Assembly (NCBI RefSeq): GCF_003428875.1
Contig: NZ_QQRS01000004.1
Location: forward strand, 310,001-374,000
Length of the DNA: 64,000 bases
DNA from: Planomicrobium okeanokoites
GTDB taxonomy: Bacteria > Bacillota > Bacilli > Bacillales_A > Planococcaceae
Direction: 5' to 3'
Positions within the stretch are counted from its first letter, which is position 1. Every line of letters starts with the position of its first letter. The notes under the pieces are model-generated. The model saw only the letters and a list, made by a program, of their open reading frames with translations. It did no database searches and was not told the origin of the DNA. A program made the translations under genes and the position numbers. This document shows, in pieces, positions 1 through 64,000 of the stretch.

Positions 1-1
1 C

Positions 2-616
2 GGAATCGATGTGCCGGCAGTGATGGGCAGCCGCTCCACATATATGCGTGCTGGGCTTGGCGGTTACCAGGGCCGCGCTTTGGAATCCGGCGATCGACTA
101 GTTATCGGTGAGACAAATGCCGATCAGAAATCGGCTGCTCGCGGCAAGTCGTGGTTCGTGCCTCCACCTCCCTATACTTCCGAACCGGTAATCCGAGTAA
201 TAAAAGGCCGCCAATTCGAAGCGTTTTCTGAAGCCAGCCGGAAACATTTTTTATCTGAAACCTTTACAGTAAACCCCCAATCGGACCGGATGGGCTACCG
301 GCTCGACGGATCTCGCCTGGCACTTGCAGCAGCGCAGGAGATGATATCGGAAGCTGTGGCCTTCGGTTCCATCCAGGTGCCGGCAGACGGCAACCCGATC
401 ATTTTGATGGCTGACCGCCAGACCACTGGCGGCTATCCGAAAATCGCGGAAGTCATCACGGTCGACCTGCCCCTTATCAGCCAGCTGAAACCCGGAGATC
501 ACTTGCGGTTCAATGAAGTCAGCATTGAAGAAGCACAACGTCTTTTGAAGCTTCAAGAGAAAAAGATCAATTGTTTGAAACGGGCTATAGCATTGAAAAA
601 GGAGGAGACAGGATGA
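2..616 (+). CDS. pxpC: 5-oxoprolinase subunit C (PxpC/KipA family), 3' part
   Basis: This is the C-terminal part of a biotin-dependent carboxyltransferase-fold protein of the PxpC/KipA (allophanate hydrolase subunit 2-like) family. The frame is open from base 2, so the 5' end lies outside the window and the apparent GTG at position 11 is internal. Visible family signatures are the GGYQGRAL stretch near the left edge and, near the C-terminus, [14 protein letters not shown]. In the PxpABC complex this subunit works with PxpB and PxpA in ATP-dependent ring opening of 5-oxoproline to glutamate. The stop codon overlaps the pxpA start in an ATGA arrangement, indicating translational coupling. pxpB is expected just upstream but is not visible. 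Confidence 0.88.
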
Positions 617-1383
617 CTTTTAAAGTGGATTTGAATTGTGATATGGGCGAGAGTTTCGGCGTTTATAAACTTGGCCGGGATGAAGAAATCCTGGATTATG
701 CAAGTTCGGCTAACATCGCGTGCGGTTTCCACGCAGGCGACCCGGCGACGATGCGCAAAACGGTGCGGCTGGCGCTCGAAAAAGACGTGGCCATCGGTGC
801 GCACCCAGGTTTTCAGGACCTGCCCGGTTTCGGCCGACGTAATCTTCAGCTGTCAGCACAGGAAATCTATGATATCGTCGTTTACCAAATCGGCGCACTG
901 TCAGCCTTCGTCAATGCGGAAGGCGGCATTCTGCAACACGTCAAAGCTCACGGCGCCCTATACAATATGGCCGCGAGAGATGCTGTATATGCCGGAGCCA
1001 TTGCTGAAGCAGTGTATGACGTAAATCCCGCTTTGATCTTGTACGGGCTCGCCGGCAGTGAACTGGTCACAGCAGGCAATGAAATCGGTCTGCGGACAGC
1101 AAGCGAAGTCTTCTCCGACCGCACCTATCAGAAAGATGGTTCACTTACCCCCCGCTCCGATGCCAACGCTTTGATCACCGATTCCAGTGAAGCGATTGCG
1201 CGGGTCGTGCGGATGGTTAAGGAAGGCAAAGTGCTGACTGTCGGAGGCACAGATACTGAAATGAAAGCCGATACGGTTTGCATTCACGGAGACGGAGTGA
1301 ACGCCCTGAGCTTTGCGGAGCAAATCTCGAAATCGTTGGCAGAAGCTGGAGTTAAAACCGTTAAAGTTTCTGATATTATCTGA
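613..1383 (+). CDS. pxpA: 5-oxoprolinase subunit A (PxpA, LamB/YcsF family)
   Basis: 256-aa LamB/YcsF family protein, now known as PxpA, the subunit that hydrolyses phosphorylated 5-oxoproline. The N-terminus ([17 protein letters not shown]) and the [18 protein letters not shown] and VKAHGALYN motifs are diagnostic of the family. The start is ATG at 613, preceded by GGAGGAG; an upstream in-frame GTG/ATG extension is less likely because it would lie deep inside pxpC. Length is normal for the family (about 250 aa). It forms an operon with pxpC. No terminator is obvious before the next gene. Confidence 0.93.
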
Positions 1384-1433
1384 AAAGCATGTTCAGGATT
1401 ACCAATAACCTTAGTCAAGGCAGGTGAAAAATT

Positions 1434-3290
1434 TTGAAACAGATAGCAGCCAGGCACCATAGCGCTCAATCATTCATGATGATCGTTTCATTAATCGGCT
1501 GGTCGCTCGCGATTTATTCGCTGCTGCAAATGCCTGTTATTGAGAAACCGTTTGAATTGTTATTTCTTCTGACCTTTATTTTTATTTGTGAACATTACCC
1601 GATGCCGTTCAGAAAAGGGAATTCTTCTTTAACATTTCCGATTATCTTTTTGACTTATCTTATTTATGGCATCGAAATTACAATTGTCCTTTATTTCATA
1701 GGCGTTCTTTTAACCACGTGGATCAATAAGAGGCCGCTCCGAATCATTTTCTTCAATCCCGCTCAACTTATTCTCAGCCTTGCGGGTGCTCATTTTTTCC
1801 AGGAAACTTTCATGCCTTTGTTCAGTGCACCGGAAATGTGGAAGAATTTCGTTTCCTTGTTTATTTTTATCGCTCTTTTTTATCTTATAAATAATTTCAT
1901 CGTTGATATCGTCCTCTTTCTTCGTCCGGAAAAATATACAAAAGAGATTTGGGCAGAAAAAGGGAAAGGCGAACTCTTCAGCTTCAGCATTTCCTTGGTG
2001 TATGGTTTTCTCCTGTATTACCTCGGAAGCCAAAACAGAGGGGAAGTCGATATTTTCACTTATTTCTTCTTCCTCTCCCCTTTAATCTTTCTTGCAATTA
2101 TCAGTTCAATCATTCTGCGCCTTCGTGCAGATAAGCAGCGTTTAAAGGCTTTATTCCATTTTTCTTCCGAATTGAATAAATCCATTCCGACAAAAGAATG
2201 GGACAAAGAGATTAAACTGCTCTTGAGCGAAGTTGTCTTTTATGAAGAAAGCTTCTTGTTTACAAAAGATGAGCAGGAAAATTGGGAGCTGGCATTTTCA
2301 GAAGGCAGCCGCGCCGACCTGGCAGAAGCGCTTAAGGAAGAAGATCTTTCCAAATTGGAGAAAATCCACACGACACAAGTATTCAACAAACAGGACCTGG
2401 ATCAGGCGCCTCTGTCCGGGTGCTTTGACAAAAATATGCAAGCTGCGGTTTATGCCCCGTTACTACTGGATAACGAGCTTATCGGCTGTCTGATCCTGAC
2501 GAAAATACGCACCAACAGTTTTGTGGTGGAAGATGTCCATTCGATTTCGACCATATCCAACCAATTGGCTATTTTCCTTAAGACGCAATTGCTTTTCCGC
2601 GAGAAAGAACAACGGATTTTATTGGAAGAGCGCAACCGCATCGCCCATGATATCCATGATGGCATCGCACAAACTCTGGCCGGTGCCGTTATGAAATTTG
2701 ATAGTGCCGCACGAAAAATCCCATCGAATCCGGAAGAAGCGCAACGGATGATCAATGACAGCAACAATACATTGCGGGAAGGGCTGAAAGAGATACGCGA
2801 TTCAATCTACGCTCTTCGCCCTTACCCTACTGAAAATCTGAGTTTGGATAGTGCCATCCAGAAAAAAATTGATGAAATAAAGAAAAATGGCAATAACGGT
2901 CTTGAGATTTTATTTGAGAAACGCGGCATCCAAACCCAATTAAGTTTATTGACGGAAAAAGTCATTTACTCGATTGCGCAGGAAAGCATTCAAAACTGCA
3001 TAAAACATGCGCAGGCTAGTTCTTTGAATGTCCTGTTGAGTTATCAAAAAGAACAGATTTTCCTGAAAATCAAAGATGATGGAATCGGCTTTTCATTATA
3101 CGAGGCAATGACCACTGCCATGAAAGAACCGCATTACGGAATTTTACAGATGAATGAAGATGCGGCAAAAATTGGAGCAACTCTCCAAATCGAAAGCAGC
3201 GAAACCAAAGGGACGGAAATTATCGTCAGGATACCGAAAATGGGCTTTGAAGGGGGAATAATAAATGATTCAAGTACTGTTGGTGGATGA
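1434..3290 (+). CDS. Membrane sensor histidine kinase (HisKA_3/NarL-type)
   Basis: 618-aa sensor kinase. Residues 1-230 hold about seven hydrophobic membrane segments; residues about 240-385 look like a GAF domain. A HisKA_3 dimerisation helix follows with ERNRIAHDIHDGIAQ (phospho-acceptor predicted as His408), then an HATPase domain with an N-box like QESIQNCIKHA and a DDGIGF G1 box. It starts at TTG 1434 with an AGGTGA ribosome binding site. The 3' end overlaps the response regulator by 26 bases, so they are a co-translated two-component pair. The sensed signal cannot be told from sequence. The adjacent secreted subtilases are possible targets (inference). Confidence 0.9.
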   Translation: MKQIAARHHSAQSFMMIVSLIGWSLAIYSLLQMPVIEKPFELLFLLTFIFICEHYPMPFRKGNSSLTFPIIFLTYLIYGIEITIVLYFIGVLLTTWINKRPLRIIFFNPAQLILSLAGAHFFQETFMPLFSAPEMWKNFVSLFIFIALFYLINNFIVDIVLFLRPEKYTKEIWAEKGKGELFSFSISLVYGFLLYYLGSQNRGEVDIFTYFFFLSPLIFLAIISSIILRLRADKQRLKALFHFSSELNKSIPTKEWDKEIKLLLSEVVFYEESFLFTKDEQENWELAFSEGSRADLAEALKEEDLSKLEKIHTTQVFNKQDLDQAPLSGCFDKNMQAAVYAPLLLDNELIGCLILTKIRTNSFVVEDVHSISTISNQLAIFLKTQLLFREKEQRILLEERNRIAHDIHDGIAQTLAGAVMKFDSAARKIPSNPEEAQRMINDSNNTLREGLKEIRDSIYALRPYPTENLSLDSAIQKKIDEIKKNGNNGLEILFEKRGIQTQLSLLTEKVIYSIAQESIQNCIKHAQASSLNVLLSYQKEQIFLKIKDDGIGFSLYEAMTTAMKEPHYGILQMNEDAAKIGATLQIESSETKGTEIIVRIPKMGFEGGIINDSSTVGG

Positions 3291-3900
3291 CCATGCAATT
3301 CTGAGGGATGGTTTAAAAACGCTGATTGCTCAGGAAGAAGATATGGAAGTAATGGGTGAAGCGACAGGCAATATTCAATTGATGGAGATGCTGCCGAAAG
3401 TTCAGCCCGATATCATCATGATGGATATCAACATGCAAGAGATGAATGGCATAGAATTGACACGTTGGGTAAAAAGCAATTATCCGGTCATCAAAATCAT
3501 TATTTTGACTATGTACAATAACGATGAATATTTCATGGCCGCCATCCGTGAAGGCGCTGACGGCTATCTGCTGAAAGACTCCCCTTCCAAAGACGTAATC
3601 GGAGCTATTCGGACAGTGGCAGGCGGTGAATCGGTCATACCTCCGGCAATGACCAAAAAGTTGATGTCCATGCACAAGCAGGACAATTCAGAAGAAGATA
3701 ATTCCCTGACACCGCGTGAAATGGAGGTCTTATTGGCGCTTGTTGAAGGCCTATCCAATAAAGATATCGCTTCCCGCCTCTACATCAGTGATAAGACGGT
3801 CAAAATCCATGTCAGCAATATCTTCAAAAAGTTTGATGTGAAAAGCCGCTCACAGGCAATCATTTTTGCCGTTCAAAACAATCTGGTGCCTTTAAGATAA
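3265..3900 (+). CDS. Response regulator, NarL/FixJ family
   Basis: 211-aa response regulator. The receiver domain (1-120) has the acidic pair VDDH, phospho-acceptor Asp54 (MMDINM), a Thr in ILTMY and Lys in LLKD. The C-terminal LuxR-type helix-turn-helix (about 145-205) has LTPREMEVLLALVEGLSNKDIA and ISDKTVKIHVSNI. The start ATG is preceded by AGGGGG. It is the partner of the overlapping kinase. DesR/LiaR-like regulators of this family bind short inverted repeats; a 16-bp palindrome lies in the following terminator and a related one precedes the second subtilase. Confidence 0.93.
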   Translation: MIQVLLVDDHAILRDGLKTLIAQEEDMEVMGEATGNIQLMEMLPKVQPDIIMMDINMQEMNGIELTRWVKSNYPVIKIIILTMYNNDEYFMAAIREGADGYLLKDSPSKDVIGAIRTVAGGESVIPPAMTKKLMSMHKQDNSEEDNSLTPREMEVLLALVEGLSNKDIASRLYISDKTVKIHVSNIFKKFDVKSRSQAIIFAVQNNLVPLR

Positions 3901-3912
3901 AATACTCCGAGA

Positions 3913-3955
3913 GCCGTACCCTCTACTACCTAAGTAGTAGAGGGTACGGCTTTTT
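3913..3955 (+). terminator. Intrinsic terminator after the two-component operon
   Basis: A perfect 16-bp inverted repeat (3913-3928 with 3935-3950, loop CCTAAG) is followed by five T residues. It separates the kinase/regulator operon from the subtilase genes. The inner part reads TACTACCTAAGTAGTA, a palindrome that could also be a protein-binding site. Confidence 0.93.
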
Positions 3956-4052
3956 GAGTAGGTGAAAATACGTCACGCGATGAATGGCGTAATAACGGAA
4001 TAAATGAAATTATTATATGTAGAAATATTCTGAAAAAATAGGAGGATTAATC

Positions 4053-5513
4053 ATGAAGAGATTTCTCATCGTTATCAGCGCCATCTGTTTAGCACTCGGA
4101 CTCGCATTCAATCCCTTTTCTCTCCACCAAAAATCTTCAGCTTTCAGCGAAGAGACAGTAATTGACTCCAAATTACAGGAGTTATTGCAAAACCGGCTGA
4201 CTCCCATCGAGGTGCTCATTACCTTTAAAAACGTCGATAGTCCGGATGCCGGAAGTATTCAATTACTGGAAAGCCTCGGCATTACCAATGCAGTCCTTTT
4301 TCAAAGCCTGCCAATTGCCGGCGCGCTGCTGACTCCTGCGCAAATCGAAAAATTGTCGGCTTCTGAAGGAATTCAATCTATTTATTACAATGCCCCTCTT
4401 CAATATGATAATGAAACATCCACATCTTTGACTGGAGTCGACCAAGTACGTGAAGACGCCGATTTCCAAGCCGCTAACGGCGGTTTGCCGATCACTGGTG
4501 AAAATATCGGTGTAGTCATCAATGACAGCGGTGTAGACGGCACACATAAAGATCATGAGCTCGGCAAAAACCTGGTACAGAATGTCATGGCCAATATCAA
4601 CTTGAACAGCACAATCGGATTGCTTCCGGTTGCCTACCTGGAAAACGTGCCTAACACCGACTCCACTTCCGGCCACGGTACGCATGTAACTGGGACAGTC
4701 GGCGGAACAGGCGCTATGTCAGGAGGTAAATACGAAGGCGTTGCGCCTGGGGCAAATCTCATCGGTTATGGATCCGGGGCAGCAATCGCCATTATGGATA
4801 CCATCGGCGGCTTCGACTATGCCCTTACCCACCAAAACGAATACAATATCCGTGTCATCACGAACTCATGGGGCGACACGAGTGATTCCAATACAGACTT
4901 TGATCCGAACCATCCGATCAACATCGCAACCAAAAAATTATACGAACGCGGTATCACCACCGTTTTTTCAGCAGGGAATTCAGGTCCCGGGGAGTCGACC
5001 ATTTCCGGAAACTATAAAAAAGCCCCGTGGGTCGTTACGGTCGCAGCAGGTGATTCTTCTATGAACCTGGCAGATTTTTCATCACGTGGCGTTGAAGCCA
5101 AAGGCGGCACTGTAGTAATCGATGGCGAAACATTCACTTGGGCAGATCGTCCGACTGTTACCGCGCCAGGAGTCGACATTGTATCAACACGTGTAGTTAC
5201 GCCTTTATCAGCTTTGAGTCTTGAGCAGGATGCATCCGGAATCTCACCGGCCCACCTTCCGTATTACACGACTTTCAGTGGAACATCGATGGCCGCTCCG
5301 CATGTAGCAGGCATCATAGCTCTGATTCTTGAAGTGGATCCGACCCTTTCGCCCGCTGAAATAAAAGAGCTATTGCAACAGAGTGCCACGCCTATGCCTG
5401 GGTATGAAAACTGGGAGGCTGGTGCCGGCTATGTAAATGCCTATGAAGCGATCACGTTATTAAAAGCTGACACCGCCACAGCAACAACTTCGAAAAAAAA
5501 TGCCAAAAAATGA
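4053..5513 (+). CDS. Secreted subtilisin-like serine protease (S8), short paralogue
   Basis: 486-aa S8 family protease. A lysine-led hydrophobic signal peptide occupies about residues 1-30; residues about 33-120 look like an inhibitor-type prodomain. The catalytic triad is complete: Asp158 (INDSGVDGTH), His208 (GHGTHVTG) and Ser412 (SGTSMAAPH), with oxyanion Asn309 (SAGNSGPGE). The protein ends soon after the catalytic domain in a lysine-rich tail, with no wall anchor, so it is probably released. AGGAGG precedes the ATG. It is a tandem paralogue of the next gene, which has an extra C-terminal region. Likely an exported nutritional or processing protease. Confidence 0.93.
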   Translation: MKRFLIVISAICLALGLAFNPFSLHQKSSAFSEETVIDSKLQELLQNRLTPIEVLITFKNVDSPDAGSIQLLESLGITNAVLFQSLPIAGALLTPAQIEKLSASEGIQSIYYNAPLQYDNETSTSLTGVDQVREDADFQAANGGLPITGENIGVVINDSGVDGTHKDHELGKNLVQNVMANINLNSTIGLLPVAYLENVPNTDSTSGHGTHVTGTVGGTGAMSGGKYEGVAPGANLIGYGSGAAIAIMDTIGGFDYALTHQNEYNIRVITNSWGDTSDSNTDFDPNHPINIATKKLYERGITTVFSAGNSGPGESTISGNYKKAPWVVTVAAGDSSMNLADFSSRGVEAKGGTVVIDGETFTWADRPTVTAPGVDIVSTRVVTPLSALSLEQDASGISPAHLPYYTTFSGTSMAAPHVAGIIALILEVDPTLSPAEIKELLQQSATPMPGYENWEAGAGYVNAYEAITLLKADTATATTSKKNAKK

Positions 5514-5522
5514 TTTTTTACC

Positions 5523-5549
5523 GCCCCTTTACCCAAAGGGGCTTTTTTT
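5523..5549 (+). terminator. Intrinsic terminator between the two subtilase genes
   Basis: GCCCCTTT (5523-5530) pairs with AAAGGGGC (5535-5542) across an ACCC loop, followed by seven T. The second protease therefore probably has its own promoter in the 137 bases that follow. Confidence 0.9.
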
Positions 5550-5686
5550 ATGCTACTCCTTTGGTAGTAAATCAGGTAGGCCAAGGGGGTTTAAAAAATA
5601 CACCCTTTGCGTAATAGGCAAAATTATGCTGCCGGATGATAATTAAATAGAAGTTTTCAAACTATTTCGAAAAGGAGAATGTGTAA

Positions 5687-8143
5687 ATGAAAAAAATTCT
5701 GTTGATCGTCCTGATGTTATTTCTTATCTTCCCGGCTTTTTCGTCCGTTAATGCAAACAGCACAGTATCTGCCACTGCCACAGCAGTAGACGAAAAAGTC
5801 TGGGCTGCTCTCGGTGATGCCGAAGTTGCCCAGGTAATTATCACTTTCCGGGGAGATGAAAAGCCCACAGAAGCGCAGCTGTCCCTGTTGGAAGGGTTAG
5901 GAATTGAATCCGCCATCAGCATGCAGAGCCTTCCGATTGTGGGCGCTCTCGCAACTAAACAGCAAGTCGAACAACTGGCAGACAATGAACAAGTGCAATC
6001 TGTTTATCTTAATGAAAAATTGGAATATTTCAATGCCGACGCCAACCTGATTACAGGCGTCGATAAAGCACAACAGGATGATTCATTCAGAAAATTGAAC
6101 GGCGGCCTGCCGGTTTCCGGTGACGGCATCGGCGTTGTCGTCAACGACAGCGGTGTCGATGGCACGCATAAAGACCATGAACTGGGCAGGAATTTGGTAC
6201 AGAACGTTCTGGGAACTACAAATCTTCAAAGCATCACAGGTTTACTCCCTGTTTCTTACACAGAAAATGTGCCTAACACCGATACCAACTCTGGTCACGG
6301 AACGCACGTGGCAGGCACAGTTGGCGGGACAGGCGCACTTTCAGGAGGAAAATACGAAGGTGCCGCACCCGGCGCTGACCTGATCGGTTACGGTTCAGGT
6401 GGAGCTTTGTTCGTTCTTGATGGCATCGGTGGCTTCGATTACGCCGTTACGCATCAGAACGAATACAATATCCGCGTCATCACAAACTCATGGGGCTCTT
6501 CAGGCGACTTCGATCCGAACCATCCGATCAATCTTGCCAGCAAGAAAGCCTATGACCGTGGAATCGTTGTTTTATTCGCAGCAGGAAATGAAGGTCCCGG
6601 CGAAAACACGCATAATCCATACGCTAAAGCACCATGGGTGATTTCAGTGGGTGCTGGTGAGAAAGACGGCACGCTCGCTGATTTCTCGTCACGCGGAACA
6701 AAAGACGTTGGCGGCACGTTTGATCTGCACGGCAAAACGTGGACATGGGAAGACTCTCCTTCTATCGTAGCTCCAGGCGTTGACATCGTTTCCACCAGAA
6801 CGGTTTCACCACTTACCGCTTTGGCCGCTGATGCCGATGCTGCCGCCATTGAACCGGCATACTTGCCTTATTACACAACGATGAGCGGTACTTCAATGGC
6901 TACGCCGCACGTAGCAGGAATCACCGCCTTATTATTGGAAGCAGATCCAGCACTGTCACCTGACGAAGTAAAAACAGTTCTTCAGCAGACAGCAACGAAC
7001 ATGCCTGGCTATGAATCATGGGAAGTCGGAGCAGGTTATGTGAATGCTTACGCAGCTATCGACGCCGTATTCAACAATAAAACATACGGCGAAACGTTAA
7101 ATAGCGAAACAGTATTCAATGCCAACGTTTCGGAACAGACCAGCCAGGAGGAGTTTGCTGTGGAATATATCGCTTCTGTGAGTTCACAGCACACATTTAC
7201 TGTTGAAGAAGGCGTTTCGACAGTCGCGGCAAAAGCGAACGCAGCCGGTTTGCTTGAAGCCACAGGCAATCCAGTGAACTTAGTGTTGATTTCGCCAGAC
7301 GGAACGGAATACAGTTCAGGGATCAGCCTGCTATTCGCGACTACCTATGACCGTACAGTTATTGTAAACAACCCGCAGGCCGGTGAATGGAAAGCTGAAG
7401 TTCGCGGCTTGCGCGGAGATGAACTGAATCCGGTCGGACTGGCTTTGCCGGAAACTGTCAAAGGCACATTAGCCTTTACAAAAGTGAACGAGATAACGGG
7501 TCTGACTGATATTTCTGGCCACCCTGCAGAACCGGCAATCGCTATGGGCGTTAAGAACCGTCTTTTCGATTCCAACTCAAAAGGCCAGTTCAGACCGGAT
7601 GATAAATTGACGCGTGCAGACCTTGCCACTTATTTGGTAATGGGTGCTGAGATCCGACAAAGCCTTCCTGCAACACCAAGCTTTACCGATACAGACTCTG
7701 CCGTTACACCCTACGCTGAAGCAGTTACAGCAAAAGGAGCAGCGTTCCGTGATTACGGACAAGTGTTCAACGGCGTCATGAAAGCCAAAGACAACGGAAC
7801 TTTCAATCCGAAAGGCAATGTAACGAAAGCCGAACTTGCCTACTCACTGGTGCAAAGCCTTGGTTTGCAAAAACAGGCAGAAGCATTCAGCGGCGCTGTC
7901 ACGGTTCAGTATAAAGATGAACGTGTTGCCATCAAAGATCAGGACAGTATTCCTGCTGATTTAAAACCATATGTCCAGCTCGCGTTGGATTTGAATATTC
8001 TTAACGCTCAATTCTCTGTGACACAAGGAAAATACGATTTGAAGCCGACGGTAGAAGCTGTCTTCAACCCTGGCGAACAAGTTCTGCGCGGTGATTTTGC
8101 TGTAGCATTCAGCCGCCAGTATGAAGCATTTTTCACAAATTAA
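5687..8143 (+). CDS. Secreted subtilisin-like protease with PPC-like and SLH-like C-terminal region
   Basis: 818-aa S8 protease, paralogous to the preceding gene over the first 460 residues. Signal peptide (about 1-24), prodomain, then Asp154 (VNDSGVDGTH), His204 (GHGTHVAG), Asn301 (AAGNEGPGE) and Ser403 (SGTSMATPH). Residues about 470-600 resemble a beta-sandwich pre-peptidase C-terminal (PPC) type domain (VNLVLISPDGTEY, NPQAGEWKAEV). Residues about 600-815 carry S-layer-homology-like repeats (GQFRPDDKLTRADLATYL; GTFNPKGNVTKAELAYSL). This suggests attachment to secondary wall polymers, in contrast to the short paralogue. An AAAGGAGAATG ribosome binding site precedes the ATG. Confidence 0.92.
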   Translation: MKKILLIVLMLFLIFPAFSSVNANSTVSATATAVDEKVWAALGDAEVAQVIITFRGDEKPTEAQLSLLEGLGIESAISMQSLPIVGALATKQQVEQLADNEQVQSVYLNEKLEYFNADANLITGVDKAQQDDSFRKLNGGLPVSGDGIGVVVNDSGVDGTHKDHELGRNLVQNVLGTTNLQSITGLLPVSYTENVPNTDTNSGHGTHVAGTVGGTGALSGGKYEGAAPGADLIGYGSGGALFVLDGIGGFDYAVTHQNEYNIRVITNSWGSSGDFDPNHPINLASKKAYDRGIVVLFAAGNEGPGENTHNPYAKAPWVISVGAGEKDGTLADFSSRGTKDVGGTFDLHGKTWTWEDSPSIVAPGVDIVSTRTVSPLTALAADADAAAIEPAYLPYYTTMSGTSMATPHVAGITALLLEADPALSPDEVKTVLQQTATNMPGYESWEVGAGYVNAYAAIDAVFNNKTYGETLNSETVFNANVSEQTSQEEFAVEYIASVSSQHTFTVEEGVSTVAAKANAAGLLEATGNPVNLVLISPDGTEYSSGISLLFATTYDRTVIVNNPQAGEWKAEVRGLRGDELNPVGLALPETVKGTLAFTKVNEITGLTDISGHPAEPAIAMGVKNRLFDSNSKGQFRPDDKLTRADLATYLVMGAEIRQSLPATPSFTDTDSAVTPYAEAVTAKGAAFRDYGQVFNGVMKAKDNGTFNPKGNVTKAELAYSLVQSLGLQKQAEAFSGAVTVQYKDERVAIKDQDSIPADLKPYVQLALDLNILNAQFSVTQGKYDLKPTVEAVFNPGEQVLRGDFAVAFSRQYEAFFTN

Positions 8144-8146
8144 TCG

Positions 8147-8192
8147 AAAACCCGCAAAACTGCCTGAAATGGCTGTTTGCGGGTTTTTATTT
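8147..8192 (+). terminator. Intrinsic terminator after the SLH-like subtilase
   Basis: AAAACCCGCAAA (8147-8158) pairs with TTTGCGGGTTTT (8176-8187), with further T residues downstream. It lies directly after the protease stop codon. Confidence 0.9.
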
Positions 8193-8227
8193 TTGTTCGC
8201 CTCTGCTGCTTCAGAACAGTTTTAACT

Positions 8228-8845
8228 TCAGTCCAATTCTTTTTGTATCCTTATCACTACCTGCTTCAAATAGGAAGCTCCGTGGGGCACGAGATCCGCC
8301 AATGCAACACTTTTCCGTGACGGCGTATGCGAAGAGGCAAGTTCATCCGTACTTTCGATTCTTTCCTTGTCACCCATGCATAAATGATAGAAATCCTGAA
8401 AATCGAATTTGAACATGCCCGCCACTTCTTCTTTCTGGAAGCGGTAGGCTCCGTTCAAATCGTGCGCTGTTTTATACAGGAAAACATGGCATCTTTCGTT
8501 GTCTTTGAAATTTTTCAACGACAGCTGGTCTTTGATGACACCCAAAGAAATCAAATCCTCAAACTTCACATCAATCCCCAGTTCCTCTTCGATTTCCCTG
8601 ACTCCATCCACGATCGATTCGTGTGCAAGAATATGACCCGCTGCGCTGATATCCAGCAGATCGGGAAAATCCTTTTTGTCAGAGCTGCGCAATTGCAGAT
8701 GGATATACGGCGTGCCGTCCACGATTTCCACAATCCAGCAATGGAACGTCTCGTGCCATAAACCTTTTATATGTATTTCTTCACGCGTTGCGATTCTGAT
8801 CGGCGTGCCGTCTTCCTCGCAAGCCATGATCATTTCTTCATCCAT
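8228..8845 (-). CDS. Nudix hydrolase family protein
   Basis: 205-aa protein with a Nudix-type core. The segment GHILAHESIVDGVREIEEELGI matches the Nudix box in arrangement, with the REIEEE catalytic helix, although the spacing between the first Glu and Arg is one residue shorter than the textbook pattern. The N-terminal region (GLWHETFHCWIVE) resembles the IPP isomerase-like/YfcD branch, whose members hydrolyse nucleotide-sugar or related diphosphates. The substrate cannot be assigned. Monocistronic on the minus strand; a GAGG-like ribosome binding site precedes the ATG. Confidence 0.85.
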   Translation of the reverse strand: MDEEMIMACEEDGTPIRIATREEIHIKGLWHETFHCWIVEIVDGTPYIHLQLRSSDKKDFPDLLDISAAGHILAHESIVDGVREIEEELGIDVKFEDLISLGVIKDQLSLKNFKDNERCHVFLYKTAHDLNGAYRFQKEEVAGMFKFDFQDFYHLCMGDKERIESTDELASSHTPSRKSVALADLVPHGASYLKQVVIRIQKELD

Positions 8846-8884
8846 TCATTCAAACCTCTTTTCTTAATTGAAACGGAAAAGGTC

Positions 8885-9667
8885 TCAGGATGAAGGGGAT
8901 TTGCTGAGACCCTTAAAATATTCCAGCGATTCTTTTAAAAGCGTTTTATCATAACCGCTCTTCTCGTGGATCCGCGCCACCCATTCATCAATCGTTTCCA
9001 GTGGTGGGTCTTCAACGAGTCCATGGCTCGTGCTTAAAAAGCTTTTCCAATCGTCGAATTCCCAATGCGCAATTTCATTGCCCCATGGCAAACGAACCTC
9101 CAGCAGCGGTTTCGGATACACATGGCTCTGCGAGTAATCCGCCGCCGCCAGAAATTCCTTCATCGGCACCGGAAGGGATGAATAAACCTGCGTTGAAAAC
9201 TTGCCGTTCGGCCGGTGATAAACCACTTGAAAATGATCATTTTCCGGCAGCACCTGCACCTCAGCACCCGGAAAAAAGCCTGCCAGCTTTTCATCGGTGT
9301 AAGCCTCGTCATCACCATCGATCAAAATCGGCTGCAGCCACTGGTCTCCCAGATCACACAAGAATCGTCGGCCAATGCGGTCGACAGCCATGACCGCCGC
9401 ATGGTCATCCCCCGTCCCCAGCTCACTGCCGATCGGATAAGCTTTTATGCCTGCTTCTTTGAATGCCTCCAATAACCAGATCGCCAAATCAAAGCAATTC
9501 CCTGTTACGCCGAACTCTTCACGATGCTGTTTCATAGTTTCAACATCCCGCTGTTTCCGGTTCCCCCGTTTCGAATAGAGCCACGCCTTCGTCAGTGTTT
9601 CCATCGGAAAGCCGTCGAATTTCCGCCATACGGCCAGTATCTCTTCAGATGCTTTCATCTTATTCAC
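8885..9667 (-). CDS. Transglutaminase/arylamine N-acetyltransferase-like protein
   Basis: 260-aa protein without a signal peptide. It shows a possible papain-like triad in the right order and spacing: Cys58 in GNCFDLAIWLL, His89 in DDHAAVMAV and Asp105 in FLCDLGDQW. This is the arrangement of transglutaminase-like and arylamine N-acetyltransferase folds. I do not recognise a specific family member, and activity is inference. Its start overlaps the end of the TIMP-like gene upstream by 4 bases, so the two are probably co-translated. Confidence 0.65.
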   Translation of the reverse strand: MNKMKASEEILAVWRKFDGFPMETLTKAWLYSKRGNRKQRDVETMKQHREEFGVTGNCFDLAIWLLEAFKEAGIKAYPIGSELGTGDDHAAVMAVDRIGRRFLCDLGDQWLQPILIDGDDEAYTDEKLAGFFPGAEVQVLPENDHFQVVYHRPNGKFSTQVYSSLPVPMKEFLAAADYSQSHVYPKPLLEVRLPWGNEIAHWEFDDWKSFLSTSHGLVEDPPLETIDEWVARIHEKSGYDKTLLKESLEYFKGLSKSPSS

Positions 9668-10224
9668 CTGCTCCAGTCAATTTCTTTTTTTTTTCGGTAA
9701 ATAATGATTGCGAGAATCCCGAAGACAATAAATCCTCCAAGTGGAATCAGCCAGTTGCTCCGGCTGAGCAAATCCACTTCTTCTGTCGGTTCCTGCCCTT
9801 CTCCCAACACCGCAAAATCTCCTTGCGCCTGGCTTAAAACAGCTGTCCGGTCACAGATGATGGTCGTCAGCTCATTTGCTCCGTACATCTCGGATTTCAC
9901 TGCATACACCAGATATTCCTGTCCGGCACTGAAATTAATCCCGCAATCCCCGCCACCTTGACCAGTTTTTATTTTTATCTGTGAATGCGCGGGTCCTTTC
10001 CAGACCTGGGCCACTTGAAATACAACAGAGCGTGTCGCTGCTGAAAACAGCACCGGTTTTTCATCGACCAGAATCGCCTTGCCGCTGAATACTGCATCGG
10101 AACGCTCCAATTCTTCCGCCACGCCAGGTGGTTGTTCACAGGAACAGGCACTTGCTGCTGTAGGCCAACCCACTGCCCCAGAAATCATTACAGCAATCAT
10201 TATAAACAACAGTATATTTCTCAC
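9664..10224 (-). CDS. TIMP/NTR-like exported protein with C-terminal membrane anchor
   Basis: 186-aa exported protein. A signal peptide (about 1-26) ends just before ACSCEQPP, so the mature protein would begin near a Cys-X-Cys motif as in tissue-inhibitor-of-metalloprotease (NTR) domains. Further cysteines occur in GGGDCGINF and TIICDRT. A C-terminal hydrophobic segment (about 157-175) followed by RKKKEIDWSR anchors it in the membrane with the NTR-like domain outside. Bacterial TIMP-like proteins have no settled role. It is the first gene of a two-gene unit with the transglutaminase-like gene. Confidence 0.75.
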   Translation of the reverse strand: MRNILLFIMIAVMISGAVGWPTAASACSCEQPPGVAEELERSDAVFSGKAILVDEKPVLFSAATRSVVFQVAQVWKGPAHSQIKIKTGQGGGDCGINFSAGQEYLVYAVKSEMYGANELTTIICDRTAVLSQAQGDFAVLGEGQEPTEEVDLLSRSNWLIPLGGFIVFGILAIIIYRKKKEIDWSR

Positions 10225-10297
10225 AACTGACCGCCCTCTCGCCCATAATTGCAGCTTCTTTATCCCATTAGTAGCAATTCCGCCAAAAAGGTTTCAC

Positions 10298-10340
10298 TAA
10301 AAAGCTGTCGCAATGAATATGAAGGCGGCAGCTAATTTTT
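10298..10340 (-). terminator. Intrinsic terminator for the SRPBCC gene
   Basis: AGCTGTCGC (10303-10311) and GCGGCAGCT (10325-10333) form a near-perfect stem. It is followed by a T run on the minus strand and also by one on the plus strand, so it could work in both directions. Confidence 0.7.
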
Positions 10341-10350
10341 TGTCAGCGAT

Positions 10351-10854
10351 TCACTTATTGTCGCTTGGTGTGACATCCCCGGTTTCCACTAATTGTTTCA
10401 GCCCTTCAAACATCTTGTCCCAGCCTTCTTCTGACTGCTCACTGTATTCCTTCATTGCTTGTTGGATGTCTTCAGGTCCCCAGCTTTCTTCGTGAGGCAC
10501 AACGATTTCCTGCTTGAAGGTCATTTCACATGCCTGCCCGACCGGTGAAACCCAAACGATGACCTGGTCCTGCAAGTCGTTGAATTGCGGCATTTCAAAA
10601 GTGAAGCCCAGCCGGTGAGGTGCGTCGATTTCCAGATACTCTCCTGTCGCGCGGTACTCCTCCCCTTCCCGACGGTCCACGATTTCCCATTTCCCGCCGA
10701 CACGCAAATCGTTTTTCGCTACCACATTTGTGGCTTCCGTCGTGAACAGCCATTTTTTCATCAGTTCCGGTTTGGTCCAGGCTTTAAAAACATCAGTTGA
10801 ATTCGCGTTGATTCTCCGTGCCATCGTCAGCACAATTGTCGCTGTCTTTTTCAT
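10351..10854 (-). CDS. SRPBCC (AHSA1/START-like) domain protein
   Basis: 167-aa protein of the activator-of-Hsp90 homologue 1-like SRPBCC family. Family features are the N-terminal ARRINANSTDVFKAWTKPELMKKW, the GGKWEIVDR strand and the C-terminal helix SEEGWDKMFEGLKQLVE. These small hydrophobic-pocket proteins bind lipophilic ligands; the ligand here is unknown. The start is placed at the ATG at 10854, which has AAGGAG upstream, rather than at the longer open frame reaching 10983. Stands alone between two terminators. Confidence 0.88.
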   Translation of the reverse strand: MKKTATIVLTMARRINANSTDVFKAWTKPELMKKWLFTTEATNVVAKNDLRVGGKWEIVDRREGEEYRATGEYLEIDAPHRLGFTFEMPQFNDLQDQVIVWVSPVGQACEMTFKQEIVVPHEESWGPEDIQQAMKEYSEQSEEGWDKMFEGLKQLVETGDVTPSDNK

Positions 10855-10933
10855 CTTTACGCTCCTTCCCTTAGTAAATAACGGAATGTTCTTATAATTT
10901 ATTTTAGCATACTTCCATCTTAACTTTTCGGAT

Positions 10934-10974
10934 ATAAAAAAGCTGGCACTGCGAAATTTTCGCGGTGTCAGCTT
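10934..10974 (-). terminator. Probable terminator at the 3' end of the long flagellar operon
   Basis: An imperfect inverted repeat of about 14 bp (10941-10954 with 10961-10974) is followed by TTTTTT on the minus strand. It sits just downstream of the PilZ gene, the last gene of the operon. Confidence 0.55.
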
Positions 10975-10989
10975 CCTCTGCAATACTGC

Positions 10990-11340
10990 TCAATCCGCGT
11001 AAGAGCCTTTTCTTTGGCGGATCTGATAATAATTAAGATGTTTGAATAATTGCGATGATGTTTCCTGATCAATCGTAAAACCGACTCCGTATTCGACTCT
11101 GTCATTTCGCGTCGACTTTCTTACAATGGTTCCTTCAAGCAGAAACGCCTGCTCCAGTATTTCAAAACTGCATTCCAGCCGTTCGCCCATCGGAATATTG
11201 ACCGGCGAAGTAAATCTCATACCGTTCACACTGATATTGTCTACTACTATAGACATTGGAGCTTCCCCGAGACGGGTGACTTTGCCATTGACCGATTCAT
11301 GAAAAATTACACGGAAAAACTCGCGGCGATTTTCGCTCAT
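10990..11340 (-). CDS. PilZ domain c-di-GMP-binding protein
   Basis: 116-aa stand-alone PilZ domain. The c-di-GMP signature is present: RREFFRV near the N-terminus supplies the RxxxR motif and DNISVNGMRF supplies the D/NxSxxG motif. There is no YcgR-type N-terminal domain. It is the last gene of the flagellar operon. By analogy with YpfA/DgrA of B. subtilis, which acts on MotA, it may slow the motor at high c-di-GMP (inference). The upstream gap of 88 bases to the YaaR-like gene shows no clear promoter. Confidence 0.9.
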   Translation of the reverse strand: MSENRREFFRVIFHESVNGKVTRLGEAPMSIVVDNISVNGMRFTSPVNIPMGERLECSFEILEQAFLLEGTIVRKSTRNDRVEYGVGFTIDQETSSQLFKHLNYYQIRQRKGSYAD

Positions 11341-11428
11341 TTCTTTCTCCCCTCAATCTTCTCTCTTTTTTCACCATGCAAAGCAGGAAATTAAGCGGAA
11401 AGACCCTTTTTAACTTCGGACACCGCTT

Positions 11429-11866
11429 TTACATGTATAAATTAATCAGCAAGCCTTTGATTTCTCCGATTGACTGGAGTGTCTCCAAGCCTTCTTTTTC
11501 ATTATTTAACACTTCGTCCTGAAGTTCAATCAATTTTTTGTCAATGACTTCCACTATTTGATGATTTTTCATGCCACCACCAGGAGAAAAGCTTTGCTTA
11601 TCAGTTAATTGTATACCAAAACTTAGTGCTTCTCTCATAAATTCTTTTACAAGATTTTTATAGTCACGTAAATTTTCAAAGGTACGCTGTTCGCCCAGTT
11701 TTTCTCCTTGGGCGTCGACACGGCTCATCAATTGATGCAAGGCATCCAACTGCAATTTCGATTGTGATTTTTTCATGACGTTTGCAAACGAGTCGATTGA
11801 TTTGTTTTCCACTGTATTTTTCTGAATCCGGTCGCCCGGAATTTTTGTTTGGCTTTCAATGCGCAT
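11429..11866 (-). CDS. YaaR family (DUF327) protein
   Basis: 145-aa YaaR/DUF327-like protein, mostly helical, with the family-like C-terminus (KLIELQDEVLNNEKEGLETL and IKGLLINLYM). Function is unknown in the family. The ATG at 11866 is chosen because a GGAG lies eight bases upstream; the GTG at 11875 is an alternative. Its position 15 bases after the swrB-like gene makes it part of the flagellar operon here. Confidence 0.75.
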   Translation of the reverse strand: MRIESQTKIPGDRIQKNTVENKSIDSFANVMKKSQSKLQLDALHQLMSRVDAQGEKLGEQRTFENLRDYKNLVKEFMREALSFGIQLTDKQSFSPGGGMKNHQIVEVIDKKLIELQDEVLNNEKEGLETLQSIGEIKGLLINLYM

Positions 11867-11881
11867 CACAGTCACTCCATC

Positions 11882-12385
11882 TTACTTCTGATAGCTTTGC
11901 TTCTTTTTATAGATATTGATGATCAATTCAATTTCCCCTCGTTCCGCCTTCACCACTTTGGCGATTTGTGCTGGAGAGAATCCTTGTTTATGCAATTGCT
12001 CTATTTTTTCATTTTCCGGCAGATCAGGGTCAATTTCCGGTTCTGCTGCCTTAACCGTTATCTTTTGTTTCCCCGTTTTGCTCTTTGGCGCAACTGGCGT
12101 TTCATCAGCCGGCTGAACAGAATCGGCAATGCCGATTTTCAGTTCCAGTTCACGCATCCGTTCTTCCATGCGGCTTTCTTTTTGAGCAATATGTTCCACC
12201 AGCCGGTTATAAAGTTCGTCATTCTCCTGCTCCAGATTCGCTACAAAGTCCTCCATGCTGGAATGGACGGCTTCTGCGTCCTCCAGCATGGCTTTGCGCT
12301 GTTTCTGGAATTGGTTCAAGACGATAAACGATCGTATATTTACGGCTATCGCCAATAAAATAAGTCCAATCAGCAGCCAATCCAT
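11882..12385 (-). CDS. swrB: SwrB-like swarming motility protein
   Basis: About 167 aa. An N-terminal membrane segment (LLIGLILLAIAVNI) is followed by a coiled coil rich in Glu/Gln, a charged linker, and a C-terminal helix-turn-helix-like motif (KIEQLHKQGFSPAQIAKVV, then RGEIELIINI). This layout and the position directly after sigD match B. subtilis SwrB (YlxL), which promotes flagellar basal-body maturation and type III secretion activation. AGGTG precedes the ATG at 12385; starts at 12391 or 12394 are also possible. Confidence 0.8.
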   Translation of the reverse strand: MDWLLIGLILLAIAVNIRSFIVLNQFQKQRKAMLEDAEAVHSSMEDFVANLEQENDELYNRLVEHIAQKESRMEERMRELELKIGIADSVQPADETPVAPKSKTGKQKITVKAAEPEIDPDLPENEKIEQLHKQGFSPAQIAKVVKAERGEIELIINIYKKKQSYQK

Positions 12386-12418
12386 GGCCATCACCTGTCT
12401 TTCTGTATCGTGCGCAGC

Positions 12419-13210
12419 TTAATAATACTCATGGACCGAAAGTGTCGCCGAATGCAGCCTCAAAATTGCCTTTGAATGCAATTGGGAGACACGGGAAACA
12501 CTGACGCCCAGAACTTCGGCAATTTCCGTCAATTTCAAGTCTTCGAAATAACACAGTGAAACAACGATTTTCTCTTTCTCAGGCAACCGCCCGATTGCTG
12601 CAGTCAATGCTTCCTTGATGGTGCGTTCATAGAGGCGGCGCTCGGGTGAACCCGCGTCGCCGTTTCCTACCATATTGTATTTACCTACCTGGTTATTGTC
12701 TTCAAAAGGATTTTCATCCATGGAAATCATCGTCGACAATGCCGCTTCCGATACGGTTTTATTGAGTTCAGCTTTAGAGATGCCGAGATATTTGCTGACT
12801 TCGGCATCGGTTACCGAATGATTATTTTCCTGTTCAAGAATCGCGTACGCTTTCTCGATTTTCTTCACTTTCTCACGTACAGAACGCGGCAGCCAGTCAC
12901 TATGGCGCAAACCATCGATGATTGCGCCTTTGATTCTCCATGCTGCATAGGTTTCGAACTTCAGGTCCCGCTCCAGGTTGAATTTATCAAATGCGTCAAG
13001 AAGCCCTTCGAAAGCCAGGCTGCGTACATCATCTTTGTCCACTGTTTTTGGCAGGCTGATCATAAAGCGCTGTGTCACATAATCAACCAGGGGCATATAA
13101 CGTTCGACTAGGTAATTCCCGGCTTCCGGATCACGTCCCTGTTGCCAGCCTTCCCAGTATTCCAGTTCCTCTTTTGATAATTTATCATTCAACAAGCGTT
13201 TCACCACCAT
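12419..13210 (-). CDS. sigD: RNA polymerase sigma factor SigD (FliA/sigma-28)
   Basis: 263-aa sigma-28 family factor. Region 2 contains KFETYAAWRIKGAIIDGLR, region 3 SVTDAEVSKYLGISKAEL and region 4 KLTEIAEVLGVSVSRVSQLHSKA. It directs transcription of late flagellar genes and is held by FlgM (38.6 kb). Three promoters matching TAAA-N15-GCCGATAT are visible in the window. It follows flhG after 21 bases without a strong Shine-Dalgarno. In B. subtilis five che genes stand between flhG and sigD; here there are none. Confidence 0.96.
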   Translation of the reverse strand: MVVKRLLNDKLSKEELEYWEGWQQGRDPEAGNYLVERYMPLVDYVTQRFMISLPKTVDKDDVRSLAFEGLLDAFDKFNLERDLKFETYAAWRIKGAIIDGLRHSDWLPRSVREKVKKIEKAYAILEQENNHSVTDAEVSKYLGISKAELNKTVSEAALSTMISMDENPFEDNNQVGKYNMVGNGDAGSPERRLYERTIKEALTAAIGRLPEKEKIVVSLCYFEDLKLTEIAEVLGVSVSRVSQLHSKAILRLHSATLSVHEYY

Positions 13211-13231
13211 TTTTTTGATACCGCGACACGT

Positions 13232-14095
13232 CTATTTAAACAGCATTTTCAGCAGAAACCCTTTGATGCCAAGCTTATAAGGTACAGGCAAGTCGAGAAA
13301 TTCACCCGTCACTTTTCTCATCGCCTGTGAAGCGTAAGTGTTCGGAAATGCCAACAGAAACGGCACTTGTTTCTTCACAGCAGCCGGAATATTCGAGTCA
13401 CTTGGAATATAACCTAATGTGCCGATTTCTTTCCCGAGGAATTGCTGTGTCACCTGGCGGAAATTGTCCGCCGTCTGTCTGCCTTCTTTTTCGGTTGTAC
13501 ATTGATTGATGATCAACTTCATATGGACATTCGGATCTTTTACATGGACCATTTTCACAATGGAGTAAGCATCCGTAATTGATGTCGGTTCAGGCGTCGT
13601 AACAAGGATTACATCGTCAGCCGCCAGGATAAAGCGGAGGTTTTCATCCGACAATCCTGCGCCAGTATCAAGAATCACATAATCGACGTGTCCTTGGATT
13701 TCACTGAGTTCGTCAAAGAACTTCTTCATCTTTGCTTCATCGAGTTTGAACATTTCGTTGAATCCGGTCCCTCCGGAAATGAACAATAAACCATTAGGTC
13801 CTTCTTCAATGATGTCCCAAATCGATAAATCTTTTTCCACCATCGTCGCGATCGACTCTTCAGGTGACCGGCCAAGCAGTACATCAACATTGGCAAAGCC
13901 CAAGTCGACGTCGAAGATCAGCACTTTCCGGTTCTGCTCAACCAGACTCAAGGCGAAGTTCAAAGCGAAATTCGATTTACCGACGCCGCCTTTTCCGCTG
14001 GTGACAGCAATGGTGCGTGTCTGTCTGCGTTCTTTTTTCGGTTTTTTCTGCATCATTTTTTCACGCAATTGTTTTGCCTGATCAATCATTGTCAT
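13232..14095 (-). CDS. flhG: Flagellar number regulator FlhG (YlxH, MinD/ParA-type ATPase)
   Basis: 287-aa MinD-like ATPase. The deviant Walker A motif SGKGGVGKSNFA and the DYVILDTGAG Walker B are visible, and the C-terminus (FLLKMLFK) looks like an amphipathic membrane-targeting helix. An N-terminal helix (MIDQAKQLREKM) resembles the segment that activates the FlhF GTPase. FlhG controls flagellar number and placement. It overlaps flhF by 14 bases. Confidence 0.95.
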   Translation of the reverse strand: MTMIDQAKQLREKMMQKKPKKERRQTRTIAVTSGKGGVGKSNFALNFALSLVEQNRKVLIFDVDLGFANVDVLLGRSPEESIATMVEKDLSIWDIIEEGPNGLLFISGGTGFNEMFKLDEAKMKKFFDELSEIQGHVDYVILDTGAGLSDENLRFILAADDVILVTTPEPTSITDAYSIVKMVHVKDPNVHMKLIINQCTTEKEGRQTADNFRQVTQQFLGKEIGTLGYIPSDSNIPAAVKKQVPFLLAFPNTYASQAMRKVTGEFLDLPVPYKLGIKGFLLKMLFK

Positions 14096-15233
14096 CTTCC
14101 CCTAGCACAAAATTTGCGATCAACTCCGGAGTTGCCGTTAAAATATCATCTGGAACGTTTTGGCCATTGGCAATATAAGTAACGGGAATCGAATAATGAT
14201 AGATCAGGTTCAAGATGGCGCCGGATGAACTGGTCTCGTCTTGTTTCGTCAACAGCAGCTGGTCCATTTTGATGGTCTGGAAATTATCGATGATTTTTTT
14301 CATGTCTTCGTATTTGGCAGTCAGGCTGAGTACCAGATTGATCTGGATTTTATTCTTATCAGCCAGAAGGGCTTCAAGGTCATCGATGTATTGTTTCTGC
14401 TGGTAATTGCGTCCTGCAGTGTCCATCAGGATGATGTCGCATGCAGCCAGTTCCGCCATTGCGCGGTTCAGGTCTTCAGCCGAATCGACCACTTGGATCG
14501 GGATGTTCAGGATGCCTGCATATGTTTTCAATTGCTCTACAGCCGCGATACGGTACGTATCCGATGTAATCAATCCAACCTTTTTGCCTTCCCGCAGGAG
14601 CAGATCCGCAGCGATTTTCGCAATCGTCGTCGTCTTGCCGACACCGGTCGGTCCGATAAAGCAGATGATTTCCGGATCCTTCAGGACAGGCTTTTGCTGA
14701 TGCAGACCGATCAGGCGGACGATTTCCGTCTTCGCCATTCTATGGATCTGTGCAACGGAGACATCCGGTTGCTGACCAATAGTCAGCATCATTTTAGCCA
14801 GGATTTCAGATTGGATCTCTTTTGTCACTTCCTGGCTGTTCAAGCACTGGTTAAGCGGTTTTAATGAAGCAGGCAAATGATCTTCCTGCATCGACTGCAT
14901 CATGAATTGCTTGATGCCTTTCAATTCATTGATCAAGTCTCCCGTTAAGTAAGGGTTTGAATCTTCCGGCGCAGCAATTGGAGCAGGCGGCACCGGCACT
15001 GATGCCTTTTGAACTGCAGCAGCTTCCTCTGGCGCTTTACTGGCTGCCTTTTTTTTCTTCGGCTGCGCTTCTACAGCGGCTGTCACTTCGAGTCTTTCTT
15101 TCTGGAAAAATCCGATAAAGCCGCCAGTCTTCACTTTTTTGGTATTCAGGATCAATGCGTCAGCTCCCAAATCCCGTTTGATCATCGGCAATGCTTCACT
15201 GACATTCTGGACGATATATGTTTTTAATCTCAT
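14082..15233 (-). CDS. flhF: Flagellar biosynthesis SRP-type GTPase FlhF
   Basis: 383-aa GTPase of the SRP family. The N-terminal B-domain is basic with a Lys/Ala/Pro-rich linker (about 60-95); the N and G domains follow with GPTGVGKTTTIAKIA (P-loop), SDTYRIAAVEQLKTYA, LMDTAGRNY and LTKQDE. FlhF places the first flagellar components at the membrane with FlhG. It shares one base with flhA (stop/start) and overlaps flhG, so all three are coupled. Confidence 0.96.
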   Translation of the reverse strand: MRLKTYIVQNVSEALPMIKRDLGADALILNTKKVKTGGFIGFFQKERLEVTAAVEAQPKKKKAASKAPEEAAAVQKASVPVPPAPIAAPEDSNPYLTGDLINELKGIKQFMMQSMQEDHLPASLKPLNQCLNSQEVTKEIQSEILAKMMLTIGQQPDVSVAQIHRMAKTEIVRLIGLHQQKPVLKDPEIICFIGPTGVGKTTTIAKIAADLLLREGKKVGLITSDTYRIAAVEQLKTYAGILNIPIQVVDSAEDLNRAMAELAACDIILMDTAGRNYQQKQYIDDLEALLADKNKIQINLVLSLTAKYEDMKKIIDNFQTIKMDQLLLTKQDETSSSGAILNLIYHYSIPVTYIANGQNVPDDILTATPELIANFVLGEDDND

Positions 15234-17302
15234 CAGACATTTACTCCTCCACTGATATTGACTACGCCGACGCTTTGAATCTCAATGTTCGGTTCGAGTT
15301 CGTTATAGGACAGCACCGGAAGATCAGGTGCAAAACCCTCGATAAACTGGCGCATATAGATGCGGATGGCCGGTGATGTCAGCAGAATCGGCTGCACACC
15401 GGTCTGCTGCAATTGCGCAGCCTGTTCGGATATTTTCTGGAAAATCAGCTGGGACGTTTCCGGATCGATCGACAAGTAATTGCCCTGATCGGAACGGTGC
15501 ACCGACTCGGCAAATTTCTTCTCGACGCTTGCTCCTGCCGTGATGACTTTCAGGGCTTCATTCTGCGGCGCATATTGCAACGTGATCTGGCGGGACAGCG
15601 AGCGTCTCACGTATTCCGTCAAAACGTCTGTATCTTTTGTTTGCGATGAATAATCAGCCAGCGTTTCGAGAATGATCAGCAGGTTGCGGATGGAAACTTT
15701 CTCTTTCAAAAGCTTCATCAGCACTTTCTGCACTTCACCGATCGTCATTAAATTAGGAATCAATTCTTCAACAACCGCCGGACTTGCTTCACGCATATTT
15801 TCAATCAGCGACTTCACTTCCTGGCGGCCGATCAATTCATGCGCGTGGCGCTTGATGACTTCCGTCAGATGCGTCGACACGACCGAAGGCGGATCCACGA
15901 TGGCATACCCGGCCATTTCAGCGTCTTCTTTCATGCTGTCATTGACCCATAGCGCCGGCATACCGAATGCCGGTTCAATCGTTTCGATGCCTTCAATGCT
16001 GTCGTCATCAATTCCAGGGCTCATGGCCAAATAATGGTCGAGCATGATTTCACCCGCTGCAACGCGGTTTCCTTTGATCTTGATGATGTATTCGTTTGGA
16101 CGGAGCTGGATATTATCGCGAATGCGGATAACCGGCACCACGATACCAAGTTCCATCGCCAATTGCCGGCGTATCATGATGACCCGGTCAAGCAGATCGC
16201 CGCCCTGGTTTTTATCTGCTATCGGAATCAACCCATAGCCGAATTCAAACTCGATAGCATCGACATGAAGAAGGTCGATGACACTTTCCGGACTCTTCAT
16301 GGCTTCAATTTTTTTGCCGTCTCCGGAAACGGCTTCTTTTTCGGATTTCTCTTCCTCAGTCAAAGCTTTCTGCATTCTGAATGCAGCAAATGCAATGACT
16401 GCCGCAACCGGCAAGATCAATAAAGGATTGATCGGAGTCAGGAAGGCGATCATCATCAAAGTGCCCGCTACGACATACATCATTTTCGGATAAGCGAAAA
16501 GCTGCTTGATGATATCCGAGCCGAGGTTGCCGTCAGACACTGCACGCGTTACAACGATACCCATTGCCGTTGAAATCAACAGCGCCGGTATCTGGCTCAC
16601 CAGACCATCACCGATGGACAGGAGCGTGAACAGGCTGGCTGCTTCACCGACCGGCAGTCCGTGGACCATAACCCCGATCAGCAATCCGCCGATGATATTG
16701 ATGATGGTAATGATAATTCCCGCAATGGCGTCCCCTTTTACGAATTTACTGGCACCATCCATGGCCCCGTAAAAATCCGCTTCCTGGCTGACTTTTTCCC
16801 TGCGGTTTTTCGCTTCCATATCCGAAATCATGCCCGCACCAAGATCGGCGTCGATGCTCATCTGTTTACCGGGCATCGAATCGAGCGTAAATCGTGCGGC
16901 AACTTCCGCTACCCGCTCCGAACCTTTCGTGATGACGAGGAATTGGATGATGACAAGAATCAGGAACACCAGAATACCAATGATGGCACTCCCTCCGACT
17001 ACGAATGAACCGAATGTCTCGATCACTTCACCGCCGGTTTGATTGGTCAGGATCGACCGTGTCGTCGAAACGTTCAAGCCCAGACGGAACAGCGTCGTCA
17101 ACAACAGCAATGTCGGGAAAATCGAGAATTGCAGCGCTTCTTTCGTATTCATCGCCACCAGCAGGATGGTCATGGCTAGGCTGATATTTATGAGGATCAA
17201 TACATCGAGTAATAATGGCGGCAACGGAATGACCATCATGACGACGATCATAAGTACGGATACTAAGACTGCATAATCTCTGATTTTCAAGTTATTTCCC
17301 AT
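15233..17302 (-). CDS. flhA: Flagellar type III export gate protein FlhA
   Basis: 689-aa FlhA. About eight N-terminal membrane helices (to residue 320) include the FHIPEP-family segment DSMPGKQMSIDADLGAG; a cytosolic domain of about 350 residues follows and forms the nonameric docking ring for chaperone-substrate complexes. Length is normal. A 397-base gap separates it from flhB upstream, where most Bacillus have a short spacer; the gap is filled by repeat sequence. Confidence 0.97.
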   Translation of the reverse strand: MGNNLKIRDYAVLVSVLMIVVMMVIPLPPLLLDVLILINISLAMTILLVAMNTKEALQFSIFPTLLLLTTLFRLGLNVSTTRSILTNQTGGEVIETFGSFVVGGSAIIGILVFLILVIIQFLVITKGSERVAEVAARFTLDSMPGKQMSIDADLGAGMISDMEAKNRREKVSQEADFYGAMDGASKFVKGDAIAGIIITIINIIGGLLIGVMVHGLPVGEAASLFTLLSIGDGLVSQIPALLISTAMGIVVTRAVSDGNLGSDIIKQLFAYPKMMYVVAGTLMMIAFLTPINPLLILPVAAVIAFAAFRMQKALTEEEKSEKEAVSGDGKKIEAMKSPESVIDLLHVDAIEFEFGYGLIPIADKNQGGDLLDRVIMIRRQLAMELGIVVPVIRIRDNIQLRPNEYIIKIKGNRVAAGEIMLDHYLAMSPGIDDDSIEGIETIEPAFGMPALWVNDSMKEDAEMAGYAIVDPPSVVSTHLTEVIKRHAHELIGRQEVKSLIENMREASPAVVEELIPNLMTIGEVQKVLMKLLKEKVSIRNLLIILETLADYSSQTKDTDVLTEYVRRSLSRQITLQYAPQNEALKVITAGASVEKKFAESVHRSDQGNYLSIDPETSQLIFQKISEQAAQLQQTGVQPILLTSPAIRIYMRQFIEGFAPDLPVLSYNELEPNIEIQSVGVVNISGGVNV

Positions 17303-17549
17303 CTCCTAATGCTTTCGTGAATGTTTTTATGTAATAAAATTTACTTTAATAAGTCGCTTGGCGCTTAGGACAGTGCAAAAATTATGCTCCTGCGCACTGC
17401 TCGTCGCAAAGGATGCGCCATCTTCGTATGGCGAACCTTAGCTCCCGCAATAAGCCGAGAAGTGCACTCGTCTTTTACTCCGTCGGCATTCGCCTGCTCC
17501 ATAGGCGCGCCGGCGCTGAGAGAGTGGCTTTTATTGAGAGAGTATATGA
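17303..17549. other. Non-coding spacer between flhB and flhA, structured
   Basis: No believable gene. The stretch contains several GC-rich potential hairpins, for example CGCCAT-CTTCGT-ATGGCG near 17417-17434, and looks like repeat-derived sequence, perhaps a decayed second repeat family. The flhA ribosome binding region lies at its left end. I cannot assign a function. Confidence 0.5.
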
Positions 17550-17680
17550 GATATGGAGCAAAACAGCGAAGACTCCTGGGGGACCAAGTGAAGTGCTGAG
17601 ATCCACTCGGACGAAGTGGAACGAGACCGAGTTAGCTCAGCACAAGCCCCCCGGAAAGCGAAGCTGTTTTGCGGAATATC
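17550..17680 (+). repeat. Dispersed palindromic repeat, family A, copy 1 (131 bp)
   Basis: Begins GATATGGAGCAAAACAGC and ends GCTGTTTTGCGGAATATC, imperfect terminal inverted repeats. The same element, inverted, is at 31908-32038 (also 131 bp) and at 41492-41652 (161 bp). The core encodes the peptide-like string VSSAQAPRKAKLFCGIS in one frame, which is a by-product rather than a gene because the frame is broken in this copy. It lies inside the flagellar operon between flhB and flhA. Confidence 0.9.
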
Positions 17681-17699
17681 GTTTATGAATTCTATTTTT

Positions 17700-18788
17700 C
17701 TAACTGATTTTGCCTTTCAAACGGTAGATATATGCCAACACCTCGGCTACTGCCATGAAGAGATCTTCCGGCACGTAGTCGCCCACTTCCACTTGTGCGT
17801 ACAATGCGCGGGCGAGCGGTTTATTTTCCATAATCACAATATCAAGTTCTTTCGCTTTTTCTTTGATTTTCAGTGCCAGATGATCTTTTCCCATCGCAAT
17901 GACCTGCGGGGCTTCCATCGTCTCGGCATCGTATTTGATCGCGATCGCGTAATGCGTCGGGTTTGTAATCAGGACGTCCGCATTCGGCAAATCCTGTATC
18001 ATCCGGTTCATGCTCATCTGTCGTTGCTTTTCTTTGATTTTCTGCTTGATGAGCGGATCGCCTTCCGATTTTTTGTACTCATCTTTGATGTCCTGTTTCG
18101 ACATCTTTATTCCTTTTTCGAACTCGTATTTCTGATAGATATAATCCAGCACCGCCAGGCATAGCAGAATGATCGAAGCGGTCAGTCCCAGTTTGACGAC
18201 CAGTCCGCCGACAAAGCTCAAGGCATGTGGCACACTTTGCTGGGACAATAAAAACAATTCTTCTTTCGACGCCCATAGAACAAGGAAAGCGGCAGTTCCG
18301 ATGATGGAAATTTTTAATAATGATTTTGCCAGTTCCACCAGAGCGCGTACCGAGAAGATGCGTTTTGCGCCTTTGATCGGGTCGATCCGCTCCAGTTTTG
18401 CCATCAACGGGTCTGTCGAGAAAATCGGGCCGATTTGTATGTAGTTTCCGAAAAAGCCGAAAATCATGCCAATCAACGCCATCGGGACCATGATTTTCAA
18501 TCCTTCAAATGACATCTGTTCGAGCAGGGTCCGAGTGGAAGCAGGTGTCAGATCCCAGTTGAAGAACTGCGTCAAGTTGATGCGGAACATAGCAAGAATC
18601 TGGTCAAGCATCCAGCCGCCGGTGAAGTATAGCAACAGGACGCCGCCAAGCATGATCATCGCCGCAGCGACTTCAGGGCTTTTCGCAACCTGTCCTTTGC
18701 GTTTCGACTCCTGCCTTTTCTGCGGTGTCGCTTTTTCGGTTTTTTCACCCGCGAAAAACTGAAGATCAAGAACCAATCGTTTCTGCAC
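17700..18788 (-). CDS. flhB: Flagellar export switch protein FlhB
   Basis: 362-aa FlhB with a basic N-terminus, four hydrophobic segments, and a cytoplasmic domain containing the autocleavage motif NPTH (in LITNPTHYAIAIKY). Cleavage at this site switches export from hook to filament substrates in partnership with FliK. The GDPLIKQKIKEKQRQM linker is typical. It abuts fliR directly (18788/18789). Confidence 0.97.
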   Translation of the reverse strand: MQKRLVLDLQFFAGEKTEKATPQKRQESKRKGQVAKSPEVAAAMIMLGGVLLLYFTGGWMLDQILAMFRINLTQFFNWDLTPASTRTLLEQMSFEGLKIMVPMALIGMIFGFFGNYIQIGPIFSTDPLMAKLERIDPIKGAKRIFSVRALVELAKSLLKISIIGTAAFLVLWASKEELFLLSQQSVPHALSFVGGLVVKLGLTASIILLCLAVLDYIYQKYEFEKGIKMSKQDIKDEYKKSEGDPLIKQKIKEKQRQMSMNRMIQDLPNADVLITNPTHYAIAIKYDAETMEAPQVIAMGKDHLALKIKEKAKELDIVIMENKPLARALYAQVEVGDYVPEDLFMAVAEVLAYIYRLKGKIS

Positions 18789-19568
18789 TTATGTCCCTCC
18801 CATAATCTTGACCAATTGCGCCATGCTCATCATGATTTTTTCGAATAAAAATTGCAGCAGATAAAAGAAGATGGGCATTGTCAGCAATAACAGGACAAAG
18901 CCGGTGAAAATCTTAACCGGAAAACCGACTGCAAAAATATTTAATTGCGGTACCGTTTTCGCCAGAATTCCTAGAGCCACATCGACCAGGAACAGCGCTC
19001 CGACAATCGGCAAAGCAATTTGCAAAGCAATGGTAAACATTTGTACGAATAATGCCGATATAAAAGATGAAAGGTCTCCTGCTTCAAAAGCGAAGGTCAT
19101 CGTTTCTACCGGAAACAGCCTCAGACTGTGCATCACACCGTCCAGCAGCATATGATGGCCGTTGACCGTCAGCATGAAAAGAAGTGCCATCATGTATTTA
19201 AAGTGACCGATGATCGGCACCTGGGCGCCTGTTTGCGGGTCAATGACATTGGCGATGGCGAATCCCATCTGAAAGTCGATGAACGCTCCTGCAACCTGCA
19301 CCGCATACAACAGCAGCGCCGCTGTAAATCCAAGTGCCAGGCCAACACCGATTTCCTTTATGACCATGAACGTATAATAGGCGTCCAGCACAATCGGCTC
19401 TTCGGCCGGCAGAGTGGAAACAGCTATCAGCGCAATGAACACTCCGAGGCCAATCTTGAATTGGTTAGGCATGCCCTTCATCGAGAAAATCGGTGCAATG
19501 AGAAAGAAACTCGTAAACCGAATAAGTACTAATAAGAAATATGGCAAAACTTCTAAAATAGAATTCAT
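18789..19568 (-). CDS. fliR: Flagellar export gate protein FliR
   Basis: 259-aa integral membrane protein with six hydrophobic segments, of normal FliR length. The motif VDVALGILAKTVPQLNIFAVGFPVK is characteristic (shared with SctT proteins). It assembles with FliP5 and FliQ4 into the export gate. Sits between fliQ and flhB in the canonical order. Confidence 0.96.
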   Translation of the reverse strand: MNSILEVLPYFLLVLIRFTSFFLIAPIFSMKGMPNQFKIGLGVFIALIAVSTLPAEEPIVLDAYYTFMVIKEIGVGLALGFTAALLLYAVQVAGAFIDFQMGFAIANVIDPQTGAQVPIIGHFKYMMALLFMLTVNGHHMLLDGVMHSLRLFPVETMTFAFEAGDLSSFISALFVQMFTIALQIALPIVGALFLVDVALGILAKTVPQLNIFAVGFPVKIFTGFVLLLLTMPIFFYLLQFLFEKIMMSMAQLVKIMGGT

Positions 19569-19578
19569 TGCAAGCTCC

Positions 19579-19848
19579 CTATCCGATTATTCGCGGAAGG
19601 CTTTGGAACAGATTGCGCGTGTAATCCAACAGCGTTGTCAGCATCCACGGGCCGAAAACGACCAGCGAAATGAATACAGCGAGTATTTTCGGTATGAACG
19701 CCAAAGTCTGTTCCTGAATCTGCGTCATCGCCTGAAACACACTGACGAGCAGGCCGACACCCAGTGCGATCAGCAGCATCGGCGCCGCAATGATGATGAT
19801 TGTATAAATCGATTGTTCTGCCAGTTTAATTACCATATCTGGAGTCAT
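19579..19848 (-). CDS. fliQ: Flagellar export gate protein FliQ
   Basis: 89-aa two-helix membrane protein of the FliQ family, with the conserved AMTQIQEQTLAFIPKI turn between the helices. It forms the export gate with FliP and FliR. Spacing to fliP (19 bases) and fliR (10 bases) is compact. Confidence 0.96.
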   Translation of the reverse strand: MTPDMVIKLAEQSIYTIIIIAAPMLLIALGVGLLVSVFQAMTQIQEQTLAFIPKILAVFISLVVFGPWMLTTLLDYTRNLFQSLPRIIG

Positions 19849-19867
19849 TGAGTTCTTCCTTCCTTAT

Positions 19868-20557
19868 CTAAAAACTAAGCAGCAGCGATTCGATGATCAG
19901 GTACCAGCCGTCGACCAGTACGAACAACAGGATTTTGAACGGCAATGAAATCATTACCGGCGGCAGCATCATCATCCCCATCGCCATCAAGGTGCTGGCC
20001 ACGACCATATCGATTATCAGGAACGGGATGAAGATGACGAAGCCGATCTGGAACGCTGTCTTGAGCTCACTGATGGCAAATGCCGGAATCAGCGAAGTCA
20101 GCGGAATTTCCGCTATGCTGTCGGGCTTTTCCATTTCAGCGTATTTATAAAATAATGCTAAATCTTTTTCACGTGTATGCTTCGCCATGAACTCTTTCAT
20201 CGGCAAAGCGGCTGAGTCCATCGCTTCTTCCTGTCCGATCTCGCCGTCCAAATATGGCTGAAGAGCGGTTTCATTGATCTCCGAGAATATCGGAGCCATG
20301 ATGAAGAAAGTGAGGAATAATGCCAGTCCCACCAACACCTGGTTCGGCGGCATCGATTGAGTCCCGAGACCGGTGCGGACAAAGGATAAGACGATGATGA
20401 TGCGGGTAAAACTGGTCATCAGGATTAAAATCCCTGGAGCTACTGACAAGATCGTCAGCAGGAATAATAATTGCAGTGTCGTTGAAACATCTTCAGGATT
20501 ATCGTTGCCAAAATCGATTCCGGGAATATTGACGAGCAGGAGAAGAGAATCCATCAT
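19868..20557 (-). CDS. fliP: Flagellar export gate protein FliP
   Basis: 229-aa FliP. It shows the family motifs [19 protein letters not shown] and the C-terminal [17 protein letters not shown] and four membrane segments with a large periplasmic-side loop. A short hydrophobic N-terminus may serve as signal. Overlaps fliO by 4 bases. Confidence 0.97.
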
Positions 20558-21216
20558 AACCCGCGTCCTTCTTTATCCTCGGATTGCTGGCCGCCTAAAT
20601 CCGACTCCAGTTTTTGCTGCTTTTTACGTTGTTTATCAAGGCTCTGCCTGAACAATTGATCAAACCCTTTCGTTTGGGAAGGGTTCTTCTCCAAGTGTCC
20701 GCTGACTTTTTCTTTTATGAAACTGGTGACCGTCTTCGGCAATAATGGCGAAGCTTGGGTCTCCACGTCTTTTTCGATTCCATGGATTTCATCGTCTTCG
20801 GTGAATTCTTTGATCAATGTCACTTGATCGCCGACACCGATCAGATAAATCTGTCCTCCCACTTTTACAAGCTGAAGGGATTTATTGTTGCCTAAGGCTG
20901 TTCCGCCCATCAGCTTTACAGCTTGGTTGGGCTGGAGATTTTTCTGCTTCATCGACAGGAATTTGATCAGGCCGTATATCATGAAAACAATTAATAAGGT
21001 ATAAAAGATCAATTGGCCGATCACCACGATAAAGCTTTTTTCTTCCGGCGCCGCCGCTTCTGCAGGTGGTTCCTGCTGTTCAACTGCCGGCTGGTCTGTG
21101 TTATAGCTGTCGCTGACTTTCGGGTCGGCGGCTTGTGCAAAGGATGGTGCCCATACTGCCGACAGCGTCAGCAGCAGGATCATCATAATACTGTATAAAG
21201 ACATTTTTTGGATCAA
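20554..21216 (-). CDS. fliO: Flagellar assembly protein FliO/FliZ
   Basis: 220-aa protein with a signal-like N-terminus, an Ala/Pro/Glu-rich extracytoplasmic stretch, one membrane helix (about 65-85) and a FliO-type cytoplasmic beta domain ([25 protein letters not shown] shape). Called FliZ in B. subtilis; it helps FliP assemble. In B. subtilis cheY precedes this gene; here fliY is directly upstream with only 26 bases between. Confidence 0.9.
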
Positions 21217-21242
21217 GCTTGTAGACTCCTTACATAAAGGTA

Positions 21243-22310
21243 TTAGCGAAGCTTCGAGATTCGTTCTTCTGTAGACAGGATATCGGTAACGCGGACCCCG
21301 AAGTTTTCATCGATGACTACAACTTCACCCACGGCAATCAGTTTATCGTTTACTAGAATATCGACCGGTTCTCCCGCCAGTTTGTCGAGTTCAATGATCG
21401 ACCCTTGGGAAACGCCCAGTATTTCTTTGACCGTCCGTTTTGTGCGTCCCAGTTCCACTGTCACCTGAAGCGGAATATCCATCAGCATATTCAAGTTATT
21501 TGGTTCAGTATTCGCTGCGGGCGAATCATCGAAACTTGAAAATTGCACCGGCTGGATATTTTGGGATGTAACGGCTTGTTCTTTTTTATTCTGTGAATTG
21601 CTTTCATTGTTTGAGTCAAATTGCATATCCTGTGTCTCCTCCAGCTCTTCCTCTTCACCTGAACCGGTTAAGATTCCAGCCATTTGTTTTGCCAGGCGCA
21701 CCGGAATACACATATAAAATTCCGCGTGCTGCCCGTTCTGCGCTTTCAATTGAAACGCGGCTTCGGCGAACCATTCTTCCGCAGTAAAATTCGCTGCCGG
21801 AAAATCTTCCCGGTCCTCGACCATGTCCATGCCGGACAAGGAATGGCTGACTTCCGATTCCAATAAAGCGGAGAATGTCTGGGAAACCGATGCATACATC
21901 TGCTGCATGATGTCCTGCAGGATCTCGAATTGGCGTTCTGTATCTTCGCTTGCGCTTTCCGGATCCGCCATCGCAGTCAATGCCTGCACCTGCTCTTTAT
22001 TCACCGAAACAAATTGGATGCCTGAAACGTCGCCCGTGTATTCACCGAGCAGGACGAAGAAAGGCGCCTGCGTTTTTGCCATGATTTCCGTTTTCGGCTT
22101 TACTGATAAATTCGGTGAACTCACTGTCACCTGGTCCGACAGCAATAAAGACAATACAGCCGATGAGCTGCCAAGTGCCACGCTGAACAGTTCCGTCAGC
22201 GCTTCGTTTTCAATTGTGGAAAGTGACGTATCCGCCATCTTCTTCTCCTCCTTCTCTCCCCGGTTCAATAAGCCGTTTATTTCGTCTGAAGACAAATTAC
22301 CTGTTACCAT
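21243..22310 (-). CDS. fliY: Flagellar motor switch protein FliY with degenerate CheC phosphatase sites
   Basis: 355 aa. N-terminal CheY-binding-like peptide (LSSDEINGLL), a CheC-type domain (about 30-225), an acidic linker and a C-terminal SpoA/FliN domain (LDIPLQVTVELGRTKRTVKEIL, then VVVIDENFGVRVTDI). The FliN half is well conserved. In CheC/FliY phosphatases each active site has Glu-X2-Asn; here the first reads Glu40-Leu-Phe-Ser43 and the second Asp133-Ile-Met-Gln136, so both catalytic Asn are gone. The ATG at 22310 is used: it overlaps the fliM end and has AGGAGG nine bases upstream. An in-frame extension to 22403 would lie inside fliM. Confidence 0.93.
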   Translation of the reverse strand: MVTGNLSSDEINGLLNRGEKEEKKMADTSLSTIENEALTELFSVALGSSSAVLSLLLSDQVTVSSPNLSVKPKTEIMAKTQAPFFVLLGEYTGDVSGIQFVSVNKEQVQALTAMADPESASEDTERQFEILQDIMQQMYASVSQTFSALLESEVSHSLSGMDMVEDREDFPAANFTAEEWFAEAAFQLKAQNGQHAEFYMCIPVRLAKQMAGILTGSGEEEELEETQDMQFDSNNESNSQNKKEQAVTSQNIQPVQFSSFDDSPAANTEPNNLNMLMDIPLQVTVELGRTKRTVKEILGVSQGSIIELDKLAGEPVDILVNDKLIAVGEVVVIDENFGVRVTDILSTEERISKLR

Positions 22311-23289
22311 CGCTGTCATCCTCCTGCGTTTGAACATCTGTAATTTGTACGGCCAAACGGCCCTTAGAGACCCCGGCTTGAGCAAAAAACTTCTGTTTAT
22401 CATCGACGAGCACCGTCACCGGATCCGAAAAGGATTCCTGCAGACGGATCACATCGCCATTTTTCAAATTCAGAAAATCTTCGATATTGATTGTGGAGTT
22501 GCCCAAAACCGCTTTAACACTCATCTTGGTGTTTTGCAGCTTTTTCTCCAAAGCTGCCACTTCATGGTTTTCTTTGGTTTTCTTCTGATTCGCCAGCCAA
22601 TGCCGTGCTGACAGTTTTGGCAGCACTTTTTCCAGTACCAGGTGCGGCAGGCATAGATTAATGACGCCTTCGACTTCACCGATTTTCGTGTGGAGCGACA
22701 CCATGATGACTGTTTCATTCGGCGGTGACATCGTCAGAAATTGCGGATTCACTTCAATTTCCTTTAATGACGGCGACAAGCGGATGACCGATGTCCATGC
22801 TTCCTGGAAACAATCCAGCGCCTTCACGAAAACCCGTTCAATGATCGACGTTTCAATTTCCGTCAAATCACTTGTTTTATTCAATGCATTCCCTTGTCCG
22901 CCAAGCAGACGGTCGAACATTACGTACGCTACATCCGGAGAAAATTCCATCACCATGCTGCCAGGCAGCGGGCTTGCTTCGAATACACCAAGCAGTGAAT
23001 TTTTCTCGATATTCTGGATGAATTCCTCGTATGAATATTGTTCCACTCCCGTTACCGTAAGCTGGACATATGTACGCAGCTGTGTGGAAAAATAAGAAGT
23101 CAGCAAGCGCGCAAAGTTTTCGTGGATCCGTGTTAAGGTGCGGATCTGATCCTGCGAAAACCGCAATGCTTTTTTGAAGTCATAGTTATTCACTGTACGT
23201 TCTTTGCCGATCTTATAAGGTGCTGGCTTCTCTTTTTTAATGGAAGAAAGAATGGCATCTATATTTTCGTCTGATAAATGATCTACCAT
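22297..23289 (-). CDS. fliM: Flagellar motor switch protein FliM
   Basis: 330-aa FliM. Starts with a CheY-P-binding-like peptide (LSDENIDAILSSI, slightly altered from the usual LSQNEIDALL), then the CheC-like middle domain with FKKALRFSQDQIRTLTRIHENFARLL and GGQGNA, and a C-terminal SpoA domain. AAGGAGG precedes the ATG. FliM forms the C-ring with FliG and FliY. fliL, which usually precedes fliM in Bacillus, is missing here and located at 39.4 kb. Confidence 0.97.
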   Translation of the reverse strand: MVDHLSDENIDAILSSIKKEKPAPYKIGKERTVNNYDFKKALRFSQDQIRTLTRIHENFARLLTSYFSTQLRTYVQLTVTGVEQYSYEEFIQNIEKNSLLGVFEASPLPGSMVMEFSPDVAYVMFDRLLGGQGNALNKTSDLTEIETSIIERVFVKALDCFQEAWTSVIRLSPSLKEIEVNPQFLTMSPPNETVIMVSLHTKIGEVEGVINLCLPHLVLEKVLPKLSARHWLANQKKTKENHEVAALEKKLQNTKMSVKAVLGNSTINIEDFLNLKNGDVIRLQESFSDPVTVLVDDKQKFFAQAGVSKGRLAVQITDVQTQEDDSDGNR

Positions 23290-23302
23290 GGATGTTTCCT
23301 CC

Positions 23303-23518
23303 TTATTCCATCGGGTCAGGCTTTTGGACTGTCGGCAGAATGTTGATCTGCTGGTAATAGGCGGTCACTTTGTCTGTAACATCCTTTACTGATTCCAGCA
23401 CATGGATCTTTTTGCCTGACACCAGTGTCACCACTGTGTCCGGTGTAGCTTCGACTCTTTCGATATAAACCGCGTTTATGGTAAACGGCGTCTGATTTAA
23501 TTTCGTCAATAGGATCAT
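23303..23518 (-). CDS. swrD: SwrD (YlzI, FlbD family) motility protein
   Basis: 71-aa FlbD-family protein (ILLTKLNQTPFTINAVYIE, then VSGKKIHVLESVKDVTDKV). In B. subtilis the equivalent SwrD increases motor power and is needed for swarming. Its place between the hook gene and fliM is conserved. Confidence 0.92.
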   Translation of the reverse strand: MILLTKLNQTPFTINAVYIERVEATPDTVVTLVSGKKIHVLESVKDVTDKVTAYYQQINILPTVQKPDPME

Positions 23519-23570
23519 CTAAAAGCGCCTATCGAGGGAAGCTCAGCTTCCCTCAGGCCGCCCTCCTTTA

Positions 23571-24401
23571 TTATCGTTTCAGGTTAACAACTTCTTGAAG
23601 GATTTCATCAGAAGTAGTGATAGTGCGTGAGTTCGCCTGGAAGCCACGCTGGGCAATGATCATTTCAGTGAACTCTTCCGTTAGGTCAACGTTCGACATT
23701 TCAAGCATGCCGGATGCAACGGATGTGTTGGCTCCCTCAACAGTTTGTGCATTGATGCCAAGGGCACTTGCTCCACCAGTCATTTCATACAGGGACCCCC
23801 CAAACTTGTTTAAGCCTGTAGGGTTTTCCGGGTTCGAAATACCTAATCCGAATAAAATCGTTTCTGTTCCATCAGCTGCTTTACCGATTACTTCACCAGC
23901 GCGGTTAATGCTGAATGAATCATAGTCATTTGGATTGATAACAATCGCTTCGAGATCGCCAGCGACAAAATCATCACCTTGAGCTGCGGTATTTGTGAAG
24001 CCCATTACGTTATAGCCTTGGGGATTCACTAAGTTCCCTTCATTTGTTACGGTGAAGTTACCAGCACGCGTCAAATATTGACCGACGTCTGTTCCAACAT
24101 CATCCGGGTTCTGCACAATGAAGAAGCCGTCGCCCATCATTGCCAAGTCCGTTCCAACACCTGTCGTCATAGAAGATCCGGCGTTATGGTTTACGTTGAT
24201 CGCTCCTGTCGAAGCCCCAAGACCGACTTGCATCGGGTTCGCTCCTCCACCGGACATGTTCTGGCTCAATAAATCCTGGAAGTTGATCGTGCTTTTCTTG
24301 TAGCCGATTGTATTGACGTTGGAAATATTATTACCGATGACATCCAGTTTCGTTTGGAAACCTTTCATACCTGACACACCTGCATACATTGAACGTAACA
24401 T
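23571..24401 (-). CDS. flgE: Flagellar hook protein FlgE (FlgG-type in older Bacillus naming)
   Basis: 276-aa hook protein. N-terminal MLRSMYAGVSGMKGFQTKLDVI and GNNISNVNTIGYKKS, and C-terminal SNVDLTEEFTEMIIAQRGFQANSRTITTSDEILQEVV are the axial-family heptad ends. The middle domain is short compared with enterobacterial FlgE but normal for Bacillus. Follows flgD, the hook cap. Confidence 0.95.
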   Translation of the reverse strand: MLRSMYAGVSGMKGFQTKLDVIGNNISNVNTIGYKKSTINFQDLLSQNMSGGGANPMQVGLGASTGAINVNHNAGSSMTTGVGTDLAMMGDGFFIVQNPDDVGTDVGQYLTRAGNFTVTNEGNLVNPQGYNVMGFTNTAAQGDDFVAGDLEAIVINPNDYDSFSINRAGEVIGKAADGTETILFGLGISNPENPTGLNKFGGSLYEMTGGASALGINAQTVEGANTSVASGMLEMSNVDLTEEFTEMIIAQRGFQANSRTITTSDEILQEVVNLKR

Positions 24402-24443
24402 TTAGTTTTCCCCTTTCAAGTATTGTCCGTATTCGAGTCGGAA

Positions 24444-24914
24444 TCAGACAATCTCGTTATCATTTTTAATTTCTGTATTCATTTCAATCCTGTTGATTGC
24501 TGTGAGTGGAATTTTTTTGCCGCTGTCCAGAAGTTCGACAGTCAGTTCACCGTTTTTGCTTGATAACGCTTTAACGACTCCCTGGCCCGTTTCCATCTGG
24601 CCGTTTACTTCATATGACCAGTCGACTGAAGTGCCGATCAGATTCGCATGATTTGCCAATGTTTGATTGTTGCTGGAACTGCCGACAAAATTAGTCATGG
24701 TCTTATTCAAGTTCGTCAATTGCTCCAGGCTGCTGAACTGCGCCATCTGCCCGATGAATTCCGTATCCTTTAACGGCTCCATCGGATCCTGATGCTTCAT
24801 CTGCGTGACGAGGATCTTCAGGAAAGCATCCTGGCCCAGCGTATTTTGCGGATCGGACGTCTTTGCCGCTGTCCCCGCCATCGTGTTGGCTGTTGTTGTA
24901 TTTGCAACGTTCAT
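24444..24914 (-). CDS. flgD: Flagellar hook assembly (cap) protein FlgD
   Basis: 156-aa FlgD. It has the signature [41 protein letters not shown] and a short C-terminal beta domain ending in AINRIEM. It caps the growing hook. Lies between fliK and flgE. Confidence 0.95.
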
Positions 24915-24933
24915 CAGAACACCTCTTTTCTTG

Positions 24934-26328
24934 TTAAACTGTATAGTCCACTTTCATCATTCCCGAGTCGAGGTGGTTTCGCTGCACTGCTGTTTTTTCT
25001 TCTATCTGCTGATAGCCGTTGCTTTCGCGTCCGGCGTTATTCTGTCGTTGCTGTTGTGTGAAACGCTGCTCGGATTGGGCATTTTGCTGGCCGAGCGATT
25101 GCTGCGAGTTATTTTGCACCACTTCAATCTTCTCAACCGTCAAACCTTGCTGGATCAATGTGCTGCGAAGCTGATTCAGCTGAAGATCCAAGGCATCTTT
25201 CGCTGCCATGCTGCTTGTGAAAATCTGTGCGGCGATCCGGCCGTTCGTTTCTGTCAGCCGAATATCCAGATGGCCGAGATGATCCGGTGAAATATTCACT
25301 TTGATCTGCGTGCTTTCACCGCTTGTGCTCATGCGCATCGAGTTCTTGAATACCTCACCCAGCTCTTCGGCCATATTGTTCATCCGCACCACTGGGGGCG
25401 GCATCATTGGCGGCTCCGGCTTCGCCTGTACCGGAGGAGCAGTTGGCGCTTGCGCAGATGCGGCAGTTGGTTTTGCCGTATCTGGCGCAGCCGCGGTTTG
25501 GTTCAGGCTCTGCTTGGTGTCATCCTGCTGTGAAGTTTCCTGTTGCTGTCCTCCGTCGCTTCTACCCGCAGTGACAACAGCAGCAGAAGGTTGTGCTTTA
25601 GCCGCCTGTGCTTCATCCGCGTCTACGCTCTTGCTTTCCCCAGCGACTTTTAACTGCTTGTCTGTTTCAACTGGTACCACCGCACCGATTTTCGTTGCCT
25701 GTTCGCTTTGAACGATTGCTGCTGAAACTTTTTTTCCGCTGTCAGCGAGTGAGCCGGTGATCTCCAGGATTTTATTGGCGATCTTTTCGATTTTTTCAGC
25801 ATCCAAAGCGATTGTTTTTCCTTCGACCCCCATTAAACTCGTACTGGCGTCGAACTTTTTAGTATCAGCCGCTCCAGTTGCCGGCAATATATCACTTAAC
25901 TTTTTAACCAGCTCGATCAGTTTTGACTGGACTTCTTTCGGGATCATCTGTTTTTCAGTATCGGGATTAACTGGTGTGAACTTTCTCTTTCCAGTCGTAT
26001 CGACAAGAATCGTCCCTTCTTTTCTTGCCGGCTGCAAATTGACCAATTGCATCAATTCATACATAAGTTTTTGCTGTTCTTCTGAAAGCTCTTCAACTGG
26101 CTGCTCCTGCAGGGCAGCAAGCATGTCTTCAATCTTTGCCAGCAAGTGATCCGGCAGTGCCTGGCCGGAGCTGTCGCTCTGTTTTGCGCCGCCAGCCAAG
26201 GATTGGAACAGGCTTGAGAAGGCTTTCGACCCTTCAGCCGACGGGGCTTCAGCTTTGGCAGATGCTGATTCGCCGGACGGTTTAATATTCATAGTAGATA
26301 CTGGACCCGCAATATTTATCGGATTCAC
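24934..26328 (-). CDS. fliK: Flagellar hook-length control protein FliK
   Basis: 464-aa protein with a low-complexity Ala/Gln/Pro/Lys-rich middle and a conserved C-terminal FliK domain (about 345-425: [22 protein letters not shown], then [29 protein letters not shown]). The C-terminus is Gln/Asn-rich. It acts as a secreted molecular ruler that triggers FlhB switching. It overlaps fliJ by 4 bases; the ylxF (MotE/MgtE-like) gene found between them in B. subtilis is absent. Confidence 0.92.
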
Positions 26329-26792
26329 CCTCTTTCAGCTGTAATGGCTTGTGATGTTCGGTAGAAACGGGTGCTCGCCAATTCGTCGAAGAAATTCTGT
26401 TCCTGCACCTTTTTCTCTTCCTGGAACCTGCTGAGTTCCTGTTCTTTCAGATTGCCCCAGGTCTTTTCTTCCTGCGCTTTCTGCTGCAGCTGGTTCTGGG
26501 TTCTGGTGACATTGCCCTGAAGGAATTCCAGTTCCCGGTTAGTCATCATGGATTGCTCCTGCAGCTGGTTTATGTACATTTCAAGCTTCCGTAACTCGCC
26601 GACATTAACGCCGCCTTGCTGCTTTTGTATTTTCAAATGCTCTGCTTCCACCAGTTTGTCTGTGATCGCCCTGCTTTTCTGATGGCCCGCCTCTTCTTTT
26701 TTTATCGCGTCAGCCATCTGTATCTGGGCAAATCCTTTTTCATTCTCTTTCAGTTCAAGGATTTTCTGAAATCGGAAATTGAATTGCGTCAA
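26325..26792 (-). CDS. fliJ: Flagellar export chaperone FliJ
   Basis: 155-aa, almost entirely coiled-coil protein starting FNFRFQKILELKENEKGFAQ, matching FliJ. FliJ acts as the central stalk of the FliI ATPase ring. Overlaps fliI and fliK by 4 bases each. Confidence 0.93.
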   Translation of the reverse strand: MTQFNFRFQKILELKENEKGFAQIQMADAIKKEEAGHQKSRAITDKLVEAEHLKIQKQQGGVNVGELRKLEMYINQLQEQSMMTNRELEFLQGNVTRTQNQLQQKAQEEKTWGNLKEQELSRFQEEKKVQEQNFFDELASTRFYRTSQAITAERG

Positions 26793-28114
26793 TTCTTAGT
26801 CCCCCCAAATTGCTCTGTCAATTTTTCGATGCTTGCATCAAGCGTGGTATTTTCATATATGTCCTGTTGCAGGTAATCTTTGATGACTGGATAAGAACGG
26901 ATGGCCTGATCTATCTCTTTATTGGCTCCGGCCTTATAAGCTCCGATGTTAATGAGGTCTTCTGCCGAATCATAAGCCGACAGCATCTTCTTGAACTCGA
27001 CAGCCGCTTTCTGGTGTTCAGCGGTGACGACTTCGTGCATGACGCGGCTGACGCTGGCCATGACGTTGATGGCTGGAAACTGCCCTTTTTGCGCAATTTT
27101 GCGGTCCAGCACAATGTGGCCGTCCAATATCCCGCGGACTGCATCCGCAATCGGTTCGTTCATATCATCGCCGTCAACCAACACCGTGTAGAACGCGGTG
27201 ATCGATCCTTTCGCCGAAGTTCCTGAGCGCTCCAATAATTTTGGCAATAAAGCGAAGACACTCGGTGTATAGCCTTTACTGGTCGGCGGTTCGCCGACCG
27301 CAAGTCCGACTTCGCGCTGCGCCATCGCAAAACGTGTGACCGAGTCCATCATCAGCATGACGTTTTTCCCTTGATCCCGGAAATATTCCGCGATGGTGGT
27401 TGCCGTCATTGCGCCTTTGATGCGCTGAAGCGGTGTCTGATCGGAAGTCGCGGCCACGATGACCGATTTCTTAAGCCCTTCCGGACCCAGGTCCCGTTCG
27501 ATAAAGTCGCGTACTTCACGGCCACGTTCACCAATCAGCGCGATGACATTGACATCCGCTTCCGTATTTCGGGCGATCATTCCGAGCAGCGTACTCTTGC
27601 CGACCCCGCTTCCGGCGAACACGCCGATGCGCTGGCCTTGCCCGACAGTGAGAAGTCCATCAATTGCGCGGACACCGACTTCCAATGGTTTTTCGATTCT
27701 CGGCCGCTGCAATGGATTCGGCGGCGTGTTGTTCGTCGAGTATTTCTTGAGCCCTTTCGGCAACCGTGTTTCATCCAACGGGTTTCCTGTACCGTCGAGC
27801 ACTTTGCCAAGAATCGACGGTCCGATTTTAATCTGCAGCGGTACACCTGTTGCCACTACCAGACAACCTGGCCCGATCTGGGAAATATCATTCAACGGCA
27901 TCAGCATCAATTTATTTTCACGGAAACCCACCACCTCGGCTTCAACCGGTTTTTCATAATGATTCGGATACAGCAGGCAAATTTCACCGATTTTGGCGTT
28001 CGGCCCTTTGGATTCGATGGTCAACCCGATGACCTGCACGACCTTGCCATGCTTTTTTATCGGTTCCACTTCATCGATCAGCGACAGGTATTCATCTTTC
28101 CGCTGGTTCATCAT
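26789..28114 (-). CDS. fliI: Flagellum-specific ATPase FliI
   Basis: 441-aa F1-beta-like ATPase. Walker A FAGSGVGKSTLLGM, GERGREVRDFIE and Walker B NVMLMMDSVTRFAMAQRE are present. It energises and releases export substrates with FliH and FliJ. The start is set at the ATG at 28114 (MMNQRKDEYL), which has GAGGAG upstream and overlaps the end of fliH; a longer open frame to 28231 only reads through fliH. Confidence 0.97.
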   Translation of the reverse strand: MMNQRKDEYLSLIDEVEPIKKHGKVVQVIGLTIESKGPNAKIGEICLLYPNHYEKPVEAEVVGFRENKLMLMPLNDISQIGPGCLVVATGVPLQIKIGPSILGKVLDGTGNPLDETRLPKGLKKYSTNNTPPNPLQRPRIEKPLEVGVRAIDGLLTVGQGQRIGVFAGSGVGKSTLLGMIARNTEADVNVIALIGERGREVRDFIERDLGPEGLKKSVIVAATSDQTPLQRIKGAMTATTIAEYFRDQGKNVMLMMDSVTRFAMAQREVGLAVGEPPTSKGYTPSVFALLPKLLERSGTSAKGSITAFYTVLVDGDDMNEPIADAVRGILDGHIVLDRKIAQKGQFPAINVMASVSRVMHEVVTAEHQKAAVEFKKMLSAYDSAEDLINIGAYKAGANKEIDQAIRSYPVIKDYLQQDIYENTTLDASIEKLTEQFGGTKN

Positions 28115-28889
28115 TTGTTTTCTCCTCACAATAAGCGAGTAAATGCTTTTTGATTTCTTCCAATTGGCTGTCGATAGTAACGTCATATGAACCGCTCGGC
28201 GTATGCAGCATGCAGCCGCCGGCTTCGACATTTGCCACTGGAATCATTTTTAATTCACAATCTGCCCTTACATAGGTTTTAAGTTCTTCCAGGAAGGGTA
28301 AAATTATCGGGTAATCGTCCAAAGACACTTGCATGATGATGTCTTCGGCTTCTTCGATGTGTTTTAAAGCTTGCTTAACAATATTCAAAAGCTGTTCTTC
28401 GTGCTGCTTCAATTCTTCTTTGATGACTCGTTCAGCAATGCGGACACTTAATGACAGAAGAAACGTTTCCGCTTCCTGCACGATTTTCGACTTTTCGCTA
28501 TAGGCTTCGCGGATCAGCGCTTCCATTTCGAGCCGCTTTTCCTTGAAGTCTTGTTCAGCCTGGAGATAACCTTGCTGTTTACCGGCATCGAATCCTTGCG
28601 CCGTTGCCACGTCCGCCAGTCGTTCGGCTTCTGCCTGAGCTTCAGTCCGTGCCTGCTCCCACCAGAATTCAATATCGGTCTGCGCCTGTTGCTGTTTTTC
28701 CTGCAGCTCATTTTCGAGCTCGTTTTTCTGGGCCAATAAAGCCGCGATTTCCTGTTTTATCGACAGTTTTTGCTGTTCCGGATCTTTTTCATCTTCGGCT
28801 TCCTGAATATTCCGGAACTCTATCTTTTTCGTCTTGAGTATTTTTGTCTCGACAGGTTTTCCATGATGATAGCGGATGACATTAGACAA
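28092..28889 (-). CDS. fliH: Flagellar export apparatus protein FliH
   Basis: 265-aa FliH. A long Gln/Glu-rich coiled coil (about 30-135) is followed by the V/A-ATPase E-subunit-like C-terminal domain (LSVRIAERVIKEELKQHEEQLLNIVKQAL; MVPVANVEAGGCML-like strand). It regulates FliI. Overlaps both fliG and fliI. Confidence 0.94.
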   Translation of the reverse strand: MSNVIRYHHGKPVETKILKTKKIEFRNIQEAEDEKDPEQQKLSIKQEIAALLAQKNELENELQEKQQQAQTDIEFWWEQARTEAQAEAERLADVATAQGFDAGKQQGYLQAEQDFKEKRLEMEALIREAYSEKSKIVQEAETFLLSLSVRIAERVIKEELKQHEEQLLNIVKQALKHIEEAEDIIMQVSLDDYPIILPFLEELKTYVRADCELKMIPVANVEAGGCMLHTPSGSYDVTIDSQLEEIKKHLLAYCEEKTNDEPAER

Positions 28890-29895
28890 TCAGCTCATCT
28901 CCATCTCCGCGGGACACCATAATTTCGCCTTTTTCTTCCAGGCTGCGAATCAATGCGACAATATTTGTCTGTGCATTTTCCACATCTTTCAGTTTCACAG
29001 GACCCATAACATCGATTTCATCACGAATAACTTCTGCTCTGCGTGCAGACATATTCGAGAAAATGCCTTCTTTGACATCTTCATTCGCCACTTTCAATGC
29101 GAATGTCAGATCTGCATCCGATACTTCACGGATGACACGCTGAATTGAACGCGTTTCAAGTGTAATGATGTCTTCGAATACAAACATCCGTTTCTTGATT
29201 TCAGCGACAAGATCCGGACTATCAATTTCCAGCTCGGTAAGAATCGCTTTTTCAGTTCCTCTGTCCACGTTGTTCAATACCTGGACAATCGCTTCAACAC
29301 CGCCCGTAGCCGTGTAATCCTGCGCTCCGGAAGCTGACAGCTTGCGTTCGATGATCTGTTCCACCTGATGGATCACTTCAGGCGACGTGCTTTCCATCAG
29401 AGCGATCCGCTTCGCCACTTCCGCCTGTTTAGCTGGCGGAAGCTGAGCAATGACCTGCGATGACTGCCTTGAATCCAGATAGGACAGCACAAGTGCAATC
29501 GTCTGGGAATGTTCGTGCTGAAGAATATTGAAAAGCTGGTTCGGATCCGCTCTTCTAGCAAAATTGAACGGTTTCACATGCAGCCTGCTCGTAAGCCGGC
29601 CGATCGTATCCATCGCCCGGTCTTTCCCCAAAGCCTTCTCCAAAATATCCCGCGCGTATTCCAGTCCGCCTTCGTCCATGAAGTCCTGGCCCAAAATCAT
29701 TTCGTAGAATTCATCTATCACTTTTTCTGTCTGGCTGCTTTTCAGCTGCCGCACATTTGAAATTTCCATCGTCAATTGGTCGATTTCCGGTTCCGTCAGC
29801 TGCTTGAATATCTCAACAGCCACATCCGGACCCAATCCCACCAACAACACGGCTACTTTTTGTACGCCGGTCAATTCTTTAGCACCTTTAACCAT
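28882..29895 (-). CDS. fliG: Flagellar motor switch protein FliG
   Basis: 337-aa FliG. It has KVAVLLVGLGPDVAVEIFKQL at the N-terminus, the EHSQTIALVLSYL armadillo motif in the middle and the charged torque helix near MFVFEDIITLETRSIQRVIREV. It couples stator force to the C-ring. Starts 12 bases after fliF. Confidence 0.97.
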   Translation of the reverse strand: MVKGAKELTGVQKVAVLLVGLGPDVAVEIFKQLTEPEIDQLTMEISNVRQLKSSQTEKVIDEFYEMILGQDFMDEGGLEYARDILEKALGKDRAMDTIGRLTSRLHVKPFNFARRADPNQLFNILQHEHSQTIALVLSYLDSRQSSQVIAQLPPAKQAEVAKRIALMESTSPEVIHQVEQIIERKLSASGAQDYTATGGVEAIVQVLNNVDRGTEKAILTELEIDSPDLVAEIKKRMFVFEDIITLETRSIQRVIREVSDADLTFALKVANEDVKEGIFSNMSARRAEVIRDEIDVMGPVKLKDVENAQTNIVALIRSLEEKGEIMVSRGDGDELIV

Positions 29896-29906
29896 AAGTC
29901 ACACTC

Positions 29907-31544
29907 CTACTCTTCCGACATCCAAGTACGCAATAATTTCGTGAAATCTTCCGGTCGGCCCTTAGCCAGTTTTTCAATCGTCTTCCGTTTTGGATTTGAT
30001 CTTGAGTCAAATTCTGAAAGATCGATTTCCTTCTCTTCTTCTTCCAAAGATCCAATCGGCGTTACCGGCTGTTCGAACATATCAAAGCCGTAATCCTCTT
30101 CGATCACTTCACGTTTTCTTCTCATCAATACGAAAATCAGGCTTCCGATGATCAAAATCAACGCGACAGCTGCTCCGGCAATCAATAAAAGACTGTTCGG
30201 AATCGTGCCGAACCAATTATCAATCGGATCTTCAGCTTCTACGACCGTTTTCCCTTGGAATTCTGTTGCAAAGACTGAAATCCGGTCATCCAATTCAAGC
30301 TCGTTGACTTCGGCGCCATTCATACTGAGTGCGGCGCTCACCGTGTTGCCAAGCAGATTCCGGATATCGCCGACCGTTTCAAGCGTCAGGCTGTCCGGAT
30401 TCCCCGGCACCGGCGGTTCAACACCCACATTGATCGTAATGTCATCGATCACATAAGGGCTCAATTCGATTTGACGGTGAATCCGGTTGACTTCGCGGTT
30501 GATGCGCTCTTCCGTTCTTTCCGATTCACTGTTTCCGCCTGCGCCCGCAGCCGGATAATTGGCGATTTCAGTATCGCCAGTACCAGCGGCGTCTTCTACT
30601 GTGGCGCCTTCGCTGGAATAGGTCTCAACAATTCGTTCAACGCTGATATCAATGCCTTCGCCCGTTTCTTCATTAACCGGCTCGACCAATTGTTCTTCAC
30701 GCTTTTCTTTCGTAAAATCCACACTTGCCATTACCGACACGACGACTTTATCGCGCCCAAGCAATAAACCGAGCATTTGCTGCAATTCTTTTTGGATGTC
30801 TTTTTCGATATCCTGTTTGATGTCGCGCTGCTGCTGATACACCGTCAATGTTGTATCGGCTGCTTTTTCATCTTCCATTGTGAAAGTCTGTCCGTTCTGA
30901 TCCATGATGACTATCTGATCTGACGGCAGACTTGGAACACTCTTGCTGATCAAGTGATATAAACCATTTACTTGCTTTTGATCCAATTGGAATGAAGGCT
31001 CGCCTTTGATGACTACAGAAGCTGTCGCCACCTGTTCATCATCCGTCAGCCAAACGTTTTCCTTTGGCAGTGTGATCATGACATTTGCATCTGTCACGCC
31101 GTCAATCTGGCGGATCAGCATGGCCAATTCGTTTTGCATGGCATCACGTTCCACTACATCAAAGTGGCGGTCCGTCATGCCCAGTCCCATATTGTCACTG
31201 AAAATGCTGTAATTCACATTGCCGTTCTTCGGAATCCCTTCAGCCGCCAAACTCACTTTCAAGTTCGCCACTTCTTCAGGTGGTACACTGATCGTCTTGC
31301 CATCAGCCGATACCTCCGTCAGGATTCCCTGTGACTCAATCGCCGCCTTGATTTCACCAGTTTCAGCCGGCGACAGATTCGAATACAACGGCGTCATATC
31401 CGACCTTGAACCAAGAAAGATGAAAACCAGCAACAGCAGGAAAGTAACAAAAAACGATCCGATAATCGTCCATTTTATCTTTGGAGAAATATTTCCCCAC
31501 GTCTCACTGACTTTTGTTTTATAAGCACTAAACTTCTCTTTCAT
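29907..31544 (-). CDS. fliF: Flagellar MS-ring protein FliF
   Basis: 545-aa FliF with two membrane helices (about 24-45 and 450-472) bracketing ring-building motifs (PLYSNLSPAETGEIKAAIESQGI; VMITLPKENVWLTDDEQVATASV). The C-terminal cytoplasmic tail ends in LAKGRPEDFTKLLRTWMSEE, the FliG-binding peptide. It is the base on which the rotor and export gate assemble. Confidence 0.97.
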   Translation of the reverse strand: MKEKFSAYKTKVSETWGNISPKIKWTIIGSFFVTFLLLLVFIFLGSRSDMTPLYSNLSPAETGEIKAAIESQGILTEVSADGKTISVPPEEVANLKVSLAAEGIPKNGNVNYSIFSDNMGLGMTDRHFDVVERDAMQNELAMLIRQIDGVTDANVMITLPKENVWLTDDEQVATASVVIKGEPSFQLDQKQVNGLYHLISKSVPSLPSDQIVIMDQNGQTFTMEDEKAADTTLTVYQQQRDIKQDIEKDIQKELQQMLGLLLGRDKVVVSVMASVDFTKEKREEQLVEPVNEETGEGIDISVERIVETYSSEGATVEDAAGTGDTEIANYPAAGAGGNSESERTEERINREVNRIHRQIELSPYVIDDITINVGVEPPVPGNPDSLTLETVGDIRNLLGNTVSAALSMNGAEVNELELDDRISVFATEFQGKTVVEAEDPIDNWFGTIPNSLLLIAGAAVALILIIGSLIFVLMRRKREVIEEDYGFDMFEQPVTPIGSLEEEEKEIDLSEFDSRSNPKRKTIEKLAKGRPEDFTKLLRTWMSEE

Positions 31545-31569
31545 CGATCACTCATCCTATTTGCCAGAA

Positions 31570-31866
31570 TCATACTTGCATTCTCATCACTTCTTGATAA
31601 GCTTCCACTACTTTATTGCGTACTTGCATCGTCAGTTCGAGCGACAGACTCGCTTTCTCCGAAGCGATCATCACTTCGTGGATATTTTCAACCTGTCCGG
31701 TCGCCAGATCACTTGTCAGCTTATCGGATGCTTTTTGTGTCTGATTGACATTCTGTATAGCCTGCTTAAAAATTTCACCAAAACCTTCCACCTTGTTTTC
31801 AGGCTTCGCGATCGGATTGGTCAACCCTTGTATGAATGGTGTCTGTATCTGATTGATTGGATTCAT
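31570..31866 (-). CDS. fliE: Flagellar hook-basal body adaptor FliE
   Basis: 98-aa FliE with the conserved C-terminal half ([46 protein letters not shown] type). FliE links the MS ring/export gate to the rod. A repeat-filled 382-base gap, unusual for this operon, separates it from flgC. Confidence 0.94.
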   Translation of the reverse strand: [98 protein letters not shown]

Positions 31867-31907
31867 TATATTTCCCCCAGGTTTGTTTCTTCTTATAGTA
31901 GGTAAAC

Positions 31908-32038
31908 GATATTCCGCAAAACAGCTCCGCTTTCCTAGTGGCTTGCGCTGAGCTAACTCGGACTCGTTTCACTTCGTCCGAGTGGATCTCAGCACTTCGC
32001 TTAGTCACCTGGGAGTCTGCGCTGTTTTGCTCCATATC
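31908..32038 (-). repeat. Dispersed palindromic repeat, family A, copy 2 (131 bp)
   Basis: Begins GATATTCCGCAAAACAGC and ends GCTGTTTTGCTCCATATC on the plus strand, inverted relative to the copy at 17550-17680 and of the same length. It interrupts the flgC-fliE junction. It carries a short open frame running out of the element that is not a gene. Confidence 0.9.
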
Positions 32039-32102
32039 TCAATGTTTTGTTTCTACTCAATTGTCTTGAAAATTCAAATTTTTATAAGTAAGTAAAAATT
32101 TT

Positions 32103-32228
32103 GATGAATGAGCGGAAGGAGGCGACTCCTGCGGGAAACAGAGTGAGTCCTGAGACCCCGCAAGAGCAAAGCGATGAGGAGGCTCAGGCCACTCCCCGCG
32201 GAAAGCGTCCTCCTGAAGCGAATTCATC
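32103..32228. repeat. Bacillales-type small palindromic repeat, family B (about 126 bp)
   Basis: Bounded by GATGAAT and ATTCATC. The interior has the features of a widespread Bacillales intergenic repeat: GGAGGCGACTCCTGCGGGA near the start, TGAGACCCCGCAAGAGCAAA in the middle and CCCGCGGAAAGCG near the end, able to fold as one long stem. Single copy in the window, next to family A copy 2. Not coding. Confidence 0.75.
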
Positions 32229-32248
32229 CATCTACTTACCTTTCAAAA

Positions 32249-32704
32249 TTACTTCCCGATTTCCAAAGCCTTCATGAACATGCTCTTCGACGCGTTCAGC
32301 GCGGTTACGTTCGCTTCATATGAACGGGTTGCCGACATCAGGTCGACCATTTCTTTGATCGGATCGACATTCGGCAGCTGCACATAGCCGTTTTCATCCG
32401 CATCCGGATGGCTTGGATCGTAGTTTAAAGTGAAAGGTGCATCGTCTTCTTTGATTCTTGAAACCGATACGCCCGATACGGCATTGTTGCCATTGCCCAT
32501 CATCGCCTGCAATTTCTGCTCGAACGGTGAAACGCCGCTTTGGGTCAATTCGACTGTTTTCCGGCGATACGGTGTCCATTCGCCGTTGACCATTTGAGAA
32601 CGCGTCGTTTCAGCGTTTGCAATATTGGCTGATACTACATCCATGCGGAGGCGATTCGCCGTCAGGCCGGATGCACTGATATTAAAACTGTTGAATAAGC
32701 TCAT
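32249..32704 (-). CDS. flgC: Flagellar proximal rod protein FlgC
   Basis: 151-aa rod protein with SLFNSFNISASGLTANRLRMDV and VSANIANAETTRS at the N-terminus and DLMSATRSYEANVTALNASKSMFMKALEIG at the C-terminus. Starts five bases after flgB. Confidence 0.96.
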   Translation of the reverse strand: MSLFNSFNISASGLTANRLRMDVVSANIANAETTRSQMVNGEWTPYRRKTVELTQSGVSPFEQKLQAMMGNGNNAVSGVSVSRIKEDDAPFTLNYDPSHPDADENGYVQLPNVDPIKEMVDLMSATRSYEANVTALNASKSMFMKALEIGK

Positions 32705-32709
32705 CTGAA

Positions 32710-33111
32710 TTATCTCCCTCCGCTGATGACATTGCTCAAGCTGCGGAATTTCCCGCTGATTCTGTCAGTCACTGCATTATATAGAAGCTGGTTTTTCGCC
32801 AACTCCGCCATTTCGACATCCATATCGACATTATTTCCGTTGATTTTATAATCGGAATTTTCATTGACTGTGACCCTCGGATCAAATTGTGAGGATTCAT
32901 TGCTGAATGCAATATGTTTCGCATCAGTCTTGTAACTCGCCAACGCCTGTTTGCTGGAAGCATTTTTCAATGCCGTTTCAAAATCGACTTGCTTGGCTTT
33001 GTAACCCGGCGTATCCACATTCGCGATATTTGCCGTATGTGTCTGCTGTTTAAGGGCTGAAGTTGATAAAGCCCGTTCCAGCGACTGGATTGTGGGTGAA
33101 ATGAGATTCAA
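32710..33111 (-). CDS. flgB: Flagellar proximal rod protein FlgB
   Basis: 133-aa rod protein (ALKQQTHTANIANVDTPGYKAKQVDF; VDMDVEMAELAKNQLLYNAV). First gene of the long flagellar operon. A GGAAGGA-type ribosome binding site precedes the ATG. Its 5' leader carries a c-di-GMP aptamer and terminator, so this gene and all downstream genes should respond to c-di-GMP. Confidence 0.96.
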   Translation of the reverse strand: MNLISPTIQSLERALSTSALKQQTHTANIANVDTPGYKAKQVDFETALKNASSKQALASYKTDAKHIAFSNESSQFDPRVTVNENSDYKINGNNVDMDVEMAELAKNQLLYNAVTDRISGKFRSLSNVISGGR

Positions 33112-33151
33112 TTTCCTTCCTCCTGTGTAAATATGTATTCATCATTACAAA

Positions 33152-33178
33152 TAAAAATCCACCCTCAATAAAGGTGGA
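33152..33178 (-). terminator. Leader terminator of the flgB operon riboswitch
   Basis: On the minus strand TCCACC-loop-GGTGGA (33178-33173 with 33163-33158) is followed by TTTTTATTTG. It sits between the aptamer and flgB, about 45 bases before the start codon, the usual place for the expression platform of a transcriptional riboswitch. Confidence 0.8.
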
Positions 33179-33194
33179 CAAGCTTCACAGCTTC

Positions 33195-33290
33195 CATCTT
33201 CCGGCGACCCGGCTGCCTTATAAATGAATACTTAGGCCCGTGGTTTTGCGTCCTTTTCTTTCAAAAAGTTTGCCTTTTTCAGGATAGGTT
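33195..33290 (-). promoter_or_regulatory. Cyclic-di-GMP-I (GEMM) riboswitch aptamer
   Basis: Read on the minus strand, this leader contains the conserved GEMM-I blocks in order: AAGGCAAAC, a stem CUUUUU/GAAAAG closed by a GAAA tetraloop, GGACGCAAAACC, GGCCUAAG (tetraloop receptor side) and GGCAGCCGGGUCGCC. Class I aptamers bind c-di-GMP through the junction near these blocks and the tetraloop-receptor contact. A U-tailed terminator follows. The likely outcome, as for the flgB leader of Clostridioides difficile, is premature termination at high c-di-GMP; the direction of the switch is inference. Confidence 0.9.
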
Positions 33291-33423
33291 TTATTACTTT
33301 CTACTTTTAAACTCATACTTTTTTCATATTTTCAAAATTTAGTTCCAAGATATAGTATCACATAAATAAAAAATTGTATATTTTTGATTAAAAAATTTTT
33401 TATGGTTTTATTTTCCAATAAGC

Positions 33424-33453
33424 TTGTCAATATTGTCAATAAAATGTTATGCT
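33424..33453 (+). promoter_or_regulatory. Possible sigma-A promoter for flhO-flhP
   Basis: TTGTCA (33424-33429), an 18-base spacer and TATGCT (33448-33453), 44 bases before flhO. No sigma-D match is seen. The AT-rich region 33291-33423 between here and the riboswitch must hold the divergent flgB promoter, but no box pair stands out there. Confidence 0.4.
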
Positions 33454-33496
33454 TACGCATATTAATCTTATTTTCTCGAGAGGAAGAGATCGAACA

Positions 33497-34348
33497 ATGT
33501 TTCGTGGTTTATACACCGCCACATCAGGGATGATGGCGAACAACAGACAGCAGCAAGTGCTGACAAACAACCTGGCAAATGCCATGACCCCCGGTTTCAA
33601 AAAAGACCAATCCGTCATGCGCGCATTTCCAGCCCAATTGATCAAAGCGATGGAATCCGGTGGAACGACCGTTGGAGGAGCAAAACTTCCGGCGTCCCAA
33701 AAACACATCGGTTCTCTTCATACAGGAGTTTATACACAGGAAGGAATTCCTTCTTTTACTCAAGGTGCTTTAAAAAATACAGGAAATTCTACAGACTTGG
33801 CTTTGCTCAGTTCGTCGCTGCCAATCAACCCGGAGACCGGACAGCAAGGGGCTGTAAGCTTCGCTGTGTCCCTGCCGAACAATGAAATCCGTTATACCCA
33901 AAACGGACAATTCACTGTCGATGATGCCGGATTCCTGACAACAGCGGAAGGATTCAATGTGCTGAATCAAGACTTACAGCCTATTCAAGTGGGTTCGACT
34001 GAATTTACCATTGCTGAAAACGGTCAGGTCACTTTGGCTGATGGAACTGTAAATAATTCCCTATTCATTTCTTATACTGAAAATCCGCAACAATTTATCA
34101 AAGATGGCCAGAACCTTCTGCGCTGGGCTGGTGATCCCGCTTTGGCCCCTGTATCGATTGAACTTGCTGGCCTTGGCAATACCGGTCCACTTGTGCAGCA
34201 GGGATATATCGAACAATCGAACGTCGATTTGACGCAGACCATGACCGACATGATGAAAACGTACCGCGGATTCGAATCTAACCAGAAAATAATCCAGGCC
34301 TATGACCGCAGTATGGAAAAAGCGGTCAATGAAATCGGCCGCGTATAA
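33497..34348 (+). CDS. flhO: Flagellar basal-body rod protein FlhO (FlgF/FlgG family)
   Basis: 283-aa axial protein. The start at ATG 33497 gives MFRGLYTATSGMMANNRQQQ, the true N-terminus, with AGGAAGAG upstream; a longer frame to 33449 is not needed. Axial motifs NNLANAMTPGFKK and, at the end, SNVDLTQTMTDMMKTYRGFESNQKIIQAYDRSMEKAVN are present. In B. subtilis FlhO and FlhP form the distal rod. Divergent from the flgB operon and followed by flhP. Confidence 0.93.
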   Translation: MFRGLYTATSGMMANNRQQQVLTNNLANAMTPGFKKDQSVMRAFPAQLIKAMESGGTTVGGAKLPASQKHIGSLHTGVYTQEGIPSFTQGALKNTGNSTDLALLSSSLPINPETGQQGAVSFAVSLPNNEIRYTQNGQFTVDDAGFLTTAEGFNVLNQDLQPIQVGSTEFTIAENGQVTLADGTVNNSLFISYTENPQQFIKDGQNLLRWAGDPALAPVSIELAGLGNTGPLVQQGYIEQSNVDLTQTMTDMMKTYRGFESNQKIIQAYDRSMEKAVNEIGRV

Positions 34349-34364
34349 TGGGAGGCTCAGCTAA

Positions 34365-35204
34365 ATGAATATCCAGATGAATTCCGCGGCTTCCTCTATG
34401 CGCGAATTGCAGAAGAAAATCGACACGATCGCCAATAACATCGCGAACGTCAATACCACCGGCTATAAACGGCAGGAAGCGAATTTCGCCGACGCCCTGG
34501 TGCAATCGTTCGAAAAACAAGCCGGTCCACTGGAAGCCGGGCGCCAAACACCCAACGGCATCCGCATCGGCGCTGGTGCAACCGTTTCACAGATTGCACT
34601 TCGCACGAACCAGGGTTCAGCTGTCCAAACCGGACGCGAACTTGATTTCATGATCACTGGCGAAAACGGATTCTTCCGCGTCGAGAATGGCGGAAATACG
34701 TATTACACCAAAAACGGCTCATTCCAATTAACACCGGACGCAGCCGGCAACCAGCTGAACCTGGTTACTTCAAATGGTGAAGCCGTCCTTGGCGCAAACA
34801 ACCAGCCAATCACCATCGACAACGATTACGACAACATCACGGTAAATGAAAACGGCACACTCAATGTGACATACAAAACTGCCGGCAAGCCGGCTGATAC
34901 GTTCCAATTGAGCATTGCTGAAATCAACCGGCCGGACCTTCTTCAGAAAACCGGCGGCAATCTTTACGAATTGCCTGGCACTGAAGCGGCGCAAGTAGCC
35001 AGCGGAACCCTGCAGGTTTTGAATCTTGCTGACGGAAATGACGGGACGATCCGCGTCGGCCAAGGCGCGCTCGAAATGTCCAACGTCGACTTGCCCACTG
35101 AAATGACCGAATTGATCGCTACCCAGCGGTTGCTGCAATCGCAAAGCAAGGCAATTTCATTTGCTGATGACATGCGCGGTTTGGTTAATACGATTAGAGG
35201 ATAA
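34365..35204 (+). CDS. flhP: Flagellar distal rod protein FlhP (FlgG family)
   Basis: 279-aa axial protein with SSMRELQKKIDTIANNIANVNTTGYKR and SNVDLPTEMTELIATQRLLQSQSKAISFADDM. Same family as FlhO. It starts 16 bases after flhO with a GGGAGG ribosome binding site; the two form an operon ended by a strong terminator. Confidence 0.93.
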   Translation: MNIQMNSAASSMRELQKKIDTIANNIANVNTTGYKRQEANFADALVQSFEKQAGPLEAGRQTPNGIRIGAGATVSQIALRTNQGSAVQTGRELDFMITGENGFFRVENGGNTYYTKNGSFQLTPDAAGNQLNLVTSNGEAVLGANNQPITIDNDYDNITVNENGTLNVTYKTAGKPADTFQLSIAEINRPDLLQKTGGNLYELPGTEAAQVASGTLQVLNLADGNDGTIRVGQGALEMSNVDLPTEMTELIATQRLLQSQSKAISFADDMRGLVNTIRG

Positions 35205-35210
35205 TAGGAA

Positions 35211-35247
35211 AAGCGGAGTACCCGATGTATCGGGTACTCCGCTTTTT
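35211..35247 (+). terminator. Intrinsic terminator after flhP
   Basis: A perfect 15-bp stem (35211-35225 with 35230-35244), TGTA loop and T6 tail. Confidence 0.95.
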
Positions 35248-35251
35248 TCGA

Positions 35252-35335
35252 TTTATGCCCAAGTCGGTGTCTTTTATGCCCAAGTTGGACCCGTTTATGC
35301 CCGACTTTTGTTGTTTTATGCCCAACTCCTGTGAA
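35252..35335. repeat. 21-bp-period array, TTTATGCCCAA type, four units
   Basis: Units begin TTTATGCC at 35252, 35273, 35294 and 35315, exactly 21 bases apart. Each has the conserved half TTTATGCCCAA (one unit CCCGA) and a variable rest. No coding function is visible. A sister array with TTTACTCCCAAC starts 175 bases further on. Confidence 0.9.
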
Positions 35336-35426
35336 ACGCTAAATAGCACGAGTCTCTGCTCGAAGAATCTGTCTATTCAGATGGAATAATTAAACAAAAT
35401 AATTTTCATTCTCATCACCTTTTGAT

Positions 35427-35510
35427 TTTACTCCCAACTCGGCACCGTTTATTCCCAACTTTCATCGATTTACTCCCAACTTCTTCTGTTTTACTCCCAA
35501 CTACCTGGAA
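35427..35510. repeat. 21-bp-period array, TTTACTCCCAAC type, four units
   Basis: Units begin at 35427, 35448, 35469 and 35490, again exactly 21 bases apart, with conserved TTTAYTCCCAACT and variable remainder. It is clearly related to the array at 35252 but with ACTCCC in place of ATGCCC. Not a CRISPR: units are too short and the constant part is only about 12-13 bases. Confidence 0.9.
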
Positions 35511-35832
35511 TTCATAACAAATAACGTCCCCTATCATATGAAATCAGCTCACGGCACATCACTATTATTAATATGGATTATTTTAACATCTCTACTTCTT
35601 CAAAGCTCCCTTCTTTCCCCACTCCCACTTTTTCCAAAACCCCATATATTGAAAAAATCTCCGCATCCGCGAAGATTTCCTAAAATAAGGAGTTTTTCGC
35701 GATGCGAAAAACATCCACTATGTTCTTGAATTCGAGGTTTCCCGCTTTTCGGCCGGGCTTAGGCGAAAAGCATCCATCCAAACTCTTGAATTTCCTGCGA
35801 TTACTGAATACGATCGATACCCCCAAAACCAA
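35511..35832. other. Non-coding region between the repeat arrays and flgL
   Basis: No convincing gene. A 63-codon open frame from 35538 has a hydrophobic start but no ribosome binding site and an unlikely composition. A GCGAAGATTTCC...TTTTTCGCGATGCGAAAAA stretch near 35670-35710 could form hairpins. Nothing else seen. Confidence 0.5.
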
Positions 35833-35862
35833 TAAAAGAGCATCGCCACAATGGCAACGCTC
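35833..35862 (-). terminator. Intrinsic terminator after flgL
   Basis: On the minus strand GAGCGTTGCC pairs over ten base pairs (two wobbles) with GGCGATGCTC, then TTTTA. It closes the yvyF-flgM-flgN-flgK-flgL operon. Confidence 0.85.
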
Positions 35863-35875
35863 CTTCGTTCATTTA

Positions 35876-36754
35876 TTATCTCAAAAAGTCCATCAAAGTT
35901 GGCTGAATGATTTTTGCTGATGCAGCAAGACTCGCCTGATACAGGCTTTCTTCGCTTTTCAGCTTCGTGATGGCTTCGGCGATGTCGATGTCTTCGATCT
36001 TCGACAGCATTTGCTTCAACTCGAGCGTGCTGCCGGAGATGCGGTTTTCGACAGCTTCGACGCGATTTTTGCGAGCTCCGACTTCAGCGGATTTTTGCAG
36101 CATCCGGTCGACTCCGGTATCGATTTCATCCAACGAAACTTTTTCGCCGGTACGAAGGTTTTGCGCTGCTTCCGTCAGTTTCGCGAACAGTCCAGCTTCT
36201 CCTTGACCGAATAATTCGCCTGCTTTCACGCCAACTTCGAGCGTCAGGCCGTCCGCAATGGTGAAAGTTTTCAATTTCACATCAGTGAAATCAGCTGTTT
36301 CATGCGAATTTTTGTCTGCGTAAGGCGGATTTTTCGTATCCGTCCCATTGAACAGGTAATTGCCGTTCACTTGGGTGTTGGCGAACTGGCGAAGCTGCTC
36401 CGTCAATTCTTCGACTTCCGTCGCGATGATATTGCGATCTTCATCGTTCAACGTATCGTTATTGCCTTGTACAGACAATTCGCGCACACGCTGCATGACA
36501 TTGACCATGCTGTTGATCGTCTGGTCCGTTTCATCCAGCACCAAATTGGCTTCACTAGTATTGCGCTCGTATTGGCCGTTTGCCGAAATGGCTGACTTCA
36601 ATTGCATCGCTTGGCTCACACCATGCGGATCGTCTGAAGGCTTATGGATCTGCTTGCCTGTCGAAGCGTCGTTATACGCTTTGTTCAGGCGGCTCATGTT
36701 CTGGCTGACATGGTTCATTGAATTCTGATGTAGCATCTGATGTGAAATTCTCAT
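35876..36754 (-). CDS. flgL: Hook-filament junction protein FlgL (HAP3)
   Basis: 292-aa flagellin-like protein (MRISHQMLHQNSMNHVSQNMSRLNKAY start; ELKQMLSKIEDIDIAEAITKLKSEESLYQASLAASAKI end). It joins FlgK to flagellin. Length is normal. It follows flgK after 25 bases. Confidence 0.96.
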   Translation of the reverse strand: MRISHQMLHQNSMNHVSQNMSRLNKAYNDASTGKQIHKPSDDPHGVSQAMQLKSAISANGQYERNTSEANLVLDETDQTINSMVNVMQRVRELSVQGNNDTLNDEDRNIIATEVEELTEQLRQFANTQVNGNYLFNGTDTKNPPYADKNSHETADFTDVKLKTFTIADGLTLEVGVKAGELFGQGEAGLFAKLTEAAQNLRTGEKVSLDEIDTGVDRMLQKSAEVGARKNRVEAVENRISGSTLELKQMLSKIEDIDIAEAITKLKSEESLYQASLAASAKIIQPTLMDFLR

Positions 36755-36779
36755 TTTACTTACCTCCGGTTACCGATTA

Positions 36780-38024
36780 TTAACGTGCAGCCATCCGGTT
36801 AATAATCGTATCAAGCATCTGATCCGTCGTCGATATCAGCCGAGCTGCGGCACTGTATGAATGTTGGAATTTAACAAGATTGGCCATTTCTTCGTCCAAA
36901 GAAACGCCTGTTACAGACTGGCGGCGATTTTCCGTTGCCTGCAAAGTCGCTTCAAAGTTTGCAACTGAACGTGTTGCCGATTGGCTCTCAGCGCCTAACG
37001 TGCTGACCAGCTTCTGGTAATCAGATTTTACGCCTTTAATGTCCGACTCCATCTCTGCTGCCGGTGCACCAAGTGTTGCGCCGAAGTCGACTGCCATTGC
37101 GGCAATGCTTGTGGTATTACTGAACAGCGGCGTACCGCCTTCTGTTTTATTGTTGGCTGCTGCAAATGTTGTTGCCACTGACATCAATGCACTGTGGTTT
37201 GATTCAACTTTACTTTCAGCTGCAATCAAACCGGCGATCTTCCCGCCTGTCACTTCAGTAGCACCATCAATTTCGCTTACTGTTGTGCCAGTAACGAGGG
37301 CAAGCGGTGCGTCGTCTTTTTGAACCAGGCTGATGTTATAAGCCCCGTTCGACTGCGCATCGACTTTGATCGGTGCAAGCGCCGCTAACTTTTCGACAAG
37401 TACATCGCGCTGGTCTTTCAAATCATTTGCTTGGTTGCCTCCGCGGACAATCGATTCGTTCAATGAAGCGATTTGCTTCAGATAATCGTTCGCTTCGGAA
37501 ATGGCTGCTGTCTTTTGCTCACTTAAGTCGATTTTCATGTTAGCCATCGAGCTGTCCATTGCTTGAGCCGCTTCGACAAACGCTTGCGCGCGTTCTTTGA
37601 CGACTGCCTGGGCGGACACGCTGTCCGGGTTGTTCGAAAGATCCTGCCATGCGTTCCACAACTGGTCCATAGCTGCGTTCAAACCGGAATCGCTCGGTTC
37701 ATTGATGATCGATTCCAAGCGGTCGAATGCTGCCTGTTTGGTCTGTGCATCTGCAAGTGTCTCTGATTGGTCACGGTATTGATTGTCCAGGAAACGGTCC
37801 CGCACACGCGTGATCGAGTCGATGGAAACGCCTGAACCGAGCTGGCCAGGGTTCGTGCTGTTCGTCCAGACATCCAGTGAAGGAGTCGTGCTCTGGTTCA
37901 CCTGCTGGCGCGAATAGCCTTTCGTATTGGCGTTGGCAATATTATGGCCGGTCGTTGAAATGCTTGCCTGCCCGACGCTCAAGGCGCGTTTTCCAGTCTC
38001 TAATCCGTGAAATGTTGAAACCAT
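36780..38024 (-). CDS. flgK: Hook-filament junction protein FlgK (HAP1), short
   Basis: 414-aa FlgK. N-terminal STFHGLETGKRALSVGQASISTTGHNIANANTKGYSRQ and C-terminal GVSLDEEMANLVKFQHSYSAAARLISTTDQMLDTIINRM are typical. B. subtilis FlgK is about 500 residues, so the exposed middle domain is about 90 residues shorter. It sits between flgN (its chaperone) and flgL. Confidence 0.95.
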   Translation of the reverse strand: MVSTFHGLETGKRALSVGQASISTTGHNIANANTKGYSRQQVNQSTTPSLDVWTNSTNPGQLGSGVSIDSITRVRDRFLDNQYRDQSETLADAQTKQAAFDRLESIINEPSDSGLNAAMDQLWNAWQDLSNNPDSVSAQAVVKERAQAFVEAAQAMDSSMANMKIDLSEQKTAAISEANDYLKQIASLNESIVRGGNQANDLKDQRDVLVEKLAALAPIKVDAQSNGAYNISLVQKDDAPLALVTGTTVSEIDGATEVTGGKIAGLIAAESKVESNHSALMSVATTFAAANNKTEGGTPLFSNTTSIAAMAVDFGATLGAPAAEMESDIKGVKSDYQKLVSTLGAESQSATRSVANFEATLQATENRRQSVTGVSLDEEMANLVKFQHSYSAAARLISTTDQMLDTIINRMAAR

Positions 38025-38048
38025 GTGTTTCCCTTCCTTCTGCTCCGC

Positions 38049-38537
38049 TCAGGCTTTCGTATCGAAAAAGCCGCGGTTGCCTGTTTGTGATTTTTGGCCG
38101 GCTTGGCCCATCGGTGATTGGTAGTTGAATTGCTGCTGCTGTGATTTGGTGATCTGGTCGATCATATGTTGTACAAAGCTCATGGAATCTTTCAGCAGGC
38201 GGTCATTGATCTTATTTTTCGCCTGCAATTCCGCGGTAAGCTCCTGTAATGTTTTCAATTGGGATTCAATCTTTTGTCTTGCCTGTCCACCAGGAACTTG
38301 GTCCAGAAATGACTGGAAACCTGCTGCTGCAGAATCCTGCGCAACGCTTTCCATTACTGCCATCCGTCCTTGTTCCGCTTGTTCGAGCTGTTTGACCAGC
38401 TTCTTCTCTTCTTTCGTTACACCATTCAAACTGTCCACATTGCGCTCGATCAATGCCGCTTTCTTGTTGTCAGCACAATTGATAAGCTGCTGTTGGACGT
38501 CTATTAATTGTTCCAGTGCCGTGACCATTGCATCCAA
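38049..38537 (-). CDS. flgN: Flagellar export chaperone FlgN
   Basis: 162-aa helical protein with FlgN-family features (LEQLIDVQQQLINCADNKKAALIERNVDSL and a C-terminal amphipathic helix). FlgN delivers FlgK and FlgL to the export gate. The position between flgM and flgK matches B. subtilis (YvyG). The Gln/Asn-rich C-terminus is variable. Confidence 0.92.
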   Translation of the reverse strand: MDAMVTALEQLIDVQQQLINCADNKKAALIERNVDSLNGVTKEEKKLVKQLEQAEQGRMAVMESVAQDSAAAGFQSFLDQVPGGQARQKIESQLKTLQELTAELQAKNKINDRLLKDSMSFVQHMIDQITKSQQQQFNYQSPMGQAGQKSQTGNRGFFDTKA

Positions 38538-38567
38538 TATCCGACACCCTCCTTTTAACTGACCGTT

Positions 38568-38834
38568 TTATTTTCCGTACCAGAAATCAAACATCTTTTC
38601 TGCCACTTTTTCACTGTTCACCTGGTAGTCACCAGACTGGACCTGGGCTTTCAGCGCCTGAATCTTTTCATGGCGGTCAAATTCCGCTTTGCTTTCGAAC
38701 ATCTGCTTAGCCTCATTTGAAATCTGCAGCTGATCCTCTTTTTGCAATGGCTTCGCTTTATCCACCTTCGAAACCTGCATTTGCTTTTGGTAAGATTGAA
38801 TAAAGGAAGAACCGTTTGTTTTATCGATATTCAT
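38568..38834 (-). CDS. flgM: Anti-sigma-D factor FlgM
   Basis: 88 aa. The C-terminal half (LQISNEAKQMFESKAEFDRHEKIQALKAQVQSGDYQVNSEKVAEKMF) is the sigma-28-binding helical region. The ATG at 38834 (MNIDKTNGSS) is chosen because of the AAGGA upstream; a longer frame to 38879 overlaps yvyF. FlgM is exported after hook completion and releases SigD. Confidence 0.95.
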   Translation of the reverse strand: MNIDKTNGSSFIQSYQKQMQVSKVDKAKPLQKEDQLQISNEAKQMFESKAEFDRHEKIQALKAQVQSGDYQVNSEKVAEKMFDFWYGK

Positions 38835-38860
38835 TCCTTCACCGCCCCGTCTTTTATATT

Positions 38861-39286
38861 TTAATTTCTTAGTTTCCAATATCTTGCCGTTTGAGCATGC
38901 TCTTTCGGCTTGTTCGCTTCTTCCAGGAATTTCTCCGCTTTCAAGGTCTTATTGACCTCAGCAGTGAACTCTTCGAAACAGCTGTTGCACAGCATCTGCC
39001 TCTTGATAAGAGTACCACAATGCGCACATCCGTAACCCAGATTCGGGTAATCCTCGACGTAGATCCGGCCGTCGCGGATGAAATCCGCAATCCGTTTTTC
39101 CGCTACGCCTGTAAACGCGCTGATTTCTTCAATGGAAGCAAACCGGTTTTCCTCCACTTTCAGGAAATCGGTGATGATCTTGAACTCCTGCTCCATTTCC
39201 TTGTAGCAATCCAAACAATAATCCGTATGATCCTTCAAAAATAACTTACCGCAAATCGTGCAGTTAGCTAATCGATCTGACTGCAT
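38861..39286 (-). CDS. yvyF: YvyF family flagellar operon protein (zinc-finger-like)
   Basis: 141-aa protein with two CxxC pairs at the N-terminus (CTICGK, CLDC) and two near residue 90-110 (CAHCG, CNSC), consistent with metal-binding knuckles, around a helical segment IEEISAFTGVAEKRIADFIRDGRI resembling a MerR/HTH-like fold. First gene of the flgM operon, as in B. subtilis. The ATG at 39286 follows GGGTGA; a GTG at 39295 is possible. Function unclear. Confidence 0.88.
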   Translation of the reverse strand: MQSDRLANCTICGKLFLKDHTDYCLDCYKEMEQEFKIITDFLKVEENRFASIEEISAFTGVAEKRIADFIRDGRIYVEDYPNLGYGCAHCGTLIKRQMLCNSCFEEFTAEVNKTLKAEKFLEEANKPKEHAQTARYWKLRN

Positions 39287-39315
39287 AATAATCACCCAGT
39301 TCCTTTATAAAATAA

Positions 39316-39342
39316 ATATCGGCATATTTCGCGGTTTGTTTA
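39316..39342 (-). promoter_or_regulatory. Sigma-D promoter of the yvyF-flgM-flgN-flgK-flgL operon
   Basis: On the minus strand TAAA (39342-39339), a 15-base spacer and GCCGATAT (39323-39316): an exact match to the sigma-28 consensus, 30 bases before the yvyF start. Confidence 0.93.
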
Positions 39343-39366
39343 GCTTTTTTTCAAATTGCTTTTCAA

Positions 39367-39795
39367 TTACTGCACTTTAAATTCAGTAACCAGTACGCGG
39401 TCCACTTTTCCAGTCTGGATAATGTCCGCCAATTTCCCTTTCAATTGCTCTTCCAGTTCAGCAATGCCTTCCTGTCCGACCAATTCCTCTTTCGTAAATC
39501 CGGCCACTGTCGAAATGATGGCTGCCCGTACTTCCGGCGTCCGCTTTTCAGCCTCTTCCTTCGCCTTTTCGCTGTCCAATAAAATATTGAATTGGACGAT
39601 GCCGAAATTCGGCGACGCCAAATTTGTTGTAATTATATCTGTATCAATGCTCATTGCTGCGAGTTCTTCCGCAGATGGCTGCTTCTCTTTTTCCGAAGAG
39701 CCTTCCGCATCTTTTCCTAAGAAAAAGAACGCACCGGCTCCTGCTGCACCCAATACAAGCAATGAAACTAGCAAGACTTTCATCATTTTCCCCAT
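39367..39795 (-). CDS. fliL: Flagellar stator-associated protein FliL
   Basis: 142 aa: one N-terminal membrane helix (LLVSLLVLGAAGAGAFFFLG), an acidic linker and the FliL domain (NLASPNFGIVQFNILLDSEKAKEEAEKRTPEVRAAIIS). FliL forms rings around stator units and increases torque. In B. subtilis fliL lies between flgE/swrD and fliM; here it is downstream of motB. Confidence 0.93.
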   Translation of the reverse strand: MGKMMKVLLVSLLVLGAAGAGAFFFLGKDAEGSSEKEKQPSAEELAAMSIDTDIITTNLASPNFGIVQFNILLDSEKAKEEAEKRTPEVRAAIISTVAGFTKEELVGQEGIAELEEQLKGKLADIIQTGKVDRVLVTEFKVQ

Positions 39796-39814
39796 AACGC
39801 ACCTCTATTTGCTA

Positions 39815-40654
39815 TTAGTCTGTTTCTTCATGTGTATACAATGAAATCAACACTTCGACCCGGCGATTCTCTGCACGGCCTTCCGCAGTCTCATTGCTGG
39901 CGATCGGCTGATGCTCTGCAAAGCCGGTTGCGCTGAATTTCGTTGGATCCAATTCGTTGTTTTCCAGTAGAATCTTCATGAAGTTGATGGCACGTGCCGA
40001 GCTTAATTCCCAGTTGGACGGGAATCTGTCGGAAGTCGACGGAATGTTATCCGTATGCCCTTCGATGAAAATGCTGCGCGGTGGATCCGTCACCAGCAGC
40101 TTGCCGATTTCTTCTGCGACAGTCCGTGAACTTTCTGAAATATCCGCGCTTCCTGAACGGTAGAGCACGCCGTCTTTAATTTTCAGCACCAAGCCTTTGG
40201 AAGTCAGTTCCGCTTCCAATTTATCTTCCATATTGCGCTCTGCGATGTAAGCTTTCACTTTATCCTGTATCGCCGCAAGTTCTTTATAATCTTCCGCAAG
40301 AGCCAATTGCTCGATCTCTTCGGCAGTCATTTCAATCTTATTATCAATTTCCTCTTCCACTTCCGGCGGCGTTGTCGCTTCCCCTTCAGTCGGATCGACA
40401 TCATTCGGTTCCGCCAGCTTCGACGTTTCTTCAAATGTTTCGACCGCTGACTGCTGATCCAAAATACCGGTGCCGCCTTGCAGCTCCCGGTTAAATGAAT
40501 CGGAAATCTCCTGGAATTTCTGCGAGTTCACTTCACTTGCCGCGAACAGCACGATGAATAAAGCAAGCAGCAAGGTAAGTACGTCTGCATATGGAATCAG
40601 CCAGGATTCGTCTACGTGATCTTCATGTTTTTTCTTACGCTTCAACGCCGACAC
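39815..40654 (-). CDS. motB: Flagellar stator protein MotB
   Basis: 279 aa. A single membrane helix carries the ion-binding Asp (YADVLTLLLALFIVLFAASE), followed by a plug/linker and an OmpA-like peptidoglycan-binding domain (IFIEGHTDNIPS; NWELSSARAINFMKILLE; AENRRVEVLI). Overlaps motA by 20 bases. Ion specificity (H+ or Na+) cannot be decided from sequence alone. Confidence 0.96.
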   Translation of the reverse strand: MSALKRKKKHEDHVDESWLIPYADVLTLLLALFIVLFAASEVNSQKFQEISDSFNRELQGGTGILDQQSAVETFEETSKLAEPNDVDPTEGEATTPPEVEEEIDNKIEMTAEEIEQLALAEDYKELAAIQDKVKAYIAERNMEDKLEAELTSKGLVLKIKDGVLYRSGSADISESSRTVAEEIGKLLVTDPPRSIFIEGHTDNIPSTSDRFPSNWELSSARAINFMKILLENNELDPTKFSATGFAEHQPIASNETAEGRAENRRVEVLISLYTHEETD

Positions 40655-41432
40655 CTTCTTTTACTTCCTCTTCAAGAACTCGGTCCTTGAGCGGCAGGTA
40701 AGTCAATAGTTTTTCTTCCACTGTACGGACCGGCAAGCCTTCGTGAACCGCCAGCAAGCCTTCCAGCATGATGCGCTTGGTCCGTGCTTCGTGCTCGGAT
40801 TTCCGCTTTAATTTATTGGCGAATGGATGCCATAGGACGTATCCTGAGAAAATCCCGAACAGCGTCGCGATGAACGCGGCGGAAATCGATTTCCCGAGAA
40901 GTGCGATATCATCGAGGTGGCCAAGTGCTGCGACCAGTCCGATAACCGCTCCTAACACCCCTAGTGTCGGGGCGTATGTACCGGCTTGCGTGAAGATTTT
41001 TGCGCCAAGTTCGTGACGCTCTTCCATTGCCGCAATATCTTCTTCCATCATTTCGCGGATTTGCTCCTGCGGCTGGCCGTCAACGACCATTTTCAAGCCG
41101 CGCTGCAAAAATGGATCTTCCACATCTTCTGCTTTTTCTTCCAAAGCCAATAGCCCTTCGCGGCGTGCAAGCATCGCCCACTGTGAGAACATCGGCACCA
41201 TTTCTTTGATTGACAGTGTTTTATTTTCCGAGAACAGGACTTTGAATAAGCTCGGAATCTTTTTAACTTCTTCCATCGGGAACGCGACCATGATACACGC
41301 GATCGTTCCGGCAAAAATGATGACGAGTGCTGCCGGGTTATATAAAGCAATCGGGTTGGAGCCTTTCAGGACCATGCCTCCAACCAATACGACTACGCCA
41401 AGTATTACGCCAATCCATGATGTTTTATCCAC
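40635..41432 (-). CDS. motA: Flagellar stator protein MotA
   Basis: 265-aa MotA/TolQ/ExbB family protein with four membrane helices and a cytoplasmic loop. Family segments are QAGTYAPTLGVLGAVIGLVAALGHLDD and GKSISAAFIATLFGIFSGYVLWHPFANKLK. Forms the MotA5B2 stator. Upstream lies repeat copy 3 rather than an obvious promoter. Confidence 0.96.
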   Translation of the reverse strand: MDKTSWIGVILGVVVLVGGMVLKGSNPIALYNPAALVIIFAGTIACIMVAFPMEEVKKIPSLFKVLFSENKTLSIKEMVPMFSQWAMLARREGLLALEEKAEDVEDPFLQRGLKMVVDGQPQEQIREMMEEDIAAMEERHELGAKIFTQAGTYAPTLGVLGAVIGLVAALGHLDDIALLGKSISAAFIATLFGIFSGYVLWHPFANKLKRKSEHEARTKRIMLEGLLAVHEGLPVRTVEEKLLTYLPLKDRVLEEEVKEGVGVEA

Positions 41433-41491
41433 ATCTGTAACCTCATTTCACTGCTTTGTCTCTGTCTGTGGGTGTTAATTTATGAGTTGAT

Positions 41492-41652
41492 GATATTCCG
41501 CAAAACAGCTGCGCTTGCCTTGGGGCTTGCGCTGAGCTAACTCGGTCTCGTTCCACTTCGCCCGAGTAGATCTCAGCACTTCGTCGAAACAGAGTTGGAA
41601 AGCCAACTCCGTTTCTGCTCCCTTGGGCGTCTTCGCTGTTTTGCTCCATATC
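41492..41652 (-). repeat. Dispersed palindromic repeat, family A, copy 3 (161 bp) with internal palindrome
   Basis: Same ends as copy 2 (GATATTCCGCAAAACAGC ... TCCATATC) but about 30 bp longer. The extra segment, near 41582-41613, is itself a near-perfect palindrome around GAGTTGG-AAAG-CCAACTC with GAAAC/GTTTC flanks. It lies between fliS and motA. Confidence 0.9.
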
Positions 41653-41705
41653 ATTTATAAATATATAGCTTCACTTTTTATCTTTTGTAGTAAAGAACGA
41701 GAAAA

Positions 41706-42083
41706 TTACTTCCCCTTCACCAATGCCATTGCTTCTTTCCATGTGTCGCGCAGTTCTTTGACTTGGCCTTCTGCTTCTTCGAGGATGGCCATGTCGTTTT
41801 TCATGTTCGCTTCTATAAGACGGAAGTTAATGTATTCGTATAATTGAGCCAGGCCTTCTGAAATTGCGATATCACGGTCAAGTGTGATTTGGAATTCCTG
41901 GATGATTGCCTGTGCTTTGAGTAAATTGGTGTTTTTTTCTTCAATTTTGCCTTCTTCCATCGCGCGTTTTGCCAGCTTGATGAACTTCAGGCAACCGTTG
42001 TAAAGCATTAGAGTCAGTTCCTGCGGTGATGCAGTTATGACTGAGTTTTGTTGGTATGTCTGATACGGGTTATTGATTGCCAA
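41706..42083 (-). CDS. fliS: Flagellin export chaperone FliS
   Basis: 125-aa helical protein with the FliS signature at the N-terminus (NPYQTYQQNSVITASPQELTLMLYNGCLKFI) and YEYINFRLIEANMKND. It prevents premature flagellin polymerisation and, in Bacillus, antagonises FliW. Part of the flaG-fliD-fliT-fliS operon. Confidence 0.96.
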   Translation of the reverse strand: MAINNPYQTYQQNSVITASPQELTLMLYNGCLKFIKLAKRAMEEGKIEEKNTNLLKAQAIIQEFQITLDRDIAISEGLAQLYEYINFRLIEANMKNDMAILEEAEGQVKELRDTWKEAMALVKGK

Positions 42084-42101
42084 TTGGAGAACCTCCTTGT
42101 A

Positions 42102-42491
42102 TTACTTCCGTTGGTCGATGAATGAGCCTTCGGTAGATTTTGTCTGGTACGCACCGACATATTTTTTTGATGCCTGGCTTGTCTGGTTCAGCCGGTTCAT
42201 CTGGGTTGTGAATGATTGATGCAGTTTATTCAATAGAGGCTGCATTTCATCTTCGTAACCTTTCAGCTGGCTGATGACTTTTTTATCTTCCGAGGTCCAT
42301 TCGAATTCAACGGCTTTTGTATATTCACTTAGCTGATCGATGACTGCCTGGCGTCTTTCAAACAACGCCTGCATTGATTCGATTTGCCCAGCTTCATTAT
42401 TATCCATTTTTGTATGGACCGTTTTTGCCTGTGCATTCAATTTTTCTGTAAGCTCGAGAAATTCAGCCAGTCTAAGTTGATACGCGTCCAT
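42102..42491 (-). CDS. fliT: FliT-like flagellar chaperone
   Basis: 129-aa helical protein beginning MDAYQLRLAEFLELTEKL. The ATG shares one base with the fliD stop (TAATG), so the start at 42491 is preferred to 42524 inside fliD. By position (fliD-fliT-fliS) it is the FliT-type chaperone for FliD; sequence similarity in this family is weak. Confidence 0.82.
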   Translation of the reverse strand: MDAYQLRLAEFLELTEKLNAQAKTVHTKMDNNEAGQIESMQALFERRQAVIDQLSEYTKAVEFEWTSEDKKVISQLKGYEDEMQPLLNKLHQSFTTQMNRLNQTSQASKKYVGAYQTKSTEGSFIDQRK

Positions 42492-43963
42492 TACATGCCA
42501 CCGAACATATTTTGCTGCATCCACATGCTTTGACTATTCATCTGGTTCATCGCTTTTTCCATTGCAGTAAATTGTTTCCAGTAACGGCCTTCAATACGAC
42601 TCAATTTATCTTGCCAATTGCTGATATCGCTTTCCATCCTTTTTATACTCTTAGACAAAGTACTGTTATCGATAAAGCTTCCAGGATTCCCGGCTCTTGT
42701 ACTCAAGGATTTAACAGCATCATTCAATCCTTGATAAACCCGTTCAGCAATGCCCAGGTCTCCCGTTTTCTTGGTGAATAAGTTCATCACTTCATCTGGT
42801 TTATCCGCTAAAGCTTTTTGGAGTTTGGCATCATCAATGAAAAGCTTGCCGCCGTTTGTATAGGACCCCGTTGTAATTCCAATTTCTGAAAGAGTGCTTA
42901 TATTTCCAAGAAGCCCCAAGTCATCAACTGCCCCAGTTAAATTTCTTCTTAATTCTTGTAAGGCAGTTTGAAGTGTTGGGTCATTTCTCAATAAGCCGCT
43001 GCGCGACTTTTCTTCCCAAAGCTCAATTTCGTTTTCAGTCATTGCTTTTTTCTGGTCATCTGTTAGCGGCTGGAAATCGGGATAACGTTTTTCTATTAGT
43101 TTCGCCTCAATATCAGCAATTGTTTTGTTATAATTCTCCACAAAACTTTTAATCGATTCCAATGGTTTTGCAGTATCTGAATTCACAGTGATTGTAGACG
43201 TTCCCACTTGATTCAGGTTTAAGGTTAAACCGTTAACAGTGGTCTGGTTTGATTTCAAACCGGTAATTGGAATGCCGTCGAAGTTGACGGAGCCATCTTG
43301 TCCGTTGGTCGTCATCGCTGTTGTTGTTCCACCGTTATTCACGATCTTGTCTGCAAGGGCTGCATCACTGAATGACATCGAAAAGTTTTGATCGACGCCC
43401 ATTCCTTTAGACGCTATAAAGAATCTTGACGTTGTATTGTCAAAACTTGCACGAAGTGCCGGAACTGACGCAGTCGTTGAATCTTGGATCGCTTTGGCTA
43501 CATCCGAGAAAGTCATTGTTGCTGTTACGTCAACCGTCGCTGTTGCACCGCCAGAGCCCGTCACAGTGATGGTTCCAGCTGTGCCAATTTGGTCTCCTGA
43601 TTGTGCTTTAACTCCAGGACTGTTTTCAATTCCAGCTGAAGAATTCACTTTTGCAGCACTAGCAATGCTTACAACTTCCGCAGTGTATGTCCCTGTCATA
43701 GCACTCGCTGTTGTAGAAACACCTAAACTTGCTGCATTCGATGAAGTTGCACTGTATGCGTTGAATGCGGAAGAAAATCTAAGGCTGCTTGTGCTCGTAC
43801 GCAAGTTTGACAATGATAAGTTGAACTCACGGTATGATTCCTGTTGCCATTCCGTCCACATTTTTTTCTGTGTCAACCTGTCTAATGGCATCTTTTCAGC
43901 AGCCATTAAATCTTTCACTATTTGATCTATATCCATTCCAGTTGCCAATCCACTAATCCGCAA
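42491..43963 (-). CDS. fliD: Filament cap protein FliD (HAP2)
   Basis: 490-aa FliD: N-terminal ISGLATGMDIDQIVKDLMAAEKMPLDRL, hook-associated insert region, and C-terminal coiled coil (SLSTRAGNPGSFIDNSTLSKSIKRMESDISNWQDKLSRIEGRYWKQF). It caps the filament and helps flagellin fold. Middle domains are Thr/Ser/Gly-rich as in Bacillus homologues. Confidence 0.95.
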   Translation of the reverse strand: MRISGLATGMDIDQIVKDLMAAEKMPLDRLTQKKMWTEWQQESYREFNLSLSNLRTSTSSLRFSSAFNAYSATSSNAASLGVSTTASAMTGTYTAEVVSIASAAKVNSSAGIENSPGVKAQSGDQIGTAGTITVTGSGGATATVDVTATMTFSDVAKAIQDSTTASVPALRASFDNTTSRFFIASKGMGVDQNFSMSFSDAALADKIVNNGGTTTAMTTNGQDGSVNFDGIPITGLKSNQTTVNGLTLNLNQVGTSTITVNSDTAKPLESIKSFVENYNKTIADIEAKLIEKRYPDFQPLTDDQKKAMTENEIELWEEKSRSGLLRNDPTLQTALQELRRNLTGAVDDLGLLGNISTLSEIGITTGSYTNGGKLFIDDAKLQKALADKPDEVMNLFTKKTGDLGIAERVYQGLNDAVKSLSTRAGNPGSFIDNSTLSKSIKRMESDISNWQDKLSRIEGRYWKQFTAMEKAMNQMNSQSMWMQQNMFGGM

Positions 43964-43992
43964 TCTCCTTCACTCCATCCATGACTTTTCTT

Positions 43993-44337
43993 TTAAAATT
44001 TTTCGTCCACAATTATTCCCATCAATTCCGCCATCGAAGCATATATATCCAGAAACTTCTTATTAGGAATCTCTTTAAGCACTTCATCTGTATTCGAGTC
44101 GATAATTTGAACATAATATTCATTTAATTTTTCATGCAGTTGAAATTTCACAGCGGTCTTTGTTGGTTCGAGAAATTCGTTTATTCCTTCCACCTTACTC
44201 TTAACCATCTCTTTCGTTATCTCTTCCTTTTCAATCGGCCATTCTGATTTAAACTTATGTTCCGCTTTGCTGACGTCCATCTTGGGACTCTCAATTTTAT
44301 TAGGAAATGTGATAACCGGCGTATTTTTAACTTCCAT
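43993..44337 (-). CDS. flaG: FlaG family protein
   Basis: 114 aa. The C-terminal half has the FlaG signature (LNEYYVQIIDSNTDEVLKEIPNKKFLDIYASMAELMGIIVDE); the N-terminal half is charged and variable. FlaG affects filament length in some bacteria. First gene of the fliD operon, with a sigma-D promoter upstream. Confidence 0.92.
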   Translation of the reverse strand: MEVKNTPVITFPNKIESPKMDVSKAEHKFKSEWPIEKEEITKEMVKSKVEGINEFLEPTKTAVKFQLHEKLNEYYVQIIDSNTDEVLKEIPNKKFLDIYASMAELMGIIVDEKF

Positions 44338-44396
44338 TGCTGTCTATCCCCTTGTCTTTTCGATATCAAGAACATAAATGCTTTTGCTATTCTTAT

Positions 44397-44423
44397 ATAT
44401 CGGCACAAAAAGAGATATTTTTA
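44397..44423 (-). promoter_or_regulatory. Sigma-D promoter of the flaG-fliD-fliT-fliS operon
   Basis: On the minus strand TAAA (44423-44420), 15-base spacer, GCCGATAT (44404-44397): exact sigma-28 consensus, about 60 bases before flaG. Confidence 0.95.
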
Positions 44424-44484
44424 GTATTTATTATAATTTTATTCTGCAAAAATAATTTATACCTTTTAAGATATGTGAAAATGT

Positions 44485-44520
44485 AAAAAAAAATAAAACC
44501 GATGGATAAGTATCGGTTTT
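44485..44520 (-). terminator. Intrinsic terminator after the glucosaminidase gene
   Basis: AAAACCGAT (44495-44503) pairs with ATCGGTTTT (44512-44520); the minus strand continues as a long T run. Confidence 0.9.
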
Positions 44521-44522
44521 AT

Positions 44523-45284
44523 CTACGTTAATTTATTCAATTGACGATTTACACCTGTTACCCAATGATTATTGAGGCCTGTCGGGTCATTACCTGCACC
44601 AACTGGAGCGTATTTTGCGCCGATTGCGGCAATCGTAGTTTTACCTTGGTTCAAATAGTTCTGGCGCAGATTGCGGGCCATATCGAAAATACTTTCTTCG
44701 ACAGAGTCATAACTGCGGAGACCGTTCTTGCCCATCATCCCAGCGATATTATTTTTTTCATTCGCAGCTCGTGATGTTCCATTGCCTGTTTCGTGGATTG
44801 CGATAGCCGACAGAAGATTGGGATCAAGATCATATTTTTTACCGGCATTGATGAAGTGAGCAGAAGTGCCGCTCAATTTGCCGCCTAACGTATTTTCAAG
44901 TTTGAGGAATTGAATCGGCTTGAAGTTTAAATCTGTTTTTAAATTCGGCACTGCAGGCTGTGCAACAGTTTCAGCAGCTACAGGAGTCGACGAAGCTGGC
45001 AAAGAAACGGAAATCGGCTTATAGGTATTATTCAATTGAGCCATCATCTGGCCATTGTCTGAATTAGCAGTGGGGTTCAACGCCGCCAGCATGGACGGAT
45101 CCATTTCGCCTCCTTGCATCATGGAGCTTAATAGACTCATGAACATTGAGGTGTTGTTACTGGAGCCGTTCAGCGGATTAGCGGAATTTCCTGTCTGGTT
45201 CGCTGCCGATGAAGCCTGGACCAATGAAGCCATTGTTGTATAGTAGAACCAATTTGATGAAATCGGACTCGTCACGAGGGTCAC
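44523..45284 (-). CDS. Glucosaminidase-like peptidoglycan hydrolase, flagellum-linked
   Basis: 253 aa. Residues about 1-125 are low complexity (Ser/Asn/Ala/Met-rich) with no signal peptide; residues about 128-253 form a FlgJ/LytG-like glucosaminidase domain with the catalytic Glu165 in AIHETGNGTS, GKKYDLDPNLLSA before it and YAPVGAGNDPTGLNNHWV after it. Its place between flaG and a flagellin gene and the lack of a Sec signal suggest export through the flagellar apparatus, like FlgJ of enterobacteria (inference). It starts at GTG 45284 with AAAGG close upstream. Confidence 0.85.
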   Translation of the reverse strand: MTLVTSPISSNWFYYTTMASLVQASSAANQTGNSANPLNGSSNNTSMFMSLLSSMMQGGEMDPSMLAALNPTANSDNGQMMAQLNNTYKPISVSLPASSTPVAAETVAQPAVPNLKTDLNFKPIQFLKLENTLGGKLSGTSAHFINAGKKYDLDPNLLSAIAIHETGNGTSRAANEKNNIAGMMGKNGLRSYDSVEESIFDMARNLRQNYLNQGKTTIAAIGAKYAPVGAGNDPTGLNNHWVTGVNRQLNKLT

Positions 45285-45365
45285 ACACCTTTTGTCAGTA
45301 TAATCATGAATTTATCATACAGGAGAATGAACGAAAAAAGAATAGGATAATTGTGACAATAAAAA

Positions 45366-45407
45366 ACAAAAAGGAAGAAACTACCGGAATCGATAGTATC
45401 CTTCCTT
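45366..45407 (-). terminator. Intrinsic terminator after the VWA flagellin gene
   Basis: AAGGAAG (minus strand 45407-45401) pairs with CTTCCTT (45377-45371), with an inner ACTA/TAGT pairing, then TTTTTG. Confidence 0.85.
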
Positions 45408-45441
45408 GTACTTCATGAATTTTCTCCAACAAAACATTCTA

Positions 45442-46893
45442 CTATTTCAAGAGTTCCAAAACCTGTTGCGACTTACGGTTTGCCTGGGCCAGCATCGCTT
45501 GTGTGCTCTCTGCAAGAATAGAATTTTTCGTTAAATTTATAATTTCCTTAGCCATATCCGTATCTCTGATTCTTGACTCAGCTGCTGTCAGATTCAGCGC
45601 TGATGTGCTGGCGTTATTATATAAATACCTCAATGCATTTTCATAGGCGCCGAATTTTCCGCGCTCTGCCGAAACCTGCTGAATAGCAGCATCCAATTTT
45701 TCAATTGATTTCATCGCTTCTTCCCATGGATCCACTTTCATATTTTCAATTCCCAGCGCAGCTGTTCGGACATCTGATAGATTTATGCCAAAGGTTTCAC
45801 CGGCGTTAGCCCCTATTTGCAATTTCAAGTCAATATTTTCTTTTGGCAGGAATTCCCCGGCTATATCCGCAGCCAAAGATTGCAACTGCGTTGAAAAGTT
45901 TCCTTTTATGTCTAAGTAATTTCCTCCCGTGGGCTCGGAAAGCCGCTGCAATTGTTCCTTAGTATTTCTATCGGTTGGTCCCACTATAGTGAGTTTAATT
46001 CCTTGTCCACTCATGCTCAAAGCCAGATCATCAATGTCATAGACGGATAGTCCATCTCCTCCATCCCTATCATCGGCGGTGTTATTATCATGGACAGGAG
46101 CATCTGTGACGAGAATGAATTGTTTAGTAGCATCCGCCCTAAATGGATAACGTAATGCTTCTTTGATTCCTTCTAAACCCGACTCTGGAATGTCTCCACC
46201 TCCGCCAACCTCTATACTTGTAAGACTACCTTTAAATTCTTCAACATCTCCGGTAAAAGGATTTATCATTATTTGATCACCATTATTAGTCTCTCCATAC
46301 GACACTAAGCCTAGTCTTATATTTACACCTTCAGTTTGTAAAGCAGTTGCAAAATCCTTAATATTAGCTTCTACTCTATTAATGTCTGCACCCATACTGC
46401 CGGTTCTATCGACAATAAAAATAATATCCGATTGGTTACTTGTGATTTCAGGTGTATTGACGGTATCTGTTCCAGGAATATTCAACAAGTTAATGCCATT
46501 AAATTCAGTATTGTCAGCAATGTTATCAATATTTCTCAAAATCTGATTTACTTCGTTCTGGATGGCGGCTTTATCACTCGAGCTTAACGTATCACTTGCA
46601 GCTTGAACTGATAACTGTCTTAATCGATGCAAATTTGGATCAGCAATTTTAGCCAACCCACTTTCTGCCGTTTGAATAAAAGAAATTCCATCCTGGATGT
46701 TCCGTTGCGCCTGTTCTAAGCCTCTTATTTGTGTCCGCATCTTTTCAGAAATGGATAATCCTGCAGCTTCATCCGCTCCCAGATTAATGCGTAGTCCGGT
46801 TGCTAACTTTTCCATGCTTTTTGCTGTCAACTTATTATTTTCTGTCAGATTATTATTTAATTTCATCGCCGACAAATTATGTTGGATGTTCAA
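45442..46893 (-). CDS. Flagellin with inserted von Willebrand factor A domain
   Basis: 483 aa. Residues 1-147 are a normal flagellin D0/D1 N-terminus (MNIQHNLSAMKLNNNL; LRINLGADEAAGLSISEKM; ADNTEFNGINLLN). Residues about 366-483 are the C-terminal D1/D0 (ESRIRDTDMAKEIINLTKNSILAESTQAMLAQANRKSQQVLELL). Between them residues about 155-350 form a VWA domain: strand DIIFIVD, MIDAS residues Asp162, Thr164 and Ser166 (DRTGSM), Asp234 in GGGGDIPES and Asp264 in ILVTDAPV. All MIDAS positions are present, so metal-dependent ligand binding is plausible. The start is TTG with GGAGGA upstream; an out-of-frame ATG lies closer to that site. A TATAAT at 46984-46979 has no good -35 and no sigma-D box is seen, so expression may be low or specially controlled. 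Confidence 0.95.
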   Translation of the reverse strand: MNIQHNLSAMKLNNNLTENNKLTAKSMEKLATGLRINLGADEAAGLSISEKMRTQIRGLEQAQRNIQDGISFIQTAESGLAKIADPNLHRLRQLSVQAASDTLSSSDKAAIQNEVNQILRNIDNIADNTEFNGINLLNIPGTDTVNTPEITSNQSDIIFIVDRTGSMGADINRVEANIKDFATALQTEGVNIRLGLVSYGETNNGDQIMINPFTGDVEEFKGSLTSIEVGGGGDIPESGLEGIKEALRYPFRADATKQFILVTDAPVHDNNTADDRDGGDGLSVYDIDDLALSMSGQGIKLTIVGPTDRNTKEQLQRLSEPTGGNYLDIKGNFSTQLQSLAADIAGEFLPKENIDLKLQIGANAGETFGINLSDVRTAALGIENMKVDPWEEAMKSIEKLDAAIQQVSAERGKFGAYENALRYLYNNASTSALNLTAAESRIRDTDMAKEIINLTKNSILAESTQAMLAQANRKSQQVLELLK

Positions 46894-47029
46894 AGTACAT
46901 TCCTCCGAAATGGTTCTATATAAACTATTTTAAGAAATTAAGTAATGTTATCTTTCAAGACGTAATTTCACCTTTTATATTATACCTTTATTTACATAAA
47001 AAGGAAGAGCAATTAAAAATAATATTAAA

Positions 47030-47059
47030 GAAAAAAAGATCGGGAAAATTTCCCGATCT
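47030..47059 (-). terminator. Intrinsic terminator after the giant repeat protein gene
   Basis: AGATCGGGA pairs with TCCCGATCT (47059-47037 region), followed on the minus strand by T7. Confidence 0.92.
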
Positions 47060-47067
47060 CCAAAATA

Positions 47068-50000
47068 CTATTTCTTATTTGAACTCTTAGTTTCCACTGT
47101 CGCATGGCCAATTACCAAGTAACCGCCCACCATTCCCCGGAACTCCAACAGTTGCTCGCCATCGATCCACTCGAAGTTCGCCCGCTCAAACCGGAAATGT
47201 CCTTTTTGGGCCTGTTGCTCAAATCCTTTTTTCCCATTGATGGCTGAAACTCCATTGATTGTGGCAGTTTCCAATACAAAATCTTTTGTTGAGAACTGAG
47301 ATGGTAGTGAAACTTCTACTGAGAAAACACCCGAGTTTCCTTTAATGACGCCCGGTTTTACTTTAAAGCTGTCTGCTGGAATATAAACTGCAATTGAATG
47401 CTTCAACACAGTAGCCCAACCTGCATGATCCGTCACTGTCAACTCCAGTCGATATGTTCCAGGCTGATCGAAGGAAACTTCCTCGCCTTTAGCAAATTCT
47501 TTTCCGTTTACAGTTAATTTTTCTTCTGCGATTCCGGATACAGTATCTTCTGCAAAATAATCCAGCGTCAAGACCGAATCTAAAGCATATTCTTCTTCAA
47601 ACTCCCATTTCGCCGCCGGAGCTGTCTTATCGATTTTCACTTCTTCTGTTTTTACCTGTTCTTCATTACCGGAAATATCCGTACTGTAGAATTTCACTTC
47701 GGTAATTCCTTCAGAAGTTATGTTTAATTTTTCTCCTGCAGTGAATTCCTCATTTTCAATTGAATAATAGGTGCTATCGAGACCACTCAAGCCTTCAATA
47801 ACGGTGAAGTTAACACCAAAATCCTCTTTCAGCCATTGTCCACTAATATTAGAAGTCGTTTCTGGCGCCGTCAGGTCAATCTTCACATCGACCGTTTTCA
47901 CTTCTTCCTTATTTCCTGCATGGTCAACGCTATAAAATGATACCTCATTGATGCCTTCTTCAAGAATATTCGTGGTTGCGCCTTCCTCAAATTCAGAGCC
48001 ATTTACCGAATAAAAAGTTTTAGCCACTCCGCTGAAATCATCAACTGCTGTCAATTCAATTGTAAACTCCTGATGCCATTGATCGTCGGCATTCGAAGTC
48101 GTTTCTGGAGCTGTCGTGTCAATATTGACTTCGACAGACTTCGCTTCTTCTACGTTACCCACTTTATCGACACTATAGAACGAAACAGTATTAACGCCTG
48201 CTTCCGCAAGAATAACTTCTGTTCCTTCTGTGTATTCAGAACCGTTTATGGAATAGAAAGTTTTTTCAACGCCGCTCTTATCGTCAGTAGCAGTTAATTC
48301 GACAAGAGCCTCTTGCTGCCAGCCCTCCGGAACAACCGCCTCTGTCACTGGCGCAGTTTTGTCAATTTTCACTTCTGCAGTCTGAACTTCTTCAACACCG
48401 CCTGCTTTATTGACACTGTAGAACGACAAAACGTTGATTCCTTCTTGGTCAATTACAAAGTTTGTGCCTTCTGCATATTCATCGTCGTTAACAGCATAGA
48501 AAGTCTGAGCCACTTTGCTCTTATCATCTGTTGCTGTCAGCTCAACAGCAAATTCCTGATGCCATTCGCCGTCCGCATTCGAAACCGTTTCCGGAGCTGA
48601 ACGATCTATTTTCACTTCGGCAGTTTTTACTTCCTCAACATTTCCTGCTTTATCAACACTATAGAAAGAAATTGTATGGATTCCATCTTCATCGACAATA
48701 AAACTCGTTCCTTCAAGGAATTCTGAGCCATTTACCGAGTAATAGCTGGTTTCTACTCCGCTTTTTTCATCAACAGCCGTCAATTCTACTGCATATTCCT
48801 GATGCCATTGGTCGTCTGTATTAGAAACCGTTTCCGGAGCGGTCCGATCAATTTTTACTTCTTCCGTTTTCATTTCCTCAGTATTTCCAGCAACGTCTGT
48901 GCTGTAGTACGCAATAGTACGGATTCCTTCTTCATTGAAAGTATAGCTGTCACCCTGCTGGAATTCAGAACCATTTACCGAGTAAAAAGTTTCTTTTACT
49001 CCGCTTTCTTCGTCCTCAGCTTTCAGCTGCACCGTAAATTCCTGATGCCATTGCCCATTTAGATTCGAACTCGTTTCTGGCGCAACCTTATCAATTTTCA
49101 CTTGAGCAGTTTGTACTTCTTCAATGTTGCCAGCTTTATCAACGCTGTAGAATGAAATATTTTGAATGCCTGCTTTTTCAACCGCAAAGCCCATGCCTTC
49201 AACAAAATCCGTTCCATTCAAAGAATAGTAAGTGGTGTCTACCCCACTCTTATCATCTTCAGCCGTCAATTCCACATTAAAATATTGGTTCATCCAAGCA
49301 TCAATCGCGTTGGATGTCGTGACTGGCGGAGTCACATCATTTTGCGCCTGCACCATCACTGCATTCGAATAATCCGAATCACCGAAGCGGCTATGCGTAA
49401 CAGTCACTACGTATTCATGAGTCCCGTCTTCAATATCACTTATTGTGTAGCTGATTTTATCTGTCGACCCCACTAAAACATAATCGCCATCAATCACTTC
49501 AAAAACGTGATAAGCGTATGCATTTGAAATCTCGTTCCATCTCAAAACAGCTGCCGCTTCATCAAAAGAAGCCAGCTTAAGTTCAGGGCTTTGAACTGTC
49601 GGATGTCCAAGAGTCAATTTAACATTTGCTGGAGCCGATTCCCCGAAACGAGTGCTCACCGCTGTCACTTCATATTCATACCAGTCTTCAGGCATGTCTG
49701 TGAACACTCGGTTCAGACGGTCTGTTGACATGATAAATTCTTTCTCACCATCGTTGATCCGGTAAATATTATAACTTGTGGCAAATTCGACTTCTGTCCA
49801 TTTCAATAATAAATCATTGCCGTTTTGAACTGTCAGCGTCAAACTTGTTGGTGCCTGCATCTCCGGATGCTCGAGTGTCTGAACTGCTTGGCTTGCAGCT
49901 TGGGATTCACCAAACCGATCGCTGAAAGAATGAACTTCATACACATAATCGCCCGCTGGCATATTCGGGAACAAACGGTTCAGGCGATCTGTAGTCAGAA

Positions 50001-51285
50001 CCAGTTTCTTTGTGCCATTGATGACCTGATAGACTTTATAGCCTGTGGCAAATTCCACTTCTGACCATCTCAGGAATAAGTCACTGCCATTCATGACAGT
50101 AATCGAAGAACTAAGAGGTGCAGCCATTTGCGGATGAATTAATGTATGGATTACTTGGACTGCATTTTTCGATTCACCGAATCGGTCGCTTACTGAATGT
50201 ACTTCATAAGTATATTCCCCTGCTGGCATATTCGGGAACAAGCGGTTCAAGCGATCTGTAGTTAAAACCAATTTCTTTACACCATTTTTTATTTGATAAA
50301 TTTTATAAGCAGTAGCAAATTCTACTTCTGGCCATCTCAGAAGTAAATCATTCCCATTCGTGATAGTCGCTGTCAAACTTGAAGGAGGGGCCATTTCCGG
50401 ATGGACAAGTGTATGAGAAATGGTGCTGGACAATAAGGATTCACCAAAACGGCTGCTCACCGAATGCACTTCATACACGTATCCCCCCGCCGGCAGGTTT
50501 GCAAAGTTCCAATTTAATCTGTCTGTGTTTTTAACCAAATCTTTTACACCATTTTTGACTTGATAAATGTTATAGGAAGTAGCAAATTCTGCTGTATCCC
50601 ACTTTAACAAAATATCATTTCCATTTCGGACAGATAAGTCTAATCCTTGTGGGGGTGTAATTTCAGGATGTGTTAACGAATAAGAAACCCGGCTCGAAGA
50701 TGAAGACTCACCAAACCGATCGCTCACTGAATGCACTTCATATACATAATCCCCTGCAGGCATATTAGAGAAATTCCAGTTTAGACGATCAGTCGTCTTG
50801 ACCAATTCTTTTCCAGCACTTGTTACTTGATAAATATTATAGCCAGTAGCAAATTCCACTTCTGTCCATTTAAGAAAAAGATCATTTCCGTTACGTATAG
50901 ATACACTTAAATCCTGAGGAGCGGCCATTTCAGGGTGAACTAAACTTAATTTCACAAGTTCTGAAGATGGTGACTCTCCTTCAGCGGCATTATATGACGT
51001 TACTTCAAAAGCATATTCACCTTCTGCTTGGTTAACCAAATTTAGATAAGGGTATTTCGGTGAACTGATCATTTTTCTTTCACCATTACTTATCTGATAA
51101 ACATTATAATGTTGCACATTAGTTACAGCTGTCCATCTGACTTGGATATTATTCCCATTGTTCAAAAGAATCTTTACATCATTCGGCGCCTCCAATGGAG
51201 CAGCAAATACACTGACTGTCGGCAAAATGAATTGCAGCACCAAAAGAATGCTTAAAACCAATGACATTTGACTGTATTTTTTCAT
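47068..51285 (-). CDS. Giant secreted repeat protein (7 FN3-like + 8 OmpL47-like repeats)
   Basis: 1405 aa. A signal peptide (about 1-28, ending VSVFAAP) indicates Sec export. Residues about 30-650 contain seven FN3-like repeats of about 89 residues, each with a ...NGNDLLLKWTEVEFATSYNIYQ... core, TTDRLN and YVYEVHSVSDRFGES. Residues about 650-1300 contain eight repeats of about 81 residues of the OmpL47-like type (PETVSNADGEWHQEF; FYSVNGSEF; ISFYSVDKAGNVEEVKT), the eighth divergent. The last 105 residues are a separate beta-rich domain. No LPXTG, SLH or membrane anchor is seen. The start at 51285 has AAAAGGAG upstream. It lies between the two flagellin genes in the same direction, suggesting a surface or flagellum-associated adhesin (inference). 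Confidence 0.9.
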   Translation of the reverse strand: MKKYSQMSLVLSILLVLQFILPTVSVFAAPLEAPNDVKILLNNGNNIQVRWTAVTNVQHYNVYQISNGERKMISSPKYPYLNLVNQAEGEYAFEVTSYNAAEGESPSSELVKLSLVHPEMAAPQDLSVSIRNGNDLFLKWTEVEFATGYNIYQVTSAGKELVKTTDRLNWNFSNMPAGDYVYEVHSVSDRFGESSSSSRVSYSLTHPEITPPQGLDLSVRNGNDILLKWDTAEFATSYNIYQVKNGVKDLVKNTDRLNWNFANLPAGGYVYEVHSVSSRFGESLLSSTISHTLVHPEMAPPSSLTATITNGNDLLLRWPEVEFATAYKIYQIKNGVKKLVLTTDRLNRLFPNMPAGEYTYEVHSVSDRFGESKNAVQVIHTLIHPQMAAPLSSSITVMNGSDLFLRWSEVEFATGYKVYQVINGTKKLVLTTDRLNRLFPNMPAGDYVYEVHSFSDRFGESQAASQAVQTLEHPEMQAPTSLTLTVQNGNDLLLKWTEVEFATSYNIYRINDGEKEFIMSTDRLNRVFTDMPEDWYEYEVTAVSTRFGESAPANVKLTLGHPTVQSPELKLASFDEAAAVLRWNEISNAYAYHVFEVIDGDYVLVGSTDKISYTISDIEDGTHEYVVTVTHSRFGDSDYSNAVMVQAQNDVTPPVTTSNAIDAWMNQYFNVELTAEDDKSGVDTTYYSLNGTDFVEGMGFAVEKAGIQNISFYSVDKAGNIEEVQTAQVKIDKVAPETSSNLNGQWHQEFTVQLKAEDEESGVKETFYSVNGSEFQQGDSYTFNEEGIRTIAYYSTDVAGNTEEMKTEEVKIDRTAPETVSNTDDQWHQEYAVELTAVDEKSGVETSYYSVNGSEFLEGTSFIVDEDGIHTISFYSVDKAGNVEEVKTAEVKIDRSAPETVSNADGEWHQEFAVELTATDDKSKVAQTFYAVNDDEYAEGTNFVIDQEGINVLSFYSVNKAGGVEEVQTAEVKIDKTAPVTEAVVPEGWQQEALVELTATDDKSGVEKTFYSINGSEYTEGTEVILAEAGVNTVSFYSVDKVGNVEEAKSVEVNIDTTAPETTSNADDQWHQEFTIELTAVDDFSGVAKTFYSVNGSEFEEGATTNILEEGINEVSFYSVDHAGNKEEVKTVDVKIDLTAPETTSNISGQWLKEDFGVNFTVIEGLSGLDSTYYSIENEEFTAGEKLNITSEGITEVKFYSTDISGNEEQVKTEEVKIDKTAPAAKWEFEEEYALDSVLTLDYFAEDTVSGIAEEKLTVNGKEFAKGEEVSFDQPGTYRLELTVTDHAGWATVLKHSIAVYIPADSFKVKPGVIKGNSGVFSVEVSLPSQFSTKDFVLETATINGVSAINGKKGFEQQAQKGHFRFERANFEWIDGEQLLEFRGMVGGYLVIGHATVETKSSNKK

Positions 51286-51348
51286 TTTAAAAACACTCCT
51301 TTTTACCCACTCGATAGACAATAAAAAAAGCCCTCTAAGCTTATGATA

Positions 51349-51377
51349 ATTTTATAGTGAAAAAAGAGGCTCTCAAT
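51349..51377 (-). promoter_or_regulatory. Probable sigma-A promoter of the giant repeat protein, overlapping the hag terminator
   Basis: On the minus strand TTGAGA (51377-51372), 17-base spacer, TAAAAT (51354-51349). The -35 box lies inside the right arm of the hag terminator hairpin. The leader also contains AAGCTTAGAGGGCTTTTTTT (51344-51325), a weak possible attenuator. Confidence 0.55.
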
Positions 51378-51390
51378 AAGAGAGCCTCTG
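51360..51390 (-). terminator. Intrinsic terminator after hag
   Basis: AGAGGCTCTC pairs with GAGAGCCTCT (51366-51375 with 51381-51390), loop of five, then a T7 run on the minus strand. Confidence 0.95.
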
Positions 51391-51411
51391 ACTTCTTAGC
51401 TTCATCTACTA

Positions 51412-52251
51412 TTAACGTAGTAATTGAAGTACTGCTTGTGGTGCCTGGTTTGCTTGAGACAACATTGCTTGAGAAGCTTGAGTCAAGATGTTGTTCTTAG
51501 TCAAGTTCATCATCTCTTTAGCCATGTCAACGTCACGGATGCGTGATTCTGCAGCCTGTGTGTTTTCGGCAGAAGCGTTCAAGTTGTTGATTGTGTAGTC
51601 AAGACGGTTTTGAACAGCACCTGTGTAAGCACGGGAATCAGATACTGATTGAATTGCAGCATCAATTGCAGTTAAAGAACTAGCTGCGTTTGCCGCTGTA
51701 TCAACACCGACCATACCAGTTGCCAACGTAGTTAATGTAGTAGCCAAATCAGCTTTGCTCAAATCCAATGTAAGTGTTTCACCTGAGTTGGCACCGCTTT
51801 GGATCGTCATTACTCCGTCTGCTGCTGAACCAGCAGAAGCATTAAGTAATTTTTGTCCGTTGAATTGAGTGTTAGTAGAAATATCTGTTAACGTTGAAGT
51901 CAATTCAGTAAGCTCACCTTGAATTGCCGTTCTTTCATCGTCACTGTTTGTATCGTTTGCTGCTTGTACAGTCAATTCACGCATACGCTGAAGAATAGCG
52001 TGTGATTCGTTCAATGCACCGTCAGCAGTTTGGATAACAGAAACTGCATCCTGAGAGTTTTTAGAAGCTTGCTCAAGACCACGAATCTGTCCGCGCATTT
52101 TTTCAGAGATCGAAAGACCAGCTGCATCATCTGCACCACGGTTGATGCGCATTCCTGAAGAAAGTTTTTCCATTGAGTTTGAAGCGTTGCCACTTACCTG
52201 GCCCATTTGGCGGTGAGTGTTAAGAGCTGCGATATTGTTGTTAATAATCAT
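51412..52251 (-). CDS. hag: Major flagellin Hag
   Basis: 279-aa flagellin with complete D0/D1 ends (IINNNIAALNTHRQMG; MRINRGADDAAGLSISEKMRGQIRGLEQ; AAESRIRDVDMAKEMMNLTKNNILTQASQAMLSQANQ) and only a short variable middle, typical of Bacillus Hag. It has an ATG start, GGAGGT ribosome binding site, a sigma-D promoter and CsrA-type sites in the leader, so it is the main filament protein under FliW-CsrA control. Confidence 0.97.
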   Translation of the reverse strand: MIINNNIAALNTHRQMGQVSGNASNSMEKLSSGMRINRGADDAAGLSISEKMRGQIRGLEQASKNSQDAVSVIQTADGALNESHAILQRMRELTVQAANDTNSDDERTAIQGELTELTSTLTDISTNTQFNGQKLLNASAGSAADGVMTIQSGANSGETLTLDLSKADLATTLTTLATGMVGVDTAANAASSLTAIDAAIQSVSDSRAYTGAVQNRLDYTINNLNASAENTQAAESRIRDVDMAKEMMNLTKNNILTQASQAMLSQANQAPQAVLQLLR

Positions 52252-52260
52252 TTTGTATTA

Positions 52261-52313
52261 CCTCCGTGTAATGTTTTTTTGTTTTTTGCAAGGGTGTTCA
52301 AATCCGTTTGAAC
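52261..52313 (-). promoter_or_regulatory. CsrA-binding leader of hag (two GGA sites)
   Basis: On the minus strand a 7-bp hairpin GTTCAAA/TTTGAAC (52313-52296) displays CGGA in its loop, and a second GGA lies in the Shine-Dalgarno sequence ACGGAGG (52267-52261). This is the same two-site layout by which CsrA represses hag translation in B. subtilis. csrA and fliW are immediately upstream. Confidence 0.75.
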
Positions 52314-52328
52314 TTCCTTACACTATCT

Positions 52329-52355
52329 TTATCGGAGGGCGCCAGAAAATGTTTA
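52329..52355 (-). promoter_or_regulatory. Sigma-D promoter of hag
   Basis: On the minus strand TAAA (52355-52352), 15-base spacer, TCCGATAA (52336-52329). One or two mismatches to GCCGATAT. It gives a leader of about 70 bases containing the CsrA sites. Confidence 0.88.
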
Positions 52356-52411
52356 GCGTTTTTTTAATTTATTTTTTAGAAACTTTTATTTTCTTTTGGA
52401 AATAGAATAAA

Positions 52412-52429
52412 GCCCGCATCCCTGCAGGC
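52412..52429 (-). terminator. Weak terminator after csrA
   Basis: GCCTGC-AGGGAT-GCGGGC hairpin followed by TTTATTC on the minus strand, eight bases after the csrA stop. The U tract is poor, so some read-through into hag is possible. Confidence 0.6.
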
Positions 52430-52436
52430 TCCCCAC

Positions 52437-52658
52437 TCATTTCTTCATCTTCAAAAAATCTCCGATATCAATCACATTCGACATTGCCTTCTTATTTTCT
52501 TCCTGAATTTCCAAGTACACTTCTTTCCGGTGGATCGTGATATGCTTTGGCGCTTCGATGCCAAGTTTCACTGTTTCTCCTTCGACGCTTGTAACGATTA
52601 TTTCGATTTGGTCGTCGATGATGATCGATTCACCTTTTTTTCGTCCGAGTACGAGCAT
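52437..52658 (-). CDS. csrA: Carbon storage/translational regulator CsrA
   Basis: 73-aa CsrA ([39 protein letters not shown]). It binds GGA motifs in mRNA leaders; its main Bacillus target is hag. Three bases separate it from fliW. Confidence 0.97.
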
Positions 52659-52661
52659 CGC

Positions 52662-53108
52662 TTACACCTTCCTTGCTTCAGCTTGGAATAGCGGCTGTTT
52701 GATTTCGTAGGTTTTATTGTCCAGCACGGTTTGCATGCCGAGTTGCTTCCTATTGTTGATGACAAGCGGCGCTTTGAGGTTGGTCGTCGCGTGCTGCATT
52801 TCGCCAGGTACGGTCACGGTGGTCAGCACTAGTGCGTCGGATGGATCTTCGAGCTCGAGGCGCTCGACGGTCTGGTCAGAAATTTTAACGTCATAGTCCT
52901 GGAAGAATGAAAACGGATCGACGAGGAAAAAGCTGATGTCTTCCGCTTCCAGCGACTGCAGGAAGAAAAATGGCGTTTCTTCTTTTGTGTCGGCCGGGAT
53001 CAATACGTATTTCTGGTATTCGTCAAAGCCAGGAATTCCTCTGGTAAATGTTATGACACTTGAGTCTGCTACTTCTATTTCACCGAAACGGGTCGTTTGG
53101 AATTTCAT
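52662..53108 (-). CDS. fliW: Flagellar assembly factor FliW
   Basis: 148-aa FliW (FTRGIPGFDEYQKYVLI; FFFLQSLEAEDISFFLVDPF; NLKAPLVINNRKQLGMQTVLD). It binds flagellin or CsrA, linking filament export to hag translation. GAGGAG precedes the ATG. Unlike B. subtilis, fliW-csrA are not directly downstream of flgL; here they form a separate unit upstream of hag. Confidence 0.96.
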   Translation of the reverse strand: MKFQTTRFGEIEVADSSVITFTRGIPGFDEYQKYVLIPADTKEETPFFFLQSLEAEDISFFLVDPFSFFQDYDVKISDQTVERLELEDPSDALVLTTVTVPGEMQHATTNLKAPLVINNRKQLGMQTVLDNKTYEIKQPLFQAEARKV

Positions 53109-53504
53109 TTTGGGTTCTCCTCATTTCTGTTCGTGATTCATTTTGTTAGTTCTTATTTTTGCACATAATGGAATGATTAAACAGTAATTTTTTGCGCTCG
53201 TGCTAAAATCCCTATGCATTATTCGATTTACAGAATAAAAATTATTGAAAAGCACATTTTTTATTGTTTAATCTTTTAGAATTTATCCAATAAAACAGGA
53301 TGCGCCCAACGATTTAATTAATATTTTATTCTAAAGAAATAAAAACACTAAAAATAAATCTAAATATAGGTATTTTTACTATTTTTACAAAATACCACTC
53401 TAAGCTTATCTGCACTTGTAGCTCTAGTGCCGGAGACGTATATTCAGATTATATAGATAAAATATTCAAAATATTTAATTTTCACAAAAGGGAGGAATGA
53501 GCTT
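53109..53504. other. AT-rich divergent intergenic region between fliW and the EPS operon
   Basis: 396 bases without a believable gene. It must hold promoters for fliW (left) and for the EPS operon (right), but no clear sigma-A, sigma-D or riboswitch motif is visible; a small hairpin GCACT/AGTGC lies at 53412-53430. The GGGAGG ribosome binding site of the first EPS gene is at its right end. Confidence 0.6.
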
Positions 53505-54266
53505 ATGAAAAAGAATTTTGTACTTGCTTCGCTGCTTCTGGGAATTCTGCTCAATGGCTGGGCAATCGCTTTTCTCGTATTGCCGTTTTATCAGACAGTG
53601 CTTGTACTTGCCGGCATCTCCATCCTGGTAATGACTGCTGTGCAAGAGAGATTCATCTTTTTGTATGCAATAACCATTGCCCTTTCCTACGGTGTCTTTC
53701 TTACAATCTATGCTTTTGTCAATCAGCAATCGGCCGAGATTCAGCTCCTGTATATGTACGGGCATCTATTGCTGACGAGTTTTCTTCTATTGTATTGGAT
53801 CCTGATGAACTTCATTAAAAAAATTGGTTATGAAAATAATGATCTTAAGCACGAGGTTCGGCTGCTGCAAAAATATAAAGGCGTGACAAAGCTGCTGACG
53901 CTTCCGGAATTCGATGAACAGGCGCAATGGCTGTTGAAATCGAAGGAACGGAATAAAGAAGAGGCTTGGTTCGTCAAGATTTCCATCACTTCTCCCAATA
54001 AACGCGTGAAAGTGAATCTGCAGGAAGAGCTGGAACGTCTGGCGTTGCAGAGTATCCGCCAAAAATTCGACTTGGCGACAGGCGATATGGGGGCTATTTA
54101 TCTTCTATTGAAGAATACACATTCAGAAGGTGTGCAAATCGTATTGGACCGTTTCCGGGAAAAGGTCCAGGCTGAAATCAATCTATCGGATTCGCCATAC
54201 GCCACTGTAACCGAGCAGGTAACAGACGCCGAACATTTAGCCGGATTGATGGGGAAACCGTTATGA
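53505..54266 (+). CDS. YdaK-like membrane protein with degenerate GGDEF domain
   Basis: 253 aa. About four membrane helices (1-108) are followed by a short helix and a C-terminal domain with the shape of a GGDEF domain. The signature motif is lost (ATGDMGAIYLL where GGDEF would be) and a clean RxxD inhibitory site is not visible (RQKFD is one residue off). In B. subtilis the similar protein YdaK is a c-di-GMP receptor for EPS synthesis. The following genes fit that comparison. It overlaps the glycosyltransferase gene by 4 bases. Confidence 0.75.
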   Translation: MKKNFVLASLLLGILLNGWAIAFLVLPFYQTVLVLAGISILVMTAVQERFIFLYAITIALSYGVFLTIYAFVNQQSAEIQLLYMYGHLLLTSFLLLYWILMNFIKKIGYENNDLKHEVRLLQKYKGVTKLLTLPEFDEQAQWLLKSKERNKEEAWFVKISITSPNKRVKVNLQEELERLALQSIRQKFDLATGDMGAIYLLLKNTHSEGVQIVLDRFREKVQAEINLSDSPYATVTEQVTDAEHLAGLMGKPL

Positions 54267-55489
54267 CTTCCATCATTCTTATAATTATGGCCTTTTTCTG
54301 GACGCTGCTTATTTTCTACTCGATCTTGACTATTTCAGGTGTGTGGTTCCGGATTACATTCAAAGATCCGGAAGAACTCACTAATTATCCGAGTGTCGCG
54401 GTGCTGATCCCTGCCCATAATGAAGGCATCGTCATTGAAAATACACTGCGGGCCATGGCGCGCCTTGAATACAAAGGCAAGCTGGATATTTATGTGCTGG
54501 ATGACAGGTCGAAAGACGAGACGGCGGAAATTGCCATAGAGTTTGCGGCCGTTTTTTCCAGAATCCATTATATTTCCGTCCCCGACGGTTCGCCTGCGGG
54601 CAAATCACGGGTATTGAATTACGGACTGAGCATTTCCGATTCGGATTATTTCATCGTTTACGATGCTGACAATGAACCCGAAACCGATGCACTGGAGAAA
54701 TTAGTGCGCACAGCGGAAAGCACTAAAAACGCGGCCGGCGCAGTCGGTTATGTGAAGACCAAAAATCGCAACGCCAATACCTTAACCGGCATGATCGCTT
54801 TGGAATTTCAAGTGTTTCAATTATTGATGCAATGCGGCCGCTGGAAAGTATTCAAGCTCGGTTCACTTGCGGGCACGAATATGCTTCTCCGGAGATCGGT
54901 TCTTGAAGAAATCGGTGGTTACGATGTATTCGCCCTTGCAGAAGATGCGGAACTGACAATCCGCCTCACGTCCAAAGGCTATTTGCTGCCGGTTGTTCCG
55001 ACGTCGCGGACCTGGGAACAGGAACCTGAAAGCATCAAAACATTTATCCGGCAGCGGACACGCTGGTTGACCGGCAATATCTATCTTCTGGAGAAATCCT
55101 TGCAGGATCTGACGCATTGGAAAGGTAAGACGTTTTTCCTCAGCCTCCAGCATGTCATGACTTATCTTGTTTTCGTATTGGTTCTGCTGTTTTCGGATAT
55201 TTTCTTCATCCTCAGCGTGGCCGGCTACGAGTTTCCGAATATGGGGGCACCGCTCCTGATCCTCTGGTTCATGAGTTATATCGTCTACACCAGCCAATTA
55301 TTGAGCGCGTTGGTGATCGACCGCAACGTGACGCTGAAAAATGTCTTTTTCGTCTTCACGATGTATTTCACCTATGCCCAGCTGTTTATCGTCCTGCTGC
55401 TGCGCAGTTTTTCGCTTTATGCGTGGAGCCGCCTGCGCGGCAGAACAATTGCCTGGGACAAAACGAAACGCTTTAAAGGAATCGGCTGA
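54263..55489 (+). CDS. Membrane family 2 glycosyltransferase (YdaM/PssC-like)
   Basis: 408-aa processive-type GT2. An N-terminal membrane helix, then the catalytic domain with AVLIPAHNEG, LDDRSKDET, YDADNEP (DxD), LAEDAELTIR (acid/base) and QRTRWLTG (QxxRW), then three to four C-terminal membrane helices that would form the polysaccharide channel. Motifs match c-di-GMP-controlled EPS synthases such as YdaM and Listeria PssC. No PilZ domain of its own, so c-di-GMP control would act through the preceding protein. Confidence 0.9.
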   Translation: MTSIILIIMAFFWTLLIFYSILTISGVWFRITFKDPEELTNYPSVAVLIPAHNEGIVIENTLRAMARLEYKGKLDIYVLDDRSKDETAEIAIEFAAVFSRIHYISVPDGSPAGKSRVLNYGLSISDSDYFIVYDADNEPETDALEKLVRTAESTKNAAGAVGYVKTKNRNANTLTGMIALEFQVFQLLMQCGRWKVFKLGSLAGTNMLLRRSVLEEIGGYDVFALAEDAELTIRLTSKGYLLPVVPTSRTWEQEPESIKTFIRQRTRWLTGNIYLLEKSLQDLTHWKGKTFFLSLQHVMTYLVFVLVLLFSDIFFILSVAGYEFPNMGAPLLILWFMSYIVYTSQLLSALVIDRNVTLKNVFFVFTMYFTYAQLFIVLLLRSFSLYAWSRLRGRTIAWDKTKRFKGIG

Positions 55490-56439
55490 TGAAAATGAAG
55501 TTCGTGATGCTGTTTCTGGTTTTATTGATGATGGGTGGTTGCGGGAAAATGGAATCCGTTCAGGAACAGGTCGAAAAAAATTATACGAATGCCGACGGAC
55601 TGATCCACGCCTACCCGACAGAGCAGGATTCCGAATACTTATCCGAAACGCTCGGCTTATATATGGAATATTTAACGCTCGTTGAAGATGACGTGAACTT
55701 TTCCAAGCAGGTTGAAATCCTGAAGAACCATTTTGTTGCCCAGGAAAATGGCCATTCCTTTATCCGCTGGCGCCTGAACGAAAAGGCTTCGACGAATGCG
55801 CTGATCGATGATATCCGGATCATCAAAGCTCTGGAGCAGGCGAGTGACATTTTTGGCAATGCAGAATATAGAACTCTTGCCGATAAACTTTCAGAAGCTG
55901 TAGCTGCTGTTCAGACTCAAGAGAGTTTAACAGTGGATTTCTATGACTGGTCGCTCAAGATGCCTGCCGAGCGGCTGACATTGAGTTATCTGGATGATAA
56001 CGGAGTGATTACGCCTGAATCTTACGGGTTGCTGGATATGGCCGATACAGGCGAAGTGTTTTCTCCTGAATACTACGACACAGCGGCCGAACAGTACATC
56101 AGCAGCAAAGAAGTGCACATGATCGACCAATTGCTGATTGCGCTGAATCGTGAAAAAAGTGGCCAGCCCTCCGAACAATTCGCGGAATGGCTCAAGGAAG
56201 AATGGAACCAGGAACAGAAACTCTACGGCAGATACGACCGGCAGAAGCTGAAAGCGACGGTGGACTACGAGTCCCTGGCTGTCTATTATTATTTGCACAC
56301 TTATTTTTCATCACTGGGCGAAGTCGAACTGGCAGATGAAGTTTTCCGGCATGCCAAGGAAATTGCCAGAGGAGAAATGCTTGATAATGCCCATTTCTTC
56401 GACTTTATCCATTACCAGATACTCGTGCAAAAACAATAG
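55489..56439 (+). CDS. GH8-like lipoprotein (YdaJ/PssZ-like)
   Basis: 316-aa lipoprotein: lipobox LMMGGC gives a diacylated Cys near residue 18. The rest resembles glycoside hydrolase family 8: a conserved Glu in SEYLSETLGLYMEYL and an Asp in NALIDDIRIIKAL sit where GH8 acid and base residues are expected. In B. subtilis ydaJKLMN the equivalent YdaJ accompanies the synthase, and in Listeria PssZ degrades the polymer. Its ATG overlaps the synthase stop by one base. ydaL- and ydaN-type genes are absent. Confidence 0.78.
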   Translation: MKMKFVMLFLVLLMMGGCGKMESVQEQVEKNYTNADGLIHAYPTEQDSEYLSETLGLYMEYLTLVEDDVNFSKQVEILKNHFVAQENGHSFIRWRLNEKASTNALIDDIRIIKALEQASDIFGNAEYRTLADKLSEAVAAVQTQESLTVDFYDWSLKMPAERLTLSYLDDNGVITPESYGLLDMADTGEVFSPEYYDTAAEQYISSKEVHMIDQLLIALNREKSGQPSEQFAEWLKEEWNQEQKLYGRYDRQKLKATVDYESLAVYYYLHTYFSSLGEVELADEVFRHAKEIARGEMLDNAHFFDFIHYQILVQKQ

Positions 56440-56446
56440 TTTTTCT

Positions 56447-56481
56447 AAAAGCGCTTAAGGAAGCTTCCTTAGGCGCTTTTT
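56447..56481 (+). terminator. Intrinsic terminator after the EPS operon
   Basis: AAAGCGC-T-TAAGGAA pairs with TTCCTTA-G-GCGCTTT, followed by T residues (one mismatch). Confidence 0.9.
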
Positions 56482-56492
56482 CTGATAGAAAA

Positions 56493-56523
56493 ACAAATAA
56501 AAAAGGCTGGATTTTCTCCAGCC
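56493..56523 (-). terminator. Intrinsic terminator after the PhnA-like gene
   Basis: GGCTGGA (56505-56511) and TCCAGCC (56517-56523) form a stem followed by TTTTTTATTTG on the minus strand. Confidence 0.9.
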
Positions 56524-56532
56524 ACTCCTCAT

Positions 56533-56874
56533 TCACCCCTTCTTCACAAACTCCGATTTCAACTTCATCGACCCAAAACCGTCAATCTTGCAGTCGATAT
56601 CATGATCGCCGTCGACCAGGTGGATGCTTTTCACTTTTGTGCCCTGCTTCAAGACAGATGAACTGCCTTTCACTTTCAAATCTTTGATGACCGTGACGGA
56701 ATCTCCGTCCTGCAGGACATTGCCATTAGCGTCTTTTACGACTTTCGCTTCTTCAGCCGATTCAGTTTCCGCTCCTGGCGTCCACTCATGCGCGCATTCG
56801 GGGCACACGAGCTGGCTGCCGTCTTCATAGACATATTCGGAATTACATTTCGGACAATTTGGCAGTTCATTCAT
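56533..56874 (-). CDS. PhnA/YjdM family zinc-ribbon protein
   Basis: 113-aa protein with an N-terminal zinc ribbon (CPKC ... CPEC) and a C-terminal SH3-like PhnA domain ([24 protein letters not shown]). Despite the historical name, a role in phosphonate use is not established. The ATG at 56874 follows GGAGG; the frame extends to 56889 without a better start. Monocistronic. Confidence 0.92.
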
Positions 56875-56961
56875 TATTGTTGCCTCCATTAAATCGATTC
56901 AAATAAAACACTCTCAGGAAAAGCTTATCTTAAGAGCACTCTTTTGACCATAAGGAATAGA

Positions 56962-58140
56962 TTAATCATTTGTTCCTAAATCCAGCAAATACATCGCCTT
57001 ATCTTCTCCTTCGCCGTTGACCACCAAGGTTCCTTCATCTGTAAAACGCGGCCGAACCAGCCGTTCCTCAATTGCGGAGAATGCCGGTACTTCCTCCAAT
57101 TCGGTTCCTGTCATTCTGTATAGCTGCACGTCACTGGAATCCGCTTCATCCGAGACGCTTAAAGCGAGGTAATCCCCGTACACGGCAAATTCGAAAAAGT
57201 CAGGGGCCGGAATTTCTATAAATTCACCGGTTTCAATATCCACATAACCCAATACGCTGTCCGTCATCCCTTCATTGCTGAAATGCGCGTAGATTCGGTT
57301 ATCGATTAAAGTCACTCCGGCAGCTGACTGATAGGGCAAAGTAAACGTTTCAATCAACGTGTTTTCTCTCAAATCGTACAGATGGAATTCACTCACCACT
57401 TTTTCTCCAACCAGTGCACCTTCCGGAATGACAACGCTGTCTCCCCAAACGGAAGCGGCACTATTCGAACCCCGTCCCGTCATTTCATGAACGGTTTGCG
57501 ATTCCATGGTATTGAGGTCGATCGACAGATATTTCGGCTTGTCATCTTCCACACCAAACCGGGCATATACTAAGTTCTCATCTTCGATATGGAGATCAAT
57601 TACACTAACGTCTTCAATAGTCTCAACTTCCGCTGTATCCCGGTTCATGATTTTCAGATTGGCGATTTCTTCCCCATTTTCTTCCCAGACCAGCCAGTTT
57701 CCTTCAACAGTAAATTGATAGGTGGATACCTTTTCTTCCAGACTTGCCACTACTAATTCTTCTCCGGCAGCCGGATCAAACGAATAAAGATTGCTGCCAT
57801 CGTTATAAAATAATTTCTCTGACTGATCGTCATACTCAGATTCAATCAGCACCGGATAATCATGTCCTGGGACTACCAGCTTTTGCGGTTCTGATAACTC
57901 TGCTTCTCCCTCAGCCCCGCGCCCTTCCTGCCAATCACTCACGTAAGGGTAGCCTAGTATTCCGCCTAGCCCGATCACCGCTACACCCGCAAGCGCCGGC
58001 AAAACTTTCGGAACACGCGAAGGCTTCTGTCCATTCCCGCGATTCTGCGCAGCCTTTAAAATCTGCCGCTTCTTCGCATCCGACAGCGTCACATCTTCCG
58101 GCACCGACTCATCCAACTTCCCTTTCAGATCCTCACGCAT
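56962..58140 (-). CDS. Probable anti-sigma factor with extracellular beta-propeller-like domain
   Basis: 392 aa. Residues 1-50 are a charged cytoplasmic segment (MREDLKGKLDESVPEDVTLSDAKKRQIL) likely to bind the sigma factor; one membrane helix follows (about 50-70, VLPALAGVAVIGLGGILGY); residues about 95-392 contain repeated beta strands (SFDPAAGEELVVA; WLVWEENGE; YLSIDLNTMES; YLLDLG) of TolB/propeller type. The ATG at 58140 overlaps the sigma gene end by 8 bases, the typical sigma/anti-sigma arrangement. No zinc-binding ZAS motif is seen. Confidence 0.78.
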   Translation of the reverse strand: MREDLKGKLDESVPEDVTLSDAKKRQILKAAQNRGNGQKPSRVPKVLPALAGVAVIGLGGILGYPYVSDWQEGRGAEGEAELSEPQKLVVPGHDYPVLIESEYDDQSEKLFYNDGSNLYSFDPAAGEELVVASLEEKVSTYQFTVEGNWLVWEENGEEIANLKIMNRDTAEVETIEDVSVIDLHIEDENLVYARFGVEDDKPKYLSIDLNTMESQTVHEMTGRGSNSAASVWGDSVVIPEGALVGEKVVSEFHLYDLRENTLIETFTLPYQSAAGVTLIDNRIYAHFSNEGMTDSVLGYVDIETGEFIEIPAPDFFEFAVYGDYLALSVSDEADSSDVQLYRMTGTELEEVPAFSAIEERLVRPRFTDEGTLVVNGEGEDKAMYLLDLGTND

Positions 58141-58657
58141 GGTCAATCCCCTCCTCCGTAAATTTGACGCCGGCCTGCTGACGCCCACGGGCTAACCGTG
58201 TTTTCACCGTGTTGTCCGAGATCTTCAATACCTCGCTGATTTCCTTCACCGACAGCTCTGCATAATAATGGAGCCAGATCACTTCACGGTATTTCAGGGG
58301 CAGCCCACTAATCGCTTCTGCCATTTCGTTACTCCGCTCCGACGCCAGCGCCGTCTCTTCCGCTGAGCCCTTATTCGGCAAAAGTGGGTTCAATTTATTT
58401 CTCAGTTCAATTTTACGGTGCGCCCAGCTCCTGAAATGGTTATGGCATTCATTCACCGTGATGCGGTATAGAAAAGTTTTGACGCTCGAGCGCCCTTCGA
58501 ATCGATCGAGATTTATGTAATAGCGGATAAACACGTCCTGCACGATGTCTTCCGCCTTCGTCCGTTCTTTGACGAACGAATACGCCAGCCGCACCAGATA
58601 ATGCCCGTATTCATCCATCGCCTCCGTCAGCAGCCGGTCCTTCTCAAGCTTCTCCAA
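58133..58657 (-). CDS. ECF-type RNA polymerase sigma factor
   Basis: 174-aa group 4 sigma factor. Region 2: YLVRLAYSFVKERTKAEDIVQDVFIRYY and FEGRSSVKTFLYRITVNECHNHFRS; region 4: LPLKYREVIWLHYYAELSVKEISEVLKISDNTVKTRLARGRQQ. Probably senses envelope stress through the membrane partner encoded next. A possible autoregulatory promoter lies just upstream. Confidence 0.93.
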   Translation of the reverse strand: MEKLEKDRLLTEAMDEYGHYLVRLAYSFVKERTKAEDIVQDVFIRYYINLDRFEGRSSVKTFLYRITVNECHNHFRSWAHRKIELRNKLNPLLPNKGSAEETALASERSNEMAEAISGLPLKYREVIWLHYYAELSVKEISEVLKISDNTVKTRLARGRQQAGVKFTEEGIDHA

Positions 58658-58681
58658 GCCCTCTCCCCCTTTTTCTATCTA

Positions 58682-58711
58682 TTAGACAACGGTCAAAGCA
58701 TTTGCGTTTCA
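58682..58711 (-). promoter_or_regulatory. Possible ECF-type autoregulatory promoter
   Basis: On the minus strand TGAAAC (58711-58706) is followed after 14 bases by CGTTGTCTAAT. The TGAAAC -35 is typical of Bacillus ECF promoters and the CGT/GTC -10 region fits loosely. It is 25 bases before the sigma gene start. Confidence 0.5.
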
Positions 58712-58722
58712 TTTTTGGCAAT

Positions 58723-58761
58723 AAAAAATACCCTTTCTGCCAATTGTAGCGGAAAGGGGTA
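58723..58761 (-). terminator. Intrinsic terminator after the DHODH-like fusion gene
   Basis: TACCCCTTTC and GAAAGGGTA (one bulge) form a stem followed by TTTTTTATTG on the minus strand, 20 bases after the stop codon. Confidence 0.82.
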
Positions 58762-58780
58762 GAGATTAATGAAAAAGTTT

Positions 58781-60628
58781 TTATTGTTTCATGAAAAAGA
58801 ACTCCCTGGAATACCATACTCCCCCAGCAAACAGTAGCAGAGCAATATAGGCAGGCAGAATATGAATAAAAGTGGTATACCCTATCACATAATGAATGAT
58901 GATGGCAGCGCTGAAAGCCGGGATTCCGCCGAGCAAAAAGGTATACCAAACCCATTTCTGTCCTTGCTGAAATCCCCAGAGCGCGAGCATCAATACAAGT
59001 AAACCTACACTGATCAAGGCGCTTCCAAGTCCAGTGCGGTCATGGGCAATTACCGGAATCAACCGATCGTTTATGCCGGCTAATTGTTCCGGGCTCATGC
59101 AAATATAAGCGATATCCGTTTGAACAAATACCTCATTCACTCCGATCGTGGAAATGACGAGCCCAGCAACTGCAAGAGCCGTACCGAGTGCCACAAAAGC
59201 AAGCTGCCCCCACAAGCTTTTCTTCCATGCCCTGTGATTCGTCCGATTACTCGATGATGCGTGTTCAGCATGATTCTTAGTCATCAAATAGCCTTTCCAA
59301 AAAAACGGCAGTAAGATCAACCATAAAATACCATGCAGCCAGTCAAAATAACCGAATCCAAGAAACAGCAAAATTCCCAAAAAGCCCAAGATGCCAGCAA
59401 TATGAATTGCTCTTTTCGCCCATTGCAGCCCAAAACGGACACCGTTCCGGGCCAATTGCATATAAATGATGCCACCCGATATCATTGTTCCGGCGACCGT
59501 CATCCGGTCATGTTGCATAAAACGATAGATATTCGGGTTAATCGCGATCAGTTCTTCTCTTGTCAGTTTCAAAAACGCCTCATCATATGGCAGGACAACG
59601 ATCGTCATACTGACAATTAAAGCAGCAAGACCGCCAATCACCATCAGGAACCCGAATAACCAATGCCAGATCCACTCGCTGTACGTATTCTTTACGGCAA
59701 TTTTTGTATCCAGCAAAGCTTCATTGATCCGTTTCGGCAATCCCGGCCCGGTAAAAACATAACCAGCTGTCAGCATCACCAAATCCGCTCCACCCTCGAA
59801 TAAAGCCAGTGCATCTTTCGGTTCCTTGATGCCTCCGGAAACGATAATCGGGATGCTGCTCTTTTTTTTGATTTCTGTCACCTTTATTGCCAATTTTCCT
59901 GCATCGGCTAAAGGATATTCCAGCCCCTTGCCAGTATCTTTTGGCTGTTCATCGATGATGACGCCATCCACCCTATTACCTGCTGTCAGCTTTCCAATCG
60001 CATCAGAGTCCAATTCATCTCGTGGACATGCCAGTAATAACGGCTTGTCCTTACTAGCATCCCTCAACAGCTGCCACTCTTCTTCTCTATAATGACCTTC
60101 TACAATCAAGGCATCGCCGTAATCAGTGAGCATCTGCATTAAAGAGGAAATTTCGCTAACAGATTCTGCACTTCCAAGCCTGATAAATACCGGTTTCTGA
60201 AATTTTTTCAGCTTTCTCAGCTTCGTCACGGTCTGTTCCAGTCCGGGGGATTCCGCATGATAGGGAAAAATAAGATTGTCTTTCGCTTGCGTATATATTG
60301 GCACACTATCTTCTTCCGGCTTTGAAGCAACCGGACCAACTTCGATAAAACCGAACCCCAAATGGCCGAATGCCTTAGTGCCAGTCAGCGCAGAATCAAT
60401 TTTCCCGCTTAATCCCACTGGATTGGAAATTTTGAATCCAAAGAGTTCCGTTTCCAGCTGTGCAGACGGATGGGTATGTCCGAGGTATTCGATTAACCTG
60501 CTTCCTCCCGGGTATGCAGAAATTCTGGCCATGCCCTGATGTATAAATTCTCTCCCGTCCTTCGCCCTAATACGGGAGAGCGCCGGTTTAAAAATGGTGT
60601 GGTAAGTCCAATCCGGCAAAGAAATCAC
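58781..60628 (-). CDS. Dihydroorotate dehydrogenase-like protein fused to a membrane domain
   Basis: 615 aa. Residues about 1-320 are a TIM-barrel flavoprotein of the class 2 dihydroorotate dehydrogenase type: NPVGLSG, HLGFGFIEVGPV, PIIVSGGIKEPKDALALFEGGADLVMLT and a VFTGPGLPKRI end. The usual AAGFDKNG segment is SGKIDSAL, and other catalytic positions look altered, so the normal reaction is doubtful. Residues about 325-615 hold about seven membrane helices in two related-looking halves (INPNIYRFMQHDRMTVAGTMISGGIIYM; INDRLIPVIAHDRTGLGSALISVGLLVL). Start taken as GTG 60628 with GAGG very close; the true start is uncertain. No pyr genes nearby. Confidence 0.8.
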   Translation of the reverse strand: MISLPDWTYHTIFKPALSRIRAKDGREFIHQGMARISAYPGGSRLIEYLGHTHPSAQLETELFGFKISNPVGLSGKIDSALTGTKAFGHLGFGFIEVGPVASKPEEDSVPIYTQAKDNLIFPYHAESPGLEQTVTKLRKLKKFQKPVFIRLGSAESVSEISSLMQMLTDYGDALIVEGHYREEEWQLLRDASKDKPLLLACPRDELDSDAIGKLTAGNRVDGVIIDEQPKDTGKGLEYPLADAGKLAIKVTEIKKKSSIPIIVSGGIKEPKDALALFEGGADLVMLTAGYVFTGPGLPKRINEALLDTKIAVKNTYSEWIWHWLFGFLMVIGGLAALIVSMTIVVLPYDEAFLKLTREELIAINPNIYRFMQHDRMTVAGTMISGGIIYMQLARNGVRFGLQWAKRAIHIAGILGFLGILLFLGFGYFDWLHGILWLILLPFFWKGYLMTKNHAEHASSSNRTNHRAWKKSLWGQLAFVALGTALAVAGLVISTIGVNEVFVQTDIAYICMSPEQLAGINDRLIPVIAHDRTGLGSALISVGLLVLMLALWGFQQGQKWVWYTFLLGGIPAFSAAIIIHYVIGYTTFIHILPAYIALLLFAGGVWYSREFFFMKQ

Positions 60629-60727
60629 GTCCTCGAACTAGTATATTTCTATTTTACCTCTTAATTATGTTAAGTGATATAAACTCCTTAAAAAGAAAAA
60701 GGCCGTTCGGTGCTGTTCATTATCCAA

Positions 60728-60762
60728 AATTAAAAGAGGTGGCGTTCCTGCTGGAACACCAC
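60728..60762 (-). terminator. Intrinsic terminator after the cyclase gene
   Basis: GTGGTGTTCC pairs over ten base pairs (one wobble) with GGAACGCCAC (60739-60762), then CTCTTTTAATTTT on the minus strand. Confidence 0.88.
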
Positions 60763-60773
60763 ACTTTTCGACA

Positions 60774-62618
60774 TTATGCTAAAATTTTCAATTCGCTGCT
60801 TTCCGCTTCCCCCACACAAACCCTCACCAGCTCCACCTGCTCTTCAATCCCTTTCAGTTTCGCCGGGAAAGTCTCCACCTGATTGCCCTCCCGCTCCACA
60901 ATGGCGCGAAGTTTTGGCTGGTCCAGGTAATTTCGGCTGATGATGATGTCGCCACCCGTTCCCTGCCCTTGGATACGCGCCGCCAAATTGACGGTGCGTC
61001 CGAAATAATCGAGGCGGTCATTGGACGTCACGGCAATGGCCGGTCCGCTGTATAAGCCGACTTTTAGGATGATCGGATCCTCTTTGCCTTTATTGAATTC
61101 GACGAGGTTCTGTTGAATATCGAGAGCTGCCCGCAAGCCGTCCTCCGGCAGATGGAATACCGCCATCACGGCGTCGCCGATCGTTTTCACGACACTGCCC
61201 CTATTTTTGCCGATCGATTTCGTCAGGTAATCGAAATGCCTATTGACCTGCCCATAGGCGCTGGCATCTCCCACTGTTTCATAGAGCGACGTCGAGCCCT
61301 GCAAGTCGGTGAACAGGATCGTCACATGATCGATGCCGATCTGCTGGTCCGGCGATAACATTTCGGATGAAAATAGATCCCGGAATTCCTGCATCGCTGT
61401 CACTTGCGCCGCTGTCACCGTGTTCTTGCTCCAGTCGGATTGTTCCAAAGCAACCAGGATATCATGGCTGCTGGCGTTTTGAACGGTTATTTCGGACGAG
61501 CCCGCAACGACTGTCTCTGACCATCCCGCATCGGTATAAATTAAAGGAAGACCGGTCGCTTCCGCATTTCGCTCCACTGCTGCCATATCGTTCGCCTGCA
61601 AAACCCGCAGCCGTAAATTTTCTTCACCAGGCACCGGCAGCCGGACTGTCGCTCCTTTAGCAATGACTTTCTGCAGTTTCACATGAGGCGTAATCATGGG
61701 ACCGCCTACACAATATACTTCAGCATATGCTTTCCGGATTGAGGAATGGACTGAAAAATTGAGCTCGACGAATTGGTCGAAGCTGGCATCGTAATTGATT
61801 CCGCATAAATCGCAGTGGAATTGGCTGGTCAATCCGGACAATGAATTCTGTTCAGATTTTGAGACCCGGCAATTCGGACAGATCATATTCCAGCTCAGGT
61901 TTAAAACACCGGATTTGGCAGCATACAAAAACAAGCGAAGCACTTCATCTGTTTCCATTCCCCATGCTTCCGCAATCCGGACCGGTTCCATATGTGCAGC
62001 GTCATGATCACTCTTGGTAACGATATATGCATGAAGCAAGTCGACGCTCCGGGGTGTTACCGGCCAGTTGCGGAGCACAGTTGTAAGCCTGTCAAGTTCA
62101 GCAAAATCCACTGTATGCTTTTCCTTTTTCTGCGGCGGATCGAAGAGATCACCTGATTTCCCCACAATAAACTCTTCAATGTAAGCAAATGTGTTGAGCA
62201 TGGACTTATATCCCGTCAACGGGATAGCGGCCAGGCCCAGAATATTCTGCGGAACGAATTCAGCAGTCAGACGGACTCTGGTGACGTCAGTTGAATTCGG
62301 AGCCGCATCCAGCAGTTCGATTCCGCCGACAAAATGTTTGATCGGACCACTCAGATAACGCCTTTCCACTTCATAACGCTTGTTTTCTTCCCATTGAAAA
62401 GGGAACTCCTGCCATCGAAGCGGGACAAGCCCCCCGACTTTCGCAAAGGCTTCGCGATGAAAAACGCCTTCCCCCTCTTTTTTCACGTTGCCGAATTTGA
62501 CGGGAAAAAGGCCAATATACAAGTTCAACCGGTTATTATCGGCCAGCAATGCCCAGATCTTTTCTTTACTGAACGGATAATCCCGTTCCAAGACGTATCT
62601 TTTTGTCGCGTACTTCAT
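60774..62618 (-). CDS. SRPBCC / zinc-ribbon / class III adenylate-guanylate cyclase fusion
   Basis: 614 aa. Residues about 1-150 are an SRPBCC ligand-binding-like domain (DYPFSKEKIWALLADNNRLN). Residues about 165-420 match the DUF5939-type middle region with a zinc ribbon (CPNC ... CDLC). Residues about 425-600 are a class III cyclase: metal Asp residues in VTILFTDLQGST and TIGDAVMAVF, and the transition-state Asn/Arg in TVNLAARIQ. It is therefore probably catalytically competent, making cAMP or cGMP, with the N-terminal pocket as a possible sensor. No membrane segment. Confidence 0.88.
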   Translation of the reverse strand: MKYATKRYVLERDYPFSKEKIWALLADNNRLNLYIGLFPVKFGNVKKEGEGVFHREAFAKVGGLVPLRWQEFPFQWEENKRYEVERRYLSGPIKHFVGGIELLDAAPNSTDVTRVRLTAEFVPQNILGLAAIPLTGYKSMLNTFAYIEEFIVGKSGDLFDPPQKKEKHTVDFAELDRLTTVLRNWPVTPRSVDLLHAYIVTKSDHDAAHMEPVRIAEAWGMETDEVLRLFLYAAKSGVLNLSWNMICPNCRVSKSEQNSLSGLTSQFHCDLCGINYDASFDQFVELNFSVHSSIRKAYAEVYCVGGPMITPHVKLQKVIAKGATVRLPVPGEENLRLRVLQANDMAAVERNAEATGLPLIYTDAGWSETVVAGSSEITVQNASSHDILVALEQSDWSKNTVTAAQVTAMQEFRDLFSSEMLSPDQQIGIDHVTILFTDLQGSTSLYETVGDASAYGQVNRHFDYLTKSIGKNRGSVVKTIGDAVMAVFHLPEDGLRAALDIQQNLVEFNKGKEDPIILKVGLYSGPAIAVTSNDRLDYFGRTVNLAARIQGQGTGGDIIISRNYLDQPKLRAIVEREGNQVETFPAKLKGIEEQVELVRVCVGEAESSELKILA

Positions 62619-62629
62619 CTGTCACTCTC

Positions 62630-62974
62630 CTACGAAATAGCGATGGCTATCGCTAAAATGATGATGTGGAAAATCTGGTCGGCCACTATGCACAGCCATG
62701 CCTGTTCGGGGCCTTTCGCCGTCTGCACATTGCGCACCCAGAATGATACGAATGTCCTTCTGTCCAAAATAATGTGGCTGATGATGATCAAAGCAATCGC
62801 CGCGAGCGACAAGCCGCCTGACATAGCGCCGAAAATGCCCACCACAATCGTATAGACTGCGACATGCACCAATAAAGGCAGCCACTTGCTCGCTTTATTT
62901 TTCGCCATCCATGACGATTGCAATAAAAAATCACCGATTAAATGCCCGATCAACAGGAAGTCAAACTGGCTCAT
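62630..62974 (-). CDS. DUF3307 family membrane protein
   Basis: 114 aa, mostly hydrophobic with three to four membrane helices. It begins FDFLLIGHLIGDFLLQSSWMAKNK and contains SHIILDRRTFVSFW, the DUF3307 pattern. Function is unknown. It overlaps the HD-GYP gene upstream by 4 bases and lies 11 bases before the cyclase gene, suggesting one operon of three signalling-related genes. Confidence 0.85.
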   Translation of the reverse strand: MSQFDFLLIGHLIGDFLLQSSWMAKNKASKWLPLLVHVAVYTIVVGIFGAMSGGLSLAAIALIIISHIILDRRTFVSFWVRNVQTAKGPEQAWLCIVADQIFHIIILAIAIAIS

Positions 62975-64000
62975 AAGCGGTACTCTTTTTTGTGGTCCGC
63001 TTCGTATTTCGCCAAATCATATTCACTTTCCGCAAGGACCGTTGTAAACGCATCGACGATGGCACTGTCGAAAAGTGTGTCTTTGCAGCGGATCAACTCT
63101 TCAGCTGCGTCGCTGTAAGGCATGCCTTTACTATAAGAGCGCGCGGTTGTCATCGCGTCGAATGTATCCGCGACGCCAACGATGCGGGCGAATAAGGAGA
63201 TTTCATTCCCTTTGAGGCCATCCGGATAACCGCTGCCATCGATGCGTTCATGATGGGAACGGGCGGTTTGGATGACATCCGCCATTGCTCTTTTCGGTTC
63301 CATATTTGACAGGATGTCGGCACCGACTACGGTATGCAATTTAATCGCTTCGTATTCCTCTGTCGTCAGCCGGTCAGGTTTGCGGAGGATATCATCCGGG
63401 ATGCCGATTTTTCCGACGTCATGCAAAAGTGCCGCTTTATACAATTCCTTTTTCTTATCGGCTGCCATGCCCAGCTTACCGGCAATCCACACCGAGTAAT
63501 TGGCGACCCGCTCCGAGTGCCCCGCAGTGTAGGGATCCCGGGCATCGAGCACTTTCGCCAGAGTGCGGATCATGCTGAGAAACATCTGCTGCAATTCATC
63601 GTACATCTGGCTGTTGTGAAGCGCCATCGCCGACTGGCTGGCGAGCGCCACTGCCAGGGAGACATCCGCCTCATTAAAGAACTCACACTGTTTTTTATTC
63701 AATAGCTGCAGCGATCCCAGCACCTTGCCTTTTACCGTCAGCGGCACCGTGATCATCGACTTCGTGACAAAGCCGCTCGACTCATCCACCCGATTAGACC
63801 AATCGGGATGTTCCTGGACGTTGCGGATCAAAACCGGTTCTCCGCTCATGATCACTTTGCCGGCGATGCCCTCGTCTTTCTTCAAACGGATATTGACGAT
63901 CTTGTCAGCGGATTCCCCGTATGCCGCGACGACTTTGATCTCTTCGCCGTCCTGGTCCAGCACCCAAAGCGTGCCTGCCTCAGCACCGACCATCGTCACC
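62971..64000 (-). CDS. GAF/HD-GYP protein, probable c-di-GMP phosphodiesterase (5' end outside window)
   Basis: At least 342 residues; the frame is open to the right edge, so the N-terminus is missing and the first ATG at 63999 may be internal. A GAF domain (about 1-140; GTLWVLDQDG, GIAGKVIMSGEPVLI) precedes an HD-GYP domain with AGHSERVANYS, LLHDVGKIGIPD, HHERIDGSGYPDGL and VADTFDAMT. All HD and GYP residues are present, so c-di-GMP hydrolysis is likely. It would lower c-di-GMP and so could relieve the flagellar riboswitch. Confidence 0.92.
   Translation of the reverse strand, partial: VTMVGAEAGTLWVLDQDGEEIKVVAAYGESADKIVNIRLKKDEGIAGKVIMSGEPVLIRNVQEHPDWSNRVDESSGFVTKSMITVPLTVKGKVLGSLQLLNKKQCEFFNEADVSLAVALASQSAMALHNSQMYDELQQMFLSMIRTLAKVLDARDPYTAGHSERVANYSVWIAGKLGMAADKKKELYKAALLHDVGKIGIPDDILRKPDRLTTEEYEAIKLHTVVGADILSNMEPKRAMADVIQTARSHHERIDGSGYPDGLKGNEISLFARIVGVADTFDAMTTARSYSKGMPYSDAAEELIRCKDTLFDSAIVDAFTTVLAESEYDLAKYEADHKKEYRL

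Follow-up and report, generated by a model that had tools for sequence, protein, structure and literature searches.

The 64,000-nucleotide stretch of DNA analysed here (the window), from Planomicrobium okeanokoites, encodes a flagellin that carries a VWA domain (VWA-flagellin; Table 1). The gene lies within a flagellar segment running from hag to flaG-fliD, where a glucosaminidase gene and the gene of an fn3/Ig repeat protein flank it, and it is read on the minus strand, a point absent from the original prediction. Helical Flagellin_N (E 2.2e-39; 135.1 bits against a cut-off of 26.6) and Flagellin_C (E 1.1e-19; 70.9 bits against 23) regions identify the protein as a flagellin. The part between them belongs to the VWA family by sequence (E 2.3e-12; VWA_4, E 7.3e-13) as well as by its Rossmann-like fold in a structural model and in Foldseek comparisons. 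A chance match is ruled out because all Pfam domains of the protein exceed their curated cut-offs. The original prediction had proposed good flagellin ends, a complete VWA domain in the variable region, and a gene separate from the ordinary hag, and all three are borne out. Matches to the protein within its own genome numbered five and correspond to three genes, namely itself, hag, and FlgL. The closest relative found is in Planococcus koreensis and is 62-64% identical (L020; also L007 of G012). Six other VWA matches in the own genome were considered as sources of the domain; the two that were scored against the flagellar VWA profile (L130 and L132) reached 25.5 and 8.8 bits and are not close. 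By eye, the fn3/Ig repeat protein encoded between hag and the VWA-flagellin looks secreted.

Table 1. Position of the VWA-flagellin gene, its parts, and neighboring features in the window
Feature	Coordinates	Strand	Basis or remark
VWA-flagellin gene, 483 aa, TTG start	45442..46893	minus	
GGAGGA, likely ribosome-binding site, 7 nt ahead of the TTG start	46901..46906	minus	sequence
Flagellin_N (D0/D1 N half), residues 3-138	46480..46887	minus	Pfam
VWA domain, residues 156-339	45877..46428	minus	Pfam, model, Foldseek
DxTxS motif, D162/T164/S166 (residues 162-166)	46396..46410	minus	alignment including integrin beta-3
D234-I-P-E237 loop	46183..46194	minus	alignment; E237 likely third MIDAS ligand
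D264, last MIDAS aspartate	46102..46104	minus	alignment including integrin beta-3
Flagellin_C (D1/D0 C half), residues 397-482	45448..45705	minus	Pfam
Terminator-like hairpin between VWA-flagellin and 5' neighbor	47035..47061	minus	consensus scan only
fn3/Ig-like repeat protein, 1417 aa	47068..51321	minus	matches fn3, Big_13, OmpL47-type
Ordinary flagellin hag	51412..52251	minus	Pfam; sigma-D-like motif at 52330-52355

Profile A2, which covers the VWA domain and its surroundings, detected at least 15 VWA-flagellin genes in at least 13 genomes. At the family level there were at least 13 genes in at least 11 of 261 genomes, and samples of the class and of the phylum (398 genomes each) added at least one gene each (G388 and G668, respectively). 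These counts are lower bounds, as 8 candidates per genome (family) or 5 (class and phylum) were scored, and candidates were confirmed by reading of the open reading frame, by Pfam, or by profile. Two of 46 Planococcus genomes carry a VWA-flagellin and 36 have a match to Hag. Four of the 15 genes are interrupted: those of G130 and G164 by a stop within the N-terminal part, that of G144 by a single in-frame stop in the VWA part, and that of G388 by a shift of frame, again within the N-terminal part. The G083 copy has an ambiguous start. The rarity of the gene in Planococcus together with these interruptions indicates that the VWA-flagellin is dispensable. The A2 profile also picked up flagellins of G040 and G022, which show no Pfam VWA and were removed from the counts; in the G040 protein (L093 8786-10090) the C-terminal flagellin domain stops early and covers 54 of 86 profile positions. 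A search of a plasmid collection returned four records with at least 80% query coverage, and the one that was read (H1, Acetoanaerobium) encodes a flagellin with a different middle part.

The 14 readable VWA-flagellins fall into three classes: A (n=6, including the window protein), B (n=3), and C (n=5). The fifteenth (L088, the G144 copy with the in-frame stop) was excluded from alignments A1-A7 and from the trees. Identity to the window VWA is 19-26% for the VWAs of class B and class C flagellins (eight in all). In a tree of VWA domains, class B, which takes in two FlgK domains, and class C are fully supported; class A is weaker and is sometimes split over more than one branch.

What fold does the inserted region adopt? 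The VWA fold that the original prediction expected from structure prediction was obtained for residues 140-365, whose model, based on 10 sequences, consists of alternating strands and helices (pLDDT 81.9, pTM 0.81). A whole-protein model based on 3 sequences had a mean pLDDT of 48.8 and left D0/D1 without confidence. When the residue 140-365 model was compared with solved structures by Foldseek, 410 chains matched at E <= 0.001. Integrin chains made up 48 of the best 50 of these, the top matches being integrin beta I domains (best E 9.8e-10, query TM-score 0.65); the pilus adhesin SpaC stood at rank 25 among the solved matches listed. A library of predicted viral proteins gave 75 matches at E <= 0.001, many of them named VWFA. 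The integrin beta I domain resembles the window domain in fold and in its DxSxS, DxPE, and TDAxxH loops, which align with those of the VWA-flagellin. It differs in overall sequence (15-19% identity among the matches listed) and in its second Asp pair, the ADMIDAS, which is not conserved in class A VWAs.

Alignment of integrin beta-3 with a profile of the six class A domains points to a MIDAS metal site. D162/T164/S166 align with integrin beta-3 D119/S121/S123, the D234-x-P-E237 loop aligns with D217-A-P-E220, and D264 aligns with the Asp of TDAKTH; in other words, a DxSxS/T motif, a third ligand, and a final Asp are all present in the predicted site. In integrin beta-3 the MIDAS ligands are D119, S121, S123, E220, and D251. 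The original prediction had listed D162, T164, S166, D234, and D264 as the MIDAS residues. The alignment confirms all of these except D234, which corresponds to D217. E237, the counterpart of E220, is present in six of six class A flagellins (D234 in five) and in every row of a 10-row alignment that includes phage relatives. Because of this conservation and its alignment with E220, E237 rather than D234 is most likely the third ligand. Beyond class A the position of the third ligand depends on the alignment, with E at 237 in none of three class B and one of five class C domains in one alignment but in all seven rows of another, smaller one. The remainder of the site is more widely kept. All 16 flagellar VWAs (14 from flagellins and two from FlgK) have D162 and carry S or T at position 166, while position 264 is D in 13 and N in three (L095 and both FlgK domains). 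Among the 14 readable flagellins alone, every one has DxSxS/T and 13 have the last Asp.

It appears that whole VWA domains have probably been exchanged between flagellin cores. The evidence for this comes from a conflict between the tree of VWA domains and that of the cores (VWA excluded). In the core tree, forcing each class together was rejected (AU p 5e-10 for A, 0.0095 for B, and 5e-9 for C). Conversely, in the VWA tree, forcing each of two core clades together was rejected (p 4e-64 and 6e-5). Genomes G202 and G256 both have two copies with related cores, one of class A and the other of class C. These trees call for caution because of long branches (L090, L091, and L095) and short cores, those of L083, L084, L087, and L092 being without part of the N-terminus. 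The core tree took 40 hag-type flagellins as references, 37 of them from Planococcus, and its VWA-flagellin side is of limited bearing on flagellins in general.

VWA domains also occur in FlgK, the flagellar hook-junction protein. Two such proteins were found in two different families, in one of 43 and one of five genomes, respectively: L054 (G438; 397-2562; FlgK_D1 189.4 bits, VWA 50 bits) and L079 (G929; 154-2559; FlgK_D1 225.7 bits, VWA_4 28.9 bits, barely over its cut-off of 27). In the tree both of their VWAs belong to the fully supported class B, and a VWA clade made of flagellins only was rejected (AU p 0.0002); AU tests of a single origin for all flagellar VWAs gave p 0.24 and 0.064. 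None of the papers found on FlgK and von Willebrand, judged mainly by their titles, treats such a fusion. An Azospirillum paper in which 'minor flagellin' and 'VWA' appear together deals with distinct proteins. Relatives of the class A domain are encoded on ten viral contigs. In the best of these (L137, 736-4227, and L138, 571-4230), whose VWAs are 42% and 41% identical to that of the window, a virion structural family of PHROG is matched by another part of the protein. On the tree, the distance between the VWA of L139 and that of L052, which comes from a bacterial genome (G444), is zero. A search of 50,697 phage records with the window VWA returned two weak matches.

The surroundings of the gene were compared with five relatives (G010, G021, G026, G029, and G039; stretches L102, L110, L112, L114, and L121), in which no fn3/Ig protein and no VWA-flagellin was found. 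Several flagellar neighbors are well conserved: FliS is 87-96%, FliT 79-94%, and glucosaminidase 83-94% identical to the window in all five, and FliW (96-98%) and MotA (87-98%) are so in the four whose stretch covers both. FlaG (59-70%), FliD (53-66%), and Hag (52-61% in four; absent from the G026 contig) are diverged. The divergence of hag, flaG, and fliD amid conserved neighbors suggests a piecewise exchange of filament-surface genes, and window positions 42491-52251 are therefore likely a recombination hotspot of such genes. In G022 the same slot (L129 8298-9888) holds a flagellin in two frames with a related core, its ends being 69% and 59% identical to the window core and 59% and 45% to hag; its middle is unrelated and gave no match, in Pfam included. 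In two relatives the interval from hag to the glucosaminidase gene contains transposase genes (L096 6170-7348 and L110 6001-7473).

The original prediction envisaged a filament studded with thousands of adhesion sites. Expression signals do not support this number. An exact sigma-D motif precedes hag, flaG, and a gene located at 39.3 kb, but none was found upstream of the VWA-flagellin, whose best loose match to the consensus (9 of 12 positions) was equalled or exceeded in 132 of 400 random stretches. Relative to hag, codon use of the VWA-flagellin scores 0.41, within the range of 14 other measured genes (0.35-0.52), against 0.78 for hag itself, a value inflated because hag is its own reference. 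Ordinary codon use, the TTG start, and a sigma-D match at chance level thus argue against thousands of sites. Together with the terminator-like hairpin between the gene and its upstream neighbor, they point to a minor subunit that is controlled differently.

The fusion was already on record: a screen of 26,587 flagellins by Eckhard et al. in 2017 counted 21 with 'vWFA', the eighth entry of its list (PMC5595980 Table 1). Those proteins have a VWA inside the hypervariable region, as does the window protein, and in the main text of that paper they occupy one table row without analysis. A functional or structural study of a VWA flagellin was not found in the open-access literature, which was the part searched. 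The architecture is known and its kind, as far as searched, uncharacterized. The parallel that the original prediction drew with flagellinolysins holds, as these too carry a foreign functional domain at the same position of a flagellin, and the enzyme-bearing flagellin FliA(H) is reported to enter filaments (PMC5595980). The VWA-flagellin is not itself a flagellinolysin: its score for the metallopeptidase family NF033876 is 71.2 bits, where the cut-off is 205, and it has no HExxH.

The closest tested analogue is PilB of Streptococcus sanguinis, in which a VWA with a MIDAS is likewise grafted onto a minor filament subunit. PilB differs in belonging to the type IV pilins, with a probable location at the tip of the pilus, and in having its VWA on a short loop rather than between flagellin halves (PMC8179133). 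Without metal binding by PilB, piliation is reported to continue but twitching motility to cease; adhesion to cells, too, depends to an important degree on metal binding, but fibronectin and fibrinogen are bound in vitro without need of metal (PMC8179133). A VWA protein with links to flagellar genes and to movement on surfaces is also known in CmoA of Paenibacillus, which unlike the VWA-flagellin is a separate secreted protein with a signal sequence and eight IPT/TIG domains (PMC5072692). It is thought to be encoded in a flagellar operon (PMC5072692). In the VWA-flagellin no IPT/TIG repeats were found, flagellin and VWA being the only Pfam families at E <= 0.001. Two proteins from the same bacterial family (L017 and L018) combine a VWA with repeats that, judged by eye, resemble those of CmoA.

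How might the VWA-flagellin act? We lean towards a model in which the protein serves as a minor, secondary flagellin, joining Hag in the filament and displaying a metal-dependent adhesion domain there. By this model, in which we infer filament incorporation, metal binding, adhesion, and a ligand, the integrin-beta-like VWA would face outward and bind Mg or Mn at D162/T164/S166/E237/D264. Through the bound ion, the domain would grip an acidic side chain on a surface, matrix, or neighbor-cell protein, so that some sites of the filament become adhesive. The VWA would be a swappable module, as cores retain a VWA at the D2/D3 position and switch its class. The complete flagellin ends and VWA, the integrin-like fold of the model, the conservation of most of the metal site, the tree conflict, and the precedents of the minor pilin PilB and of FliA(H) favor this co-assembly and adhesion model. 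It is weakened by the rarity and the interrupted copies of the gene, by N in place of D264 in three of the 16 domains, by the alignment-dependent third ligand outside class A, by the metal-independent binding of fibronectin and fibrinogen by PilB, and by the lack of confident D0/D1 in the full-length model. A broader form is more tentative: the VWA may be a travelling adhesion cassette of flagellin, FlgK, and phage virion proteins, whose exchange between cores would re-target the flagellum as an integrin-like, metal-dependent adhesive array.

It is also conceivable, if unlikely, that the VWA acts between filaments, dimerizing or binding a secreted partner (the fn3/Ig protein or one like CmoA) and so bundling flagella for surface movement. 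CmoA is required for motility of Paenibacillus on hard agar (PMC5072692), and dimerization of an outer flagellin domain modulates motility (PMC8931119). The fn3/Ig protein, a possible partner, is found in just three of 46 Planococcus genomes and lies upstream of the VWA-flagellin in both Planococcus carriers, in G012 as a C-terminal piece at a contig end. However, the third genome (G024) has it without a VWA-flagellin, the hairpin parts the two genes in the window, and only one of the 14 other VWA-flagellin loci (L082, of the P. koreensis type) has an fn3/Ig-like reading frame in the stretch fetched.

We give still less weight to the notion that the outer domain is swapped to evade flagellum-binding phages or predators, with the MIDAS as inherited baggage. 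The mosaic hag-fliD segment of near relatives, the G022 flagellin with its unrelated middle on a related core, and the class A-like VWAs of phage virion proteins would fit such surface variation. Yet the VWA fold and DxSxS/T are kept in all 14 readable flagellins despite changes of class, and escape alone needs neither. That the gene is an additional flagellin in decay or without expression, and currently functionless, seems the least probable of all: its rarity, the interrupted copies, the TTG start, and ordinary codon use are in keeping with this, but in the window and in P. koreensis the reading frame is uninterrupted from end to end, and the two copies, 64% identical, have kept their motifs.

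The evidence for domain exchange, the predicted integrin-beta-like metal loop, and the FlgK insertions lift the case above a routine one. VWA flagellins have been a table row since 2017. Evidence that the metal site has mostly been kept during a probable exchange from core to core, and that the domain also occurs in FlgK, makes it possible to test the filament as an integrin-like adhesive fiber. If it is one, flagella would join the type IV pili and the sortase pili, which are known to present VWA adhesins.
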